The notes beneath the pieces are model-generated. The model worked only from the letters and a program-made list of their open reading frames with translations, was not told where the DNA came from and did no database searches. Positions 1 through 64,000 of a DNA stretch of 64,000 nt are shown piece after piece. The translations under genes were made by a program, and so were the position numbers. Within the stretch, counting starts at the first letter, position 1. The number at the start of each line of letters is the position of its first letter. The stretch is from Gammaproteobacteria bacterium (GTDB lineage Bacteria > Pseudomonadota > Gammaproteobacteria > Xanthomonadales > SZUA-36), in contig JAJRUM010000070.1 in NCBI GenBank assembly GCA_024277815.1, forward strand, positions 1 through 64,000. The letters are read 5' to 3'.

Positions 1-1
1 G

Positions 2-2209
2 CTGGAGTTCGGGGAGATCAGGGAATACGGTGACGTGTTCAAAGTTTCTGCCCGCGCCATCAGCAATGAGCGGTTGGAAGTCAGTTGGGATATCGCAGAG
101 AACTACTACCTGTATAACAACAAATCCCTGCGCTTCAGTACGGATACTGCGGGCGTGGTGCTGGGTAAACCTCAGATCCCTGAGGGTGAACGCAAGTTCG
201 ATGAATTGCTTGGCGAAGAAGTGGTTAAGTACCATCAGCGTCTGACTGTGGTGCTGCCGTTGGAGTCTGTGTCTGACGGGGTCGACCTGGTCAGCTTGCG
301 CGTCCGTTCGCAGGGTTGCCTTGAAGACGTACTTTGTTACCCGCCCACCGAACAGTTGCTGGCCGTAACATTGCCGCCCCCGGCGCCAGCGGGCGCAGCT
401 TCATTGGCGGATGTTTTTGGTCAGCCTGCTGCCAGGCCGGTCCGGGATCAATCTGAGAACGCGCCGGCCCTTGCTCCGGATGAGGCCTTTGTCTATGAGG
501 CGATCGGGTTGGCCCCGGAATCCATACTGGTGCGCTTCACCGCACAGCCCGGTTACTACCTGTATCGCGATAAGTTTTCTTTCAGGATCACGGACGCCAG
601 CGGGTTCAAAGTGCGCGATGTGGTTTTGCCCCAGGGCACAATCAAGGACGACCCGGAGTTCGGGCCGATCGAAGTTTATTTTGGCCAGATTGAAGTACCG
701 GTTCAGGTTAGCCGGCCAGCCGGGCCGGAGCAGGCTATCACGCTTGAGGCTGACTATCAGGGTTGTCGTGACGGTGATATTTGTTACCCGCCCCAGACAT
801 CCAGTGCAAAACTGGTCATGTCGGCCGCCAATACTGCCACAGGCCCAGCGGTACCTGCTAATGGCCTGGAGGCAAAAGCCGGCGCGGCGAAGCAGCCCGC
901 ATCAGAGCAGGATACTTTGGCGCAGATGTTACTGAACAACCCGGCCGGGGCGCTTCTGGCATTTTTCATGGCCGGCATTTTGCTGGCATTCACCCCCTGC
1001 GTGTTCCCGATGGTACCCATTCTGTCAGGCATCATCGCTGGTCAGGGTGAACGCATGACGACTGCCCGGGCATTCTGGTTGTCGTTGGTATATGTGCTTG
1101 CAATGGCAGTGACCTACACCGTGGCCGGTGTATTGGCTGGCTTGTTTGGTCAGAACCTCCAGGCGCTGTTTCAGAACCCGTGGATCCTCGGCTTCTTCAT
1201 CGCGATCTTTATAGCTTTGGCGCTGTCGATGTTTGGCTTTTTTGAGTTGCAGTTGCCAGGTCGTTTGCAGTCCCGTTTATCACAGGCCAGCAATCAGCAA
1301 ACGGGTGGTAGTCTGACGGGTGTGGCCGTGATGGGCTTCCTTTCCGCACTGATCGTAGGGCCGTGTGTCGCACCGCCGTTGGCGGCGGCATTGATTGTCA
1401 TCGGCGCCTCCGGTAGTGCAGTACTTGGTGGCTCGGCGCTGTTCGCACTGTCTATGGGCATGGGTGTGCCGTTGATACTGTTTGGCATGTCAGCAGGAAA
1501 GCTGGTACCCAAAGCCGGTCCCTGGATGGATGCCATCAAAGCCGGTTTCGGAGTTGGTTTGCTGGCACTGGCGATCTGGATGCTGGAACGTATTGTGCAG
1601 GGCCCGGTAATATTGCTGTTGTGGGGCGTACTGGCAATTGCCAGCGGTGTATACCTTGGTGCTCTGGAACGTGTTCCGGATGCCGCTTCGGGTTGGCGCA
1701 GGCTGTGGAAATCAATCGGCCTGGTACTGTTGCTGCTGGGCAGCATGGAGATTATTGGTGCCGCCAACGGTAGCCATGACTGGATGAAGCCACTCAAAGG
1801 CATGCAGGTCAGTGGTGGCATGCCAGCAGCCGTTGAGCATGTTACTTTCAAGCGGATCAAGTCGCTGGAGGATCTGGATGCTGCAGTGGCGCAGGCTGAA
1901 CAGGCGGGCCAACCGGCCATGCTGGATTTTTATGCTGACTGGTGTGTTGAGTGCCTGCGTATGGAACGCAATACCTTTGCACAACCGGAAATTCGGGCAC
2001 TGTTCCGGCAGATTCAACCAATGCAGGCGGATGTAACGGAAAATGATGACATCGATCGGGCGTTGATGCGTAAGTACGGCATCATCGGCCCACCAGCTAT
2101 CCTGTTTTTTGACCGTCATGGACAGGAATTGAAAAACATGCGCCTGGTTGGCTACTTTGAACCGGAGGAATTTGCGGAGCACCTCGAAAGAGTGCTGGAA
2201 ATACGATAG
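2..2209 (+). CDS. dsbD: Thiol:disulfide interchange protein DsbD (5' end outside window)
   Basis: DsbD carries electrons from cytoplasmic thioredoxin across the inner membrane to periplasmic disulfide isomerases and TlpA-like proteins. The reading frame is already open at base 2, so the start lies upstream; the GTG at 35 is not the real start. Numbering from that GTG, two N-terminal alpha domains follow each other, each with an SxxG/QGC...CYPP cysteine pair (C95/C101 and C244/C250). A multi-span membrane domain from about residue 305 carries FTPCVFPMVP and GPCVAPP. A C-terminal thioredoxin domain has WCVEC (C637/C640). The duplicated alpha domain is unusual. The stop shares its last base with the GTG of the next gene, a TlpA-like thioredoxin that is a plausible electron acceptor. 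Confidence 0.95.
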   Translation: MEFGEIREYGDVFKVSARAISNERLEVSWDIAENYYLYNNKSLRFSTDTAGVVLGKPQIPEGERKFDELLGEEVVKYHQRLTVVLPLESVSDGVDLVSLRVRSQGCLEDVLCYPPTEQLLAVTLPPPAPAGAASLADVFGQPAARPVRDQSENAPALAPDEAFVYEAIGLAPESILVRFTAQPGYYLYRDKFSFRITDASGFKVRDVVLPQGTIKDDPEFGPIEVYFGQIEVPVQVSRPAGPEQAITLEADYQGCRDGDICYPPQTSSAKLVMSAANTATGPAVPANGLEAKAGAAKQPASEQDTLAQMLLNNPAGALLAFFMAGILLAFTPCVFPMVPILSGIIAGQGERMTTARAFWLSLVYVLAMAVTYTVAGVLAGLFGQNLQALFQNPWILGFFIAIFIALALSMFGFFELQLPGRLQSRLSQASNQQTGGSLTGVAVMGFLSALIVGPCVAPPLAAALIVIGASGSAVLGGSALFALSMGMGVPLILFGMSAGKLVPKAGPWMDAIKAGFGVGLLALAIWMLERIVQGPVILLLWGVLAIASGVYLGALERVPDAASGWRRLWKSIGLVLLLLGSMEIIGAANGSHDWMKPLKGMQVSGGMPAAVEHVTFKRIKSLEDLDAAVAQAEQAGQPAMLDFYADWCVECLRMERNTFAQPEIRALFRQIQPMQADVTENDDIDRALMRKYGIIGPPAILFFDRHGQELKNMRLVGYFEPEEFAEHLERVLEIR

Positions 2210-2751
2210 TGCGGCGCCTCGGGATCATGCTGATAGCGGCAGCAGCACTGGCGGCCGGACTGTACGTATCATCCAGTTTTAATCGTCCGGTGCCACAGCA
2301 GCCGAAGCAGATGGTAACGGGCAGTGACCTTGCCGGCAGTTATCGGCCGGAGTTCAGGCTTGGCAGTATCACTGGTGAGTTTGTTACACCTGAAGATTTT
2401 CGTGGCGAGGTACTGCTGATTAATTTCTGGGCGACGTGGTGTGCTCCGTGTCGCGAAGAAATGCCCATGCTGGTCGATTTACAGAACGAGTATGGTCCCC
2501 GGGGCCTGCAGATTATTGGCATTGCGCTGGATGATGTGCAGAGCGTCAGGGATTTTGTACAAAAATATTCGATCAGTTACCCGGTCCTGGTGGGCGCAGC
2601 CGATGTCATGCAGACCAGCCACGATTATGGCAATACGGCGGGTGTTTTACCGTACAGTGTGTTGGTGGATAAAGATGGAGTTATCCGCTGGCAGTATACC
2701 GGTGAGATACAACGCGAAGAGTTTTTGCAAATACTCAGGGGGTTGCTCTAG
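2209..2751 (+). CDS. TlpA/ResA-like membrane-anchored thiol-disulfide oxidoreductase
   Basis: A 180-residue periplasmic thioredoxin-fold protein. Residues 1-20 form an uncleaved anchor or signal helix, followed by a Pro/Gln-rich linker. The redox motif is WATWCAPCREEMP (C78 and C81), followed by the usual IGIALDD strand and the cis-Pro region GVLPYSVLVDKDG, typical of TlpA/ResA. It starts with GTG, overlapping the dsbD stop by one base, so the two genes are translationally coupled and DsbD probably keeps this protein reduced. The exact client (cytochrome c maturation or general disulfide reduction) cannot be read from the sequence. Confidence 0.9.
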   Translation: MRRLGIMLIAAAALAAGLYVSSSFNRPVPQQPKQMVTGSDLAGSYRPEFRLGSITGEFVTPEDFRGEVLLINFWATWCAPCREEMPMLVDLQNEYGPRGLQIIGIALDDVQSVRDFVQKYSISYPVLVGAADVMQTSHDYGNTAGVLPYSVLVDKDGVIRWQYTGEIQREEFLQILRGLL

Positions 2752-2877
2752 ACTTACCTTCGTTTGCTGAAACTAATGTTTCGATATTGTGGCTAACTTC
2801 TTCAATACGGTGGCGAACGGTAGACAACAAGCAACTTTTCCTGCAAAATTGGCGGCCCCGGTCAGGAATCGCCTGTA

Positions 2878-3318
2878 ATGATCACTATCCGTGTTTTTAA
2901 CGGCCCCAATCTGAACCTTCTCGGCCAGCGCGAGCCAGGCCAGTACGGCCATAGCAGCCTTGCGGAAATTATGCAGGGACTGGAGCAGTTTGCAGATAGT
3001 TGTGGCGTGGAGCTGGAGCATATGCAGACCAACTCTGAGGGGGGGATGGTAGATGCCATTCAGCAGGCTGGTGGTGACGGGGTAGACTACATCATCATCA
3101 ACCCGGCGGGTTATACCCATACCAGTGTGGCGATTCGCGATGCCTTGCTGGCCGTTGAAATTCCGTTTGTAGAAGTCCATCTTTCTGCCGTTAGTTCCCG
3201 CGAACCCTTTCGCCAGATCACCTATTTCTCAGATATAGCAATAGGGGTGATCAGCGGGTTTCGTGGCGAAAGCTATTTGCTGGCCCTGCAAGCTATTTTG
3301 AATCGAATTGAACCCTGA
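2878..3318 (+). CDS. aroQ: Type II 3-dehydroquinate dehydratase, with altered active site
   Basis: A type II dehydroquinase fold of 146 residues, the family's normal length. The enzyme removes water from 3-dehydroquinate in the shikimate pathway. Present are NGPNLNLLG, the R18/Y23 pair (QREPGQYG), and [14 protein letters not shown] with N75 and H81. The usual signature HLSNxHAREPFR reads [12 protein letters not shown]: the Asn is Ala104 and the catalytic His is Ser106. The late GLGxxGY motif is also changed (GFRGESY). It sits directly upstream of accBC, the standard place for aroQ in many Gammaproteobacteria. I am sure of the family but not that the protein is an active dehydratase. Confidence 0.85.
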
Positions 3319-3335
3319 AGCGGGAGCGACAGTAC

Positions 3336-3791
3336 GTGGATATCCGAAAAATTAAAAAACTTATCGAGCTGTTGGAGGAATCCAACCTGACAGAGATAGA
3401 AATTGTTGAGGGTGAAGAATCAGTGCGCCTTATACGCGCCGGCCAGCCGGTTGCTGTGCCGGTTGCTACCCCTGCACCACTGGCGCAGCCCGCAGCTCCC
3501 CCCGTGACCGCCACACCGGTCATGCAGCCAGGGGATGCTGAGGATGAAATGCCGGAAGGCGAGATCGTGCTGGCACCGATGGTGGGTACTTTCTATGCGG
3601 CTTCCAGCCCTGAGGCACAGCCTTTCGTCAGCCTCGGCCAGGCAGTGGGTATCGGCGACACCCTGTGCATCATCGAGGCAATGAAAATGTTCAACCAAAT
3701 CGAAAGCGATGTCTCCGGCACCGTGGTTGCGATACTGGTGGAAAGTGGCCAGCCGGTCGAGTACGACCAGCCACTTTTCGTCATCCGTTGA
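3336..3791 (+). CDS. accB: Acetyl-CoA carboxylase biotin carboxyl carrier protein
   Basis: AccB carries the biotin that shuttles CO2 between biotin carboxylase (AccC) and the carboxyltransferase in the first step of fatty-acid synthesis. The 151-residue protein has a helical N-terminus ([17 protein letters not shown]), a Pro/Ala-rich linker at about residues 45-70 and a C-terminal biotinyl domain. The biotinylated lysine is K117 in [10 protein letters not shown]. The start is GTG at 3336, chosen because the protein then begins exactly like known AccB proteins. It lies 17 bases after aroQ and 17 bases before accC. Confidence 0.96.
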
Positions 3792-3808
3792 TCGCGGGTT
3801 AAATACTC

Positions 3809-5167
3809 ATGCCTGTCCTGGAAAAACTCGTCATCGCCAATCGCGGTGAAATCGCCTTACGTATATTGCGTGCCTGCCACTCCATGGGGATCAAAACGGT
3901 TGCCGTTCATTCCACTGTGGACCGCAACCTCAAGCATGTTGCACTCGCTGATGAGGCTGTGTGTATTGGCCCTGCTCCCGGCACTGACAGTTATCTGAGC
4001 ATACCTGCCATTATCGCTGCGACAGAGGTTACCGACGCTTTGGCCGTGCACCCTGGTTATGGGTTCCTGGCCGAGAATGCAGACTTTGCAGAGCGTGTTG
4101 AACAGAGTGGCTTTATATTTATCGGTCCCCGCCCGGAAACCATCCGCATGATGGGCGACAAGGTATCCGCCATTAAGGCGATGCGGGATGCCGGCGTACC
4201 CTGTGTGCCGGGATCCGGTGGCGCGCTGAGCGACGACCTGGCGGAGAACCAGGCCATTGCCCAGCGCATCGGTTACCCCGTTATTATCAAGGCGGCAGCT
4301 GGCGGCGGTGGCCGCGGAATGCGTGTGGTTCACACCGAAGCTCACTTGTCCAATGCCCTGCAGTTGACCCAACAAGAGGCGCAGACGATTTTCGGTGATG
4401 GCACGCTCTACATGGAAAAATTCCTGGAGAACCCGCGCCACATTGAAGTCCAGGTTATGGCAGACCAGCATGGCAATGCGATCCACCTCGGAGAGCGTGA
4501 CTGTTCGACCCAGCGCCGCCATCAGAAGGTCATTGAAGAAGCCCCGGCGCCTGGAATTACGCCTGAGCAGCGTGCAGAAATTGGTTCGGTTTGTGTCGAA
4601 GCCTGCAAACGTATTGGTTATCGGGGGGCGGGTACTTTTGAGTTTTTGTATGACGATGAACGTTTTTATTTTATTGAGATGAACACGCGTATCCAGGTGG
4701 AGCACCCGGTCAGCGAGTTGATTACCGGGGTAGACCTGATCAAAGAGCAAATTCGCGTGGCTGCTGGCGAAAAGCTGGCCTATACGCAGGAAGATATCGT
4801 TGTTCGTGGCCACGCCATAGAATGCCGCATCAATGCGGAAGACCCGGAAACCTTTATGCCCTGCCCCGGAACTATCGATGGTTTTCACGCGCCCGGCGGC
4901 CCCGGCATACGTGTGGATTCACATATTTACGACGGTTACAAAGTACCGCCGAATTACGACTCGATGATCGGCAAGGTTATCGCCCATGGTCAGGACCGGG
5001 AAACTGCCCTCGCCCGCATGCGCATGGCGCTTGACGAGATGGTTCTGAACGGCATCAAGAGCAATATACCGCTGCATAGATGGCTGTTGCTTGATCCGGG
5101 TTTTATCAAGGGTGGTTTTAATATTCACTATCTGGAAAAGCGCCTGGCAGACAGGGCGGTAGACTAG
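3809..5167 (+). CDS. accC: Biotin carboxylase subunit of acetyl-CoA carboxylase
   Basis: AccC uses ATP and bicarbonate to carboxylate the biotin on AccB. The 452-residue protein has the full family layout: the N-terminal domain starting [20 protein letters not shown], the ATP-grasp glycine-rich loop [12 protein letters not shown], the [18 protein letters not shown] segment, and the catalytic [14 protein letters not shown]. Length is normal and no key residue is missing. The gene forms an operon with aroQ and accB. prmA follows 15 bases downstream and may be cotranscribed. Confidence 0.97.
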
Positions 5168-5182
5168 GGTCCTGGTCCGATC

Positions 5183-6085
5183 ATGGCCTGGCTGGAAGTG
5201 AGTGTCCGGGTGTCGCGGGAAAATGCCGGTCTGGTTGAAAGCCTGCTGCAAAACGAACCCGTGCTGGCTCTGACGTTGACCGATGATGCCGATGATCCGG
5301 TGCTCGAACCCGGTGTGGGTGAAACACCTTTGTGGCCATCGGTGTGTGTCACAGCCCTGTTCGCCGGCACTACTGATGCTGCACCGTTGGCGCAAATGTT
5401 GAGTCTGGTGCCGGGTGTAGACCGGCCGCAACTTGTGACTTTTCGAAAATTGCAGGATCAACAGTGGGAACGCGTCTGGCTGGACCGGTTTCAGGCCATG
5501 CAGTTTGGTACGGGTCTGTGGATTGTTCCGGGCGACTTGCCGGCACCCACCGCAGCCACGGACATAATTAGGCTGGATCCGGGCCTGGCCTTCGGTACCG
5601 GCACGCACCCAACCACACGCCTGTGCCTGCAGTGGATAGACGGCCGTGATTTTGACGGGCTAAGGGCAATAGACTATGGCTGTGGCTCCGGCGTACTGGG
5701 AATTGCTGCTGCAATCAAAGGTGCGACAGAAGTTATTTGCGTGGACAACGATCCGCAGGCATTGATTGCAACGCGGGACAACGCTGAGCGAAATGGTGTG
5801 GCAGATATCCTGACGGTGTTGACACCCGGACAGTTCAGCCAGCTTCCGACTGCTCAGGGCGGTGCAGATATCATGCTCGCCAATATCCTGGCCGGACCGC
5901 TGGTAGAGCTTGCGCCTGTATTACTGGCTGCGCTGCGGCCGGGTGGTGCGCTGGCATTGTCCGGCGTACTCGAGGAGCAGGCGGGTGAGGTAATGACCGC
6001 TTATGCAGCAGGCATGGTGGATATGCAACACGATGACATCGAAGGATGGGTGTTGCTCACGGGCAGGACAACAGCGCATGGATAA
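5183..6085 (+). CDS. prmA: Ribosomal protein L11 methyltransferase
   Basis: PrmA trimethylates ribosomal protein L11 using S-adenosylmethionine. The protein has 300 residues, close to the family norm. An N-terminal L11-recognition domain (MAWLEVSVRVSRENAG) is followed by a methyltransferase domain with the family-specific LDPGLAFGTGTHPTT, motif I DYGCGSGVLGIAA, the acidic residue after the next strand (VDNDPQA) and the NILAGPL motif. accC-prmA is a common gene order in Gammaproteobacteria. The end overlaps the next methyltransferase by 8 bases. Confidence 0.96.
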   Translation: MAWLEVSVRVSRENAGLVESLLQNEPVLALTLTDDADDPVLEPGVGETPLWPSVCVTALFAGTTDAAPLAQMLSLVPGVDRPQLVTFRKLQDQQWERVWLDRFQAMQFGTGLWIVPGDLPAPTAATDIIRLDPGLAFGTGTHPTTRLCLQWIDGRDFDGLRAIDYGCGSGVLGIAAAIKGATEVICVDNDPQALIATRDNAERNGVADILTVLTPGQFSQLPTAQGGADIMLANILAGPLVELAPVLLAALRPGGALALSGVLEEQAGEVMTAYAAGMVDMQHDDIEGWVLLTGRTTAHG

Positions 6086-6641
6086 CAAGCTGAAAATCAA
6101 TCTGGGTTCGGGCCACTGGAAGTTTGACGGCTGGGTCAACGTCGATTTGGACCACGGCAGCCTGCCCGACGTTGTTGCTGATCTTGCTGCAGGGCTGCCT
6201 TTTGCTGACGGCGTCGCCGCGCTGATGCATACCGAGGATTTCATTGACCAGCTTGAACTGAGCCAGGCTGCAGCATTTTTACGTGAGTGTCACCGGATAC
6301 TCATACCGGGTGGCGTCTTACGGGTACTCACGCCTGATATGCGCAAGCTGGCTGACCTGTATCTGAACAATCCCGAACGGCTGGAAAGCCTGTGGAAAGA
6401 TTTCGTGCGCGTACCGTTGTCGCTCGACACGCCCGGTGAAATTTTCAATATTGGCATGCGTTTCGCCGGCCACACATTCCTCTATGATGCAGAAACTTTC
6501 AAGGTGCTTACTGACAGCTGTGGTTTCGATGCCCGCAGTGTGAGCTACCAGCAAAGTGAAGTGCCTGAGTTGCGTGGCCTTGATCTGCGTTCGCCGGCCG
6601 ATGCGGTGTCAATGTACTTTGACTGTTACCGCCGACCCTGA
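6078..6641 (+). CDS. SAM-dependent methyltransferase, function unknown
   Basis: A class I methyltransferase of 187 residues. The N-terminus LKINLGSGHWKFDGWVNVDLD is the SAM-binding motif I and acidic loop typical of methyltransferases found near surface-polysaccharide genes, and RECHRILIPGGVLRVLTPD is the post-motif strand. The ATG at 6078 is chosen because the protein then starts right at the motif; an earlier in-frame ATG at 6003 lies deep inside prmA. It overlaps prmA by 8 bases. Its substrate is unknown; the converging glycan-modification genes downstream suggest, but do not show, a sugar or lipid substrate. Confidence 0.75.
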   Translation: MDNKLKINLGSGHWKFDGWVNVDLDHGSLPDVVADLAAGLPFADGVAALMHTEDFIDQLELSQAAAFLRECHRILIPGGVLRVLTPDMRKLADLYLNNPERLESLWKDFVRVPLSLDTPGEIFNIGMRFAGHTFLYDAETFKVLTDSCGFDARSVSYQQSEVPELRGLDLRSPADAVSMYFDCYRRP

Positions 6642-6648
6642 CTATGCC

Positions 6649-7494
6649 TTAGCTTGTATTTGCCGGGTACCGGTGTCTCAGCATTGCCAGTAGTTCCGCT
6701 GGAGATGACCAGTCCCTGCCGCAGACAAAACGTGGCAAGTCCCAACGGTTGCTGTGCGCTGATACGAGTTCAGGCCGGGTACCCAAAGCCGCAAGACAGT
6801 GATGCTCCCGGCCATATTCCGGAAAGAATACGGTGCGGATATAGTTGCTGGATTCACCAAACGGGTAAGCGAAAACCTGCGGCCACTGACCGGTTTTGTT
6901 ACGTATATATTCTCCGGCCTGTACAACCTGTTGGCGGCAATGTTCTATCGTCTCGATCGCTGTAAAACCGCCACGGGGGTATTGTTCAGCTGCCAGGTCA
7001 GGGTGATTGTGATCCCAGCCATGATTGCCAATCTCCAGTAGCGCGTGCCTGGCCGCAGCGCCCCACCATTCTTCGCTCATCTGGCCCTGACCCGAGAGGG
7101 AGCCCTTGTCAATGACTGCACGTGCCTCGGGACTTGCAATGACAAAGCTGGTTGCATGAAGCCCGGGCTGGGCCTGAACCCCGTGTTGCTGAATGAAATC
7201 CTCCATGATTTTCAGAAAACCCGGTTGCATGCCATAGCCGGAGAACTCCAGCGTGCGCACATCAAAATCACAACCATCATCAAAGGTCAGGCAGATAACA
7301 GGTTGGCCTGTTTGTTCTCCAGGTTCCAGTTCACCACCCTCAAACAAGTGGTTGATGAGTGATAACAAAGGAACAAATCGATAACCTGCATTGTGCAATT
7401 CTTGTAAATCTGCTGCCAGAGCCTCGTGATCATTGCTCGCCGGGTCATTACCGGCAATGTTCTGGGAGTGGTAAGTAAGAATGGCGGCTTTCAA
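6649..7494 (-). CDS. Polysaccharide deacetylase (NodB-like), copy 1
   Basis: A carbohydrate esterase family 4-like protein that probably removes acetyl groups from an N-acetylated glycan. Visible are the opening strand AILTYHSQN, motif 1 LTFDDGCDFD with the metal/base aspartates, and motif 2 EIGNHGWDHNHPDL with the two metal-binding histidines. There is no signal peptide, so a cytoplasmic or glycosyl-carrier substrate is possible. The TTG at 7494 is preferred because the protein then begins MKAAILTYHS like its paralogue at 8628; an ATG at 7542 has no ribosome binding site. It converges on the methyltransferase and diverges from the acyltransferase gene. Confidence 0.8.
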   Translation of the reverse strand: MKAAILTYHSQNIAGNDPASNDHEALAADLQELHNAGYRFVPLLSLINHLFEGGELEPGEQTGQPVICLTFDDGCDFDVRTLEFSGYGMQPGFLKIMEDFIQQHGVQAQPGLHATSFVIASPEARAVIDKGSLSGQGQMSEEWWGAAARHALLEIGNHGWDHNHPDLAAEQYPRGGFTAIETIEHCRQQVVQAGEYIRNKTGQWPQVFAYPFGESSNYIRTVFFPEYGREHHCLAALGTRPELVSAHSNRWDLPRFVCGRDWSSPAELLAMLRHRYPANTS

Positions 7495-7564
7495 CGTAGG
7501 GTTCCCTGGTCTGCTTTGGAGTAGCAAGAAACTATATGACATTTTGGCAAGCGAGTTGGATAAT

Positions 7565-8521
7565 ATGTTCTTTCAGCCATCCAGTTTTCGATGGGTTGCT
7601 TCACCTGACAAGTATTTTCCCATGCAAGCTTGGAATTCCATCACCAGACAATTGAATGATTTCCTGCATTACTTGCTGGTGCCCGGACTGTCGGTGTTTT
7701 TGCCATCAGCCCTGTCACGTTCTTTGTTGGCGCGCTTGGCACGATGTGGATGGTTGCTGGCAGCGAGGTCTGATGCTGCCTGGGTCATGGCCCGAAAGTT
7801 TGACACACCTGTTGCCGTTGCGCGGGGTGATGAAGTGAGGTGGAAGGCGCGCTGGAAGCAAGTCGAATTGCTGGATGTGCGCGACCTGTACCTGATGACT
7901 TTCGGTCGTTCACGATCAGTGCTGGCAGAAATCGAGTACGAAACACCACTGGAAACAGCCAAAGACCGGGTCATGGTTGGTATGCACTGGGGGCCCTCTA
8001 TCTCAACATTGAAGATGGTTGCTGCTGCGGGGCTTACGCCTGCCTTTCTCTATCGCCCACCTGAACGACGGACCTTGCTCAGGCGACCATTTTATTACCT
8101 GTTTCTTAGCCTTGCATCCCGTCACCTGGTGCAAACAATGCACAAACGGGCGGTAGAGGTAGGTGGCGCCAGCAAGAAATTGGGCAAAATGCTTGACCAG
8201 CCCGGTAGTCTGGTCGTGCTTATGGACGCACCCTCGATGGAGGGCAGGCCTACCTGCCGCAACAAGGTTCTGAACCGCGAGGCTGTTTTTAACGCCGGCT
8301 TCCCCACGATCCTGGCAGACAAGCGCAAGGAATATATGTTTTACGCCCTCAGTTTACATCCGGATGGCTCGCTCAGGAAAAAGCTGGAGCTAAACGGGCC
8401 ATTCAGCTCAGACGACGCACAAACATTTTTACAGGGCTACGCCGCTTTCCTTGAGCAGCACCTGTTATCGGATCCGGCACAGTGGCGCATCTGGCATGCA
8501 GCCGGGCAATTCTGGGCTTGA
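7565..8521 (+). CDS. LpxL/HtrB-fold acyltransferase-like protein
   Basis: The protein resembles the LpxL/LpxM family, inner-membrane enzymes that transfer fatty acids to lipid A or related glycolipids. The amphipathic N-terminus (FLHYLLVPGLSVFLPSALS) and the VMVGMHWGPS strand fit this fold, as does LVVLMDAPSMEGRP later. Known members have H-x4-D/E; here the histidine (about residue 141) is followed by WGPSI, with no acidic residue at the expected place. Start is uncertain: ATG at 7565 or 7622. It lies between two deacetylase genes, which points to modification of a surface glycolipid. The enzyme activity is inferred, not shown. Confidence 0.6.
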   Translation: MFFQPSSFRWVASPDKYFPMQAWNSITRQLNDFLHYLLVPGLSVFLPSALSRSLLARLARCGWLLAARSDAAWVMARKFDTPVAVARGDEVRWKARWKQVELLDVRDLYLMTFGRSRSVLAEIEYETPLETAKDRVMVGMHWGPSISTLKMVAAAGLTPAFLYRPPERRTLLRRPFYYLFLSLASRHLVQTMHKRAVEVGGASKKLGKMLDQPGSLVVLMDAPSMEGRPTCRNKVLNREAVFNAGFPTILADKRKEYMFYALSLHPDGSLRKKLELNGPFSSDDAQTFLQGYAAFLEQHLLSDPAQWRIWHAAGQFWA

Positions 8522-8627
8522 GTGTAAACGACCAGGGGTGCCCCGCCGTGATGAACCGGAAGATGGCCTGACAGGTCAAACTGGTGTTTAATACTGCCCT
8601 ACACAGGTGGCATACTTTTGAAGGCCG

Positions 8628-9440
8628 ATGAGCAACATTCCCATACTGACTTACCACTCCCTGCATGCGCGGGATGAGTCGTACCCGAATAACGACCATG
8701 TTGCTCTGGCCCGCGATCTTTTGACTATCCACGAAATGGGGTATGTCATCGTTTCGCTTAGTGAGATTGCTGACAGGCTGGTTAATGGGGATGCGGAGTG
8801 GTTCAGATCAGGTAAAAAAGCCGGCATCAGCTTTGATGATGGCTGCAACCATGACTTTATTGACTTTGTCTACCCTGGTATTCCGACGTTGAAGAGCTTT
8901 TTCACCATTATGTCGGAGTTCAATCTGTGTCACCCGTCGCAGGAACCCGCCTGTGCAACCAGTTTCGTTATTGCCTCTCCGGTGGCTACAGCGGTTCTCG
9001 ACCAGACCTGTATTGCCGGACGTGGCCAGTGGCACAACGGTTGGTGGAAAGCGGCAGCGGAGTCGGGGTTGATTGAGATCGGTAACCACAGTTGGGACCA
9101 CCTGCACCCCACTTTGCCGAGCGTGAGCCATTCACGCGATGTACGCAATGATTTTTCACAAGTGGATAACGCTGTCGATGCCGGGATGCAGATTAAGCAG
9201 GCCGAAGACTTCATCCGCGAAACCATCGGTGATAATCTCGCAACCGGCCTGTTCGCCTATCCCGATGGTAAGACCCACCGCTACCTGCTCACGGAATTCT
9301 TTCCTGGACAGCAAGCTATCCGGGCTGCTTTTACCACCGACGGACAGCATGTTGGTCCTGATACGGACCGTTGGCTGATCCCACGATACGTCTGTGGCGA
9401 CCACTGGAATTCGACCGATGAACTGGCTGAGCTTCTTTAA
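8628..9440 (+). CDS. Polysaccharide deacetylase (NodB-like), copy 2
   Basis: A 270-residue paralogue of the deacetylase at 6649-7494. Both share the start (IPILTYHS), motif 1 (GISFDDGCNHD here), the metal-binding histidines in EIGNHSWDHLHPTL, the phrase CATSFVIASP, and an ending of the form RYVCGDHW. The similarity over the whole length indicates an old duplication. There is no signal peptide. The 3' end overlaps the sulfotransferase start by 23 bases, so the two are probably translated together and may act in turn on one glycan. Confidence 0.82.
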   Translation: MSNIPILTYHSLHARDESYPNNDHVALARDLLTIHEMGYVIVSLSEIADRLVNGDAEWFRSGKKAGISFDDGCNHDFIDFVYPGIPTLKSFFTIMSEFNLCHPSQEPACATSFVIASPVATAVLDQTCIAGRGQWHNGWWKAAAESGLIEIGNHSWDHLHPTLPSVSHSRDVRNDFSQVDNAVDAGMQIKQAEDFIRETIGDNLATGLFAYPDGKTHRYLLTEFFPGQQAIRAAFTTDGQHVGPDTDRWLIPRYVCGDHWNSTDELAELL

Positions 9441-10254
9441 AGCGGTTCGCAAGCCCGACTTCCTGCTGATTGGCGCTCAGAAATGCGGCACCAGCTGGCT
9501 GCATCACCACCTGCGGCTGTCAGAAAGCATCTTTATGCAGAAGGACAAGGACAGTGACTACTTCAGCTATGAGGGTCACCTGACCAACAAGGCTTTCAGG
9601 CAGTATTGTGCGCAGTTTTCGGGGGCGGGGGCCAATCAACTCGTCGGTGAAGCGAGTGCCAGTTATTTCTGGACCGGGACCGGCTCAAAATGGAGTCGCA
9701 AGCCAGACGGTTTCAACCCGGAAATCCCGGGCAGTGTCCGGCGGTTTTGCGGCAGTCGTCTGAAACTGATCCTGATGTTGAGAGACCCGGTTGAGCGCGC
9801 AATTTCAGCCTATTTGCACCATATTCGCCATGGCGCCATCACGCCTGACACATCCATACTGGACACTCAGGTACCTCTTGGGATCATTGATATGGGGTTC
9901 TACCGGCAACATCTGGAAAACTGGCTGGCCGTTTTTCCGGAAGAGAGTTTTCATGTCATCAGGGGCCTCCCGCAAACCGATGCCGAGGCTGTCGGAATGC
10001 TGGAAGTCACGCTGCGCTTTCTGAATGCGGAGACCATTCCCCTCAGCAGCTATTATTTTGATCCGGTGGCCCCGGGCTTACAACGCATCATCGATGAAAC
10101 CGGTGTGTGGTTATTGAGCTCAATCGAATACCCCGGAAAAGCCGGCGTCCGTCACGCTCAAAAAGCAGAGTTCAATGGAGAGCCCTACGCGCGTGTGGTG
10201 ACCCCGGCTGAGCTCGGCGAATTGCGCGAAATTCTTGCTGAGAATGACATTTGA
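9418..10254 (+). CDS. PAPS-dependent sulfotransferase
   Basis: A sulfotransferase that moves sulfate from PAPS, probably to a carbohydrate. Of 278 residues, the 5'-phosphosulfate loop is FLLIGAQKCGTSWLHHHL (residues 15-32) and the 3'-phosphate region is LRDPVERAISAYLHH (from about residue 121); both match carbohydrate sulfotransferases of the heparan-sulfate type. ATG at 9418 is preferred to the GTG at 9394 because homologues begin shortly before the loop. It overlaps the upstream deacetylase gene. No PAPS-synthesis genes are in the window. Confidence 0.85.
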   Translation: MNWLSFFKAVRKPDFLLIGAQKCGTSWLHHHLRLSESIFMQKDKDSDYFSYEGHLTNKAFRQYCAQFSGAGANQLVGEASASYFWTGTGSKWSRKPDGFNPEIPGSVRRFCGSRLKLILMLRDPVERAISAYLHHIRHGAITPDTSILDTQVPLGIIDMGFYRQHLENWLAVFPEESFHVIRGLPQTDAEAVGMLEVTLRFLNAETIPLSSYYFDPVAPGLQRIIDETGVWLLSSIEYPGKAGVRHAQKAEFNGEPYARVVTPAELGELREILAENDI

Positions 10255-10258
10255 CAAG

Positions 10259-10807
10259 CTAGAAGTTAGGTTTATCCGGCGCTGCACGGTAGCACTTTAT
10301 AGCATCGAGGAGCTCCTTACGGGCGCTCTCGACACCTTCCCACCCGCCGGTCCTTACCCACTTGTTGCGCTCAAGGTCTTTGTAGTGCTCGAAAAAATGC
10401 ACAATCTGGTTGAGCAGTATCTCATCCACGTCTTCAACTGACTTGATGTGGCTGTACATTCCGGTGACCTCGGTGACCGGCACAGCGATGATCTTGGCGT
10501 CTTCACCCGCTTCATCTTTCATCAGCAAAACACCAACCGGCCTGCACCTGACGACCGTACCCGGCAACATCGGCAAGGGCAGCACCACCAGCACGTCAAC
10601 CGGATCACCGTCGCCACACAGAGTGTGCGGTACGTAACCATAGTTGCAGGGGTAGTACATGGCGGTTTTGAGCATGCGGTCAACAAAAATCGCCCCGGTC
10701 TCTTTGTCCACTTCGTACTTGATCGCCGGGCTGTTCATCGGAACTTCGATAATGACGTTGATATCGTTGGGGACATCCCTTCCGGCCGGGACCTGTTGCA
10801 GACTCAT
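10259..10807 (-). CDS. ppa: Inorganic pyrophosphatase
   Basis: Family I soluble pyrophosphatase, which hydrolyses PPi to drive biosynthetic reactions. The 182-residue protein contains [18 protein letters not shown], the [13 protein letters not shown] segment and the metal-binding [11 protein letters not shown] signature. The ATG at 10807 follows a clear ribosome binding site (GAGGAAG) and gives the normal N-terminus MSLQQVPAG; an upstream in-frame ATG would add 16 unrelated residues. A TATAAT-like element lies 28 bases upstream. The stop is only 4 bases from the converging sulfotransferase stop, with no clear terminator between them. Confidence 0.96.
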
Positions 10808-10834
10808 TGGCGCTTCCTCTTTTAGTGACCGCGC

Positions 10835-10840
10835 ATTATA
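10835..10840 (-). promoter_or_regulatory. Putative -10 element of ppa
   Basis: Read on the minus strand this is a perfect TATAAT, 28 bases before the ppa ATG. No good -35 hexamer is visible at 16-18 bases, so the promoter call rests on the -10 alone. Confidence 0.4.
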
Positions 10841-10902
10841 CGCGAGATTCACCAACTGGCTGCATTTTCAGCATGTTTTGCACATTGAATTAAGTAACTT
10901 CG

Positions 10903-10931
10903 TTTCCATGTGGAGCATAAGCCATTACAAT
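10903..10931 (+). promoter_or_regulatory. Putative sigma-70 promoter of the cyanophycin genes
   Basis: TTTCCA (10903-10908), a 17-base spacer and TACAAT (10926-10931) would start transcription near 10938, about 22 bases before the cyanophycinase ATG. The spacing is ideal, but the hexamers are imperfect. Confidence 0.4.
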
Positions 10932-10959
10932 GTGCGCCCCGCTTGTAAGGTACAAAACA

Positions 10960-11787
10960 ATGAGCCCGGCAACACCAGAACAACACCGGCCCCGTGGGTA
11001 TGTAATCCCTATCGGCGGCGCCGAAGCCAAACGTAAAAACCCGGTCATTCTTGAGCGGTTTGTTGACCTGTGTGGCGGGGATGATGCCCGCATTCTGGTC
11101 ATTCCTACTGCATCCCTGTTGGATGAGACCGGACCAACGTACCAGGTGCTGTTCGAAGGCATGGGCGCTAAAGCAATGTGTATTCCGATTGAGAATCGCG
11201 ACGATTGTTACCGTGAGGATATTCTCGAGGTGCTTGAAAAAGCGACCGGTATATTCATCACTGGTGGCAACCAATTGCGCCTGAGTACGATTCTGGGCGG
11301 CACGCCTGTGGCTCGTGCCATACGCAGGCTCAATGCTGCTGGCGTCCATATGGCAGGCACTTCAGCCGGCGCAGCAATTATCTCCGAGCATATGATTGCC
11401 GGCGGCCGCGGCGGCCCGTCTCCGCGTGAGAGTGGTGTGGTGCTGGCCCCCGGCCTGGGCCTGACCAATCGGGCGATTATTGACCAGCACTTTAATAAAC
11501 GTGGCCGCCTGGGACGCCTGCTGGCGGCCTTGTCGTTCAACCCGTTTGTCTGTGGTCTCGGCATCGATGAGAACACCGCCGCATTCATTGCGCCGGATGG
11601 TGTAATGGAGGTTGTCGGACATGGAACAGTAACCGTTATTGACCCTGCAGATTTGAGGCACTCATCCATGAGCTATGTACGCAAAGCGGAAGCTGTTTCA
11701 TTGGTTGGCCTGAAACTGCATGTGCTTGCCGATGGTTCGAGCTTTAATCTCGAAACCCGTGAGGCAACATTGGCAAAGGGGTCCTGA
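10960..11787 (+). CDS. cphB: Cyanophycinase
   Basis: A serine peptidase of family S51 that cuts cyanophycin (multi-L-arginyl-poly-L-aspartate) into beta-Asp-Arg dipeptides. The 275-residue protein has GYVIPIGGAEAK at the N-terminus, GIFITGGNQLRL, and the nucleophile motif MAGTSAGAAI with Ser135, near the position of the known cyanophycinase serine. The ATG at 10960 is used because homologues start shortly before GGAE; an in-frame ATG at 10930 lacks a good ribosome binding site. cphA follows 49 bases downstream. The protein has no signal peptide, so it mobilises an internal store. Confidence 0.93.
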   Translation: MSPATPEQHRPRGYVIPIGGAEAKRKNPVILERFVDLCGGDDARILVIPTASLLDETGPTYQVLFEGMGAKAMCIPIENRDDCYREDILEVLEKATGIFITGGNQLRLSTILGGTPVARAIRRLNAAGVHMAGTSAGAAIISEHMIAGGRGGPSPRESGVVLAPGLGLTNRAIIDQHFNKRGRLGRLLAALSFNPFVCGLGIDENTAAFIAPDGVMEVVGHGTVTVIDPADLRHSSMSYVRKAEAVSLVGLKLHVLADGSSFNLETREATLAKGS

Positions 11788-11836
11788 ACAGGTCCGGCGT
11801 GTTAATGTTAAATGCTGAATTAACCAAGGTTTTGCT

Positions 11837-14641
11837 ATGAAGATACTTTCCACCAATGTTTACGTCGGACCGAGTCTGTACGCACACTTTCCTGTTATTC
11901 GCCATCAGGTTGACCTCGGCATACTTGAGGATTGGCCTTCCGCATGGTTGGGGGAGGCTTTTATCAACAGCCTGATTGAGGCATTGCCTGGTTTGCAAAA
12001 TCATGGTTGTTCGTATGGCGAGCCCGGTGGATTTATCCGCAGGATGCGCGAGGATGAGGGGACCTGGATGGGTCACATCTGGGAACATGCGTCTCTGGAA
12101 CTACAGAATGAGGCGGGCTCAGACGTATCTTTTGGGCGCACCCGAAGTGCTGGCAAACCTGGCGTTTACAACATGGTGTTTCAGTACAAACAGCGTGAAG
12201 TGGGGCTGGAGGCCGCCCGCATTGCCCTGCAGTTGTTGCTCAGCCTGTTGCCTGATGGTCTCAGGCAGGAGGTTTTAGCCGAAACTGATGAACGGTTCGA
12301 CTACGAGCAGGAGCGTGAGGACTTTATTTTGTTCGCGCAACGCAAGGAACTGGGCCCCAGCACCGCCTCGCTGGTCAACGCCGCAGAAGAGCGGGAAATT
12401 CCTTACCTGAGGTTAAACAAATACTCTTTGGTGCAGTTTGGCCATGGTGCCTACCAGCAGCGCATACAGGCTACGATTACCAGTAAGACCGGGCATATTG
12501 CGGTTGAGATCTCGTGTGACAAGGAAGACACGCACAACCTGCTGCGCGACCTCGGCTTGCCGGTGCCGGAACAAAGGATGATTTACAGTCCCCCGGCGGC
12601 CGTGCGAGCGGCCCGCCAGATCGGTTATCCGGTGGTGCTGAAGCCACTCAATGCGAACCATGGCCGCGGCGTGTCCATCAATCTGGTCAGTGGTGAGCAA
12701 GTTGAAAGCGCATTTGATTTTGCCCGTGAACACGGTACCAGCAGAGCGGTGCTGGTAGAAAGTTACGTCGAAGGCTATGACCATCGGATGCTGGTTGTGA
12801 ATAACGAGTTGGTGGCAGTGGCCAAACGCGTTCCGGGGCACGTGGTGGGTGATGGAGAAAGCACCATCACCGAACTGGTTGACCGGGTCAATGAGGATCC
12901 ACGCCGGGGCATCGGGCATGAAAAAGTGCTGACACGACTTGAGCTTGACCGGCAGGCAGGTGAATTGTTGAGCGCGGCGGGTTTTGACGAAGGCACCATC
13001 CTGGCGGATGGTGAGGTTTTTCATCTACGCAAAACCGCCAATCTTTCCACCGGCGGTACGGCCATTGACCTCACCGATGTGGTACACCCCGACAACCGTG
13101 AAATGGCGGTGCGCGCCATCCGTGCCGTTGGCCTGGATGTTGGCGGCGTGGATTTTCTGACAGCAGATATTACCGAGTCCTACAAACAGGTTGGCGGCGC
13201 AATTGTAGAGGTCAATGCGGCACCGGGCTTCCGCATGCATGTGGCACCCTCAGAAGGTGAACCGCGGGATGTGGCGGGCAAGGTCATGGACATGTTATTT
13301 CCCCCCGGCACGCCGACGCGGATACCGGTTGCGAGTATTACCGGCACCAACGGCAAGACCACCACGTCACGCATGCTGGCACATATTCTGAAAACTGCCG
13401 GACATACCGTCGGGATGACATCGACGGATGGCGTGTACATTGATGGCCGGCTTTCCGTAAAGGGCGACATGACCGGGCCGACCTCGGCACATATCGTGTT
13501 ACGTGATCCCACTGTGGACATCGCTGTTATGGAAACCGCCCGGGGCGGCCTGCTGCGTTCCGGCCTGGGGTATCGCCGTTGTGATGTGTCTGCCTGCCTG
13601 AATGTTTCATCAGATCACCTTGGCATCAAGGGTATCGACACGCTGGAGCAACTGGCGGAGCTTAAGCGTATTGTGGTTGAAGTGGCCCGTGATACAGCGG
13701 TCCTTAACGCAGATGATGAGTTGTGCCTGAAGATGGCTGACTACACGCAGGCCGAGCATGTTTGCTATGTGACCATGAACCCGGCCCATGCGCTGGTGAA
13801 GGAACATATCCGTGCGGGCGGCCGGGCGATGGTGCTGGAGCAGGGTATCAACGGCGACATGATCACGCTGTATGACAATGGCACCCATTTCCAGCTGGTC
13901 TGGACCCATCAGATTCCGGCGACGATGGACGGCAAAGCAACGCACAATGTGCAAAATGCCATGTTTGCCGCTGCGCTGGCCTATTCGCTGGATAAATCCC
14001 TGGATGATATCCGGCATGGGTTGCGCTCGTTCGATTCTACGATTTTCCAGGCACCGGGCCGGATGAATGTGTTCGATGAGCACCCTTTCCGGGTGATACT
14101 CGACTATGGTCACAATGCTGCCGCGATTCGCAGCATCTGCCAGCTGGTTGACCGGCTGGACGTCGCGGGTCGCCGCTTGTGTGTTCTGGCGGCACCGGGC
14201 GATCGTCGGGATGAGGATATCCGGGCCATTGCCACAGAGGCCAGTGGACACTTTGACCATTACATCTGCAGGGCAGACGATGGCCGCCGGGGGCGTGGAG
14301 ATGACGAAGTACCGCAAATGTTGCGGGAGCAGTTGCTGGCCAGTGGTGTCGCGGCCGCGACCATAGAGGTCATACCGGACGAGGAAGCTTCCGTTGCGCA
14401 CGCGTTGGCGATAGCCGAGGAAGGTGATCTCGTGGTTCTGTTCGCCGACGATGTGAGCCGTAGCTGGAATCAGGTCATTCACTACGAGGCTGACAATGAA
14501 ACCTCAAAGGCCGCTGACGATAGCAAACCGGCACATAGTTTTGTCGAGGAAGATCCGGACGCATTTTCACTGGAGGCTGGCGCACGACTGATCAAGGATG
14601 AGCGTGGCGTGCGGTTGGCACGGGAAGAAGAGAACGACTAG
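11837..14641 (+). CDS. cphA: Cyanophycin synthetase
   Basis: CphA builds cyanophycin, a nitrogen-rich storage polymer, by ATP-dependent addition of Asp to the backbone and Arg to the side chains. The 934-residue protein has the three expected parts. The N domain starts ILSTNVYVGPSLYAHFPVIR. An ATP-grasp domain around residues 225-485 includes KPLNANHGRGVSINL and VEVNAAPGFRMH. A Mur-ligase domain carries the P-loop GTNGKTTTSRM (starting at residue 503) and ARGGLLRSGLGYR. An acidic C-terminal extension follows. It is followed 23 bases later by a shorter relative. Confidence 0.96.
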   Translation: MKILSTNVYVGPSLYAHFPVIRHQVDLGILEDWPSAWLGEAFINSLIEALPGLQNHGCSYGEPGGFIRRMREDEGTWMGHIWEHASLELQNEAGSDVSFGRTRSAGKPGVYNMVFQYKQREVGLEAARIALQLLLSLLPDGLRQEVLAETDERFDYEQEREDFILFAQRKELGPSTASLVNAAEEREIPYLRLNKYSLVQFGHGAYQQRIQATITSKTGHIAVEISCDKEDTHNLLRDLGLPVPEQRMIYSPPAAVRAARQIGYPVVLKPLNANHGRGVSINLVSGEQVESAFDFAREHGTSRAVLVESYVEGYDHRMLVVNNELVAVAKRVPGHVVGDGESTITELVDRVNEDPRRGIGHEKVLTRLELDRQAGELLSAAGFDEGTILADGEVFHLRKTANLSTGGTAIDLTDVVHPDNREMAVRAIRAVGLDVGGVDFLTADITESYKQVGGAIVEVNAAPGFRMHVAPSEGEPRDVAGKVMDMLFPPGTPTRIPVASITGTNGKTTTSRMLAHILKTAGHTVGMTSTDGVYIDGRLSVKGDMTGPTSAHIVLRDPTVDIAVMETARGGLLRSGLGYRRCDVSACLNVSSDHLGIKGIDTLEQLAELKRIVVEVARDTAVLNADDELCLKMADYTQAEHVCYVTMNPAHALVKEHIRAGGRAMVLEQGINGDMITLYDNGTHFQLVWTHQIPATMDGKATHNVQNAMFAAALAYSLDKSLDDIRHGLRSFDSTIFQAPGRMNVFDEHPFRVILDYGHNAAAIRSICQLVDRLDVAGRRLCVLAAPGDRRDEDIRAIATEASGHFDHYICRADDGRRGRGDDEVPQMLREQLLASGVAAATIEVIPDEEASVAHALAIAEEGDLVVLFADDVSRSWNQVIHYEADNETSKAADDSKPAHSFVEEDPDAFSLEAGARLIKDERGVRLAREEEND

Positions 14642-14664
14642 CCTTCCCGGGGCTGGCCAGCAGA

Positions 14665-16362
14665 ATGCAGATCGAAGTTCTCGACAGCCGGCGATTGACC
14701 GGTCCGAACCTGTTTTGGGACTGGCCGGGTGCCGTGTTGGATGTTGCCCTGTCAGATGTTCCCGCAGAGCGGCTGGTTTTAGCCTGGCGTGGGGAAGTCC
14801 GCCACCTGATGGATGCAATGGGGTGGGATGCGGAGAGAACTATTTCACGGCAGTTTGATGGCGGCGTCAGTCTGGTGATCAATGCACCGATAGATGTGCT
14901 GTACACAGCCTGCGAACTCAACGAGGTCGCGCTGAGGCGGGCGACCTCCGGGCTGTCAGGGGAGCCACCCATCGAACTGGAGCCTGTGATAGCGAGTCTG
15001 AAAGAGCAACTTGAAGAGGAGCGCAATCCGGCGTTGCTGGCGCTGCAGCAAGCGGCGGCAGCACATGGAACACCGTTCCTCTGGGATGACAACGAAGTTT
15101 CTGTTGGTTTTGGTGAGACTGCAATTGTCTGGCCAGCCGACCAGTTGCCCGCCCCCGGATCGGTCAACTGGCAGCAAACGGGCTCGGTCCCGCTGGGTAT
15201 CGTCACGGGCACCAATGGAAAATCTACAACTGTCAGGCTGGCCGCCGCGATACTGGCGGCGGCGGGTTTGCGCGCGGGTATCACTTCCACAGATTACATT
15301 CGTGTGGGGGAGGAGATTCTCGATCGAGGTGATTACTCCGGCCCGGGTGGTGCCCGTACCCTGCTGAGACACCCGCGCTCCGAGGCGGTGGTCCTGGAGG
15401 TTGCCCGGGGCGGTTTGCTGCGCCGCGGCATTGGTGTAGAGCGTGCTGACGGCGCGTTGATTACCAACATCGCGGCCGATCACCTGGGTGACTACGGCAT
15501 CAATACGGTCGCAGAAATGGCTGCAGCCAAGTTCATAGTGCGTCGCGCCCTCAGCGAGGATGCGTCACTGATTCTGAATGCTGATGACCCTGAGAGTGTG
15601 GAATTTTCCGCTACCCTATCCAACCGGATTACCTGGTTTGGCCTGCAGCCTGATGAAGGTTTTCTACACAAGCATTTGCAGAACAACGGCAAAGCAGCCT
15701 TTCTTGAGGATGGCTGGTTGATGTTATCTGCTGATGGCCAGCCGAGAAGAATTGTTGCCGCCAACGACATTCCCATTACCTTTGGTGGTGTGGCGCGCTA
15801 CAACATCAGCAATGCCCTGGCCGCGATGGCTTTGTGCCATGTGTTGGGGGCCGATGACCGGGCACTGGCGACCGGCCTGAAAGCCTTTTCCGGTGATGCC
15901 GGGGAGAACCCGGGCCGTGGCAACCTGTTTGAGAAGGGTGGTGTAAGAATATTTCTGGGTTTTGCACACAACGAACACGGAATTCGGGCCATCAGTGATA
16001 CCGTCAAGGCATTTCGCTCACAGCGGAATATTGTCCTGATGGGCCAGGCGGGCGATCGCCTCAACAAGGATATCGATGACCTTGTGCGTGCCGTTTGCGA
16101 ATTGAAACCTGACCGGTTACTGGCGTGTGAGTTGCCGGGGTATGAGCGTGGCCGGGCAGCCAAGGAAGTGCCGGAACGTATCCGCGCGGTTGCTATTGGC
16201 GAAGGTGTATCGGAAAATGCAATCAGGCTGTTTGCAAGTCCGCCTGAAGGTGTCAAAGAGGCCCTGGCGGAAGCGGTAAGCGGTGATTGCCTGGTGCTGC
16301 TGGCCCTGACCCAGCGTGATGAAGTGCTGGATTTGATCCGGGACTACACGGCCGACAGTTGA
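14665..16362 (+). CDS. Cyanophycin-synthetase-like Mur ligase protein lacking ATP-grasp
   Basis: A 565-residue relative of CphA. The N-terminal 170 residues begin IEVLDSRRLTGPNLFW, which lines up loosely with the CphA N domain. The C-terminal part is a Mur-ligase module: P-loop VTGTNGKSTTVRL (GTNGK at residues 182-186), VLEVARGGLLRRGIGVER, and the NADDPES and FGGVARYNISNALAA segments. The ATP-grasp domain that adds aspartate in CphA is absent, so it cannot make cyanophycin alone by the known route. It may add arginine, accept dipeptides or assist CphA; these are guesses. It overlaps no gene and is followed by tdk 21 bases on. Confidence 0.85.
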   Translation: MQIEVLDSRRLTGPNLFWDWPGAVLDVALSDVPAERLVLAWRGEVRHLMDAMGWDAERTISRQFDGGVSLVINAPIDVLYTACELNEVALRRATSGLSGEPPIELEPVIASLKEQLEEERNPALLALQQAAAAHGTPFLWDDNEVSVGFGETAIVWPADQLPAPGSVNWQQTGSVPLGIVTGTNGKSTTVRLAAAILAAAGLRAGITSTDYIRVGEEILDRGDYSGPGGARTLLRHPRSEAVVLEVARGGLLRRGIGVERADGALITNIAADHLGDYGINTVAEMAAAKFIVRRALSEDASLILNADDPESVEFSATLSNRITWFGLQPDEGFLHKHLQNNGKAAFLEDGWLMLSADGQPRRIVAANDIPITFGGVARYNISNALAAMALCHVLGADDRALATGLKAFSGDAGENPGRGNLFEKGGVRIFLGFAHNEHGIRAISDTVKAFRSQRNIVLMGQAGDRLNKDIDDLVRAVCELKPDRLLACELPGYERGRAAKEVPERIRAVAIGEGVSENAIRLFASPPEGVKEALAEAVSGDCLVLLALTQRDEVLDLIRDYTADS

Positions 16363-16383
16363 TGGGCTGATAAGGAAACCTGC

Positions 16384-17052
16384 ATGGCAAAACTTTACTT
16401 TAACTACTCTTCCATGAATGCGGGGAAAACCACGGTACTGTTGCAGTCAGCACACAACTACCGTGAGCGTGGCATGAATCCCCTGCTTTTTACCCCAAAG
16501 CTGGATGACCGTTACGGTACCGGCTGGATCAAGTCGCGTATCGGTTTGCAGGCCAAGGCTACGATTTTCACACCGCAGGATGATCTCTACGAGTTTACCC
16601 GGGCACAACTGGAGGCAAATAATATTCACTGCGTACTGGTTGATGAAGCGCAGTTTTTAAACCGGGACCAGGTCTTTCAATTGACTGAAGTGGTTGATCG
16701 TCTGAGCATACCGGTGCTGTGCTTTGGCTTGCGCACAGATTTCCAGGGAGAGCTTTTCGAAGGCAGCACCCACCTGTTGGCCTGGGCCGATGAACTGACA
16801 GAGATCAAGACTATTTGCCACACCGGCCGCAAGGCCACCATGGTGGTGCGTGTGGATGATGAAGGTTATGCGCTGAAGGAAGGGGCACAGGTGGAGATTG
16901 GCGGCAACGAGCGCTACGTGTCTGTCAGCCGGGCAGAATTCAAAAAAGTATTTGTAGGTGGGCAGCGGATCAAGTTTATTGAGCCGGTTGAGGGTGATGT
17001 TAAAGAAACTGATAAATCTGACAGTAAACAGGAAGCGAATACCCTGTTATAG
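16384..17052 (+). CDS. tdk: Thymidine kinase, with degenerate zinc site
   Basis: Type II thymidine kinase, which phosphorylates thymidine to dTMP for salvage. Evidence: Walker A region [20 protein letters not shown], the VDEAQFL Walker B/catalytic segment, and the lasso region [13 protein letters not shown]. Length (222) is normal. The family's structural zinc is usually bound by two Cys in a CxCG/CxxC motif and by Cys and His in a VCRxH motif. Here these read TICHTGRKA and VSRAEF, so at least three of the four ligands appear changed. Function may be kept without zinc or with an altered lasso fold. Confidence 0.9.
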
Positions 17053-17089
17053 TCATTTTGTCATTTAACTATTTTCTAAGGGGAGTTTG

Positions 17090-17308
17090 ATGATACGTTT
17101 ACTATTGATCGTGTTGCTTGTGTTAACGATGGCTTTGTATTTCCAGAACAGCAAAGAGGTGGAAACACCCGGTGTCGAAGACGGATTTGTAGGGGGTCCC
17201 GTCAAGGCTTTGCACAAAGCAGAACAGTTCGAGAGTTCCTATCTGGATGCGGCCGCAGAACGCAAAAAGAAAATGGAAGAGCAGCTGGAGCAAGCCTCTA
17301 TAGACTGA
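17090..17308 (+). CDS. Small single-span membrane protein, unknown
   Basis: A 72-residue protein with one N-terminal membrane helix (IRLLLIVLLVLTMALYF) and a charged C-terminal part rich in Glu, Lys and Ala (ERKKKMEEQLEQ) that could form a short coiled coil. ATG at 17090 is used because a strong ribosome binding site (AAGGGGAG) sits 4-5 bases before it. It follows tdk by 37 bases. I do not recognise the family. Confidence 0.6.
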   Translation: MIRLLLIVLLVLTMALYFQNSKEVETPGVEDGFVGGPVKALHKAEQFESSYLDAAAERKKKMEEQLEQASID

Positions 17309-17328
17309 CCCTGAGTATCGTTGTGAGG

Positions 17329-18453
17329 CTAAGACATGGCCTGTAGCAGGTCGGCGGCTATATCCTCTACATCTTCGATGCCCACGGACAACCTCAACAG
17401 GCCGGGTGTGATGCCCAGGCGCTGGCGTTCGGCTGTGGGAATTTTCTGGTGTGACGTTGCCGTTGGCTGGCAGATGGTGGTTTCCACACCGCCGAGGCTG
17501 ACGGCGCAAATCACCAACTGCAGGCGCCGCAGATAGCTGACAGGATCTATATCGCTGACCAACTCAAATGATAGCATCCCGCCAAAGCCACGCATCTGGC
17601 GCGTAGCGATTTCGAAGCCCGGATCATCTTCAAGGCCAGGGTAAAACACCCGCAGAACCTGCTTATGCTGGTTCAACCTGCCGGCAAGAACACCGGCATT
17701 TTCACTTTGTCGCTGCACCCTGAGCTCGAGGGTTTTAAGGCTGCGTTCAAGCAGGTGGCAGTCCTGTGCGTTGAGGCAACCGCCATGGTTCACCGCATGG
17801 TTTCTGACCTTATCCAGCAAGCGGGCAGGGCCATTGACCGTGCCGCAGCACAGATCGCTGTGGCCACTCAGGTACTTGGTGCCACTGTGCATGACCAGAT
17901 CGAACCCCATGGCCAGGGGGTTTTGTAAAATCGGAGTGGCAAAGGTGTTGTCAATGACTGAAATGATGTCCTGTGCCTGGGCATATTCTGCAACCGCAGC
18001 CAAATCTACAACGCTGAGCAGGGGGTTGCCCGGCGACTCAACAAAAACCATCCGTGTTTCCGGCCGTGACAGTTGCCGGATCGCATTGATATCAGGGGCT
18101 GAAAAATCATGCTGGATGCCAAATCGTTTCAGTTCATTGACGATCAATGCATGGGTCCCGCCGTAGAGCCCCTGCGTAAAGATGACATGGTCACCATCCG
18201 TGAGCAGCCCGAACAGAATGGAAGCAATGGCGGCCATCCCGGAACTGGTCACCAGGCCTGCTTCAGCCCCTTCCAGCGCCGACATTTTTTCAGCGACCAC
18301 GTTGTGGTTCAGGGTATTGAAGTAGCGCGGGTAGCGGACCTCGGAATCATCGAGGTACTCGATCGCACTGGAAGCCAGCAAGGGGGTGTTCAGACCGCCC
18401 ATATTGATGTCCCGGCGACTGCCTGCGTGTATAACCTGGGTGGCTTTTTTCAT
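17329..18453 (-). CDS. PLP-dependent trans-sulfuration enzyme (cystathionine lyase/synthase family)
   Basis: A 374-residue Cys/Met-metabolism PLP enzyme. The PLP lysine is K193 in MHSGTKYLSGHSD; D168 in VIDNTFATP binds the pyridine ring, and SSGMAAIAS contacts the phosphate. The family includes cystathionine beta-lyase, gamma-lyase, gamma-synthase and methionine gamma-lyase. Residues such as YPRYFNTLN at the substrate entrance and the SLGGVETTICQP segment fit a lyase, but I cannot choose the reaction from sequence alone. It is transcribed on its own, with mutM on the same strand upstream. Confidence 0.85.
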   Translation of the reverse strand: MKKATQVIHAGSRRDINMGGLNTPLLASSAIEYLDDSEVRYPRYFNTLNHNVVAEKMSALEGAEAGLVTSSGMAAIASILFGLLTDGDHVIFTQGLYGGTHALIVNELKRFGIQHDFSAPDINAIRQLSRPETRMVFVESPGNPLLSVVDLAAVAEYAQAQDIISVIDNTFATPILQNPLAMGFDLVMHSGTKYLSGHSDLCCGTVNGPARLLDKVRNHAVNHGGCLNAQDCHLLERSLKTLELRVQRQSENAGVLAGRLNQHKQVLRVFYPGLEDDPGFEIATRQMRGFGGMLSFELVSDIDPVSYLRRLQLVICAVSLGGVETTICQPTATSHQKIPTAERQRLGITPGLLRLSVGIEDVEDIAADLLQAMS

Positions 18454-18515
18454 TTAAATTCTCTACCGCACTGAACGGGGCTTGTAACGGTTGTCATTTT
18501 GCCAGAGAGCGGGGG

Positions 18516-19328
18516 TTAATGTTGGCATGACGGGCAAAAGTAGCTGGAGCGTTGGCCGATAACCTTCTGGCGGATGAGTCCGCCGCACTGAAAGCAAGCG
18601 CTGCCAGCCCGGTCGTAGACCAGTAATTCCCGGGCAAAATAGCCCGCTTTACCATCCGGGTTGGCGAAGTCCCGAAGTGTTGTGCCACCCTGACGGATGG
18701 CGCGACGCAGCACATCCCGAATGGCATCAACCAGCCCTGCATACCGCTGCAAGGAAATTCTTCCAGCCGCACGCAAGGGGTGAATGCCTGCCATATACAG
18801 GGACTCAGAGGCGTAGATGTTGCCAACGCCAACGACCACCTGGCCTTTCATGATGAAGTTCTTGATGGCGAGTTTCCGTCCGCTGGCGCGTTGGTGCAGG
18901 TAACTTGCGGTGAAATCACCTGACAGAGGTTCGGGCCCGAGGTGGCTCAGCAACGGGTGTGAATCAACCGCGCCACCGGCCCACAAAAATGCCCCGAACC
19001 GTCTTGGGTCGTTAAAACGCAGGCAGGTGCCGCTCTCAAGTTCGATATCAAAATGGTCATGCTTTGTCGGGGGCCCGGGTTCGTGCAGCACGCGCAAAGA
19101 ACCCGACATGCCGAGGTGTATAAGCAGGCCGCCTTGCTGAAGGTCGATTAACAGGTACTTGCCGCGCCGGCGCAGTCCGACCACCTGTTGCCCTTCAGCC
19201 TTTCCAACCTCATCAGGCACCGGCCAGCGCAAGCGCGGGTCGCGCACGGTTACGCGGGCTATATGCTGGCTCAGCATATGTGGCTGGATGCCTCTCAATG
19301 TTGTTTCGACTTCTGGCAGTTCGGGCAC
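18516..19328 (-). CDS. mutM: Formamidopyrimidine-DNA glycosylase
   Basis: MutM (Fpg) removes 8-oxoguanine and ring-opened purines from DNA and cuts the strand. The start must be the GTG at 19328, because the enzyme uses the amino group of Pro2 as nucleophile and the protein then reads M-PELPEVETTLRGIQ; upstream in-frame ATGs would bury that proline. Also present are the catalytic lysine in GRRGKYLLIDL, the NDPRRFG loop, the helix-two-turn-helix phrase VVGVGNIYASE and the C-terminal zinc finger CFQCGG...YFCPSCQ. The length of 270 is normal. Confidence 0.96.
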   Translation of the reverse strand: MPELPEVETTLRGIQPHMLSQHIARVTVRDPRLRWPVPDEVGKAEGQQVVGLRRRGKYLLIDLQQGGLLIHLGMSGSLRVLHEPGPPTKHDHFDIELESGTCLRFNDPRRFGAFLWAGGAVDSHPLLSHLGPEPLSGDFTASYLHQRASGRKLAIKNFIMKGQVVVGVGNIYASESLYMAGIHPLRAAGRISLQRYAGLVDAIRDVLRRAIRQGGTTLRDFANPDGKAGYFARELLVYDRAGSACFQCGGLIRQKVIGQRSSYFCPSCQH

Positions 19329-19399
19329 GGGGATATAAACCATGTTTGAAATCAGACTGACATTGTAAACTGGTCCTCCTTCAAGATGATAAAGACGGC

Positions 19400-21403
19400 A
19401 TGACAGATTTGATATTGGTTGGGATCGATACCGGTGGAACGTTTACCGATATTGTCGTGCTGGAGAACGGCCCGGTTGGCCGCCGCCTGCGCCAATGCAA
19501 GGTACTGTCCGATCCGGCCGACCCTTCCGGGCCGATCGTAGAAGGCCTCAACAAGCTTGGCCTGGCAAAGCAGGCTCTACAGGTCATTCATGGCACCACG
19601 GTCGGTACCAATGCGGTACTGGAAAACAAAGGTGCCCGGGTGGCTTATATCACCAGTCGTGGGTTTGCCGATGTTTTGTCGCTGGGGCGGCAGCAACGTG
19701 AGCAGGTCTACCAACTCCGCCAGCCGGAAGTTCAGCCGCCAGTGGCCGCCTCCCTGTGCCTGGAGGTCTCTACCCGAATCGCTGCAGATGGCAGCCTGCT
19801 TGACGAGGCCGGTGATGAGGAATTGCAACGGCTTAAGGCTCACCTTGCAAGCCTTGATGTCGAGGCTGTGGCGATCAACCTGTTGTTTTCCTTTCTGCGC
19901 CCGGAAGCGGAGCAACGCATCGCACAGGCGCTGGGAGACCAGTGGTTTGTTTGTTGCTCGAGCACCGTACTGCCCGAAGTCAAAGAGTATGAAAGGGGTA
20001 TTGCAACCTGGCTAAATGCCAGTGTCGGGCCGGTCATCTCCCGTTACCTGAATCGTCTCCAGAAGCAGTTGCCGTTGGCCCGGATTGCAGTTATGCAAAG
20101 TTCCGGCACGACCATAGCTGCCAGCCAGGCGGCATCCCAGGCTGTAAGGTTGCTACTGTCCGGTCCGGCAGGCGGGCTGGCTGCTGCGCAGGCCATCGGT
20201 AAGCAAACCGGACACAGGCATCTGATGAGTTTTGATATGGGTGGTACATCCACGGATGTGGCGCTGCTCAATGGTGAGATTCCACTGACCGGGCAAAGCC
20301 GGTTGGGTCACTGGCCGCTGGCAATACCGTCCGTGGATATGCACACCATTGGCGCGGGTGGAGGGTCCATAGCGACGGTGGATGTGGCGGGCATGCTGCT
20401 GGTTGGGCCGGAGTCTGCAGGTGCCAGTCCCGGCCCTGCCTGCTATGCGCTCGGCGGCTTACAGGCAACCGTGACAGATGCCAATCTGGTGCTGGGGCGT
20501 ATACCGGAAAACACACTGCTTGGGGGGTATCTGCCATTGAATGCCGGTGCGGCACAGCGCGCCCTGGGCAGGTTGGCGGTTGCTATGGGGTGTGACCTGC
20601 GGGGTGCCGCACACGGAGTGATACGGATAGCCAATGAGCACATGGCCCGGGCCCTGCGGGTGATTTCTGTTGAGCGCGGCTACGACCCTGCGGAATACAC
20701 GCTGTTGTGTTTCGGCGGCGCGGGTGGCCTGCACGCGTGTGATCTGGCGGAGCTGATGGGTATGCGCCGGGTAATTATCCCTGCCCACTCTGGTGTGTTG
20801 TCGGCATTGGGCATGCTTGTCAGCGAGCCAGGAAGAGAGTTTTCCGTGGCGATACTGGCACCGCTGGAAAGTATGGCAGATATGGATCTCGAGCAGCACT
20901 TCAGCCGACTCGAAGCAGAGGCCCGTGCACAACTGGGTAGTGAAGGGTGTAGTTCGGGCAGCATTCTGTTCAAACGGCAGCTCGAATTACGTTACCAGGG
21001 GCAAAGCGCTACGATCAATATTGACGGGTCGGCTGCCAGCGGGTATGCGGAGGCATTTCATGAGGCTCACGTCAGGGCCAGTGGCTTACGCCTGCAGCAG
21101 CCGGTTGAGCTGGTCAACCTGCGCTTGAGTGCACGAGCCCCTGCCCCCCTGTCTTCACCCGGCGTTGAATATCATGTCAGCCAGGCGGGTGTTGGTGAGC
21201 AGGTGTTCATGCCGGAGCTCGGGTGTGAAGTACGTTGCCTGGAAAGAAACAGCCTGGTGGCAGGCAGGTTGCTGGACGGCCCGCTGATCCTGGTTGAGGC
21301 GGCCGCGACTGCCTGGATCAAGCCGGGCTGGTTAGTTACCACAGATGTGTGGGGCAACCTTCTCCTTGGCTGTGGTGAACCGCTGCCAATGGAGCAGGCA
21401 TAA
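19400..21403 (+). CDS. Hydantoinase/oxoprolinase family protein (HyuA-like)
   Basis: A 667-residue protein of the HyuA/5-oxoprolinase/acetone-carboxylase beta family, ATP-dependent enzymes that open hydantoin or oxoproline rings. The N-terminal nucleotide-binding motif is VGIDTGGTFTDIVV; a second ATPase segment is MSFDMGGTSTDVALL, followed by TIGAGGGSIA. These proteins usually work with a HyuB partner, but no hyuB gene lies beside it. The stop codon overlaps the base of a strong terminator. The substrate is unknown. Confidence 0.85.
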   Translation: MTDLILVGIDTGGTFTDIVVLENGPVGRRLRQCKVLSDPADPSGPIVEGLNKLGLAKQALQVIHGTTVGTNAVLENKGARVAYITSRGFADVLSLGRQQREQVYQLRQPEVQPPVAASLCLEVSTRIAADGSLLDEAGDEELQRLKAHLASLDVEAVAINLLFSFLRPEAEQRIAQALGDQWFVCCSSTVLPEVKEYERGIATWLNASVGPVISRYLNRLQKQLPLARIAVMQSSGTTIAASQAASQAVRLLLSGPAGGLAAAQAIGKQTGHRHLMSFDMGGTSTDVALLNGEIPLTGQSRLGHWPLAIPSVDMHTIGAGGGSIATVDVAGMLLVGPESAGASPGPACYALGGLQATVTDANLVLGRIPENTLLGGYLPLNAGAAQRALGRLAVAMGCDLRGAAHGVIRIANEHMARALRVISVERGYDPAEYTLLCFGGAGGLHACDLAELMGMRRVIIPAHSGVLSALGMLVSEPGREFSVAILAPLESMADMDLEQHFSRLEAEARAQLGSEGCSSGSILFKRQLELRYQGQSATINIDGSAASGYAEAFHEAHVRASGLRLQQPVELVNLRLSARAPAPLSSPGVEYHVSQAGVGEQVFMPELGCEVRCLERNSLVAGRLLDGPLILVEAAATAWIKPGWLVTTDVWGNLLLGCGEPLPMEQA

Positions 21404-21432
21404 AAAAACCCGCGACCATGGCGGGCTTTTTT
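21402..21432. terminator. Bidirectional intrinsic terminator between hyuA-like gene and rpmG
   Basis: An A-run (21402-21408), stem CCCGC (21409-21413), 7-base loop, stem GCGGG (21421-21425) and a T-run (21427-21432). The A and T runs on both sides let it end transcription from the left (hyuA-like) and from the right (rpmBG). Confidence 0.85.
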
Positions 21433-21451
21433 GCTAAAGAAGTAAAACCGG

Positions 21452-21619
21452 TTATTTGATTTTGGCTTCTTTATACATGACATGCTTGCGCACCACGGGA
21501 TCATATTTTTTGATCTCCATTTTTGCAGGCATATTTTTCTTGTTTTTGTCGGTGGTATAAAAATGGCCGGTACCGGCAGAGGATACCAGGCGGATTTTAT
21601 CGCGTGATGATTTAGCCAT
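21452..21619 (-). CDS. rpmG: 50S ribosomal protein L33
   Basis: A 55-residue protein read directly from the minus strand. It begins [20 protein letters not shown] and ends VMYKEAKIK, matching L33 of Gammaproteobacteria in length and sequence. It lacks the CxxC zinc motifs of the zinc-binding L33 form, as is usual here. It lies 12 bases downstream of rpmB, with which it forms an operon. Confidence 0.97.
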
Positions 21620-21631
21620 GATTTATGCTCC

Positions 21632-21868
21632 TCAGACCTTTTCGCCGCGGGCGCGCATGTCGGTCAAAACGGCATCAATGCCCTTTTTATCAATGATGCG
21701 CAAACCCTTGGTGGATATACGCAGACGAATCCAACGGTTTTCACTTTCCACCCAAAAACGATGGCGGTGAAGGTTGGGCAAAAAGCGTCGCTTGGTCTTT
21801 GCATTTGAGTGCGACACATTGTTTCCGGAAACTGGGCGTTTACCGGTGACCTGACAAACTCTGGACAT
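21632..21868 (-). CDS. rpmB: 50S ribosomal protein L28
   Basis: A 78-residue protein with the L28 N-terminus [20 protein letters not shown] and the phrase [13 protein letters not shown]. Length and sequence are those of normal L28; it is the first gene of rpmBG, with a near-consensus promoter about 40 bases upstream of its start. Confidence 0.97.
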
Positions 21869-21908
21869 TGGATTTTTCCGTTTCTGTACTATTAAAAATG
21901 AGCCGCAC

Positions 21909-21937
21909 TTTATACCGCAAAGTCAGTGGATATGCAA
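21909..21937 (-). promoter_or_regulatory. Sigma-70 promoter of rpmBG
   Basis: On the minus strand: TTGCAT (21937-21932), 17-base spacer, TATAAA (21914-21909). This is a near-consensus promoter at the right distance from the rpmB ATG. The -35 hexamer lies in the loop of an inverted repeat. Confidence 0.75.
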
Positions 21938-21951
21938 TTAAAATCCACTGA
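21923..21951. repeat. Inverted repeat around the rpmB -35 element
   Basis: TCAGTGGAT (21923-21931) and its perfect complement ATCCACTGA (21943-21951), separated by 11 bases that contain the -35 hexamer. No T-run follows on the minus strand, so it does not look like the radC terminator. It could be an operator. Confidence 0.6.
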
Positions 21952-21995
21952 ATGGGTATTATTCATGCTGGCTGGCAGGATAATTCACCATTTTA

Positions 21996-22670
21996 TTACA
22001 ACATCCCTCTTGAAGCCATCGAAACCGGTGGGCCATCGCCAACGACAAAATGGTCCAGCAGGCGGATTTCCAGCAGCAGCAGCGCGTCTTTCAGGCGCCG
22101 GGTAATGGCCTGGTCCGCCAGGCTTGGCTCGCTGACACCGGAAGGGTGGTTGTGTGCCACGATGACGGCTGCTGCCGAGAGCCTGAGTGCCCTTTCTGCA
22201 ACCACCCGGGGGTAAACGCAGGCACCGTCTATAGAGCCCTGAAAGAGCTCCTCGGCAGCGATTACGCGATGTCGTGTGTCGAGGAAAAGACAAGTGAAAA
22301 TTTCCCGCTTACGGTCGTGCAACACGGTTTGCAGGTACTCCACTGTGGCTGCCGGGCTGTTGAGCGGAACGCCCCGTTGCAGAGACTGCTTCAGCTGTCG
22401 CTGTACCAGTTCATAGGCCACCCGTAGTTGCAAGGCAGTACGGTCATCCATGCCGTTGCGTTCTTTCGTACACAGGCGGCTGGCAAGTTGCAGGCCACGC
22501 AAGCCGCCAAAAGCAGCCAATAAGCATTGAGCCTGCTGCAGGCACTGGTGTTTGCTACCTGGTTGCAATAACGTTGTGAGCAATTCCGCATCTGACAGCG
22601 CAGCAGGTTGCGCAAGCTGTGGCTGCAGGTGGCTGTTTTGGTTGCATGTTGGCAGATTATCCGGTTTCAT
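21996..22670 (-). CDS. radC: RadC family (JAMM/MPN domain) protein
   Basis: A 224-residue RadC protein. An N-terminal helix-hairpin-helix-like part ([25 protein letters not shown]) is followed by a JAMM metallo-domain with [23 protein letters not shown] and [10 protein letters not shown]; the histidines and aspartate would bind zinc. The true role of RadC is not settled. The ATG at 22670 is chosen because the longer frame upstream (to 22871) has no family sequence. The usual N-terminal RPREK opening is missing or worn. It sits beside rpmBG, as in relatives. Confidence 0.88.
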
Positions 22671-22754
22671 TCTGTGGTCAGTGGTTTCAACGAATGTAAT
22701 CCTGAACCAGTCTGTAAACCTTGTATATCGGGCTTTGACGACAGTTTTTGTAGG

Positions 22755-22785
22755 ACAATCCCAGCGCTGGCTGGTTTGGGATTGT
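22755..22785. repeat. Inverted repeat between radC and dut
   Basis: ACAATCCCA (22755-22763) and TGGGATTGT (22777-22785), a perfect 9-base repeat with a 13-base loop in the divergent region. No T-run on either side; it may be an operator or a leader hairpin. Confidence 0.5.
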
Positions 22786-22862
22786 TGCGTTGGCGAGACT
22801 ACAGGCCGCAGGCTTGCTATTATGTGGCTTGCGACGCAGGGTGCAAAGTTAAGGGACGCCAA

Positions 22863-23348
22863 TTGGATCACCAGAGACTCAAAGGACAGAAGCTCAAAAC
22901 CATACAGCTAAAAATCCTGGACCCAAGACTGGGTAAGGATATTCCTTTGCCGGAACATGCTACTGATGGTTCCGCGGGCATGGATATCCGTGCCTGTGTT
23001 GAGCAATCTATTGTTGTTCAGCCTGGAGAAACTGTGCTGATCCCCACCGGCTTTGCCATGCATATTGCCGATCCAGGTATTGCTGCAATCATCCTGCCGC
23101 GTTCAGGCCTGGGCCATAAGCACGGCCTTGTACTGGGTAACCTGGTGGGTTTGATCGATAGCGATTACCAGGGGCAGGTTTACGTTTCCTGCTGGAACCG
23201 CTCCACAACAGCCTTTGAAATTGAGCCAGGAATGCGCATTGCCCAGTTGGTTGTTGTGCCCGTAGTGATGGCAGGCTTTGAAGTTGTTGAGTCTTTTGAG
23301 GCCAGTGAGCGTGGCGCGGGTGGCTTTGGGCATACGGGTCAGCAATGA
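22863..23348 (+). CDS. dut: Deoxyuridine 5'-triphosphate nucleotidohydrolase (dUTPase)
   Basis: Dut hydrolyses dUTP to dUMP, keeping uracil out of DNA and feeding dTMP synthesis. The trimeric dUTPase motifs are all present: [46 protein letters not shown], and the C-terminal [10 protein letters not shown]. The start is uncertain: TTG at 22863 has an AAGGGA ribosome site 7 bases upstream and adds about 9 residues to the usual N-terminus; no ATG fits. The stop overlaps the algC ATG (ATGA). coaBC, normally just upstream, is absent. Confidence 0.92.
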
Positions 23349-25831
23349 ATACTGAACTGCAAATGGACACGTCGACCCCGGTAGAACCATCTCCACATAC
23401 GGGGAAACCCTTCCTCTTGCGTGTAGGCCCGGTCGTTCTTATCGCGGCAGGGGTCCTGTTACTGGCGGTGTTGGCCGGAATGTATTTTCTGGGTCATGAC
23501 GGCGAGGATGACAATGGTGCTGTACTGGATCAGGCAAAACAGGCTACCGGCGAAATCAGTGACACCATTCAATATTTTCGTCGCGTACTGGAGGATCGTC
23601 AGGTTCAGGAGTTGGCGGCCAACGCACTGATTGACCGGCAAAGGCTGCCTGATCTTCAGCGCTATATTCGTGGTCGTATTCCAAAGCTTATTGAGGTCAC
23701 CTTGTTCGAGCCTGACCTGAGCAAGCTTCGTGGTGATGAAATGGGCTCTTCTGGTTACGCAGTGCTGGATATGTTGATGAAGGTCGAAGAAGACGGCCTC
23801 GCTCCAGTGCAGATTCATGGCAAGGGCGAAGAAACCTATCTGGCGACTGTTGTGCGGGTGGGTGACGCTGAATCGCCGGCGGGTTACCTGCTGGCAAGGA
23901 TTAACCCGGCGGCTGTAACGACGGTGTTTAATGCGATCACTACAGTATTCAATGCTTCGTTGCTGAGGCCGGGTATATTTTCTCTGGATCAGAATAACGG
24001 CAGGTTTCCACGCACCATTATCGTCAACCTTGCCCAGCCACTTTCGTCCAAGCAACATCTGGTTTACCTGACGGTGCCAGGCGCCTTGTTGCGGGTCGGC
24101 GTTGTACAGACCTACCGGGATTCCGGCGACAGGGGGTTCATGCAACCACTGATACTGATCATGGGACTGTTGCTACTGGCTTTGGGTTTGTTATTGAGAA
24201 TCCGGCCTTACGAGGAGCCGCCCGACCTGTTGGAAGAGATGATGCAGATGGAGCAGCAAAAAGCTGTCCCGTCATCCCGGGACGTTAAGCAGGTGGTTGC
24301 CAAACAAAAGTTTGAACTGAAGGGCGCAACCACGAGCCGGGCTAAACCCGGCGCCAGCGAAGCTGTGGGCGATGGTTTGGGTAAGATAAGCTTACCGGAT
24401 CTTGGTTATAACCTTGAGCACCCAAGTACCCAGTCGCACAGAAAGCCCAAGCCGCCTGTCGAGCTGGTGCAGAGCATATTCCGTGCCTATGACATCCGCG
24501 GCGTTGTGGGCAAGACCCTTGATGCAGAGGTGGCCAGGCAAGTTGGTCAGGTGGTGGGAAGTCTTGCGCTGGAAGCGGATGCTGCGCCCGTGGTTGTGGC
24601 CCGGGATGGCAGGGACTCCGGCCCGGACCTTGTCGAGGGTATGATCGAGGGTATCTCCTCCACGGGTTGTGACGTCATTGATATTGGTGCGGTACCTACC
24701 GGGGTATTGTATTTCGCCGCTTATGAGTTGGGTAATGGCAGCGGCGTCATGATCACCGGCAGTCATAATCCACCGGACTATAACGGCTTCAAAATTCTGA
24801 TCGGTGGCATCACCCAGGCGGGCCAGCAGATTATTGGAATGTATGACCGCATACGCAACGGAAACTTCCGGGTCGGTAAGGGCGAAGTCAGCCAGCAGGA
24901 CATGCTGGAACAATATCGGCAAAGAATATCAGCTGATATCCAGCTACAGCGACCACTGAAGGTGGTGGCAGATTGTGGCAACGGTATCGGTGGTGTGTGC
25001 GCTGCTGATGTGTTGCGTGGCATCGGTGCGGAGGTTATCCCCCTGTTTGATGAGGTTGACGGAACGTTTCCGAACCACCATCCGGACCCCAGCGAACCGG
25101 AAAACCTTCAGGACCTGATAGCTTCGGTCAAACTGATGGATGCAGATATTGGTGTGGCATTTGATGGCGATGCTGACCGGCTGGGTATCGTAACGCCCGA
25201 TGGGGAGATTGTTTATTCTGACCGTCTGATGATGTTGTTTGCGCGGGATGTGTTGAGTCGCGTGCCTGGCTCAACCATTATTTATGACGTTAAGTGCACC
25301 GGCCAATTACACGAGGTGATTGAGGATGCTGGTGGCGTGCCCATGATGTACAAGACGGGCCACTCGCTGATCAAGAACAAGATGAGAGAGGTTGATGCAC
25401 CGTTTGCCGGAGAGATGAGCGGCCATTTCTTTTTCAAAGAACGTTGGTACGGTTTCGATTGCGGCATCTATGCAGCGGCCAGGTTGCTGGAAATACTGGC
25501 GGCAGACGAGCGGGAGCCACAGGAAGTACTTAACGGCCTGCCCAACAGCGTCAGTACGCCCGAGCTGAAAGTGCAGATGGAAGAGGGTGAAAATCACACA
25601 TTTGTTGCAAAAATGCAGGAAAGTGCCGAGTTTGATGATGCCAGGATCACCAATATCGATGGGGTGCGGGCAGATTTTTCTGATGGCTGGGGCCTGGTTC
25701 GTGCATCCAATACTACGCCGATACTGGTTTTGCGTTTCGAGGCGGATAACCAGGAAGCATTGCGGCGCATCAAGACTACCTTCAAGAAGCAAATGCTGGC
25801 GATTAACGATAAGCTGGAACTCCCGTTCTAG
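23345..25831 (+). CDS. algC: Phosphomannomutase/phosphoglucomutase with membrane-anchored N-terminal region
   Basis: AlgC interconverts hexose 6- and 1-phosphates for alginate, lipopolysaccharide and other sugar polymers. The 828-residue protein has two parts. Residues 1-370 hold a membrane helix (about 26-48), a predicted periplasmic domain and a second helix (about 261-283), followed by a linker. Residues 375-828 are the complete mutase: FRAYDIRG, the phosphoserine loop [11 protein letters not shown] (Ser473), the magnesium site DGDADR (607-612) and [13 protein letters not shown]. Long AlgC forms of this kind occur in Pseudomonas relatives. The gene is coupled to dut by ATGA. Confidence 0.93.
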
Positions 25832-25918
25832 CGAAATGTCTACACCATTCAGCTTGAGTTCATGCGCTGGCGCATAAATTTAAGCCTGAGCACAATGTCT
25901 GTAGCCAGGAGAATCCAG

Positions 25919-26299
25919 ATGAAAAAATTTATATTTGCCGCAGCGATATTGGTTGTTTTGCCAATGTCTGCCGTATTGGGCAGTGAGGGCATGGCCCAAA
26001 TCGTGACCCAAAATGGCCGTCCGGCCGATTGCCTGTCACCCATTGAAATCAACAAGGTTGACGGGCAGCAGAAAATTGTTCCACGGCAGGGGTTCAAGAT
26101 TGAGTCGGGCACACACACCTTGAATGGCCGTGCAGTTCTCGACACGACTTTTTGTAAGGTTGGTCGTGGTGGCAACCGGGGTGGATATGCACCGGACCTG
26201 GAAGTGGATTTTGAGGCCGGCAAAACCTACTACATCGGCTATGATCACAAGTCATCGAATCGCGATGACTGGCGGCTGGTCGTCTGGAAAGTAGAGTAG
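25919..26299 (+). CDS. Small exported protein, tandem copy 1
   Basis: A 126-residue protein with a clear signal peptide (MKKFIFAAAILVVLPMSAVLG). The mature part has two cysteines (DCLSP and TFCKV), the phrase HTLNGRAVLDTTFC and the segment FEAGKTYYIGYDH near the end. ATG at 25919 is preceded by AGGAGA. The next gene is a clear paralogue, so the pair arose by tandem duplication. The family is unknown to me; FEAGKTYYIG resembles stretches of periplasmic or lipoprotein-like beta domains. Confidence 0.75.
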   Translation: MKKFIFAAAILVVLPMSAVLGSEGMAQIVTQNGRPADCLSPIEINKVDGQQKIVPRQGFKIESGTHTLNGRAVLDTTFCKVGRGGNRGGYAPDLEVDFEAGKTYYIGYDHKSSNRDDWRLVVWKVE

Positions 26300-26327
26300 T
26301 GCGCTGCTGCGAACTGGAGAGTAAGTA

Positions 26328-26708
26328 ATGAGAAAAACATTTTTGATGATGTTCGTGCTGGCATTGCTGCCGGGCTATGTTGCGGCTGGTGAAGGCGGCA
26401 CGGCAAAGATAATCACCCAGAACAGCCTTGCTTCGCAGTGCATAGCAAGTGTTGTCATCGATGAAATTGATGGCAAACTGAGCAACGTCACCCGCCAGGG
26501 GTTCGACCTGGAAGCCGGCAAGCACACGATGAACGGCCGTGCCATCCTTAACGTTGGCAATTGCCCGGCATTGCGGGGTCGCAACTCCTACGTTGTGCCT
26601 GATCTTGAAGCGGATTTTGAGGCCGGCAAAACCTACTACGTGGGACTGGATCACAGCTCAAAAAACAAAGAAGAGTGGCACCTGGTTATCTGGAAAACTG
26701 AACCCTAG
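26328..26708 (+). CDS. Small exported protein, tandem copy 2
   Basis: A 126-residue paralogue of the previous protein. It starts with a signal peptide (RKTFLMMFVLALLPGYVAAG) and keeps the same frame: QCIASVVIDEIDGK, HTMNGRAILNVGNC, FEAGKTYYVGLDH and WHLVIWKTE. Both cysteines are kept, suggesting a disulfide in the periplasm. Function unknown. Confidence 0.75.
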   Translation: MRKTFLMMFVLALLPGYVAAGEGGTAKIITQNSLASQCIASVVIDEIDGKLSNVTRQGFDLEAGKHTMNGRAILNVGNCPALRGRNSYVVPDLEADFEAGKTYYVGLDHSSKNKEEWHLVIWKTEP

Positions 26709-26766
26709 AAACGCCAGGGTGGGTTTGGTGCAGCCTGGCAAACCGGGCTTGGGCACCCACCGCCAG

Positions 26767-28134
26767 TCAGTAAGCATCCTCAAGATATACCGGGTCAACC
26801 GACCCGTTCCAGACACCTTCGTATAAGGCCAGTTTCTTATCGGCAGGAGTCAGGCCCGCATGTGCGCCGGTAAACAGGGTTTCGAGGAAGCCGGTTTCAT
26901 TTTCGCCGGACCCGTTCAGGCGGTTCCGTGCGCTCAGGCCTTCGGATGACATTTCCAGAACCTCAAGCGCCAGTGATTGCAGGGTGCGGTTGCGTATTGT
27001 CGTTTTGAAGCCCAGCCTGGGGGCGTCCACCCGCAACTGCAGTCGTTCTTCCATGCTCCAGTCATGGACGAGGTCCCAGGCCGCCTCAAGGACCGGGCTT
27101 TCATACAGTAAGCCTGCCCAGAATGCGGGTAAAGCACAGAGTTTTCTCCATGGCCCGCCATCGGCACCGCGCATTTCCATATACCGTTTGAGGCGAACCT
27201 CCGGGAAAGCCGTGGTCAGGTGGTCCTCCCAGTCCTGGGCTGTGGGCTTCTCACCGGGCAAGGCGGGTAAGTCACCCGCCAGAAAGTCCCGGAAGGACTG
27301 GCCGGAAGCATCCAGATACTCGCCGTTGCGATAGACGAAATACATCGGTACATCCAGCATGTAATCGACATATCGCTCAAAACTCATGGATGAGTCAAAT
27401 ACAAACGGCAACATGCCGGTACGGTCCGGGTCGGTATCCTCCCACACATGTGAGCGATAACTGACATAACCACATGGTTTACCTTCTACAAACGGGGAGT
27501 TGGCGAACATGGCTGTGGCCACCGGTTGCAGCGCCAGCGCCACTTGGAATTTCTTTACCATGTCAGCTTCGGAGCTGAAATCGAGGTTGACCTGTACGGT
27601 ACAGGTCCGGCTCATCATGTCCTGGCCAAGTGTGCCGCGCTTGTCCATGTATTCCCGCATTATGCGGTAGCGGCCTTTTGGCATCCACTGCGTGTCCTCA
27701 CGACCCCACTTGGGTTGGAAGCCCATACCGAGAAATGCGATGCCTAATGGTTTGGCAATAGTTTTGACCTGGGCAAGGTGGGTGTACACTTCATCACAGG
27801 TTTGGTGTACGTTATCGAGCAAGGCACCGGAAAGTTCCAGTTGGCCACCAGGCTCCAGCGTGACAGAGGCACCGGAGCTGTCCAGCAGGGCGATAATTTT
27901 GCCCTGCTCTGCGATGGGTTGCCACCCAAACTGATCGGCAAGGCCTTCGAGCAAAGCCCGGATACTTCTTGTGCCTGCATATGGAATTGGACGTAGATCA
28001 TCAATGGTAAAGCCAAATTTTTCGTGTTCCGTGCCCAATCCCCACTCGGTTTTGGGCTTGCAGCCGGATTCAAGGTATTCGATCAGCTGTTGGCGGTTTT
28101 CAAGTTGGACCTGGTTTGTTTCCAATTGGAACAC
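26767..28134 (-). CDS. gshA: Glutamate-cysteine ligase (plant/proteobacterial type, GCS2)
   Basis: The first enzyme of glutathione synthesis, joining Glu and Cys with ATP. The 455-residue protein has the GCS2-type opening [12 protein letters not shown], followed by [31 protein letters not shown] and [21 protein letters not shown]. This is the type shared by plants and many Alpha- and Gammaproteobacteria rather than E. coli GshA. The annotated start is GTG at 28134; TTG at 28125 has better spacing to the AGGGAG site and may be the true start. It diverges from oppA. gshB is not nearby. Confidence 0.92.
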
Positions 28135-28233
28135 TCCCTATAGATTTCGACTAGGATACACGCTGGAAAGTTTACTAAACAACAAAACGATGAAAATGAG
28201 TAAATCGACCCCGGGAGGGAAAAGAAAGACACC

Positions 28234-30333
28234 GTGAAGCCGACGCGTCAATTTTTTGTCCTGGCTGTTTGTGTGCCTTTATTAAGTGCCTGTGGCAGTG
28301 ATGACGGTGAGCGGTTACCGGGGAGCCTCGACCGCCATGCCCGCGCTGTTGAACTGGTTGTGGCTGAAGATGGACGCCCGGTTCCTTGGGTGCTGGCAGT
28401 GGAGCAGGTGCTGCACAGGGACAATGGCGAGGAACCTGTCACCCTTGATCCACACCTGGCCGAGGGCACGCCATCAGCCCATATTTTGCGTGATTTGTTT
28501 GAAGGGCTGACTTCGGAGTCCCCAACGGGTCGGGTCATTCCTGGTGCGGCTATTCGTTGGAATATCAGCCGTGATGGAAAAACTTATACGTTCTATTTGC
28601 GCCGTGAGGCCCGCTGGTCGAATGGTGACCCGGTTACCGCGGAAGATTTTGTCTACGGCTTGCGGCGCAGTGCTTCACCCTCTACCGCATCAAATTTTGC
28701 CCAGGTGTTGCTGCCAATTGCCAATGCAGCTGAAGTGCTGGCCGGCAAGGTGCCCACAGACCAGTTAGGCGTTACCGCTATCAATGACCATATACTGCAG
28801 ATTCAGTTAAAGGGGCCGACGCCTTACTTTCTGAGGTTATTGAACCACTCTTCAACCTATCCGGTTCACCGCCCAAGCCTGGTAAAATATGGTTCCGCAT
28901 TTTCGCGGCCGGGAAATCTGGTATCCAACGGCGCCTACATACTTAAGGACTGGGTGCTGCGGTCCCGTATTGAGCTTGTCAAGAACGAGAATTACTGGGA
29001 TGCAGAGAACGTCATTATCAAGCAGGTTTTTTACTATCCCTTTGAGGACCAGTCTGCTGCCTCCAAGCAGTTCCGCGCGGGTGAATTGCACTGGACCTAC
29101 GGGGTACCGAACAATCAGTTTAAGTGGCTGCAGAGACACTATCCTGATGAGTTGGTGATCAGCCCCTGGGCCGGGTCATATTTCTTTGGCTACAATGTGA
29201 CGCGTGAACCTTTTATTGAGAATCAGGATCTCAGGCTGGCACTTGCCTTGGCGCTGGATCGGGATCTGCTGACCGAGAAAGTGACACAGTTTGGTGAGCA
29301 GCCCTCCTATGCGCTGGTACCGCCGGGTATTGGTGAGTTTGTGTCGCCCCAGCCCGAGTGGGCGGACTGGACCCAGGCCGAGCGTAACGATGAGGCGCGC
29401 CGTCTGTATGCTGAAGCCGGTTACTCTGAAGACAAGCCCTTGCGATTTGAAATACGTTATGACACCGGCCAGAACAACAACAAGAAAATGGCATTGGCCG
29501 CGGCCTCGTTATGGAAACAGGTGTTGGGTGTGCAGGCCACTCTGGTTAACGAAGAAGGTAAAGTTTTTCTGCGAAACCGCGAGCAAATGGTGTTAACGCA
29601 AGTGTTCCGCTCTGGCTGGACCAGCGACTATGCTGATCCTTTTGGGTTCCTGGAGTTATTCAGGACGGGCCATGGCCGCAACTATTACGGTTATTCCAAT
29701 GCGCTGTATGACTCGCTGCTGGATGAAATTGCCTCCGAGAGGATTCCCGCCCGCCGCCGTCGGCTGATGTTTGAAGCCGAACGTATTTTGCTGGGGGGGT
29801 TGCCGTTCATACCGGTCTATACCTATGTTACCAAGCGCCTGGTGAGCCCTCGTCTCAAAGGCTGGGAAAGCAACATAATGGATCACCATTACAGCAAAAA
29901 TATGTTCTTGCTCAAGTCTGTGCATGAAGGCGAGGCAAGCGCTGCAGCGGTTGAGCGAGACGAGGAGCGCCCGGCCGAACCGGAAGAAAGCGTAACAGAA
30001 GAAGTGTTGCCGACAGCCACAGAAGAAGGGCAGGCCAATGAGGCCCCGGGGGAGCACGCCGCCGCCACTGCAGCACCTGCCGCGGAAGATGGTCAGGCAA
30101 GTGAAGACCCGGGTGAAGCGGCCAACAGCGAAGAAGTGCCGAAGTCTGAGCCTGAGGATGACGGCGCAACGGCCCCTGCCGAAGCGGTACCTGCAGAGGT
30201 TGAAGCACTACCAGCGGAGATTGTGGAATCACCACAGGTGCAAAGCGAGGCACCCGGTGAAACTGGCGAAGTGCCGGAAGAAAACGATGCTGCCGGTGGG
30301 GATTCGGGTAGTGGGGAGGGTTTCAGGGAATGA
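28234..30333 (+). CDS. oppA: Peptide ABC transporter substrate-binding lipoprotein with acidic C-terminal tail
   Basis: A 699-residue SBP_bac_5 family protein that binds oligopeptides outside the inner membrane. The lipobox is LLSAC (Cys20). Family landmarks include DPHLAEGTPSAHILRDLFEG, RREARWSNGDPVTAEDFVYG and the C-terminal LPFIPVYTYVTKRLVSP. After about residue 566 comes a 130-residue tail very rich in Glu, Ala and Pro, unlike normal OppA proteins, which end near residue 540. GTG start follows GGGAGG at moderate distance. It overlaps oppB by ATGA. Confidence 0.9.
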   Translation: MKPTRQFFVLAVCVPLLSACGSDDGERLPGSLDRHARAVELVVAEDGRPVPWVLAVEQVLHRDNGEEPVTLDPHLAEGTPSAHILRDLFEGLTSESPTGRVIPGAAIRWNISRDGKTYTFYLRREARWSNGDPVTAEDFVYGLRRSASPSTASNFAQVLLPIANAAEVLAGKVPTDQLGVTAINDHILQIQLKGPTPYFLRLLNHSSTYPVHRPSLVKYGSAFSRPGNLVSNGAYILKDWVLRSRIELVKNENYWDAENVIIKQVFYYPFEDQSAASKQFRAGELHWTYGVPNNQFKWLQRHYPDELVISPWAGSYFFGYNVTREPFIENQDLRLALALALDRDLLTEKVTQFGEQPSYALVPPGIGEFVSPQPEWADWTQAERNDEARRLYAEAGYSEDKPLRFEIRYDTGQNNNKKMALAAASLWKQVLGVQATLVNEEGKVFLRNREQMVLTQVFRSGWTSDYADPFGFLELFRTGHGRNYYGYSNALYDSLLDEIASERIPARRRRLMFEAERILLGGLPFIPVYTYVTKRLVSPRLKGWESNIMDHHYSKNMFLLKSVHEGEASAAAVERDEERPAEPEESVTEEVLPTATEEGQANEAPGEHAAATAAPAAEDGQASEDPGEAANSEEVPKSEPEDDGATAPAEAVPAEVEALPAEIVESPQVQSEAPGETGEVPEENDAAGGDSGSGEGFRE

Positions 30334-31277
30334 CCCAGGACTCGGGAATGTTAAAGCACACACTGCGACGCCTGCTGGGACTGTTGCCAACGCTGCTGAT
30401 GTTGATCACGGTGACTTTTTTTATGATGAGGATGGCACCGGGTGGTCCGTTTGATTCGGAGAAGCTGTTGCCGGCTGAGATTGAAGCGAACCTGAATGCC
30501 AAGTACCACCTGGATGAGCCATTGTTGCGGCAGTACTTTCGTTACATGGGCCAGATTGCGGTACTCGATTTTGGCCCGTCGTTCCAGTACAAGGACTGGA
30601 GCGTGAACGAGCTGATCGCACAGAGTTACCCGGTATCACTGACCGTGGGCGGACTGGCCATGCTGTTGGCTTTTGTGCTGGGCACCACGCTGGGGATCGC
30701 TGCCGCATTGAGGCAAAACACACGGGTGGACTATTCACTCATGGGTATTGCGATGCTGGGTATTTCAGTGCCCAACTTTGTTATTGCGCCAATATTGATC
30801 CTGCTGCTGGCTGTCTACGCAGGCTGGCTGCCGGCCGGGGGTTGGGATTGGGGTATCGCCAGCATGGTGTTGCCGGTGGTCACACTGGCCTTGCCGGTGA
30901 CGGCCTATATCGCCCGCCTGACCCGTGGCAGCATGATTGAAGTGCTGCATAGTAACTTTATCCGTACGGCCCGCGCCAAGGGACTGCCGGAAAGCGTAGT
31001 CATTCGCCGCCATGCCCTGAAGCCAGCTATTTTGCCTGTTATTTCGTTCATGGGCCCGGCCACGGCAGGCCTGATAAGTGGCTCAGTCGTTATTGAGAGG
31101 ATATTCTCACTTCCGGGACTGGGTAGTTATTTTGTTACCGGTGCTCTGAACCGCGATTACACTCTGGTGATGGGAGTGGTGATTTTTTATGGTGTACTGA
31201 TCATTCTGCTGAATTTTCTCGTGGATTTGATTTACGCTTGGCTGAATCCAAAGATTCGTTATGACGAAAAGTACTGA
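30330..31277 (+). CDS. oppB: Oligopeptide ABC transporter permease OppB
   Basis: A 315-residue inner-membrane permease with about six membrane spans. The N-terminal RRLLGLLPTLLMLITVTFFMM helix and the APGGPFDSE loop are typical of OppB/DppB, as is the EAA-like coupling loop AKGLPESVVIRRHALKPAILP. It overlaps oppA by four bases and oppC by 17, showing tight translational coupling. Confidence 0.94.
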   Translation: MTQDSGMLKHTLRRLLGLLPTLLMLITVTFFMMRMAPGGPFDSEKLLPAEIEANLNAKYHLDEPLLRQYFRYMGQIAVLDFGPSFQYKDWSVNELIAQSYPVSLTVGGLAMLLAFVLGTTLGIAAALRQNTRVDYSLMGIAMLGISVPNFVIAPILILLLAVYAGWLPAGGWDWGIASMVLPVVTLALPVTAYIARLTRGSMIEVLHSNFIRTARAKGLPESVVIRRHALKPAILPVISFMGPATAGLISGSVVIERIFSLPGLGSYFVTGALNRDYTLVMGVVIFYGVLIILLNFLVDLIYAWLNPKIRYDEKY

Positions 31278-32178
31278 CAGCCCCGTCATCGATCCTTTCG
31301 AAGCTGCACTGGGCGTACACGCAGACAAAGGCCGCTCACCCTGGGAGGACGCCTGGCACCGCTTGCTCAAGAACCGGGCTGCTGTCTACAGCGCTTTCAT
31401 CATGGGCACCATTATTTTGCTGGTGCTGTTGGGTCCGCTGGTGGTTTCATGGGAATCGGATTTTACTGACTGGGACTTCACTTCGTCTCCACCGAGCTTC
31501 TCCAGCGGCCATTGGCTGGGTACGGATGCGGTTGGCAGGGATATTCTGGTTCGTACCCTGGAAGGCGGCAGGATTTCTTTGCTGGTGGGCCTGGTGGCGA
31601 CCCTGGTCAGCCTGATTATTGGCGTTGGTTATGGTGCTATTGCGGGTTACTTCGGTGGTACGGCAGACCGAATCATGATGCGCATTGTGGACATTATTTA
31701 TGCGCTGCCTTTCCTGTTCTTTGTGATTTTGCTGATGATGGTTTTTGAGCGCAATATCGTGCTGATATTTGTCGCTATCGGTGCCGTAAACTGGCTGGAT
31801 ATGGCCCGTATTGTGCGCGGTCAGACGCTGAGCATTAAGAACATGGAGTTTGTCGAGGCGGCACGCTCCTGCGGCGTGGCCCCCTGGGGCATCATCCAGC
31901 GGCATATTATTCCGAACCTGATGGGCGTGGTTATTGTTTATGTGACACTGACCATCCCGCAAATCATTCTGGTTGAATCCTTCCTGAGTTTTCTCGGGCT
32001 CGGAGTGCAGGAGCCCATGAGTTCCTGGGGTGCTTTGGTCAGTGATGGCGCCCAGGACATGGAATCAGCGCCGTGGACGCTGATTGTGCCGGCGGTATTT
32101 CTGACCGTCACGCTGTACTGTTTTAACTATATCGGTGACGGCTTACGTGACGCGCTGGATCCCAAGGACCGGCTCTGA
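31261..32178 (+). CDS. oppC: Oligopeptide ABC transporter permease OppC
   Basis: The second permease subunit, 305 residues. It has a cytoplasmic N-terminus (SPWEDAWHRLLKNRAAVYSA), a membrane segment, the OppC signature HWLGTDAVGRDILVRTLEGGR and the ATPase-coupling loop EAARSCGVAPWGIIQRHIIPN. Its start lies inside the end of oppB and its stop overlaps the oppD ATG (TGATG). Confidence 0.94.
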   Translation: MTKSTDSPVIDPFEAALGVHADKGRSPWEDAWHRLLKNRAAVYSAFIMGTIILLVLLGPLVVSWESDFTDWDFTSSPPSFSSGHWLGTDAVGRDILVRTLEGGRISLLVGLVATLVSLIIGVGYGAIAGYFGGTADRIMMRIVDIIYALPFLFFVILLMMVFERNIVLIFVAIGAVNWLDMARIVRGQTLSIKNMEFVEAARSCGVAPWGIIQRHIIPNLMGVVIVYVTLTIPQIILVESFLSFLGLGVQEPMSSWGALVSDGAQDMESAPWTLIVPAVFLTVTLYCFNYIGDGLRDALDPKDRL

Positions 32179-33143
32179 TGGCATTGCTGGAATTAAAAGA
32201 TCTGAATGTGGCCTTCGAGATACCCGATGGCGAGGTGCATGCTGTTACCAAACTGAGTTTTTCGATTGATGCGGGTGATGCACTGGCCATTGTCGGTGAG
32301 TCGGGCTCTGGTAAGACTCAGACCATGATGGCGGTCATGAACCTGCTGGCTGAAAACGGATCAGCCAGCGGCAAAGCGCTGTTCAAGGGCGAGGACCTGA
32401 TGCAGATGAACGCTGCGGACCTGAACAAGCGGCGCGGCAAAGAGATCGCGATGATATTCCAGGATCCGATGACATCCCTGAACCCCTACCTCAGGATCGA
32501 GCAACAGATGATCGAGGTGGTTATGCACCACCAGGGACTCACCAGGGCTGAGGCCCGGGCGCATGCAATAGAAATGCTGAGGGCGGTTCGAATCCCGGAC
32601 CCCGAACGTCGGATTCGGCAATATCCGCATGAGTATTCCGGTGGTATGCGACAACGCGTTATGGTCGCGATGGGCCTGCTGTGCGAGCCGGACCTGCTAA
32701 TCGCTGACGAACCCACCACCGCGCTGGATGTAACTGTACAGGCCCAGATCAGCCAGTTGATGACGGAGTTGAGGGCAAAATCGAACACCGCGATCATCCT
32801 GATTACTCACGATCTTGGCGTGGTGGCCGGATTGTGTGACCGGGTGCTGGTCATGTATGCGGGTGAGGCAGTTGAATGTGGCACGGTGGAGCAAATCTTT
32901 TACCAACCGAAACACCCCTATACGAAAGGCCTGCTAAAATCTGTGCCCCGATTGGACCAGCCGGATGATTCCGGGTTGGAGGCCATACCCGGAAACCCGC
33001 CAAACCTGTTGTTGCTGCCTGAAGGTTGTCGTTTCCGGGAGCGTTGTCCAAGCGCGCATGATGCCTGTCGTGATACTCCACCGATGCAACTTGACGGGCA
33101 AGGCCATGCCTGGCGCTGTTTTTTGGGGCCAACTGATGAATGA
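32178..33143 (+). CDS. oppD: Oligopeptide ABC transporter ATPase OppD
   Basis: One of two ATPases of the transporter, 321 residues. Walker A is GESGSGKTQT, the signature is EYSGGMRQRVMVAMGL, Walker B is LLIADEPTTALD, and the switch histidine lies in ILITHDLGVV. The C-terminal oligopeptide-transporter region with CRFRERCPSAHDAC is present; related proteins use its cysteines for an iron-sulfur cluster or structural role. It overlaps oppF by 8 bases. Confidence 0.95.
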   Translation: MALLELKDLNVAFEIPDGEVHAVTKLSFSIDAGDALAIVGESGSGKTQTMMAVMNLLAENGSASGKALFKGEDLMQMNAADLNKRRGKEIAMIFQDPMTSLNPYLRIEQQMIEVVMHHQGLTRAEARAHAIEMLRAVRIPDPERRIRQYPHEYSGGMRQRVMVAMGLLCEPDLLIADEPTTALDVTVQAQISQLMTELRAKSNTAIILITHDLGVVAGLCDRVLVMYAGEAVECGTVEQIFYQPKHPYTKGLLKSVPRLDQPDDSGLEAIPGNPPNLLLLPEGCRFRERCPSAHDACRDTPPMQLDGQGHAWRCFLGPTDE

Positions 33144-34149
33144 CCGGGTGCTCAGAGTGCAGGATCTGGCGGTGCATTTTAAGGTGCGCGAAGGTCTGTT
33201 ATTCAACTCCAAAACATACACGCTGAAAGCGGTAAATGGTGTGAGTTTTGAATTGAATGCCGGGGAAACGCTTGGCATCGTAGGTGAATCCGGTTGTGGT
33301 AAATCAACCCTGGCACGTGCCATTCTTGGCCTGATTAAGCCAACCCGTGGCCGCGTTTTGTGGTTGGGTGAAGACCTGGGCAAACTGGATGAGGAAGCCT
33401 TGCGCAAAAGGCGCGAGGATTTGCAGATTGTCTTTCAGGATCCACTGGCCGCTCTCAATCCGAGGATGACAGTGCGCGACATCATTGCCGAGCCACTGTG
33501 GACCTTTTATCCCCGGATTGCCCGTGTGCAGGTTGATGAACGGGTACGTGGCATGATGAAGATGGTCGGCTTGTTGCCTAACCAGATCAATCGCTACCCA
33601 CATGAATTTTCCGGTGGCCAGTGCCAGCGAATTGGTATCGCCCGTGCGTTGGTGTTGAACCCCAAGCTGGTGGTTTGTGACGAACCGGTCAGTGCCCTGG
33701 ATGTTTCCATCCAGGCACAAATCATCAACCTGCTAAAAGACCTGCAGAAAAAGTTGAACCTGTCGCTGGTGTTTATTGCCCATGATTTGTCGGTGGTCAA
33801 ACATATCAGTGATCGTGTGATGGTTCTGTACCTGGGCCGGGCAATGGAAATATCCAGCCGCAGTGCCCTGTACAAACGACCGCTGCACCCCTATACCAGC
33901 GCACTGATTAAAGCTGTGCCGGTACCTGATCCAAAGTTGGCCAGGATTGCCAGTGATACGGGTTTGACGGGTGACATGCCATCGCCGCTGGACCCGCCTT
34001 TAGGTTGTGTGTTTCACAGCCGCTGTCCCTACGTGGTTAAACGCTGCGAGCTGGAGGTGCCCGCCCTGAGAAGGATGGAAAACGGCGACTGGGTAGCTTG
34101 TCATTGTGCTGAAGAACTTGATTTGACTATCGGCAAAGCCCCCACATAG
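33136..34149 (+). CDS. oppF: Oligopeptide ABC transporter ATPase OppF
   Basis: The second ATPase, 337 residues from the ATG at 33136, which overlaps oppD; a much longer in-frame ORF upstream is only read-through of oppD sequence. Walker A GESGCGKSTLARAI, signature EFSGGQCQRIGIARAL, Walker B LVVCDEPVSALD, and FIAHDLSVVKHISD are all present. The C-terminal region has VFHSRCPYVVKRCE, as in OppF. The operon ends here. Confidence 0.95.
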   Translation: MNDRVLRVQDLAVHFKVREGLLFNSKTYTLKAVNGVSFELNAGETLGIVGESGCGKSTLARAILGLIKPTRGRVLWLGEDLGKLDEEALRKRREDLQIVFQDPLAALNPRMTVRDIIAEPLWTFYPRIARVQVDERVRGMMKMVGLLPNQINRYPHEFSGGQCQRIGIARALVLNPKLVVCDEPVSALDVSIQAQIINLLKDLQKKLNLSLVFIAHDLSVVKHISDRVMVLYLGRAMEISSRSALYKRPLHPYTSALIKAVPVPDPKLARIASDTGLTGDMPSPLDPPLGCVFHSRCPYVVKRCELEVPALRRMENGDWVACHCAEELDLTIGKAPT

Positions 34150-34200
34150 CGGTAGAATACGCGCTACTGAAAGAAACCTGAATTTGAAAAGGATACTGGA

Positions 34201-34836
34201 ATGATCCGAATGAGCCTGCGAACCCTTTTGCTGGTGGCTGTGACCTTGCTGTTGAGTGGTTGTTTGAAATCGACCAAGGTGATTTCTGACTGGAAGGCCG
34301 ACAAGGGCGAGATTGAAAACCGCCAGCGTATCGCAGTGGTCGCCATGATGCCTGAAGCCTTGCAGCGCCTGACCATTGAGCAGGAAATCGTCGCTAATTT
34401 GCGTAAAGCAGGCCGCAATGCGCTGGTGTCCAGTGATATTCCCGGCATGGCCGGGCGCCTGTCTCGCGAGCGTGCGGAGCCCGCGTTAAAAGCGGCCAGT
34501 GTGGAAGCCCTGATTGTGGTTTTTATTACCAGCGGCGGCAAAGGTGAGCGACTGGAACGTGCCGATTACTATTCAGTGATGGTGGATTCAGGGTTTTATG
34601 GTTACGGCTATGGCTGGATGACACCGACCTACACAAACGTCTATACCGTGGTTGAAGGGGCCGGGTTTTACGATCAGGAAAATTACATCTATGTCGAGTC
34701 AACCTACTTCGACATCATCGATGACCGCGCCAAGTGGAGCATGATCACCCGCTCTAAAGATATAGAGCAGCAGGATGCAGCCAAAGGCGTCGCGAAGAAG
34801 ATCGTTTCCATGATGAAGTCCTCCGGGACTTTGTAG
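34201..34836 (+). CDS. Predicted lipoprotein, DUF4136-like
   Basis: A 211-residue predicted lipoprotein: hydrophobic N-terminus and lipobox LLLSGC (Cys21). The mature protein begins LKSTKVISDWKAD and continues with AVVAMMPEA and a Gly/Tyr-rich stretch (GFYGYGYGWMTPTYTNVY), then YVESTYFDIIDDRAKWSM. This pattern resembles DUF4136-type proteins of the envelope, but the family assignment is from memory. rsmG follows 5 bases later, so the two may be cotranscribed. Confidence 0.65.
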   Translation: MIRMSLRTLLLVAVTLLLSGCLKSTKVISDWKADKGEIENRQRIAVVAMMPEALQRLTIEQEIVANLRKAGRNALVSSDIPGMAGRLSRERAEPALKAASVEALIVVFITSGGKGERLERADYYSVMVDSGFYGYGYGWMTPTYTNVYTVVEGAGFYDQENYIYVESTYFDIIDDRAKWSMITRSKDIEQQDAAKGVAKKIVSMMKSSGTL

Positions 34837-34841
34837 GAGGG

Positions 34842-35489
34842 ATGATTAAGTCCGTTCATCCGGAGCGGGTCAAGCTTCAGTCTGGTCTCGCTCGCCTGGA
34901 GCTGGATGTGCCGGACGAGGCGATCGACCATCTGCTCGGCTATATCGACCTGCTGAAGGAGTGGTCCGGTACTTACAATCTTGTTGCGCCGGGTGAGCGG
35001 AGCCTGTTGCTGGCGCGCCATGTCCTTGACTCACTATCGATAGCACAATACCTGCAACCGGGACCGCTGCTTGATGTTGGCACTGGCGCTGGCCTGCCAG
35101 GCTTGCCGCTGGCAATAGTCAGGCCCGAAGTTGAAGTTACGTTACTCGATAGTGCTGGCAAGAAGATCCGCTTCATTCGCCATGTCGGGCGTACGCTGAA
35201 ACTAGCCAATATCCACCCGTTGCACCAAAGGGTGGAGCAACTGGATCAGCCATTCGCCAATATTACTTCGCGCGCGTTTACCTCGTTGCGAGGGTTTGTT
35301 GCGGCGGTAAAGTGTTGTTCAGATGCATCCACACACCTGTTGGCGATGAAGGCCGCTTATCCCCATCAGGAGCTTGAAGATCTGCCTGCAGAGGTCAATG
35401 TACTGTCAGTGGAGGCGCTGAACGTACCCTATTTGCACGCTGAGCGGCACCTCGTCATTATGTCGGTGCCGACCCAGATAACGGAATAA
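34842..35489 (+). CDS. rsmG: 16S rRNA (guanine527-N7)-methyltransferase
   Basis: RsmG (GidB) methylates G527 of 16S rRNA; its loss gives low-level streptomycin resistance in other bacteria. The 215-residue protein has the family phrase WSGTYNLVAP, RHVLDSLSIAQYL and SAM motif I LDVGTGAGLPGLPLAIVRP, then SRAFTSLRGFV. It is followed by parA and parB, the normal order, but mnmG, usually upstream, is replaced here by the opp operon and a lipoprotein gene. Confidence 0.95.
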   Translation: MIKSVHPERVKLQSGLARLELDVPDEAIDHLLGYIDLLKEWSGTYNLVAPGERSLLLARHVLDSLSIAQYLQPGPLLDVGTGAGLPGLPLAIVRPEVEVTLLDSAGKKIRFIRHVGRTLKLANIHPLHQRVEQLDQPFANITSRAFTSLRGFVAAVKCCSDASTHLLAMKAAYPHQELEDLPAEVNVLSVEALNVPYLHAERHLVIMSVPTQITE

Positions 35490-35501
35490 CTACTGAAGAC
35501 C

Positions 35502-36281
35502 ATGGCAAGAATCATCGCAATCGCAAACCAGAAGGGCGGGGTTGGCAAGACCACCACCTGTGTCAACCTTGCTTCGGCATTGGCGGATATGGATTACCGT
35601 ACTCTGTTGGTAGATTTTGATCCACAAGGCAATGCTTCCGTGGGTTGCGGAATAAATGCGCGGGCGCTGGAGATATCGGCATTTGATGTCATGACCGGGC
35701 AATGCGGGGTGGCAGATGCATTGGTTAACGTGGAAAAACTCGGCTTTGATGTTCTGCCGTCAAATGGCGATCTGACAGCAGCGGAAATTTCCCTGCTACA
35801 GGTGGATGAGCGTGAGTACCGGCTTAAAAAGGCCCTGGAGGAAGTTGCACAGCAGTACACCTGGATCATTATAGATTGCCCGCCTTCATTGAATATGTTG
35901 ACGCTGAACGCCTTGACAGCGGCCAACAGTGTGTTGATCCCCATGCAGTGTGAATACTATGCGCTGGAGGGCCTTGCATCGTTGCTTGAGACCATTGAGC
36001 AGGTCCGTAACAGTGTCAACCCGGGACTGGAGATTGAGGGCTTGTTGCGCACCATGCATGACAGCCGCAACAATCTTTCCGGTGCAGTCTCGGCGCAGTT
36101 GATTGAGCATTTTGGTGAGCGCGTCTACCGTACCCTGATTCCACGCAATGTCCGTGTTGCGGAAGCGCCGAGCCACGGGTTGCCGGTGTTGCGGTATGAT
36201 CCGGCCTCTGCGGGTGCTTTGGCCTATCTCGGCCTGGCAGGTGAAATGTTGCGCCGACATCGCAAGCGGCAAACGGCTTAG
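35502..36281 (+). CDS. parA: Chromosome partitioning ATPase ParA/Soj
   Basis: A Walker-type ATPase that, with ParB, moves newly copied origins. The 259-residue protein has the deviant Walker A motif QKGGVGKTTTCVNLA, VDFDPQGNAS, IDCPPSLNMLTLNAL and PMQCEYYALEGL, with normal length. It lies 12 bases after rsmG and 47 bases before parB. Confidence 0.96.
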   Translation: MARIIAIANQKGGVGKTTTCVNLASALADMDYRTLLVDFDPQGNASVGCGINARALEISAFDVMTGQCGVADALVNVEKLGFDVLPSNGDLTAAEISLLQVDEREYRLKKALEEVAQQYTWIIIDCPPSLNMLTLNALTAANSVLIPMQCEYYALEGLASLLETIEQVRNSVNPGLEIEGLLRTMHDSRNNLSGAVSAQLIEHFGERVYRTLIPRNVRVAEAPSHGLPVLRYDPASAGALAYLGLAGEMLRRHRKRQTA

Positions 36282-36328
36282 GCCGTAAAACTTGATATCA
36301 TGCTTTTTCAGCTCTGGAAATACAGTTA

Positions 36329-37213
36329 ATGGCAGCAAAAAAGAACCCACTTGGTCGTAATTTGAGCTCGATGCTCAGCAAGTCCACTCTGCGCCATGCT
36401 GTGGAACAAACGCAGTCTGGATTGTCCGGGCGGGACGCTTTGCGGGAACTGCCCCTGGACCTGATCACGCCTGGCCCTTACCAGCCGCGATCAGTCTTTG
36501 ATGCAGACCGGCTTGAAGAGTTGGCGGAGTCTATTCGTCACCAGGGGGTGATCCAGCCGATCGTGGTGCGCCCCAAGGGTGACCAGCACTATGAATTGAT
36601 CGCAGGTGAACGGCGTTGGCGGGCGGCACAGATCGCCGGTATTGAAAAAATCCCGGCCATCGTACGTGATGTACCGGATGAAATTGCCATCGCCATGGCG
36701 CTGGTCGAAAATATCCAGCGTGAAAACCTGAACCCGATTGAAGAAGCATCAGCGCTGCGGCGCCTGGTTGATGAATTCCAGATGACCCACCAGCAGGCCG
36801 GCGATGCTGTCGGGCGGTCCCGCTCTGCGGTGTCCAACTTGTTGCGGCTACTGGAGTTGTCAGCTGATGTGCGTGAACTGGTTGATGCCCGCCACCTGGA
36901 AATGGGCCACGCCCGTGCCCTGTTAACGCTCGAGCCTTCAAAGCAAGCGCAGGCTGCCCGTGAAGTGGTCGCCAAAGCCTTGTCAGTGCGCGAAACTGAG
37001 CAGTTGGTCCGGCGCCTGAAAAACCCACCGCAACGCCATGAACAGACCATCGACCCTGACATTCAACGGCTGCAGGATAACCTTTCGGAAAGGCTCTGCG
37101 CCCGGGTAAAGCTGCGGCACAACGCGAAAGGCAAGGGCAAGATGGTTATTGCCTATAATTCTGCGGATGAACTGGAAGGCATCCTGATACAGATGGGGCT
37201 GGATACAAAATAG
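36329..37213 (+). CDS. parB: Chromosome partitioning protein ParB/Spo0J
   Basis: ParB binds parS sites and spreads as a CTP-dependent clamp. The 294-residue protein has an N-terminal PLGRNLSSMLS stretch, the CTP-binding segment PGPYQPRSVFD...ELAESIRHQG, AGERRWRAAQIAG, a helix-turn-helix region (THQQAGDAVGRSRSAVSNLLR) and a C-terminal dimerisation domain. I see no TGTTTCACGTGAAACA-like parS site in the window. Confidence 0.96.
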   Translation: MAAKKNPLGRNLSSMLSKSTLRHAVEQTQSGLSGRDALRELPLDLITPGPYQPRSVFDADRLEELAESIRHQGVIQPIVVRPKGDQHYELIAGERRWRAAQIAGIEKIPAIVRDVPDEIAIAMALVENIQRENLNPIEEASALRRLVDEFQMTHQQAGDAVGRSRSAVSNLLRLLELSADVRELVDARHLEMGHARALLTLEPSKQAQAAREVVAKALSVRETEQLVRRLKNPPQRHEQTIDPDIQRLQDNLSERLCARVKLRHNAKGKGKMVIAYNSADELEGILIQMGLDTK

Positions 37214-37278
37214 CAGCAAGTGAGGGTGAGTTTGAATGCCGGTCGCATTGGCGGGGATGCCCGGTACATGAACAAATC

Positions 37279-37292
37279 TTGATTAAGATCAA
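37279..37292 (+). promoter_or_regulatory. FNR/Anr binding site upstream of the OsmC-family gene
   Basis: TTGATTAAGATCAA is a perfect match to the FNR/Anr consensus TTGAT-N4-ATCAA and fully palindromic in its arms. It lies 41.5 bases, centre to predicted transcription start, upstream of a TATGCT -10 element, the exact spacing of a class II FNR-activated promoter. Confidence 0.8.
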
Positions 37293-37314
37293 ATAGGGGC
37301 AGCCTGTTTGCCGT

Positions 37315-37320
37315 TATGCT
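37315..37320 (+). promoter_or_regulatory. -10 element of the OsmC-family gene
   Basis: TATGCT (3 or 4 matches to TATAAT in the key positions) would start transcription near 37327, with no -35 hexamer but an FNR site centred at -41.5. The start codon is 35 bases further. Confidence 0.55.
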
Positions 37321-37361
37321 GCGGACTGCTTCTCAAAGTGAACATTTGGAGGTAAGCGAAT

Positions 37362-37796
37362 ATGCAGGGTTTTCCACACCACTATCTCGCCAGCGCTGCT
37401 GGTGAGGCTGAGGGCAGTGTTGTTGTCCGTGGCAATGGCTTGCCGGATCTGGACACGCAGTCTCCGCCGCAGTTTGGAGGGCCTGAAGGCGTCTGGTCAC
37501 CTGAAACCATGTTGTCGGCAACGGTCGCCAACTGTTTCATATTGACCTTTCGTGCCATTGCAGCTGCATCGAGATTTGAATGGAACTCCTTGCAGTGTGA
37601 CGCTGAAGGTGTCCTTGAGCGTCCGGAGCGTACCACCCTGTTCACGCAATTCAATATTCATGCAGTTTTGCATGTGCCAGCAGGTGCGAATGCGTCAATG
37701 GCGCAGCGTTTACTGGAGAAAGCCGAGAAAATTTGCCTGATTACTGCTTCACTGAAAGCGGAAATCAACCTGACAACAGATATTCTGGAAGATTAG
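37362..37796 (+). CDS. OsmC/Ohr family protein
   Basis: An OsmC-fold protein of 144 residues; family members reduce organic hydroperoxides with two cysteines. The nucleophile-like Cys lies in SATVANCFILTFRAIA and the second in EKICLITASLKAEIN, which fits the peroxidase pattern of the family although the sequence is divergent. The ATG follows GGAGGT. It sits between parB and atpI, with its own promoter and an FNR/Anr box. Confidence 0.85.
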   Translation: MQGFPHHYLASAAGEAEGSVVVRGNGLPDLDTQSPPQFGGPEGVWSPETMLSATVANCFILTFRAIAAASRFEWNSLQCDAEGVLERPERTTLFTQFNIHAVLHVPAGANASMAQRLLEKAEKICLITASLKAEINLTTDILED

Positions 37797-37840
37797 CGGG
37801 GTGGCGCGGAAGAGATTCCTTTAAAAACATCTAAATAACA

Positions 37841-37870
37841 TTGCCCAGCCAGTTTGCAGAATGTTAATAT
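37841..37870 (+). promoter_or_regulatory. Putative promoter of the atp operon
   Basis: TTGCCC (37841-37846), an 18-base spacer and TAATAT (37865-37870), 62 bases before the likely atpI start. The hexamers are imperfect and the spacing is at the upper limit. Confidence 0.4.
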
Positions 37871-37931
37871 AGGCGGCTGAGGACGGGTAGCCTGAGAGCC
37901 AGGTTGGCTGTCCATAAAAGAAGAGTGGTGG

Positions 37932-38330
37932 GTGCATGTGAAGGGTCTGGGTGACGAGAACACGCCAATGGCGGTTCCCAACGGTGGTTTTATCCGCCGT
38001 GGTCTGAGGGTTCAGTCCATCGCAGCACTTTTACTGGCTGGCGGCTTGTTGTTGATCGGGCCGGTCGCTGCGTATTCCTCCATGTTTGGAAGTTTGGCGG
38101 CGTTCATTCCTGCCCTGTTTTTTGCGCTGATTGTAGCGCCAAAATTCGGGCCGGACAGCGCCGCTTTTCTACGCGCCGCTGTCATCGCCGAAGTGGCAAA
38201 GATTGTGCTAACCGCGCTGATATGCGTGGCAGTTTTTATTTGGGTCAAACCCCTTGCGGCCGGGTGGTTTTTTACCGGTATGGCCGTGGTGATTTTCAGC
38301 GGAAGGCTGGGGTTGTTTTTCAGGGTTTGA
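37932..38330 (+). CDS. atpI: ATP synthase protein I
   Basis: AtpI is a small membrane protein thought to help assemble the c-ring of the ATP synthase. The 132-residue protein has about four membrane spans (AALLLAGGLLLIGPVAAYS, FIPALFFALIVAP, VLTALICVAVFIWV and GMAVVIFSGRLGLFF). It lies first in the atp operon, as usual. The start is uncertain: GTG at 37932, GTG at 37938 or ATG at 37968. Confidence 0.85.
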   Translation: MHVKGLGDENTPMAVPNGGFIRRGLRVQSIAALLLAGGLLLIGPVAAYSSMFGSLAAFIPALFFALIVAPKFGPDSAAFLRAAVIAEVAKIVLTALICVAVFIWVKPLAAGWFFTGMAVVIFSGRLGLFFRV

Positions 38331-38402
38331 TTTTGTTGATCATAATTTTGGACTTAGACACACCTTCCCCACGGGAAGAGAACGGTAAATAGCGGACTGT
38401 AA

Positions 38403-39455
<1,053 letters not shown>

Positions 39456-39464
39456 TCGTTAGCG

Positions 39465-39498
39465 ATTTTGTTTAAGTTTTTTGGTGTTTTATTTTTTT
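39465..39498 (+). promoter_or_regulatory. U-rich leader of atpE (possible translation enhancer)
   Basis: The 74-base gap before atpE is very rich in T on the coding strand (runs of four to seven T's). In E. coli a U-rich segment just upstream of atpE raises its translation, matching the need for many c subunits; the same role is inferred here. Confidence 0.45.
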
Positions 39499-39526
39499 GA
39501 CGATCTATCTCTGAAACTGGAGTTGA

Positions 39527-39799
<273 letters not shown>

Positions 39800-39856
39800 G
39801 TTGTCGTTCATCGACACTACACCATTTAGCAGACACGAAATGATGAGGTACCCGGC

Positions 39857-40327
39857 ATGAATATGAATGCCACTCTGATCCTGCAGTCGATCGCCATGAT
39901 GGTGTTCGTCTGGTTTTGTATGAAGTTTATCTGGCCACCGTTATTGAAGGCCACCGATGAGCGACGCGCAAAGATTGCCGACGGCCTGGCCGCCTCCGAC
40001 CGTGCTGAAAAAGCGCTGGCGGAAGCGAATGTGGAAGTTGAACAGCAAATCAAGGCAGCACGTGATAAAGCGGGTGAGATTGTTGATCAGGCTAACCAGC
40101 GCCACAGCCAGATACTCGACCAGGCGAAAGATGATGCCGTTGGCGAACGCCAGCGTCAGGTCGCAGCAGGTGAGGCTGAGATCACCCAGTCTGCCAACCA
40201 GGCGCGCGAGGAATTGCGCGCAACCGTTGCCAGTCTGGCAGTGTTGGGCGCGCGTCAGATTCTTGAAAAAGAAGTTGATGAGAACACCCATCGTGAACTG
40301 CTCGATAAGTTGATCGCCGAGATCTGA
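39857..40327 (+). CDS. atpF: ATP synthase F0 subunit b
   Basis: Peripheral stalk subunit b, 156 residues: one N-terminal membrane span ([20 protein letters not shown]) followed by a long charged helix ([19 protein letters not shown]) that dimerises and reaches F1. Length and sequence are normal. atpH begins 2 bases after the stop. Confidence 0.96.
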
Positions 40328-40329
40328 AC

Positions 40330-40863
40330 ATGAGCAGCCTGACGACACTGGCCCGGCCCTACGCAAAGGCAGCATTTGAACTGGCTCGTAGTGATGACAA
40401 TCTTGCGGCCTGGGACGATATGCTATCTGCGGCAGCTGTGGTGACGGCGGATGAGACGATGGCCAATTGGCTGCACAGTCCGCACTCGGTACCTGAAAAA
40501 GCGGTTGAGGTTATCGTTGAAGCCATTGGCGGAGATGTTGACCCCCGCTTCAAGGGCTACCTTGGTGTATTGGCTGACAATGACCGTTTGCCGTTATACG
40601 GGGAGATATCCCGGTTGTTCCGGCAGTTGCGGGCAGAGGCTGAAAAGCGCCTGCAAGTGCGGGTAGTGTCAGCAGTTTCCTTGCAGGACTCAGAGGCTGA
40701 GCGTATGCGGGTAGCGTTGGCGAAGCGTTTTGATCGAGACATTACCCTGGATAACGAAGTTAATCCCGATGTTCTGGGTGGTGCAATTATTTATGCCGGT
40801 GACCAGGTCATTGACGGCTCATTGCTGGGTCGTCTGAGGCGACTGGAAGCATCCTTAAACTAG
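40330..40863 (+). CDS. atpH: ATP synthase F1 subunit delta
   Basis: Delta links the peripheral stalk to the top of the F1 head. The 177-residue protein has the helical N-terminal domain (LARPYAKAAFELAR) and the C-terminal signature VVSAVSLQDSEAERMR, ending LGGAIIYAGDQVIDGSLLGRL. Normal length. Confidence 0.96.
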   Translation: MSSLTTLARPYAKAAFELARSDDNLAAWDDMLSAAAVVTADETMANWLHSPHSVPEKAVEVIVEAIGGDVDPRFKGYLGVLADNDRLPLYGEISRLFRQLRAEAEKRLQVRVVSAVSLQDSEAERMRVALAKRFDRDITLDNEVNPDVLGGAIIYAGDQVIDGSLLGRLRRLEASLN

Positions 40864-40926
40864 AAATCCAAACAATTGAAAGAAGACCGATTACCTGAAA
40901 ATGGGTAATCAGACAGGAAAAAGACA

Positions 40927-42471
40927 ATGCAGACTACATTGAATCCATCTGAAATCAGCGAACTGATCAAGCAGCGTGTTGAGGAGCTGAATATTTCAGC
41001 GGAAACCCGTAACGAAGGCACTGTGGTCAGCGTTTCTGACGGCATCGCCCGTTTACACGGCCTCGAAGACGCGATGCAAGGTGAAATGATCGAGTTTCCC
41101 GGCAACACCTACGGGCTGGCGCTTAACCTTGAGCGCGACTCAGTCGGTACGGTAATTCTCGGTGACTACGAGCACATTACCGAAGGCGATACAGTCAAAT
41201 GTACCGGCCGCATTCTGGAGGTTCCCCACGGACGTGGCCTGCTCGGCAGAGTGGTCAATGCGCTAGGCGAGCCGATCGATGGTCAGGGCCCTATCGAGAA
41301 TGATGGCTTTGCACCGATTGAAAAAGTTGCACCAGGCGTTATCTGGCGTAAGTCAGTGGACCAGCCGGTACAGACCGGCCTGAAATCCATTGATGCCATG
41401 GTGCCAATTGGCCGCGGTCAGCGCGAACTGATTATCGGTGATCGCCAGATTGGTAAGTCCGCCATTGCTATCGACACCATCATCAACCAGGTCCGCTCTG
41501 GCATCAAGTGCATCTACGTAGCCATTGGCCAGAAGCAATCCACCGTGGCGAACGTGGTCAAAACGCTGGAAGCGCATGGCGCCATGGAGCACACCATCGT
41601 CGTCAATGCTTCGGCATCTGACTCTGCAGCAATGCAGTACATGGCACCGTATTCCGGTTGCACCATGGGCGAGTATTTCCGTGACCGTGGTGAAGACGCC
41701 CTGATCATTTATGATGACCTGACTAAGCAGGCCTGGGCGTATCGCCAGGTATCCTTGTTGTTGCGCCGCCCACCGGGCCGCGAAGCTTATCCGGGTGATG
41801 TGTTCTACCTGCATTCGCGTTTGCTTGAGCGTGCTGCACGGGTCAACGAAGAATATGTTGAGAAGTTCACCAACGGTGAAGTGAAAGGCCAGACGGGGTC
41901 CCTGACGGCTCTGCCGATCATTGAGACCCAGGCTGGTGACGTATCAGCCTTCGTGCCTACCAATGTAATTTCAATCACCGATGGCCAGATCTTCCTTGAG
42001 ACCGACCTGTTCAATGGCGGTATTCGCCCGGCTGTCCACGCCGGTCTTTCGGTATCCCGCGTAGGTGGTGCCGCACAGACCAAGGTCATCAAGAAACTCG
42101 GTGGTGGTGTGCGCCTGGCACTGGCCCAGTATCGTGAGCTGGCTGCCTTCGCACAGTTTGCTTCTGATCTTGATGACGCGACCCGTGCCCAGCTGGAACG
42201 CGGCCAGCGCGTAACCGAGTTGATGAAACAGCCACAATACAGCCCGATGTCTGTGGCTGACATGGCGGTTTCGCTGTTCGCTATTGACCGTGGCTTTATG
42301 GATGACGTCGACATGAGCAAGATCGGCGTATTTGAAGCTGCGCTGATTGATTACATGAATAACTCACAAACCGAACTGGTTGAAACGCTTAACCACGGTG
42401 ACTGGAATGATGAAATCCAGGACCAGTTAAAAGCAGCTTGTGAAGAATTCAAGTCCACGGGGAGCTGGTGA
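40927..42471 (+). CDS. atpA: ATP synthase F1 subunit alpha
   Basis: The regulatory alpha subunit of the F1 hexamer. The 514-residue protein starts with the usual delta-binding segment [15 protein letters not shown]. Its P-loop reads [15 protein letters not shown], where T is usual at two positions; both changes keep the Walker A pattern. The alpha arginine finger region [17 protein letters not shown] is intact. Confidence 0.97.
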
Positions 42472-42516
42472 GCAACCGGTTAATACCGGTGGTTCGGGCT
42501 GACGGAGTAATCTGAT

Positions 42517-44807
<2,291 letters not shown>

Positions 44808-44833
44808 ACAGGCTGTTTTGAGAGAATGCAATT

Positions 44834-45259
44834 ATGACCAAGACTATTCGCTGCGACATCGTCAGTGCACACGAGGAGATCTTCTCGGGTGACGTTACGA
44901 TGGTGTTTGCTACCGGCATCGCTGGCGAGTTGGGTATCAGCCCACGCCACGCACCGCTCATCACACAGCTTAAACCAGGGCCCGTACGGATTCTGGATAC
45001 GACGGGTGAGGAGCAGTTTTATTTTGTTAGCGGCGGCATTATCGAAGTTCAGCCCCACGTTGTGACTGTGATGGCAGATACTGCCATGCGCGGCGAAGAC
45101 CTTGACCAGGCTGCCGCCGAGGCCGCCAAGACAGAAGCCGAGCGCGAATTGGCCGATCGCAGTGGTGAAATGGAGATCGCGGAAGCCCAGGCCAAACTGG
45201 CCCAGGCGGTTGCCCAGCTTCAGGCAATGGAGCGGCTGCGCAAACACCTGAAACGCTGA
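44834..45259 (+). CDS. atpC: ATP synthase F1 subunit epsilon
   Basis: Epsilon couples gamma to the c-ring and can inhibit ATP hydrolysis. The 141-residue protein has the beta-sandwich (CDIVSAHEEIFSGDVTMVFA, ELGISPRHAPLITQLKPG) and a C-terminal helical pair rich in Ala and Glu (DQAAAEAAKTEAERELADRS). It ends the operon and is followed by a strong terminator. Confidence 0.96.
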   Translation: MTKTIRCDIVSAHEEIFSGDVTMVFATGIAGELGISPRHAPLITQLKPGPVRILDTTGEEQFYFVSGGIIEVQPHVVTVMADTAMRGEDLDQAAAEAAKTEAERELADRSGEMEIAEAQAKLAQAVAQLQAMERLRKHLKR

Positions 45260-45284
45260 CCAGCACATGTAAAGCAGTGAACAG

Positions 45285-45308
45285 GCCGGCCATGAGCCGG
45301 CTTTTTTT
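45285..45308 (+). terminator. Intrinsic terminator of the atp operon
   Basis: Stem GCCGGC (45285-45290), loop CATGA, stem GCCGGC (45296-45301) and seven T's. It lies 25 bases after the atpC stop. Confidence 0.9.
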
Positions 45309-45330
45309 CTGCAGATTTTTCCCAACACGC

Positions 45331-45336
45331 TATAAT
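45331..45336 (+). promoter_or_regulatory. Putative -10 element of the DUF4870 gene
   Basis: A perfect TATAAT right after the atp terminator and 69 bases before the start of the next gene. No clear -35 element is seen. Confidence 0.4.
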
Positions 45337-45404
45337 TTTACTTTGGTGCCTGTGCAAGCGGGTTATGAAAGAATTCATCAGACGTGACAAACAGGGAGTG
45401 TGAA

Positions 45405-45839
45405 ATGAGTGAAATCGAACCTGGACCCGAAGAAAACAGAACATCTGAACCGGTTGCCGCGCAGGTGGCAGAGTCAGAACAGCCTGGAACACCTGACCGT
45501 GACCGGGAAACCAGGCAATGGGCAATGTTTATCCACTTTTCCATTCTGGCTGGTTGGGTTGTGCCACTGGCTGGATTGATCGTTCCGATTATACTCTGGC
45601 AGGTCAAGAAAGATGAATTACCAGGTATCGTGCCTCACGCCCATGTCGTGATTAACTGGATGGTGACATCCCTGGTTTACGCATTGATCTGTTTCGTACT
45701 CACATTCATATTAATCGGTATTCTGGGTTTCATCGCGTTGGCTATTGCCACCATCATTTTTGCGGTTGTTGGTGGCCTGAAAGCGAATGAAGGAGAGGTT
45801 TGGGAGTACCCGGGCACCTTCATAAAGATATTTAAATAA
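45405..45839 (+). CDS. DUF4870-type membrane protein
   Basis: A 144-residue protein: an acidic N-terminus (SEIEPGPEENRTSEPV), then a DUF4870-like core with MFIHFSILAGWVVPLAGLIVP, IILWQVKKDELPG, HAHVVINWMVTSLVY and two more spans. DUF4870 proteins have no settled function. ATG at 45405 has GGGAG upstream at 8 bases; a GTG at 45384 is less likely. Ends before a nitrilase remnant. Confidence 0.8.
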   Translation: MSEIEPGPEENRTSEPVAAQVAESEQPGTPDRDRETRQWAMFIHFSILAGWVVPLAGLIVPIILWQVKKDELPGIVPHAHVVINWMVTSLVYALICFVLTFILIGILGFIALAIATIIFAVVGGLKANEGEVWEYPGTFIKIFK

Positions 45840-45850
45840 TTCACCGTGCA

Positions 45851-45994
45851 AAAATAGCAATTGTCCAGGATCCACCCATATTACTGGACCGCGAAAAAAC
45901 TGTCGAAATGGCTGTTCGCTTGGTTGAGAAAGTCGCTGAATGGGGTGCCGGGTTGGTGGTTTACAGAGGGGGCCTGCAGTTGCTGCGTACTTAA
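45851..45994 (+). pseudogene. Nitrilase (carbon-nitrogen hydrolase) N-terminal remnant
   Basis: Read in frame from 45851 the sequence gives KIAIVQDPPILLDREKTVEM, then AVRLVEKVAEWGAGLVVY, which is the conserved N-terminus of nitrilases (usually ...QxxPVxLDxxATVEK...AxxxGAxLVVFPE). It stops being nitrilase-like just where the FPE motif with the catalytic glutamate should come, and ends at TAA 45992-45994. No start codon is in this frame; a GTG seven bases upstream is one base out of frame, next to an A-run. So this is a decayed fragment; nothing of the catalytic core remains. Confidence 0.65.
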
Positions 45995-46024
45995 AAGCCA
46001 GGTCCAAAACCGGGGAGTTGACAG

Positions 46025-46708
46025 GTGACAGCAACCCATAAGATATTCAGATACCAGATATGGCACTTACTGTCATTGGTGCTGCTGCTCTTTACTGTTC
46101 AACAATATATTTCTGGCACCCCCCAAATACTGGCTGGTTCAATTTGGGGGGTCAGCACCAAACTATGGTTTTGGCTGGCTGTGGCAGTACCGGTTGTTCA
46201 TCAGGTGTATGTGTGGTTGGTCTGGCGACTGGAGCTTTACCAAAGAGTGTTTACCACCCGGTTTGGTGTGAAAAAAGCTTTTAAATTCTATGCCGCAGGG
46301 TTTTCGGTTTTGTTTTCCGGCCGGCTGGTGGCCATTATTCTTCTTGCCATAAGTAATCAGGGCACTTTGAACCTCAAGCCAATTGTTGCGTATTTTGTTG
46401 CTGTGTTGATTACGCCGTTTGTTATATACCTTTTTTATTCTGTCAGAAAATATTTCACGATTGAAAGAGCCTATGGCATTGATCATTTTGATAAGGACTA
46501 CAGCGAGCCGTATGTGCGGCGGGGGATATTTAAATATACCGACAATGGGATGTATGTTTTCGGCCTGATGGTCCTCTATTTGCCCGGCTTGCTTTTATTC
46601 TCCGAGGCCGCGTTATTGGCGGCCCTTTTCAATCACAGTTACATTTGGGTTCACTACTACTTCACCGAACGTCCTGATATGGTGGATATTTATGGTGATG
46701 TCCCCTGA
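46025..46708 (+). CDS. Multi-span membrane protein, possible isoprenylcysteine/phospholipid methyltransferase-like
   Basis: A 227-residue membrane protein with about five or six hydrophobic spans. The C-terminal part (EPYVRRGIFKYTDNGMYVFG, then HSYIWVHYYFTERPDM) resembles the SAM-binding end of ICMT/PEMT-type membrane methyltransferases, where the Y-x-G and final E-R/E-x-x patterns contact SAM. The resemblance is from pattern reading. GTG start at 46025. A small glycine-zipper gene overlaps or follows closely. Confidence 0.6.
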   Translation: MTATHKIFRYQIWHLLSLVLLLFTVQQYISGTPQILAGSIWGVSTKLWFWLAVAVPVVHQVYVWLVWRLELYQRVFTTRFGVKKAFKFYAAGFSVLFSGRLVAIILLAISNQGTLNLKPIVAYFVAVLITPFVIYLFYSVRKYFTIERAYGIDHFDKDYSEPYVRRGIFKYTDNGMYVFGLMVLYLPGLLLFSEAALLAALFNHSYIWVHYYFTERPDMVDIYGDVP

Positions 46709-46718
46709 TACCGAGCCC

Positions 46719-46889
46719 ATGATGAGTAAACTTAATCCAAAGTCGTTGAGCATGCCCATTGGCGCGGGTATTGGCGTTGCTCTGGGTGCGGGTATAGGTG
46801 CCGTGTTCGGTAATATCGCAATCGGTGCCGGATTGGGCGTTGCACTGGGTGTCGCAGCTGGAGTGCTGCTTGGCATGATGAAGAAGTAG
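46719..46889 (+). CDS. Small glycine-zipper protein
   Basis: A 56-residue protein (MMSKLNPKSLSMPIGAGIGV at the start) whose middle is a run of GxxxG-like small-residue repeats (GVALGAGIGAVFGN, GAGLGVALGVAAGV) and which ends MMKK. Such glycine zippers pack helices in membranes. Upstream ATGs at 46692 and 46698 overlap the previous gene and could also be the start. Function unknown. Confidence 0.55.
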   Translation: MMSKLNPKSLSMPIGAGIGVALGAGIGAVFGNIAIGAGLGVALGVAAGVLLGMMKK

Positions 46890-46927
46890 AAGGTGTCATT
46901 GTAAAATTTAAGGATGGAATTATAGCT

Positions 46928-48031
46928 ATGTTTATTTACAGGTTTTTTGAGTCCGGATATCGATTGTTGGCACTACTTTTTCTGCTGCTCACCAGCGCCC
47001 TCACCCTTGCTGCTGACAGTGAGTGTGCGTCTTCCGATGGATACAGGTTTATTTGTGGTCCGAGGAATGCAGAGGACATGGTCATTGTTCCTGATACGAA
47101 ATGGGTTATAGCAAGCAGTCTGGCACCGGGCGCAGCCATCTACCTTATCGATTCGCAGACCAAAAAATGGACAGGACTCTACCCGGCTGATCAGCCCAGA
47201 GTGCAGCAGGACATGGAAGTATTCGCTGCCTGCCCCGGTGCACCGGATCCCGCCAGTTTTGTCACCCATGGCTTGAATATGCGGCCCGGCCAGAAAGGTC
47301 ATTCCACCTTGTATGTTGTTGGCCATGGCGGGCGGGAAGCCATTGAGGTATATGATGTGGATGCGAACAGCGAGCGACCTGTTTTGACATGGAAAGGCTG
47401 TGTGATGTTGCCGGAAGGCATGTCTGCCAACAGCGTGGCATCATTCAATGATGGTTCATTGGTGACAACGGTTCCTCTTTTTTCAGGAAAAACAATCGGT
47501 GATGCGATGGCAGGCGAGGCCACCGGCGCAATCTTTAAGTGGTCGCCCGGCGATGCCGTCTTCAGTTTGATCGAAGGTACCCAGCTACCCTATGCCAATG
47601 GCATTGAAGTATCTGCTGATGGACGGGAAATCTATGTTGTCTCAGCGGGGTTGTTTACGGTTACGGTGTATTCGAACAGCAATCCAGCGCGTCAGTTACG
47701 CACAACCCTGCCTATGGCTTTTGTGCCAGACAATCTTCACATGGGCAGCGACGGGAAATTGATCACGGCTGGCATGCTGGCAGATTATCCCCCATGCGGA
47801 AGTTTTCGAGACCAGGAGGTGTTTGATCTTGAAAAAATCGCGAGTTGCCCGCGCCCCTTTGTCGCCAAAGCCATCAACCCGCTGTTGACTGAAAGCAGAG
47901 ACCTTGCACGGGGTCCTGCCAACGGGTATTTCAGCAATGCCACCATGGCGTTACAGGTAGGTGACGAAGTCTGGATAGGAACTTTCGCCGGTGACCGTAT
48001 TGCTTACTGGCCCTTGCAACAGAACCGGTAG
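46928..48031 (+). CDS. Secreted SMP-30-like beta-propeller protein
   Basis: A 367-residue protein with a signal peptide (LLALLFLLLTSALTLAADS) and repeated propeller blades: DMVIVPDTKWVIASSLAPG, HSTLYVVGHGGREAIEVYDV, GIEVSADGREIYVVSAGLFT and VPDNLHMGSDGKLITAG. The overall pattern is that of SMP-30/gluconolactonase or strictosidine-synthase-like six-bladed propellers, which include lactonases. Metal ligands cannot be fixed from sequence alone, so the substrate is unknown. Confidence 0.7.
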   Translation: MFIYRFFESGYRLLALLFLLLTSALTLAADSECASSDGYRFICGPRNAEDMVIVPDTKWVIASSLAPGAAIYLIDSQTKKWTGLYPADQPRVQQDMEVFAACPGAPDPASFVTHGLNMRPGQKGHSTLYVVGHGGREAIEVYDVDANSERPVLTWKGCVMLPEGMSANSVASFNDGSLVTTVPLFSGKTIGDAMAGEATGAIFKWSPGDAVFSLIEGTQLPYANGIEVSADGREIYVVSAGLFTVTVYSNSNPARQLRTTLPMAFVPDNLHMGSDGKLITAGMLADYPPCGSFRDQEVFDLEKIASCPRPFVAKAINPLLTESRDLARGPANGYFSNATMALQVGDEVWIGTFAGDRIAYWPLQQNR

Positions 48032-48077
48032 CGTGTACTTGTGTTTTGGCGTGTAGCAGAGATGATCAAGGAGCCTT

Positions 48078-48305
48078 ATGAGCGTTAGTCAGGCCTATAA
48101 CTATCGGGTGAGCGCTTTCTATTCCCGCTACGCGATTGAAAGTGGGCGCTGGAGCGTGGTGGAAGCAGATCGCTTCATGCACTCAATCTGGACCCCCACA
48201 GAACATGCGGGCTGGCCCGAGTGGCTTGAGCAAGTGACGGCCTGTATTGCGGATAGCCTGGTACCACCGGCGTCAACGGATGCAGTACCACATGATAAAC
48301 TGTAA
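48078..48305 (+). CDS. Small hypothetical protein
   Basis: A 75-residue soluble protein with several Trp and Tyr (FYSRYAIESGRWSVVEADRF, SIWTPTEHAGWPEWLEQV). ATG at 48078 follows AAGGAG at 6 bases. No family is recognised and there is no signal or membrane helix. Confidence 0.5.
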   Translation: MSVSQAYNYRVSAFYSRYAIESGRWSVVEADRFMHSIWTPTEHAGWPEWLEQVTACIADSLVPPASTDAVPHDKL

Positions 48306-48340
48306 AGCCAGCCGGCCAGCAACTGCACCAGGAGCCATGA

Positions 48341-48469
48341 GTGAATAAAGATTCTAACGGGCAAAAGAGCAGCAAGACAATTGCTGCGGGTCGCGGTGTC
48401 GTATTGAGCGCTGGCCTGGTTCTCGGAGTGGCATTTGGCCTGGTCATTGGCACTGTGAGGGTGTCATGA
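48341..48469 (+). CDS. Very small membrane protein
   Basis: A 42-residue protein: a polar start (NKDSNGQKSSKT) and one glycine-rich hydrophobic helix (GVVLSAGLVLGVAFGLVIG). GTG start with AGGAG 8 bases upstream. The stop overlaps the next ATG (ATGA), which supports it as a real, coupled gene. Function unknown. Confidence 0.5.
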   Translation: MNKDSNGQKSSKTIAAGRGVVLSAGLVLGVAFGLVIGTVRVS

Positions 48470-48780
48470 GCCGTAGAAGTAGCGACAGTGTCAATGAAGA
48501 AAACGTATTTGCGGAGTTTACGCACCGCCGGAAAATAATCACCATCAGCGCGATTGTTACAGGTACGCTTGTGGGCGTGGCTGTGGTGCTGTTACGCAAT
48601 AGCCAGGTCTCTGACATGGTCGCCATGGCCTTATTCGTAGTGGTATCGGTACTGGCCGCAATTGTTAACCTGAAGTTCTGGCGTTGCCCGGTCTGCAATG
48701 GACACCTGGGAAAACTGTACCTGGGCCTGAAGAAGCCAAAACATTGCCCCGCTTGTGGAGTTCAGTTGGTGGCATCGTAA
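48466..48780 (+). CDS. Small membrane protein with C-terminal zinc ribbon
   Basis: A 104-residue protein with two hydrophobic spans (TISAIVTGTLVGVAVVLL and MVAMALFVVVSVLAAIV) and a C-terminal CPVC...CPAC zinc-ribbon motif (FWRCPVCNGHLGK, KHCPACGVQ). It is translationally coupled to the preceding 42-residue protein. Such small proteins often act as membrane scaffolds, but no function can be assigned. Confidence 0.6.
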   Translation: MSRRSSDSVNEENVFAEFTHRRKIITISAIVTGTLVGVAVVLLRNSQVSDMVAMALFVVVSVLAAIVNLKFWRCPVCNGHLGKLYLGLKKPKHCPACGVQLVAS

Positions 48781-48835
48781 CGAATGCTGCAAACCGTGCG
48801 GGTAATATGGAAAGCCGTATGACTGAGGGCCACCT

Positions 48836-49222
48836 TTGAAAGCAACAATTGAACAATACGACTCCGGCGCTGAGTTTTATATATCAGAAGGATGCCACAT
48901 AGTTGAGTTGTTGAATGACGGTGACGACCCGAATGTGTCGATTGCCAGGGCCAGGGTGGAACCGGGTGTTACAACCCGCTGGCATCGGCTCAAAAAAACT
49001 GCTGAGCGTTATTGCATCATTTCCGGCGAGGGCCGGGTTGAGGTTGGGCGGTTATCGCCACAAGACGTAAAGTCTGGTGATGCTGTGCTGATCCCGCCGA
49101 TGTGCCGCCAACGGATCACCAACACGGGCTCAGAGGACCTTATTTTCCTGGCAATTTGCTCGCCCCGGTTCAGGCCTGATGACTATGAGGAAATTGAAGA
49201 CGCCGGGTCTTCGGTAGCGTAG
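48836..49222 (+). CDS. Cupin-domain protein
   Basis: A 128-residue single-domain cupin. The first cupin motif is seen in VEPGVTTRWHRLKKTAERYCIISGEGRVEVG, with the metal-binding His, although the usual second His is Arg or Lys here; the second motif is DAVLIPPMCRQRITNTG. TTG start at 48836 follows GAGGG at 7 bases; no in-frame ATG. Binding partners unknown. Confidence 0.7.
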   Translation: MKATIEQYDSGAEFYISEGCHIVELLNDGDDPNVSIARARVEPGVTTRWHRLKKTAERYCIISGEGRVEVGRLSPQDVKSGDAVLIPPMCRQRITNTGSEDLIFLAICSPRFRPDDYEEIEDAGSSVA

Positions 49223-49227
49223 TAAGC

Positions 49228-49467
49228 ATGTCGGAAGTCAACATCACAAGAGAACCCGTCGAACTCCACAAGATTCTCAAGTTCGAGGGTCTGGTTGGCA
49301 GTGGCGGGGAGGCAAAGCGGGTTATTGCAGATGGCCTTGTGCTGGTGAACGGGTCGGTTGAAACCCGCAAGCGTAAAAAGATAGTTTCCGGCGATCTCAT
49401 TGAGTTCGGGGGTGACAAGCTGCATATCCGGTTGACAGGCCCGGTCGGTCCGGAAGAGCAGGAGTGA
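49228..49467 (+). CDS. S4-domain RNA-binding protein (YbcJ-like)
   Basis: A 79-residue S4 domain protein. The pattern ILKFEGLVGSGGEAKRVIAD and VLVNGSVETRKRKKIVSGDL is that of YbcJ-type small S4 proteins, thought to bind RNA. It starts 6 bases after the cupin gene. Confidence 0.85.
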   Translation: MSEVNITREPVELHKILKFEGLVGSGGEAKRVIADGLVLVNGSVETRKRKKIVSGDLIEFGGDKLHIRLTGPVGPEEQE

Positions 49468-49542
49468 TGGCGCTGGTATGCAACAACCACTGACAGATAG
49501 CCCGGCAATTTCAATAAAGGCGGCCATTGTTGAGCAGTGGGC

Positions 49543-50067
49543 ATGAATTACAGGATACCCGAGAGGCTTGAAACCCCGCGGTTGATACTGCGGCTTTTCA
49601 AAGAGAATGACTGGATGGACTTGCACGCGCTCTATTCAGACCCGGAATGCACCCGCTACACCCTTCAGCGCACTTTGACCGAGGGAGAAAGCTGGCGCAC
49701 GATGGCAACCATGATCGGACATTGGCAGATTCATGGTTACGGCCCCTATGCCGTAGAAGAAAAGTCGAGTGGCAAGGTCATCGGGCCGGTGGGCTTATGG
49801 TATCCGAATGACTGGCCTGAACCTGAGATCAAATGGGCGTTGGCCCGCGCCTGGTGGGGGCATGGATACGCTAGCGAAGCGGCCCGCGCGGTTAAGCATG
49901 TTGCTGCCGTGCTGTTTCCAGACAGGCCTCCTATCAGCTTGATATTTGCTGACAATGAGCCATCAAAACGTCTGGCGATCGCTATCGGCGCGGTGTTTGA
50001 AAAAGAAATTGAGTTCAGGGGAGTAAGCGCGCATATATTCAGGCATAGTACCCTTGTTGAAGCGTAA
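49543..50067 (+). CDS. GNAT-family N-acetyltransferase (RimJ/RimL type)
   Basis: A 174-residue acetyltransferase of the RimJ/RimL type. ETPRLILRLFKENDW starts the fold; the acetyl-CoA binding region is EIKWALARAWWGHGYASEAARAV, with the GxGxA-like GHGYAS. The substrate is probably a protein or small amine; unknown. ATG at 49543 or GTG at 49537. Confidence 0.82.
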   Translation: MNYRIPERLETPRLILRLFKENDWMDLHALYSDPECTRYTLQRTLTEGESWRTMATMIGHWQIHGYGPYAVEEKSSGKVIGPVGLWYPNDWPEPEIKWALARAWWGHGYASEAARAVKHVAAVLFPDRPPISLIFADNEPSKRLAIAIGAVFEKEIEFRGVSAHIFRHSTLVEA

Positions 50068-50130
50068 CCTGATTGCGTATATGGTTTTTGTTCGCGGCCC
50101 GCTGGCCGTGTGTTTCAAGGAGTTCGCGTG

Positions 50131-50535
50131 ATGAGCAATAAGACGATTGATGCCTGGCACCAATTTGTCAAGACCAAGGACATGGGGCTGCTGGAAAGCA
50201 TTCTTGCCGACACGGTGAGTTTTCATTCACCGGTTGTGCATACGCCTCAGTTGGGCAAGGCAATCACCCTGCTTTACCTGCAAAGCGCGCACGATGTGCT
50301 CGCCAATGACACTTTCATGTATACACATGAGCTTGTCGGCGAAGATTTCGCAGTGCTCGAGTTCACTGTCGAGGTGAAGGACACTCAGGTCAATGGCGTC
50401 GACATGATCAGTTGGAATAAAGACGGGAAGATCACCGATTTTAAGGTCATGATACGCCCATTACAGGGTATCAATATTATTCACCAGGAGATGGCCGCCC
50501 GCTTACAGGCCGCTGCGGGCAATCTTCCGAATTGA
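50131..50535 (+). CDS. SnoaL/NTF2-like protein
   Basis: A 134-residue protein with the NTF2-like fold ([54 protein letters not shown]). Such proteins are ring isomerases, dehydratases or binding domains. AAGGAG lies 9 bases before the ATG. The function cannot be read. Confidence 0.7.
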
Positions 50536-50996
50536 AGATCTGGGTGGACGCAGACGCATGTCCCGTTGTCATCAAGGAAATTCTGTTCAAAGCGGCAGAG
50601 CGCACGCAGGTACAGTTGACGCTGGTTGCAAACCAACCGGTGCGCGTACCACCTTCGCAATTCATCAGTTCCGTGCAGGTAAGTGCCGGGTTTGATGTTG
50701 CCGACAATGAGATTGTTGAGCGTTTAAGTGCAGGTGACCTGGTGATTACCGGAGATATACCATTGGCCGCAGATGTTATTGCAAAAGGCGGGTATGCTTT
50801 GAGCCCGCGAGGCGAGCCGTTTACCAAAGAAAACATCAAGGCCCGGCTTAATATCAGGGATTTCATGGATACCTTACGAGGCAGTGGCATCAACACGGGT
50901 GGCCCGCCGGCGCTGAATCAGGGCGACAGAAAGTCTTTTGCTGATCACCTTGACAGGTTATTGGCCAGGTATGGAAAAGCCGGGGCTGGCTCATGA
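50532..50996 (+). CDS. YaiI/YqxD family (DUF188) protein
   Basis: A 154-residue protein that starts [20 protein letters not shown], the family's opening with acidic residues, and contains [29 protein letters not shown] and [11 protein letters not shown]. The family is often compared with PIN-like nucleases, but its function is not settled. TTG start overlaps the upstream stop (TTGA); its stop overlaps dbpA (ATGA), so these genes are coupled. Confidence 0.88.
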
Positions 50997-52369
50997 GCAG
51001 TTTCTCCTCTCTCGCGATCTCCCCGCAGCAACTCGCCAACCTCGACTCGCTTGGCTATAAGCAAATGACGGCGATACAGGCAAAGAGCCTGCCGTACGTA
51101 CTGCAGGGCCGGGATTTGATCGCCCAGGCGAAAACCGGCAGTGGTAAGACAGCAGCCTTTGGAATTGGCCTGCTGGAGCGCATCAATCCGCAATTTTTTG
51201 GTGTGCAGGCGATGGTTTTATGCCCAACTCGTGAGTTGGCTGACCAGGTAGGAAAGGAGTTGCGGCGTTTGGCACGCAGCATTCCCAACATCAAGCTGGT
51301 TTTATTGTGTGGCGGCAAACCCTTTGGACCGCAAAAGGGCTCACTTGAGCACGGTGCACACATTGCTGTAGGCACACCGGGACGTATCCAGGACCATTTG
51401 CGCAGGGGTACTTTGAAGCTCGACGGCTTGAAAGTGCTGGTGCTGGATGAGGCTGACCGAATGCTGGATATGGGCTTCTTTGATGTAATGAAAGAAATAA
51501 TTTCGCAGACCCCGAAAAAGCGTCAGACCCTGATGTTTTCTGCAACCTATCCGGATACGATCAAGAAGTTATGCCGCTCCATCCAACACAAGCCGGTGTC
51601 GGTTGTTGTTGAGGCGGAACACAAACCCGGGGTCATTGAGCAGCTTTTCTACGAGGTAAAAAAGCATGAGCGCAACAATACCTTGCTGGCTCTATTTGAG
51701 CACTATCAACCCGACAACGCGCTGGTTTTCTGCCATACAAAAAAGCAGTGTGACCAGGTCGCGCAACTGTTAAGAGAGCACAGTATCGACGCGCTGGCGA
51801 TACATGGCGACCTTGATCAGCGCGAGCGTGATCAGGTGTTGGTGCGATTTTCCAACAGCAGTTGTCCGGTGCTGGTTGCCACAGATGTCGCTGCCCGTGG
51901 CCTGGATATCAAGTCTTTAAAGGCCGTGATCAACTATGAACTGCCGCGCGATCCCGAGATTTATACCCACCGCATTGGCCGCACCGGCCGGGCCGGGGCA
52001 AAAGGCATGGCATTGAGTATTTTCACAGAGTCCGAGCAGTATCGTGTCACTGCAATCGAGCAGCGCCAGAAGCAACCCTGTGTGTGTGATGTTTATGCCT
52101 CCCTGGACCGCAAGCCGGGTTTCAGCTTGCAGGCACCCATGGTGACAATCCAGCTTGATGCCGGACGCAAACATAAAATGCGACCGGGTGATCTGTTGGG
52201 CGCGTTAACCGGCGATGCCGGCCTGGCAGGTACGCGGATTGGCAAGATCGATATATTTGATATGTCCAGCTACGTGGCGATTGAACGCGGTGCTTTGCGA
52301 CAGGCTCTCAATTACCTGGCCGACGGGAAAGTAAAAGGGCGGAACATTCGCGCGCGCAAGATCAGTTAG
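50993..52369 (+). CDS. dbpA: ATP-dependent RNA helicase DbpA
   Basis: DbpA is a DEAD-box helicase that helps large ribosomal subunit assembly by acting on hairpin 92 of 23S rRNA. The 458-residue protein has [11 protein letters not shown] (motif I), PTRELADQV (Ia), [13 protein letters not shown] (II), FSAT (III) and [10 protein letters not shown] (VI), followed by the DbpA-specific C-terminal RNA-binding domain ([20 protein letters not shown]). Length and domain order are normal. Confidence 0.95.
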
Positions 52370-52388
52370 GGCAAGAGAATCAGGGTTG

Positions 52389-53045
52389 ATGAATAACATG
52401 GCAGATATCGCGCAATACCCGGCGGCGGAAGAAAAGGCCAATATCATTTCCCATGCGGCCGGTCTGCTTCTGAGTATCGTTGCATTGGTGCTGCTTGTGG
52501 TTAAGGCGGGCCTGCAAGGGACCGCCCTGCAGGTCGTGAGCGTCAGTATTTTTGGCGCCAGCTTGATTGCCCTGTATGCGGCCTCCACCCTTTATCACAG
52601 CACGAAAGATGCAACGTTTCGTGCCCGCCTGCGTATTGTCGACCACGCCACTATTTATATTCTTATAGCCGGCACTTATACACCGTTTACCCTCGTTTCC
52701 CTCGGTGGTTCGGTGGGCTGGGCGATTTTCGGGGTTTCCTGGGCCATGGCTGTGACCGGCATTACGTTAAAAGTATTTTTCACCGGCAGGTTTCACCTGT
52801 TGTCGACACTGATGTATGTGTTTATGGGGTGGATCATTATTTTTGCTATCAAACCACTGATCAACAACATGTCAACTGAGGGGCTGTTCTGGCTTTTTGC
52901 AGGTGGTGTGGCTTACACAACCGGGGCGATCATATACAGCATTGAAAATATTAAATTCAATCATGCAATTTTCCACCTGTTTGTTTTGCTGGGTAGTTTC
53001 TGTCATTTTGTGTCGGTGTATTGTTACGTGTTGCCGCAGGGCTGA
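52389..53045 (+). CDS. Hemolysin III family membrane protein (YqfA-like)
   Basis: A 218-residue membrane protein with seven predicted spans, of the PAQR/hemolysin III family. Conserved residues include AEEKANIISHAAGLLL, SLYHSTKD-like STLYHSTKDATF, RIVDHATIYILIAGTYTP and the final HAIFHLFVLLGSFCHFVSVY with the histidines that bind zinc in PAQR proteins. ATG at 52389 is used; TTG at 52386 is also possible. Its role in bacteria is unclear. Confidence 0.88.
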   Translation: MNNMADIAQYPAAEEKANIISHAAGLLLSIVALVLLVVKAGLQGTALQVVSVSIFGASLIALYAASTLYHSTKDATFRARLRIVDHATIYILIAGTYTPFTLVSLGGSVGWAIFGVSWAMAVTGITLKVFFTGRFHLLSTLMYVFMGWIIIFAIKPLINNMSTEGLFWLFAGGVAYTTGAIIYSIENIKFNHAIFHLFVLLGSFCHFVSVYCYVLPQG

Positions 53046-53112
53046 TTATCCGTGGTTTGTTATCATGGTGGCTGGCCTGTGAAGAACTGCCATCTGGCCG
53101 GGAGTGCTTGAG

Positions 53113-53727
53113 ATGTCTGACAGAAAAACGCACTGGGAAAGTATCTACAGCAGCAAGTCACCGCTTGGCGTGAGCTGGTACCAGCAGAAACCGGTTTTGT
53201 CACTACAACTGATTCAGAATACCGGGGCGACCAATGATGCCGCTATTATTGATGTGGGCGGCGGCGCTTCTGTGCTGGTAGACCACCTGTGCAATGAGGG
53301 GTACACCAATATTTCTGTGCTGGATATTTCTGCCAGCGCGCTCGCCCATGCACAACAACGGCTGGCGGAGAAATCGTGTGATGTGAAGTGGTTTGCGGAA
53401 GATGTCACAGGCTTCTCACCACCTCAGCGATACACAGTCTGGCACGACCGCGCAGTATTTCATTTTCTGACTGAGAAAACCGACAGGGAAAAATATATTG
53501 GCGTGATGAAACAGGCGCTGTTACCGGGAGCGCACCTGATTATCATGGCATTTGCCGTTGGCGGGCCGGAAAAATGCAGCGGCTTAGAGATCGTTCAATA
53601 CGATGCCGACAAGCTGGCTGCGGAGTTGGGGGAAGGCTTCGATCTGCGTGAGCAGGGGCACGAATTACACACCACGCCCACGGGCGGGGAACAGAAGTTC
53701 GCCTATTTCCGTTACCGGAGGAATTAA
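53113..53727 (+). CDS. Class I SAM-dependent methyltransferase
   Basis: A 204-residue methyltransferase. The start HWESIYSSKSPLGVSWYQ and the phrase IDVGGGASVLVDHLCNEGY with SVLDISASAL form the SAM site; WHDRAVFHFLTE follows. The pattern resembles thiopurine/nicotinamide-type or tellurite-type small-molecule methyltransferases. Substrate unknown. ATG at 53113 is used; GTG at 53104 adds three residues. Confidence 0.8.
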   Translation: MSDRKTHWESIYSSKSPLGVSWYQQKPVLSLQLIQNTGATNDAAIIDVGGGASVLVDHLCNEGYTNISVLDISASALAHAQQRLAEKSCDVKWFAEDVTGFSPPQRYTVWHDRAVFHFLTEKTDREKYIGVMKQALLPGAHLIIMAFAVGGPEKCSGLEIVQYDADKLAAELGEGFDLREQGHELHTTPTGGEQKFAYFRYRRN

Positions 53728-53767
53728 AAGGGGGAGTTTAAGCGAAATATTTTAATCCGGCCCGCTC

Positions 53768-54583
53768 TCACGACTCATTCGGCCGCTTTTGTCTGCGCAA
53801 ACCCCAGGTCATTCCGGTCATCAATAAAATCAGCAGCAATATGGACCAGCTTGATACCGCTGGAACAGGAAGTGGGGGCTCCCAAGCGAGGAACGTCCAG
53901 GCCTGAATATCATGATTGTTGCGTAAGCCTCCGGTTGCCCCGGTAAAACCGACGTAGCCCTGCGCGCCAACGAGAGCCAGAAGATCAAGATTTTGTATCA
54001 TATCCGGTGTGCCCGGTTTGGTGCTTGTGGTACTGAAAAAGACCGACAGGTCGTTGCTGGTGCCATCATAGTCCACCCACAGGTAGTAGGGCGTGCCGTT
54101 ATCCAGGTTGACCGGTGGAATAAAGGTTGTCACTGAGGCCATATTGCCCGCTGTGTTGATGCCCAGGTGGTTATTATTAGGGTCCCACCCGCCGTTGAAG
54201 TACTCGTCAATTTCCACACCAATACTGTTAACAAGACCCGAGTAACCCAGGTTGCCGCCTCCGCCACCCAGCGCCGTGGCACCATTGTTCTGAACCACGA
54301 AAACCATGCCGTCGGCCCCCGAGCCATCGCCGATCCTGAAGCGGAAAGATGTTGAGAAACTGGTATCAGCTGTGATGGGAAATGGCGTGAAAATGTAAGC
54401 TGAGCCTGTTCCACCCGTGACCGGCGAGACACGCAAAATACTGCCACCGGATATCAGCGCTGCGGCACCATTCAACTGCATTGTATAGCCGGCAAAGGTC
54501 TGGGCCGAAGCCCCTGCGGGTGCGATCAGCAAAGCGGTCATTAACAGGACGAATGAAGCCTTCAGGTGGATATTATTCAGCAT
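53768..54583 (-). CDS. Secreted L-type lectin-domain protein with IPTL-type C-terminal sorting signal
   Basis: A 271-residue exported protein with signal peptide (SFVLLMTALLIAPAGASA). The middle resembles legume/L-type lectin domains: FSTSFRFRIGDGSGADGMVF and VVQNNGATALGGGGGNLGYS, then GVEIDEYFNGG and DPNNNHLGIN. The end, VPAVSSWSILLLILLMTG followed by RRQKR, has the motif, helix and basic tail of IPTL-CTERM/PEP-CTERM-like sorting signals. It is predicted to bind sugars on the outside and be handled by an exosortase-like or related system, which is not in the window. Confidence 0.75.
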   Translation of the reverse strand: MLNNIHLKASFVLLMTALLIAPAGASAQTFAGYTMQLNGAAALISGGSILRVSPVTGGTGSAYIFTPFPITADTSFSTSFRFRIGDGSGADGMVFVVQNNGATALGGGGGNLGYSGLVNSIGVEIDEYFNGGWDPNNNHLGINTAGNMASVTTFIPPVNLDNGTPYYLWVDYDGTSNDLSVFFSTTSTKPGTPDMIQNLDLLALVGAQGYVGFTGATGGLRNNHDIQAWTFLAWEPPLPVPAVSSWSILLLILLMTGMTWGLRRQKRPNES

Positions 54584-54782
54584 AGGTATCCCTGGTCAGG
54601 TAATTACAAAATTTAATTTTTGGGCTCCGGGAACACTTCATTGAAACTCTTTTCCTCCCCGGCAGGTCTACAAGTCTATTCTACAGGGTGAAAACTTGCA
54701 AAATCCCGCCGTTGTATACTTCAGAAACGGCATTCCTCGACCTAACAATATAGCGGCAGCCCTGAGCCATGGAGCAGAGACT

Positions 54783-55967
54783 ATGAAAAAAAGAATTGTC
54801 ATCATCGGTAACGGCTTTGCCTCGTTGTTTTTTATTGGCGCATTTCTCGCCCTGCCTTTTTATCCGGTTTTTATGTTCTTTCTGCGCAGAGCGTATTCGC
54901 GTTACGACATTACCGTGATTGGTAATGGCCAGTTCATCTACTTCCCCGCCATTCCGGAGTTTCTGGTAGGCAAGAAGAGCAGGAAGGGTGTGACCGTCGA
55001 TATCCGGCCCTACCTGTGGCGCAGAAAAATTCATTTTATAGACGACCGGGTGATTGATATCCAGGATGGTGGGAGAACGGTGATCACCACCGAGGGCCGC
55101 TATGAAAATGACGCGCTGTTCATCGGTATTGGCCCCGCCTTCATGGTGGACGATATTCCGGGCACCAAAGAACATACTTTTTCCCCCTGCAGCGGACCGG
55201 ATGCCATGGAGGAATTCACGCGCCGGCTTGAGCGCATGCAGGAAGGTATTATTTATGTTGGTTTCAAGCTCAACAAACGGGATGGCTTTGTGGCGGGTCG
55301 CGGTGGACAGATGTATGAGTCAGTTTGCCTGCTCGACTATGCGTTGAAGGAACGGGGTGTGCGGGACAAGTTTGAGATTCATATTTTTTCCCCCAACATT
55401 GCGGTCGGAGACAGCGGTGCGATAACAGATCGCCTGCAGGAGCGTGGCATTATTCTTGACTATGGCTTTGAACCTGTTGAGTTCGTTGAGGGTGGCATGC
55501 TGGATGCCGACGGTTCTCTCCGCAAAGCCGACCTGGTGCTATTCACGCCTGGCATTGTCGCCCCGGAATGGATAAGCGAGACCTGTTTACCGGTATCTGT
55601 GGGTGGCCATATCGACGTTGATAAATATGGCCGTGTGGTTGGTTTGCAAAACGTGTTTGCGGCCGGTGATTGCGCCAATCATGAAAACCCACCCCCATGG
55701 GTACCCCACCAGGCCCATATGGCCCAGCTGCGCTCTGGGTCTGCTGCTAAAAACATGAATGCTGTGTTGCGAGGTGACGAGCCTTCAAGCACCTATCGCT
55801 TCGAACTTTCCTGCATCATGAACATGGAGAACGATGCAATGTGGCTGCATGCATCCAGCGATGATAAGCCACCGTTCTGGAATATTTTCCCAAAACGTTC
55901 AAAGAAATTGATAAAGGTTAAGAACACGTTTGAGCACCTGTACCTGTTCAATTTGCGTTACCTCTGA
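54783..55967 (+). CDS. FAD-dependent pyridine nucleotide-disulfide/NDH-2-type oxidoreductase with hydrophobic N-terminal helix
   Basis: A 394-residue flavoprotein of the NDH-2/sulfide-quinone reductase family. FAD binding is shown by KKRIVIIGNGFASL and by VFAAGDCANHENPPPWVPHQ near the end, which is followed by a Q/A-rich helix. In known members the first motif is followed by a soluble helix; here it runs into FFIGAFLALPFYPVFMFF, a membrane-like segment, before YDITVIG. ATG at 54783 places the FAD motif at the N-terminus; 29 in-frame upstream residues are not family-like. The substrate is unknown. Confidence 0.75.
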   Translation: MKKRIVIIGNGFASLFFIGAFLALPFYPVFMFFLRRAYSRYDITVIGNGQFIYFPAIPEFLVGKKSRKGVTVDIRPYLWRRKIHFIDDRVIDIQDGGRTVITTEGRYENDALFIGIGPAFMVDDIPGTKEHTFSPCSGPDAMEEFTRRLERMQEGIIYVGFKLNKRDGFVAGRGGQMYESVCLLDYALKERGVRDKFEIHIFSPNIAVGDSGAITDRLQERGIILDYGFEPVEFVEGGMLDADGSLRKADLVLFTPGIVAPEWISETCLPVSVGGHIDVDKYGRVVGLQNVFAAGDCANHENPPPWVPHQAHMAQLRSGSAAKNMNAVLRGDEPSSTYRFELSCIMNMENDAMWLHASSDDKPPFWNIFPKRSKKLIKVKNTFEHLYLFNLRYL

Positions 55968-56019
55968 CGGTGGTGCGTTGACTCTGGAACCCGCCGTTGG
56001 CTGGTTTGGGGCATAGCTG

Positions 56020-57291
56020 TCAGAAATAATATTTGAGCGATAGCTGCACGAAGCTGTCTTCCCGCAGGAAACTGAGCAGCGGATCTGCTTCCACATTCAG
56101 GAAAACGTAACTGTTTAGCTCAGCTTTCCAGTTGTTGCCCAGCCTGCGACTTCCCTGCAGCTGCAATACGGTAGCCTGGTGATCCAGATCACGGATCAAG
56201 CCCGCCAACAACTCGGAGGAAGACGCATCGTTGGCGGCAAGGCGGAGCCCAAGCATAATGTCATTGTTCAGAAAGGTATTGAATCTGCTGCTGATGTAAA
56301 AACGGGCTGCTGGCACAATAGTGCCGGTGTTGAAGTCGCGGCTGTCATACATGTACTCAACGATCAGGCCCAGGTCCATGTCACGCAGGACCGGTGCTGG
56401 CAACGCATACTCAAATCCGACATCAACGGCGTAGAAACTGCTTTCTGCAAGGCCGCTGCGGTAGATGGCCTCCAGTTTCCATAACCAGTCCTGATTGACG
56501 TACTGCAGATCCAGACCTGCCTGGTTTATGATTTCATAGAAGGGGGTGAGGCTGAGGGAGCCATCGTCTTGAAGCTCTGCAAGGTAAGCAGGCTCACGGC
56601 TGGTGCCATAAAAATCAGAGAGACCGATTTCGAGGTTGCCGATCATGTTGCTGTAACGCAGCGCGTAGTCGACATGGCGCTTTTCTTTGCCGCTTTCGTA
56701 AACAGCTTCTAATGTATTGTCAATCGCCGGCTCAAACCGCAATCTGCCGCCACCGCCGGGGAAGGTTCGCTCGCGAAAATAGGGAAGCACAAAAAAATCA
56801 AAGTCTCCATGCCCCGAAAACAGTGTGAGATTGACAATGGCCTGGCCCAGTTTCTGTTCTCCATCGATAGCCTCGATGAGGTCGGTCTGGTTGATAATAT
56901 CGACCAGGTGACCCGCCTCGGTCACGCCCCAAAAGACCTTGCCTATGCCAATGCGAAGGTCATAACTTTCGCTGGGTACGAACAGCATGGCCTCCCGGAC
57001 ATCAAAGTGGGTACGCTGGTCATCGGCACTGTCATAGCGGTAGAAAGGTGTGAAAGTAAATGAATTTCCGTTCTCCCAGTCCTGGTACAGCTCAGGCTGA
57101 ATAGCGGCCGAAATGCGGTTGGTTTCCTGCTCTGGGTAGAGCGGACTGTTGGGAAAGTAACTGCCTTCAATTTCTAGCCAGCCACTCAAATCCGTGGCTG
57201 TGGCCGTGCTGCTGAGTATGACCAGTCCGGCCAGGGTACTGATGCCCTTCGGGATGACGGCAGCACAGAAGTGCCGCGCCGCCAGGCTCAA
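56020..57291 (-). CDS. Predicted outer-membrane beta-barrel protein
   Basis: A 423-residue exported protein. The signal peptide is in the first 33 residues (LVILSSTATATDL). The mature part alternates polar and aromatic/hydrophobic residues (FTFTPFYRYDSADDQRTHFD, YALRYSNMIGNLEIGLSDFYG) and ends LSLKYYF, with the C-terminal aromatic residue used by the Bam machinery. The blade-like repeats and length fit a 14- to 18-stranded barrel. It is the last gene of a minus-strand group with a YHS protein, a LolA-like protein and an ABC transporter. Confidence 0.78.
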   Translation of the reverse strand: MSLAARHFCAAVIPKGISTLAGLVILSSTATATDLSGWLEIEGSYFPNSPLYPEQETNRISAAIQPELYQDWENGNSFTFTPFYRYDSADDQRTHFDVREAMLFVPSESYDLRIGIGKVFWGVTEAGHLVDIINQTDLIEAIDGEQKLGQAIVNLTLFSGHGDFDFFVLPYFRERTFPGGGGRLRFEPAIDNTLEAVYESGKEKRHVDYALRYSNMIGNLEIGLSDFYGTSREPAYLAELQDDGSLSLTPFYEIINQAGLDLQYVNQDWLWKLEAIYRSGLAESSFYAVDVGFEYALPAPVLRDMDLGLIVEYMYDSRDFNTGTIVPAARFYISSRFNTFLNNDIMLGLRLAANDASSSELLAGLIRDLDHQATVLQLQGSRRLGNNWKAELNSYVFLNVEADPLLSFLREDSFVQLSLKYYF

Positions 57292-57353
57292 ACGGGTGCA
57301 ACGGTTGTCAGCTATTCTGATGTTGGCTGTACTCGATGTCTGCGTAGCGCTGG

Positions 57354-57551
57354 CTACTTTGGTTTAACGCCATGTTGCCGGTGATGGTGGATATACTTTT
57401 GTGGTTCCGCATCAAATGCCTGACGACAAACTGCCGCACAGAAGTAATAGGTCTTGTGATCAAAGTCAGAGGTCTCAACAGCACTCACAGGACTGACTTC
57501 CATCCCGCAAACCGGGTCCTTGTGGTTTTGATCCTTGTTGAATCGTTTCAT
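57354..57551 (-). CDS. Small YHS-domain protein
   Basis: A 65-residue YHS (TRASH-like) domain protein. The pattern KDPVCGMEVSP and YYFCAAVCRQAFDAEPQKYI has the three conserved cysteines of YHS domains, which bind heavy metals such as copper. ATG at 57551 follows GGAG at 8 bases. It lies between a LolA-like gene and a barrel gene. Confidence 0.85.
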   Translation of the reverse strand: MKRFNKDQNHKDPVCGMEVSPVSAVETSDFDHKTYYFCAAVCRQAFDAEPQKYIHHHRQHGVKPK

Positions 57552-57725
57552 ATATTGCTCCTTGGCCGGGGTATGCAGCCTTGCCCGTACAACCGGTTAA
57601 CCGCTATCGCTGGCCTGGTGTGATTTGTTGAGTAACTTCAGACAGTCGAGTGACGAAAAAAATCCGGTTGTTCAAGAAAAGATTTGCTTTCCAGCAAGGA
57701 TCATCCTGGCAGGCAGGTAAGTGCG

Positions 57726-58535
57726 TCACCGCAAGCGCTTCATGGCAGAGGGGTCGAAGTCACGGGTTGTGAGGCCAGTTTGAAACCTGAACTCATCAAA
57801 TGTCAGCACCGTGACCTTGCCTGACCGGTGGTTTTTCATGCGCATTACCTGGGCACGCCAGAATTGATCAAGGTACTGGCGGTAGTTCTCGAACACGAGT
57901 GTTTTGAGCAGTTTCCCCTTGCGATCGTAGTACTCGATCTTCATGGGCCGGAATTCCAGCTGATCGATCCAGATGATTTGTTTGCTGTATCCGGAGTTCT
58001 GATAGTCGGGCTGGCGCTCAACTTTGAAACAAACCAGATCACCGCAGGGCTCGTCTTTTATCCATCGCTGCTCAAATTTCCCTGCCTCGTCTGACAACAG
58101 GTCTTCATAGGCGAACTCACTGCCCACAAACGGGCTGGACATATTGGAAGAGCTGATACGTTTGACACGTTTTAGTGCCGGCAGAAACAACCATTGGTCA
58201 TCAGGCCGGTCAATATGTGTCCAGCTCAGGAAACCCGTTCCTGAAATGTCTCGTGGTTCATGGAAAACTGTCAGGGAGCGGTCGCCTTCGGCCGGGCCCG
58301 CCATCTCCAGCGTTTTCCAGGTGAGTTGTCGGCTGCGCACACGGCCGGTTGAATTCTTCAGTTCCATCCTGAGTTCGACGACAGTGTCGCCATACCCCGC
58401 GTCCCGGCGCTCCACTTCTTCCGCAATGGCTTTGCCCCGCGCTGTGGCAGGGAGGTTCGAAATGCCGGGCAGGTCTGCAGCGATTGTGCTGCTGGCAGAA
58501 AAAAACAAACCGCTTGCGAGGATGAACTGCTTCAT
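57726..58535 (-). CDS. LolA-like outer-membrane lipoprotein-sorting family protein
   Basis: A 269-residue periplasmic protein with signal peptide (LASGLFFSASSTIAADLP). It has the family's phrases GKAIAEEVERRDAGYGDTV, DQWLFLPALKRVKRISSSN, GSEFAYEDL, EPCGDLVCFKVERQP and FRPMKIEYYDRKGKLLKTL. The fold is a LolA-like barrel for a lipid or lipid anchor. Relatives often sit beside RND (MMPL) exporters; here the neighbours are an FtsX-type ABC transporter. It overlaps the ATPase gene by four bases. Confidence 0.85.
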   Translation of the reverse strand: MKQFILASGLFFSASSTIAADLPGISNLPATARGKAIAEEVERRDAGYGDTVVELRMELKNSTGRVRSRQLTWKTLEMAGPAEGDRSLTVFHEPRDISGTGFLSWTHIDRPDDQWLFLPALKRVKRISSSNMSSPFVGSEFAYEDLLSDEAGKFEQRWIKDEPCGDLVCFKVERQPDYQNSGYSKQIIWIDQLEFRPMKIEYYDRKGKLLKTLVFENYRQYLDQFWRAQVMRMKNHRSGKVTVLTFDEFRFQTGLTTRDFDPSAMKRLR

Positions 58536-59410
58536 GCTCCATGCCCCTGTCCTGGTGTGTGTTTTTCCTCAGAGATATACCGCTGCGGCTCCAGGCTGAA
58601 GCGGTCAAGGCAGCGTTGTGAACAAAACACATAGTGCTGAGCTTCATGGTCTGTGCTGATCTCGGCTGTCCATTCATCGACCCGCATGTGGCAAACCGGG
58701 TCATGCACCCAGGAATGCTGCTCAGTTTTTCGGTCACGCAGGGCGCCGTCCTCCAGCCACAGAATCCGGTCGGCAAGATCTTCAACGCGGGGGTCGTGGG
58801 TTACCAGGATGACCGACCGGCCTTCGTCACGCGCAATATCGTGCAGGATCATCATCACTTCCTGTCCATTGGCTGAGTCAAGGTTGCCGGTGGGTTCATC
58901 GGCCAGGATCAGGGCCGGTTCATTGATCAGCGCGCGCGCGATAGCAACCCGTTGTTTTTCGCCACCGGATAAGGTTCCGGGCTTGTTGGTGCGTCGCTTC
59001 GTGAGTCCCAGGCGGGCGATCAACTCTGTTGCTCTTGATCTGGCTGATTCCAGTGATGCGGGAACGAGCCGGGCGGGGAACAGTATGTTTTCCTCAACCG
59101 TCAATGCGTCAAGCAGGTTGAATGACTGGAAAACAAAACCAATGCTTCGTGCCCGCACCCGGGGTAGTTGGGATTCATCCAGTTGTGTTATCTCATTGCC
59201 ATCGATGAAGACTTTTCCGGAAGTGGGTCGCAACAGGCCGCCCAGCATCGATAGCAGGGTTGTCTTGCCGGAACCGGAAGGTCCCATGATCAGCACCAGT
59301 TCGCCCCGGCCAACTTGCAGGCTGATGCCGTCCACTGCCCGTACCTCGGTATGGCCGCTGCCAAAGGTTTTTACCAGTGCGTCACAGCTAAGAATTGTTT
59401 CATTTTCCAT
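58532..59410 (-). CDS. LolD/MacB-type ABC ATPase fused to a YHS metal-binding domain
   Basis: A 292-residue protein with two parts. Residues 1-225 are an ABC ATPase of the LolD/MacB/DevA type: Walker A GPSGSGKTTLLSML, signature TLSGGEKQRVAIARAL, Walker B ALILADEPTGNLDS and ILVTHDP. Residues 235-280 are a YHS domain: HDPVCHMRVDEW, HYVFCSQRCLDRFSLEPQRYI. The fusion would place a metal-binding unit on the cytoplasmic ATPase. It lies 13 bases after the second permease gene and overlaps the LolA-like gene, so it belongs to the same operon. Confidence 0.9.
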   Translation of the reverse strand: MENETILSCDALVKTFGSGHTEVRAVDGISLQVGRGELVLIMGPSGSGKTTLLSMLGGLLRPTSGKVFIDGNEITQLDESQLPRVRARSIGFVFQSFNLLDALTVEENILFPARLVPASLESARSRATELIARLGLTKRRTNKPGTLSGGEKQRVAIARALINEPALILADEPTGNLDSANGQEVMMILHDIARDEGRSVILVTHDPRVEDLADRILWLEDGALRDRKTEQHSWVHDPVCHMRVDEWTAEISTDHEAQHYVFCSQRCLDRFSLEPQRYISEEKHTPGQGHGA

Positions 59411-59423
59411 ATCGAATCAGTCC

Positions 59424-60533
59424 TCAGGCATGAAAGGCGGATAAAGGATCGACCTGCGCAACCTGACGGGCCGGTATCAGCGAGGCAAGCAGCGCTACAA
59501 CGGCCCCCACGACAGCAATGCGCTCAACTGATACCAGTGTGAGCTTCAGTGTCAGCTGTGGTATCAGGGCACTGGCCGCCGGCATCAGTAACAATGCCAA
59601 CACCGTAGCCAGCACAATACTTGCCAGCGTGATACCCGTCGCCTGTAATGCAATACCCAGGTAAACGGAGCGGTTAGAGGCCCCCAGCGCTTTGACGACA
59701 GCCAGTTCGCGTCGCTGGCGCGCGATCAGTGAATAAACAGCGAAGGCCACCAGTAATACAGCCAGTGCGCTGCCGATAAGTGTCATCAAGGCGATGGTCT
59801 CCACCCCCATCTGCATGGCCATGGTCTGGTCATTGGCGATGAATTGTTTTGTAGTCAGTGCGCTTACCTTTTCTACCTGACGCTCAATGTTGCCCACAAG
59901 CACGACCGGATCCATGCCGGCTTTGGCTTTGACCAGTATATAGCTGACTATATCCAGTGATCCCATGATGTCCTCCAGGTCACTTCTGGCCATGAAAATA
60001 ACTGAATTAGCCATCGAAAAGGTCCCCTCGGATAGGCCAACGACGGTAAATTGTTTATCGGCTATACGCAGAGTGCCGCCCAGCGCCAGGTGGGTCATGC
60101 GGGCAAACACCACCGGTACCACAGCTTCGCCCGCTGTCGGCAAAGCTTTGCCCTCCGCCATGGCCCAGGGTCCGGCACGGGTGTCTCCCTCGTCCAGTCC
60201 GACAATGAAGGAGAACCAGGGTTGATTGCCGCTTTTCACAACTGTATTGAGGTAGAGAATCTGGTCAACGCTGGCGACACCTTCGACCTGGCGAACTTCA
60301 TTGGCCTTCGAGTCGGACAGGTAAGAAGTCGCCATGTGCATATTCGATACTCCCTGCTGCATGACCCAGACATCGGCATCAGTGTGGCTAAGGTAGGCAA
60401 CCACCTGTTCGGTCTCTCCGGCGTAAACGGCCTCAAATACCATCACTAATAAAAAGGCGCTGGCCGCTGTGGCAATACTCGCCATCAAAGCAACGGGTTG
60501 CGCAAGCAGGCTTTTATAGGTCCAGTGCCACAT
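59424..60533 (-). CDS. FtsX/MacB-type ABC transporter permease, 1
   Basis: A 369-residue permease with an N-terminal span (SIATAASAFLLVMVFEAVYA), a large periplasmic domain and three C-terminal spans ending LLASLIPARQVAQVDPLSAFHA, the characteristic FtsX/MacB ending. Such permeases work as dimers with an ATPase and do not pump through the membrane but move cargo in the periplasm. It forms a pair with the next permease and the YHS-ATPase. Confidence 0.88.
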   Translation of the reverse strand: MWHWTYKSLLAQPVALMASIATAASAFLLVMVFEAVYAGETEQVVAYLSHTDADVWVMQQGVSNMHMATSYLSDSKANEVRQVEGVASVDQILYLNTVVKSGNQPWFSFIVGLDEGDTRAGPWAMAEGKALPTAGEAVVPVVFARMTHLALGGTLRIADKQFTVVGLSEGTFSMANSVIFMARSDLEDIMGSLDIVSYILVKAKAGMDPVVLVGNIERQVEKVSALTTKQFIANDQTMAMQMGVETIALMTLIGSALAVLLVAFAVYSLIARQRRELAVVKALGASNRSVYLGIALQATGITLASIVLATVLALLLMPAASALIPQLTLKLTLVSVERIAVVGAVVALLASLIPARQVAQVDPLSAFHA

Positions 60534-60535
60534 GT

Positions 60536-61666
60536 TCAGCTCCTGAACACCGCAGACGGATCCAGCCGGCGAATAATCCGCACCGGCGTCATGCTGCCCA
60601 GAACGGCAAAAATCAGGCTGGCAACCGCTGTGCGGATGACCGGTATCGGCTCTGATGCCAGTATCAGGTACAGCGGCATGACGGATTCGAAAACGGCTGC
60701 AATCAAGCGCGCAAAAAGCACGCCGACGGGAATGGCGATCAGCACCAGCAAAAATGATTCGACGATGACGGAGCGGCTCAGAAAACTCTGCGAAAACCCC
60801 AAGGCCTTCAGCACGCCAAAATCCCGTCGCCGGGCATTCACTGCTGAAAAAGTGATAATACCTGTGACCAGAATGCCGATGACATACGCTACATTGATCA
60901 TAAACCTGAAGACAGGCCCCATCAGGGCGCTGCCAAGAGCCTCATCTTGCGCTGCCAGCGCCTCGGATGTAAAAACGTCGGCCTCCGGTACCGCGTCCTC
61001 GATTCTGCCGGCAACCAACTGCCGATCGGCATTATTGTCCAGCTGTACCAGCAGGAAGCTCAGCATTGGGAAGGTTGTAATGTCTGCGGCAATGTCGGAC
61101 TCAAAATAGAAGTCGATCAGGTCATCGTAGCGAATAAAACCAAACGGCGTAAAGAATGCCGCAGTACCTGTAGATATACCGGAAATACGAAACTCGAAGT
61201 CTGACAATACAAACGGCTGGCCAACAGTGAGCGAATACTTATCTGCCAGCGACTCGTCAATGACAATATCACGGGCCTTGTCAGGCTGGATACCGGTCAG
61301 AAGCCGGTTCGCGCCACCGCCGGAGTCGTAGACCAGCAGGGAGATGGGTGTCCGCTGCTGGCCGCGCTGGTAGATCATTGGGATGCCGGTAATGGGGTAG
61401 GCCGCTGCTACTCCCTCTACGGCTTCTACATCCTGCCGGGTAAACTGTGGCAGGACTGAACGTGTGGCCGTCATATTTGAAACACCAGACTGGGTGACGA
61501 TCAGGTCTGCGTTGCGACTGATGACGGTGTTGCGTAGCTGTGCAAGCAAACCCTCGTTAAAGCCCTCAAGGATCAGAATGACCGCAATGACCGCCGCCAT
61601 GGCGGTTATTGTCAGCATCGTGCGGCCTGCATCGTGGCGTAGTTGCCTGTAGACGAAGTGGAACAT
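60536..61666 (-). CDS. FtsX/MacB-type ABC transporter permease, 2
   Basis: A 376-residue permease of the same architecture as its neighbour: span (GRTMLTITAMAAVIAVILIL), a long periplasmic domain and three C-terminal spans (AYVIGILVTGIITF, AKALGFSQSFL-like RRRDFGVLKALGFSQSF) ending MTPVRIIRRLDPSAVFRS. The two permeases probably form a heterodimer, like LolC/LolE. The stop is two bases before the start of the second permease. Confidence 0.88.
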   Translation of the reverse strand: MFHFVYRQLRHDAGRTMLTITAMAAVIAVILILEGFNEGLLAQLRNTVISRNADLIVTQSGVSNMTATRSVLPQFTRQDVEAVEGVAAAYPITGIPMIYQRGQQRTPISLLVYDSGGGANRLLTGIQPDKARDIVIDESLADKYSLTVGQPFVLSDFEFRISGISTGTAAFFTPFGFIRYDDLIDFYFESDIAADITTFPMLSFLLVQLDNNADRQLVAGRIEDAVPEADVFTSEALAAQDEALGSALMGPVFRFMINVAYVIGILVTGIITFSAVNARRRDFGVLKALGFSQSFLSRSVIVESFLLVLIAIPVGVLFARLIAAVFESVMPLYLILASEPIPVIRTAVASLIFAVLGSMTPVRIIRRLDPSAVFRS

Positions 61667-61750
61667 TAGGCCAGATAGTTCCAGTTTGTCTGTCTGGCTG
61701 TCAAGCGCTGTTTGCCATACGTGCCGTAAGCAAAGCTGGCACCGGGTGGC

Positions 61751-62422
61751 TCATGACACCACAGGGAGTTTGGTTTCTGTGCCGATCTCCACCAGGCCCG
61801 GGTCAATATACCTGTGGGGTGGAATCACCAGGTTGGTTGGAGCCGGAACACCCTTGAATACCCGACCGGCAAGATCAAATTTTGACTTATGGCAGGGGCA
61901 AAAGAATCCGCCCATCCAATCTGCATCAATATTTTGTGCGGGGAAGTCCGGCCGCCACAAAGGAACACATCCCAGGTGTGTGCATATCGCGATGACAACA
62001 AACAGTTCCGGGTTCATGGAGCGCAGTGCGTTTTGGGCATAGGCAGGCTGCTGGGATGCCACTTCTGAGTCCGGGTCTCTCAACCGCTCGAGCAAATGCT
62101 CATGCGAAAGGTCCTCCAGCATTTCAGGCGTGCGCCGCACCACCCACACCGGCTTGCCCTGCCACATGACGGTCACCCTGGCACCGGGCTCAATTCTGCT
62201 CACGTCGATTTGTACCGGCGCACCAATTGATCGCGCTCTGGCGCTGGGCTGCCATGAGGCCAGAAAGGGCCACATTGCGATCGACGCACCTGTTGCACCT
62301 ATCACCGCGGTGGTTGCTGTCAGGAATCTCCGGCGTGATGAAGAACCGCCAACAGATTCGCCGTCTTGTTCCGGGTCTGGTGGCTTATCTTGCCCGTCTA
62401 TCGGTATGATGTTTTCTGTCAT
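61751..62422 (-). CDS. petA: PetA-like Rieske iron-sulfur protein (orphan)
   Basis: A 223-residue Rieske protein of the ubiquinol-cytochrome c reductase type. Twin-arginine signal SSRRRFLTATTAVIG and a membrane helix anchor it. The two cluster motifs are CTHLGC and CPCHKSKFD; the second normally reads CPCHGSxFD, with Gly where Lys stands here. RVTVMWQGKPVWVVRRTPEM and LAGRVFKGVPAPTNL match PetA. No petB or petC follows; the next gene is an FtsX-type permease 84 bases away. ATG at 62422. Confidence 0.88.
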   Translation of the reverse strand: MTENIIPIDGQDKPPDPEQDGESVGGSSSRRRFLTATTAVIGATGASIAMWPFLASWQPSARARSIGAPVQIDVSRIEPGARVTVMWQGKPVWVVRRTPEMLEDLSHEHLLERLRDPDSEVASQQPAYAQNALRSMNPELFVVIAICTHLGCVPLWRPDFPAQNIDADWMGGFFCPCHKSKFDLAGRVFKGVPAPTNLVIPPHRYIDPGLVEIGTETKLPVVS

Positions 62423-62551
62423 AACAACCTCTTGTGCCGATACGGCTTTGCTGGCACGCCATATCATTTTCAGGAATTAGTCAAAAGACTCTCTAATGGT
62501 AGACTGTAAATTCAGATAAAGTTTCCTTAACTATTCAGTCTGTTCAGTTTT

Positions 62552-62564
62552 GTTCAATATGAAC
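62552..62564. repeat. Small inverted repeat before the GFA-family gene
   Basis: GTTCA, a 3-base centre and TGAAC, preceded by two more TTCA copies at about 9-10-base steps (from 62534). Such clusters can be operators; there is no direct evidence here. Confidence 0.35.
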
Positions 62565-62587
62565 ACGTGACAGGCGAGGTGGCCGAT

Positions 62588-63010
62588 ATGCCAAATGACA
62601 CAGTTACCGGTGGGTGCTTTTGCAAAAAAGTCAGTTATGAAATTTCCGGTAATATGGGGGTTTTCCAGTACTGCCATTGTTCCCGTTGCCGCAAGGTTAC
62701 CGGTAGTGCTCACGCCGCCAACCTGTTTCTTGCCCCGGATGATTTTAACTGGACTGGGGGTGAAGGCAGCGTAGTGCAGTACGATCCGCCGGAAACAAAA
62801 TACTTCGCTACTGCTTTTTGCAAAATCTGTGGATCGTCTTTGCCGTGGTTGTCGAAAAGCGGTCGGGTGATGATTGTTCCGGCCGGCACGCTTGATGGTG
62901 ACCCCGGCATTCGGCCAGGCCAGAATATTTTCTGTGCCTCCAGACCCGCCTGGTATACACCTGCGAGCAGCTTGCCAGAGTATGATGAAGGACCACCGGA
63001 CAGGCGTTAA
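62588..63010 (+). CDS. GFA-family (CENP-V/GFA) protein
   Basis: A 140-residue protein of the GFA/CENP-V family with the zinc-binding cysteines GGCFCKKVSYEI, CHCSRCRKVTGSAHAAN and FCKICGSSLPW. Members include S-hydroxymethylglutathione synthase, but most are uncharacterised. ATG at 62588 has GAGGTGG upstream; a GTG at 62567 would add seven residues. It faces away from petA. Confidence 0.88.
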   Translation: MPNDTVTGGCFCKKVSYEISGNMGVFQYCHCSRCRKVTGSAHAANLFLAPDDFNWTGGEGSVVQYDPPETKYFATAFCKICGSSLPWLSKSGRVMIVPAGTLDGDPGIRPGQNIFCASRPAWYTPASSLPEYDEGPPDRR

Positions 63011-63927
63011 GGGTTCGCGTGCTGGCTTGCGGGTAGCCGTGCAGCAATTATTTCCCGGTGATCGTTGAGTTCAAATAGTATGTCTGCTCTGGCCGGCAGG
63101 GATTCCAGCAGGTGTTCGGTTATACGTTGAAAATGCTGGATAAAATTTCTGATGCTTCGGGCGTCCATGATTCTGTCCGTCGGCCTGTCTCGACGCAGGC
63201 TGGAATGGGCCAGCGGACTATTCAGCTTGCGTTCCTGCTCAAGCCGCCATTGGTAAACAGCTTCAAAAGAGGGTGCTTTGAGCATGATACAGGTGTCAAC
63301 CAGGCCAAATAGCGCCGGGTAGACGCGGCACAATTGTTGATTGACGTGGTGTCTCCATTGCGCATCTGGATCGTGGTTCTTTTCAAGTTCGTTGACGGGT
63401 TTTACAAGTGCGCCAGAGGTTTGGGGCCTGGCACCGAGACACCACCCTTCGAGCAGAATCAGGCCGATGCTTTCGCTGACATGGGTCCATTGCCGCTGTG
63501 GGTAGCGGTCATCTTTGGCCTTATCGAATCTTGGTATCAGGGTTTCGGTCGTGCCGTCACGAAGTTGTAAGATTGTGTCAATGGCAAGCTGTACATCGTG
63601 GGTTCCAGGTACGCCACGTGTGACTAACAGCGGGTGTACCGTTGTAGCCAGATGTTGCCGTTGTGGCCGGGTAAAGTAGAAATCGTCCATAGATAGCACG
63701 ACGCCAGGCAACTTGTGCCGGTCGGCACAAAAAAATGCCAACAAATCAGCCAGTGTGCTTTTCCCCGATCCCTGGGCGCCGCTAATGCCAATGATAATCG
63801 TGCCGCCGGTTTTCTTTTGCCGGGTTGCGATGTGTTTTGCTACCGGCGCAAACCACTTCTCAGCCTGCCGGGCATAGGTAACAGGTAAGCAGTGTCTGGC
63901 GATAAAGTCATCAAGCCCACTGGTCAT
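63007..63927 (-). CDS. P-loop kinase, glycerate 3-kinase (GLYK/Tda10-like) family
   Basis: A 306-residue P-loop kinase. Walker A is GISGAQGSGKSTLADLL; GVVLSMDDFYFTRPQR and LLEGWCLGARPQ follow, with the C-terminal basic/aromatic stretch VYQWRLEQERKL. This pattern is that of plant-type D-glycerate 3-kinase and the yeast Tda10 relatives, so the likely reaction is phosphorylation of D-glycerate, but the family also has members with no proven substrate. It converges on the GFA-family gene with a 4-base overlap. Confidence 0.8.
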   Translation of the reverse strand: MTSGLDDFIARHCLPVTYARQAEKWFAPVAKHIATRQKKTGGTIIIGISGAQGSGKSTLADLLAFFCADRHKLPGVVLSMDDFYFTRPQRQHLATTVHPLLVTRGVPGTHDVQLAIDTILQLRDGTTETLIPRFDKAKDDRYPQRQWTHVSESIGLILLEGWCLGARPQTSGALVKPVNELEKNHDPDAQWRHHVNQQLCRVYPALFGLVDTCIMLKAPSFEAVYQWRLEQERKLNSPLAHSSLRRDRPTDRIMDARSIRNFIQHFQRITEHLLESLPARADILFELNDHREIIAARLPASQHANP

Positions 63928-64000
63928 GATCGCTCTGTCTTATCCACAGCGTGGAAATCCACTTGCTTCCCGCAGTGACCGGCAAGCCGGCATGCCGGGA

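Follow-up and report, generated by a model that had tools for sequence, protein, structure and literature searches.

A putative class II FNR/Anr-dependent promoter upstream of an OsmC-family gene in a gammaproteobacterial genome

The window analyzed in this study, a stretch of DNA of 64 kb, harbors a gene for a 144-aa OsmC-family protein (37362 to 37796, forward strand; Pfam OsmC, PF02566, 1.1e-15) which is preceded by an apparent FNR/Anr box, raising the question of whether its transcription responds to low oxygen. The gene carries the sequence GGAGG, read as its ribosome-binding site, at 37348 to 37352 (forward strand) and is flanked on the same strand by parB (36329 to 37213; Pfam ParB_N, HTH_ParB, and ParB_C) and by atpI, the first of the ATP synthase genes (37932 to 38330; Pfam ATP-synt_I), these assignments being in agreement with the neighbors named in the first-pass annotation of this DNA.

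The putative box, TTGATTAAGATCAA, occupies positions 37279 to 37292 of the forward strand and is intergenic, beginning 66 nt past the parB stop (37213) and ending 70 nt ahead of the osmC ATG (37362). Its assignment is based on an exact match (0 mismatches) and on conservation; it represents the sole exact occurrence of TTGATNNNNATCAA within the window, the next-best matches, at 44121 and 51696, each bearing 1 mismatch. Matches with 2 mismatches numbered 40, compared to 27 expected, and a single match within the window, taken alone, is weak evidence, the strong evidence being its conservation. A −10 element, TATGCT (37315 to 37320, forward strand), is located 22 nt 3′ of the box, a spacing which is conserved, and it is solely from the position of this element that the transcription start is predicted at 37327 (forward strand), with a 35-nt 5′ leader. 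Because the last T of TATGCT is placed at −7, the box spans −48 to −35 and its center, 37285.5, falls at −41.5, such that the exact match and the 41.5-base distance reported initially were both reproduced. A crude promoter scan returned no consensus −35/−10 pair at this position. A TTGAT-N4-ATCAA box centered near −41.5, over the −35 region relative to the predicted start, combined with a −10 element but lacking a −35 consensus, is the arrangement of a class II promoter, and it appears highly probable from these features and their conservation that osmC is expressed from an FNR/Anr-activated promoter of this class and would be induced at low oxygen.

Retention of the box in relatives, which had been put forward as a check on this reading, is borne out by the orthologs. 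These were obtained from 30 loci of relatives and 39 loci from a scan of named genomes, the latter mostly from uncultured gammaproteobacterial MAGs (some labeled Xanthomonadales, Lysobacterales, Woeseiaceae, or Halieaceae), and, once duplicates were removed, a 120-nt upstream region could be used for each of 53 orthologs, with dinucleotide shuffles serving as the null. The pattern TTGAYNNNNRTCAA, with at most 1 mismatch, was present upstream of 18 of the 53 orthologs compared to 0.65 expected, a ratio which is somewhat overstated, as the orthologs are related rather than independent. A −10-like hexamer follows the box at exactly 22 nt in 16 of these 18 regions, the two exceptions being L025, in which the spacing is 21 nt, and L104, which contains no such hexamer. 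In the alignment of box-bearing regions, the first, second, and last positions of the −10 element carry 1.2, 1.4, and 1.7 bits, respectively, and the positions between the box and the −10 element are nearly random (0 to 0.6 bits). Within the genus-level clade of the OsmC protein tree, all nine members possess the box and share the gene order parB-osmC-atpI.

The remaining 35 orthologs, many of them more distant, do not carry the box; among them are L016 and L021, close relatives in which prx5 and osmC are separated by only 11 to 12 nt. Such control therefore appears to be lineage-specific, although, judging from the sequences, it recurs in distant families. An ortholog (E ≤ 1e-25) was identified in 11 of 368 other genomes sampled across the class, and among the nine of these in which the start could be placed, two display a box with 22-nt spacing to a TAnnnT hexamer, namely, L195 (TTGATGCGGATCAA-22-TAGGCT) and L190 (CTGATGTTAGTCAA-22-TACTGT). 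The half-sites of the relatives' boxes are often TTGAC/GGTCAA, which may be associated with weaker FNR binding.

A regulator predicted to recognize such a site is encoded in the same genome. One canonical FNR/Anr (G000:C62:61324-62055), located directly 3′ of hemN, contains the cysteines C19, C22, C28, and C121 together with an ETISR recognition helix, and an ortholog with 80 to 91% identity was found in all genus members searched. Across the genome, the box pattern occurs at 29 sites, compared to 7 for a reversed control pattern; these sites were only partly assigned to genes, and the targets named here come from the assigned subset. They include nirS, hemN, uspA, ubiT/ubiU, a 2-oxoacid (pyruvate:ferredoxin oxidoreductase-type) ferredoxin oxidoreductase gene, and cytochrome c genes, and several of the sites are followed by a −10-like hexamer 21 to 22 nt downstream. 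The set comprising nirS, hemN, uspA, and ubiT/ubiU is, as predicted from sequence, a textbook FNR regulon. The first-pass annotation had proposed class II control by FNR/Anr in response to low oxygen; conservation, the canonical FNR/Anr, and a regulon sharing the same spacing reinforce the class II part of that proposal, with low-oxygen induction as its predicted outcome.

Several arrangements within this putative regulon were also observed. A single perfect box (L079:2039-2052; G000:C1:108638) is shared by divergent ubiT-like (SCP2) and ubiU-like (peptidase U32) genes, with a −10-like hexamer at a distance of 21 nt on each side (TATACT and TAGAAT), and may drive both genes. Two adjacent and very similar genes (L078:2036 and 3640; G000:C1:29035 and 30639) each carry a near-identical box, TTGACCTATATCAA and TTGATCTATATCAA, approximately 190 to 220 nt upstream. 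Two FNR-type boxes 23 nt apart (L081:2197 and 2220; G000:C21:56696-56732) precede a multiheme cytochrome-like gene, and a third box at this locus serves a divergent cytochrome c gene. No convincing FNR box was detected in the stretches searched ahead of this genome's own prx5 genes or its second OsmC-type gene.

We propose that, under low oxygen, the single FNR/Anr would retain its [4Fe-4S] cluster, dimerize on TTGATTAAGATCAA at −41.5, and bring sigma-70 RNA polymerase to TATGCT, at a promoter which has no usable −35 element, whereupon the OsmC-family gene would be transcribed. Its product would most likely be a two-cysteine (C58/C125) thiol peroxidase belonging to a distinct OsmC subfamily, the substrates of which could be organic hydroperoxides or, in cells that also make NO via NirS, peroxynitrite at the oxic/anoxic boundary.

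Three other explanations for the box were weighed against this proposal. The box could be read by a different member of the Crp/FNR family, for instance a Dnr-like protein that senses NO, in which case the signal would be NO rather than oxygen. The consensus sequences of Anr and Dnr are indistinguishable in Pseudomonas aeruginosa (PMC6588701), nirS itself lies behind a box in the window's genome, and a second Crp/FNR-family regulator with an ESVSR or ESISR helix is encoded in four genus members (L164 to L167, from G002, G008, G001, and G004, respectively). That regulator is apparently missing from the window's genome, where only two HTH_Crp_2 proteins exceeded the cut-off and the second of these (L032) reads SRQTVNALL instead of ETISR; with genome completeness at 93.8%, a gene may have been missed. 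Three further relatives (G006, G007, and G009) keep the box, and the search gave no second Crp/FNR protein in them beyond weak matches, whereas FNR/Anr was found in every genus member searched. An NO-responsive regulator is accordingly considered unlikely to be the one acting at this promoter.

An FNR/Anr-type promoter could also chiefly modulate the ATP synthase genes by read-through, with osmC as a passenger. Throughout the genus osmC directly precedes atpI, and a crude scan of the gap between them found no terminator-like site and no consensus sigma-70 promoter, so transcription may to some extent read through into the ATP synthase genes. The box nonetheless accompanies osmC in L009, L010, and L012, where it lies directly upstream of the gene and no atp genes were found beside it, which argues against ATP synthase read-through as its main purpose and makes this explanation very improbable. 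Least credible, to the point of being almost negligible, is a chance palindrome: judging from the reversed control, a genome of this size should contain approximately 7 matches to the degenerate pattern by chance, but the frequency of the box among orthologs and its fixed spacing to a conserved −10 element contradict a chance match. Control of osmC by FNR/Anr remains the preferred reading, and the nature of the product bears on what such control would achieve.

Membership of the OsmC family is clear from the Pfam score (58.3 bits against a cut-off of 27.5), and the AlphaFold model of the protein (pLDDT 96.5) matches OsmC/Ohr structures with Z scores of 14 to 17, including, as judged from this model, 17.1 to 2onf and 16.1 to E. 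coli OsmC. C58, C125, and E48 are invariant within the subfamily in alignments of 42 and 54 sequences, as expected of a two-cysteine thiol peroxidase. The protein thus resembles the Ohr/OsmC thiol peroxidases in fold, in its two cysteines, and in its active-site glutamate, but it shares only about 14 to 23% identity with the solved structures and falls below the curated cut-offs for Ohr (TIGR03561; 36.5 versus 88.85 bits), OsmC (TIGR03562; 37.2 versus 85.8 bits), and SACOL1771 (TIGR03563; 40.5 versus 166.15 bits). Its own features include N-terminal MQxxPHxY and WSPE signatures, with H6 invariant wherever the N terminus is present.

The catalytic arginine of Ohr corresponds to Arg19 in the Xylella enzyme XfOhr, and reported Ohr substrates include fatty-acid hydroperoxides and peroxynitrite (PMC5962072). 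No mostly-Arg position was evident in the corresponding N-terminal region of the subfamily alignment, a comparison of sequences only; R64 and R87, at which Arg predominates (83%), lie elsewhere in the sequence. The lack of a conserved counterpart of the Ohr arginine renders peroxidase activity uncertain, and, since the family member YhfA of E. coli has no known activity, such a role should not be assumed for proteins of this general type. The initial description of the product as hydroperoxide reductase-like is consequently retained at the level of the OsmC family and does not extend to the Ohr, OsmC, or SACOL1771 subfamilies. We regard the chances that the protein acts as a peroxidase as about evenly balanced. 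The presence of nirS in the genome makes peroxynitrite a reasonable candidate substrate, a suggestion with which the Prx5 neighbor seen in other relatives is in keeping. A more specific scenario, which we put forward tentatively and consider rather doubtful, is that, in several lineages of Gammaproteobacteria, a distinct OsmC subfamily (MQxxPHxY, FGGP, WSPE, and no Ohr-type Arg) was recruited to the FNR regulon in order to handle not the classic organic hydroperoxides but an oxidant specific to low oxygen, for example, persulfides or the peroxynitrite that arises through denitrification.

The predicted promoter has close counterparts in Sphingopyxis granuli, in which FNR boxes have been placed at −41.5 (uspA), −42.5 (hemN2), and −40.5 (ubiT) relative to the start of transcription (PMC7713065). 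The class II promoters of that organism (uspA, ccoN, hemN2, and ubiT; PMC7713065) likewise combine a TTGAT-N4-ATCAA-type box near −41.5 with a canonical FNR, whereas the target here is an OsmC-family gene. Low-oxygen control had been called unexpected for a family associated with peroxide stress, a view which is tempered by two precedents: yhjA (Ccp) of E. coli is under the control of FNR and OxyR (PMC10301912), and ccpR forms part of the core Anr regulon of P. aeruginosa (PMC6588701). FNR/Anr activation of a (here putative) peroxide-removing gene would be common to all three and is less surprising in view of these cases, although yhjA and ccpR encode heme cytochrome c peroxidases, and yhjA is additionally OxyR controlled, in contrast to the thiol-type OsmC protein of the present locus.

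A search of open-access papers retrieved none that describes an OsmC gene as a target of FNR/Anr, which is not proof of absence, and nothing useful on OsmC in connection with sulfane sulfur. The present case is well supported as a new target for a known promoter type, acting on an uncharacterized OsmC subfamily, and represents a real, if modest, finding. If correct, it would add an OsmC-type thiol protein to the FNR/Anr regulon of uncultured gammaproteobacteria, and would suggest that these cells arm themselves in advance against oxidants ahead of oxygen's return, or against nitrosative oxidants arising from denitrification. It also draws attention to a subfamily whose substrate is directly testable.

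In the three loci without adjacent atp genes (L009, L010, and L012), osmC is situated between a gene for a Prx5 peroxiredoxin (Redoxin) and a Tll0287-like gene. No convincing FNR box was found before prx5 in the stretches searched from relatives with a short prx5-osmC gap. More broadly, a cluster encoding a Prx5-type peroxiredoxin, the OsmC-family protein, and an exported protein of approximately 190 aa recurs in L009, L010, L012, L014, L016, L021, and L028, the exported protein of L012 being Tll0287-like by Pfam. Finally, in a Halioglobus MAG the OsmC gene is followed by another member of its subfamily (L101:3529-4002), the two forming tandem copies.
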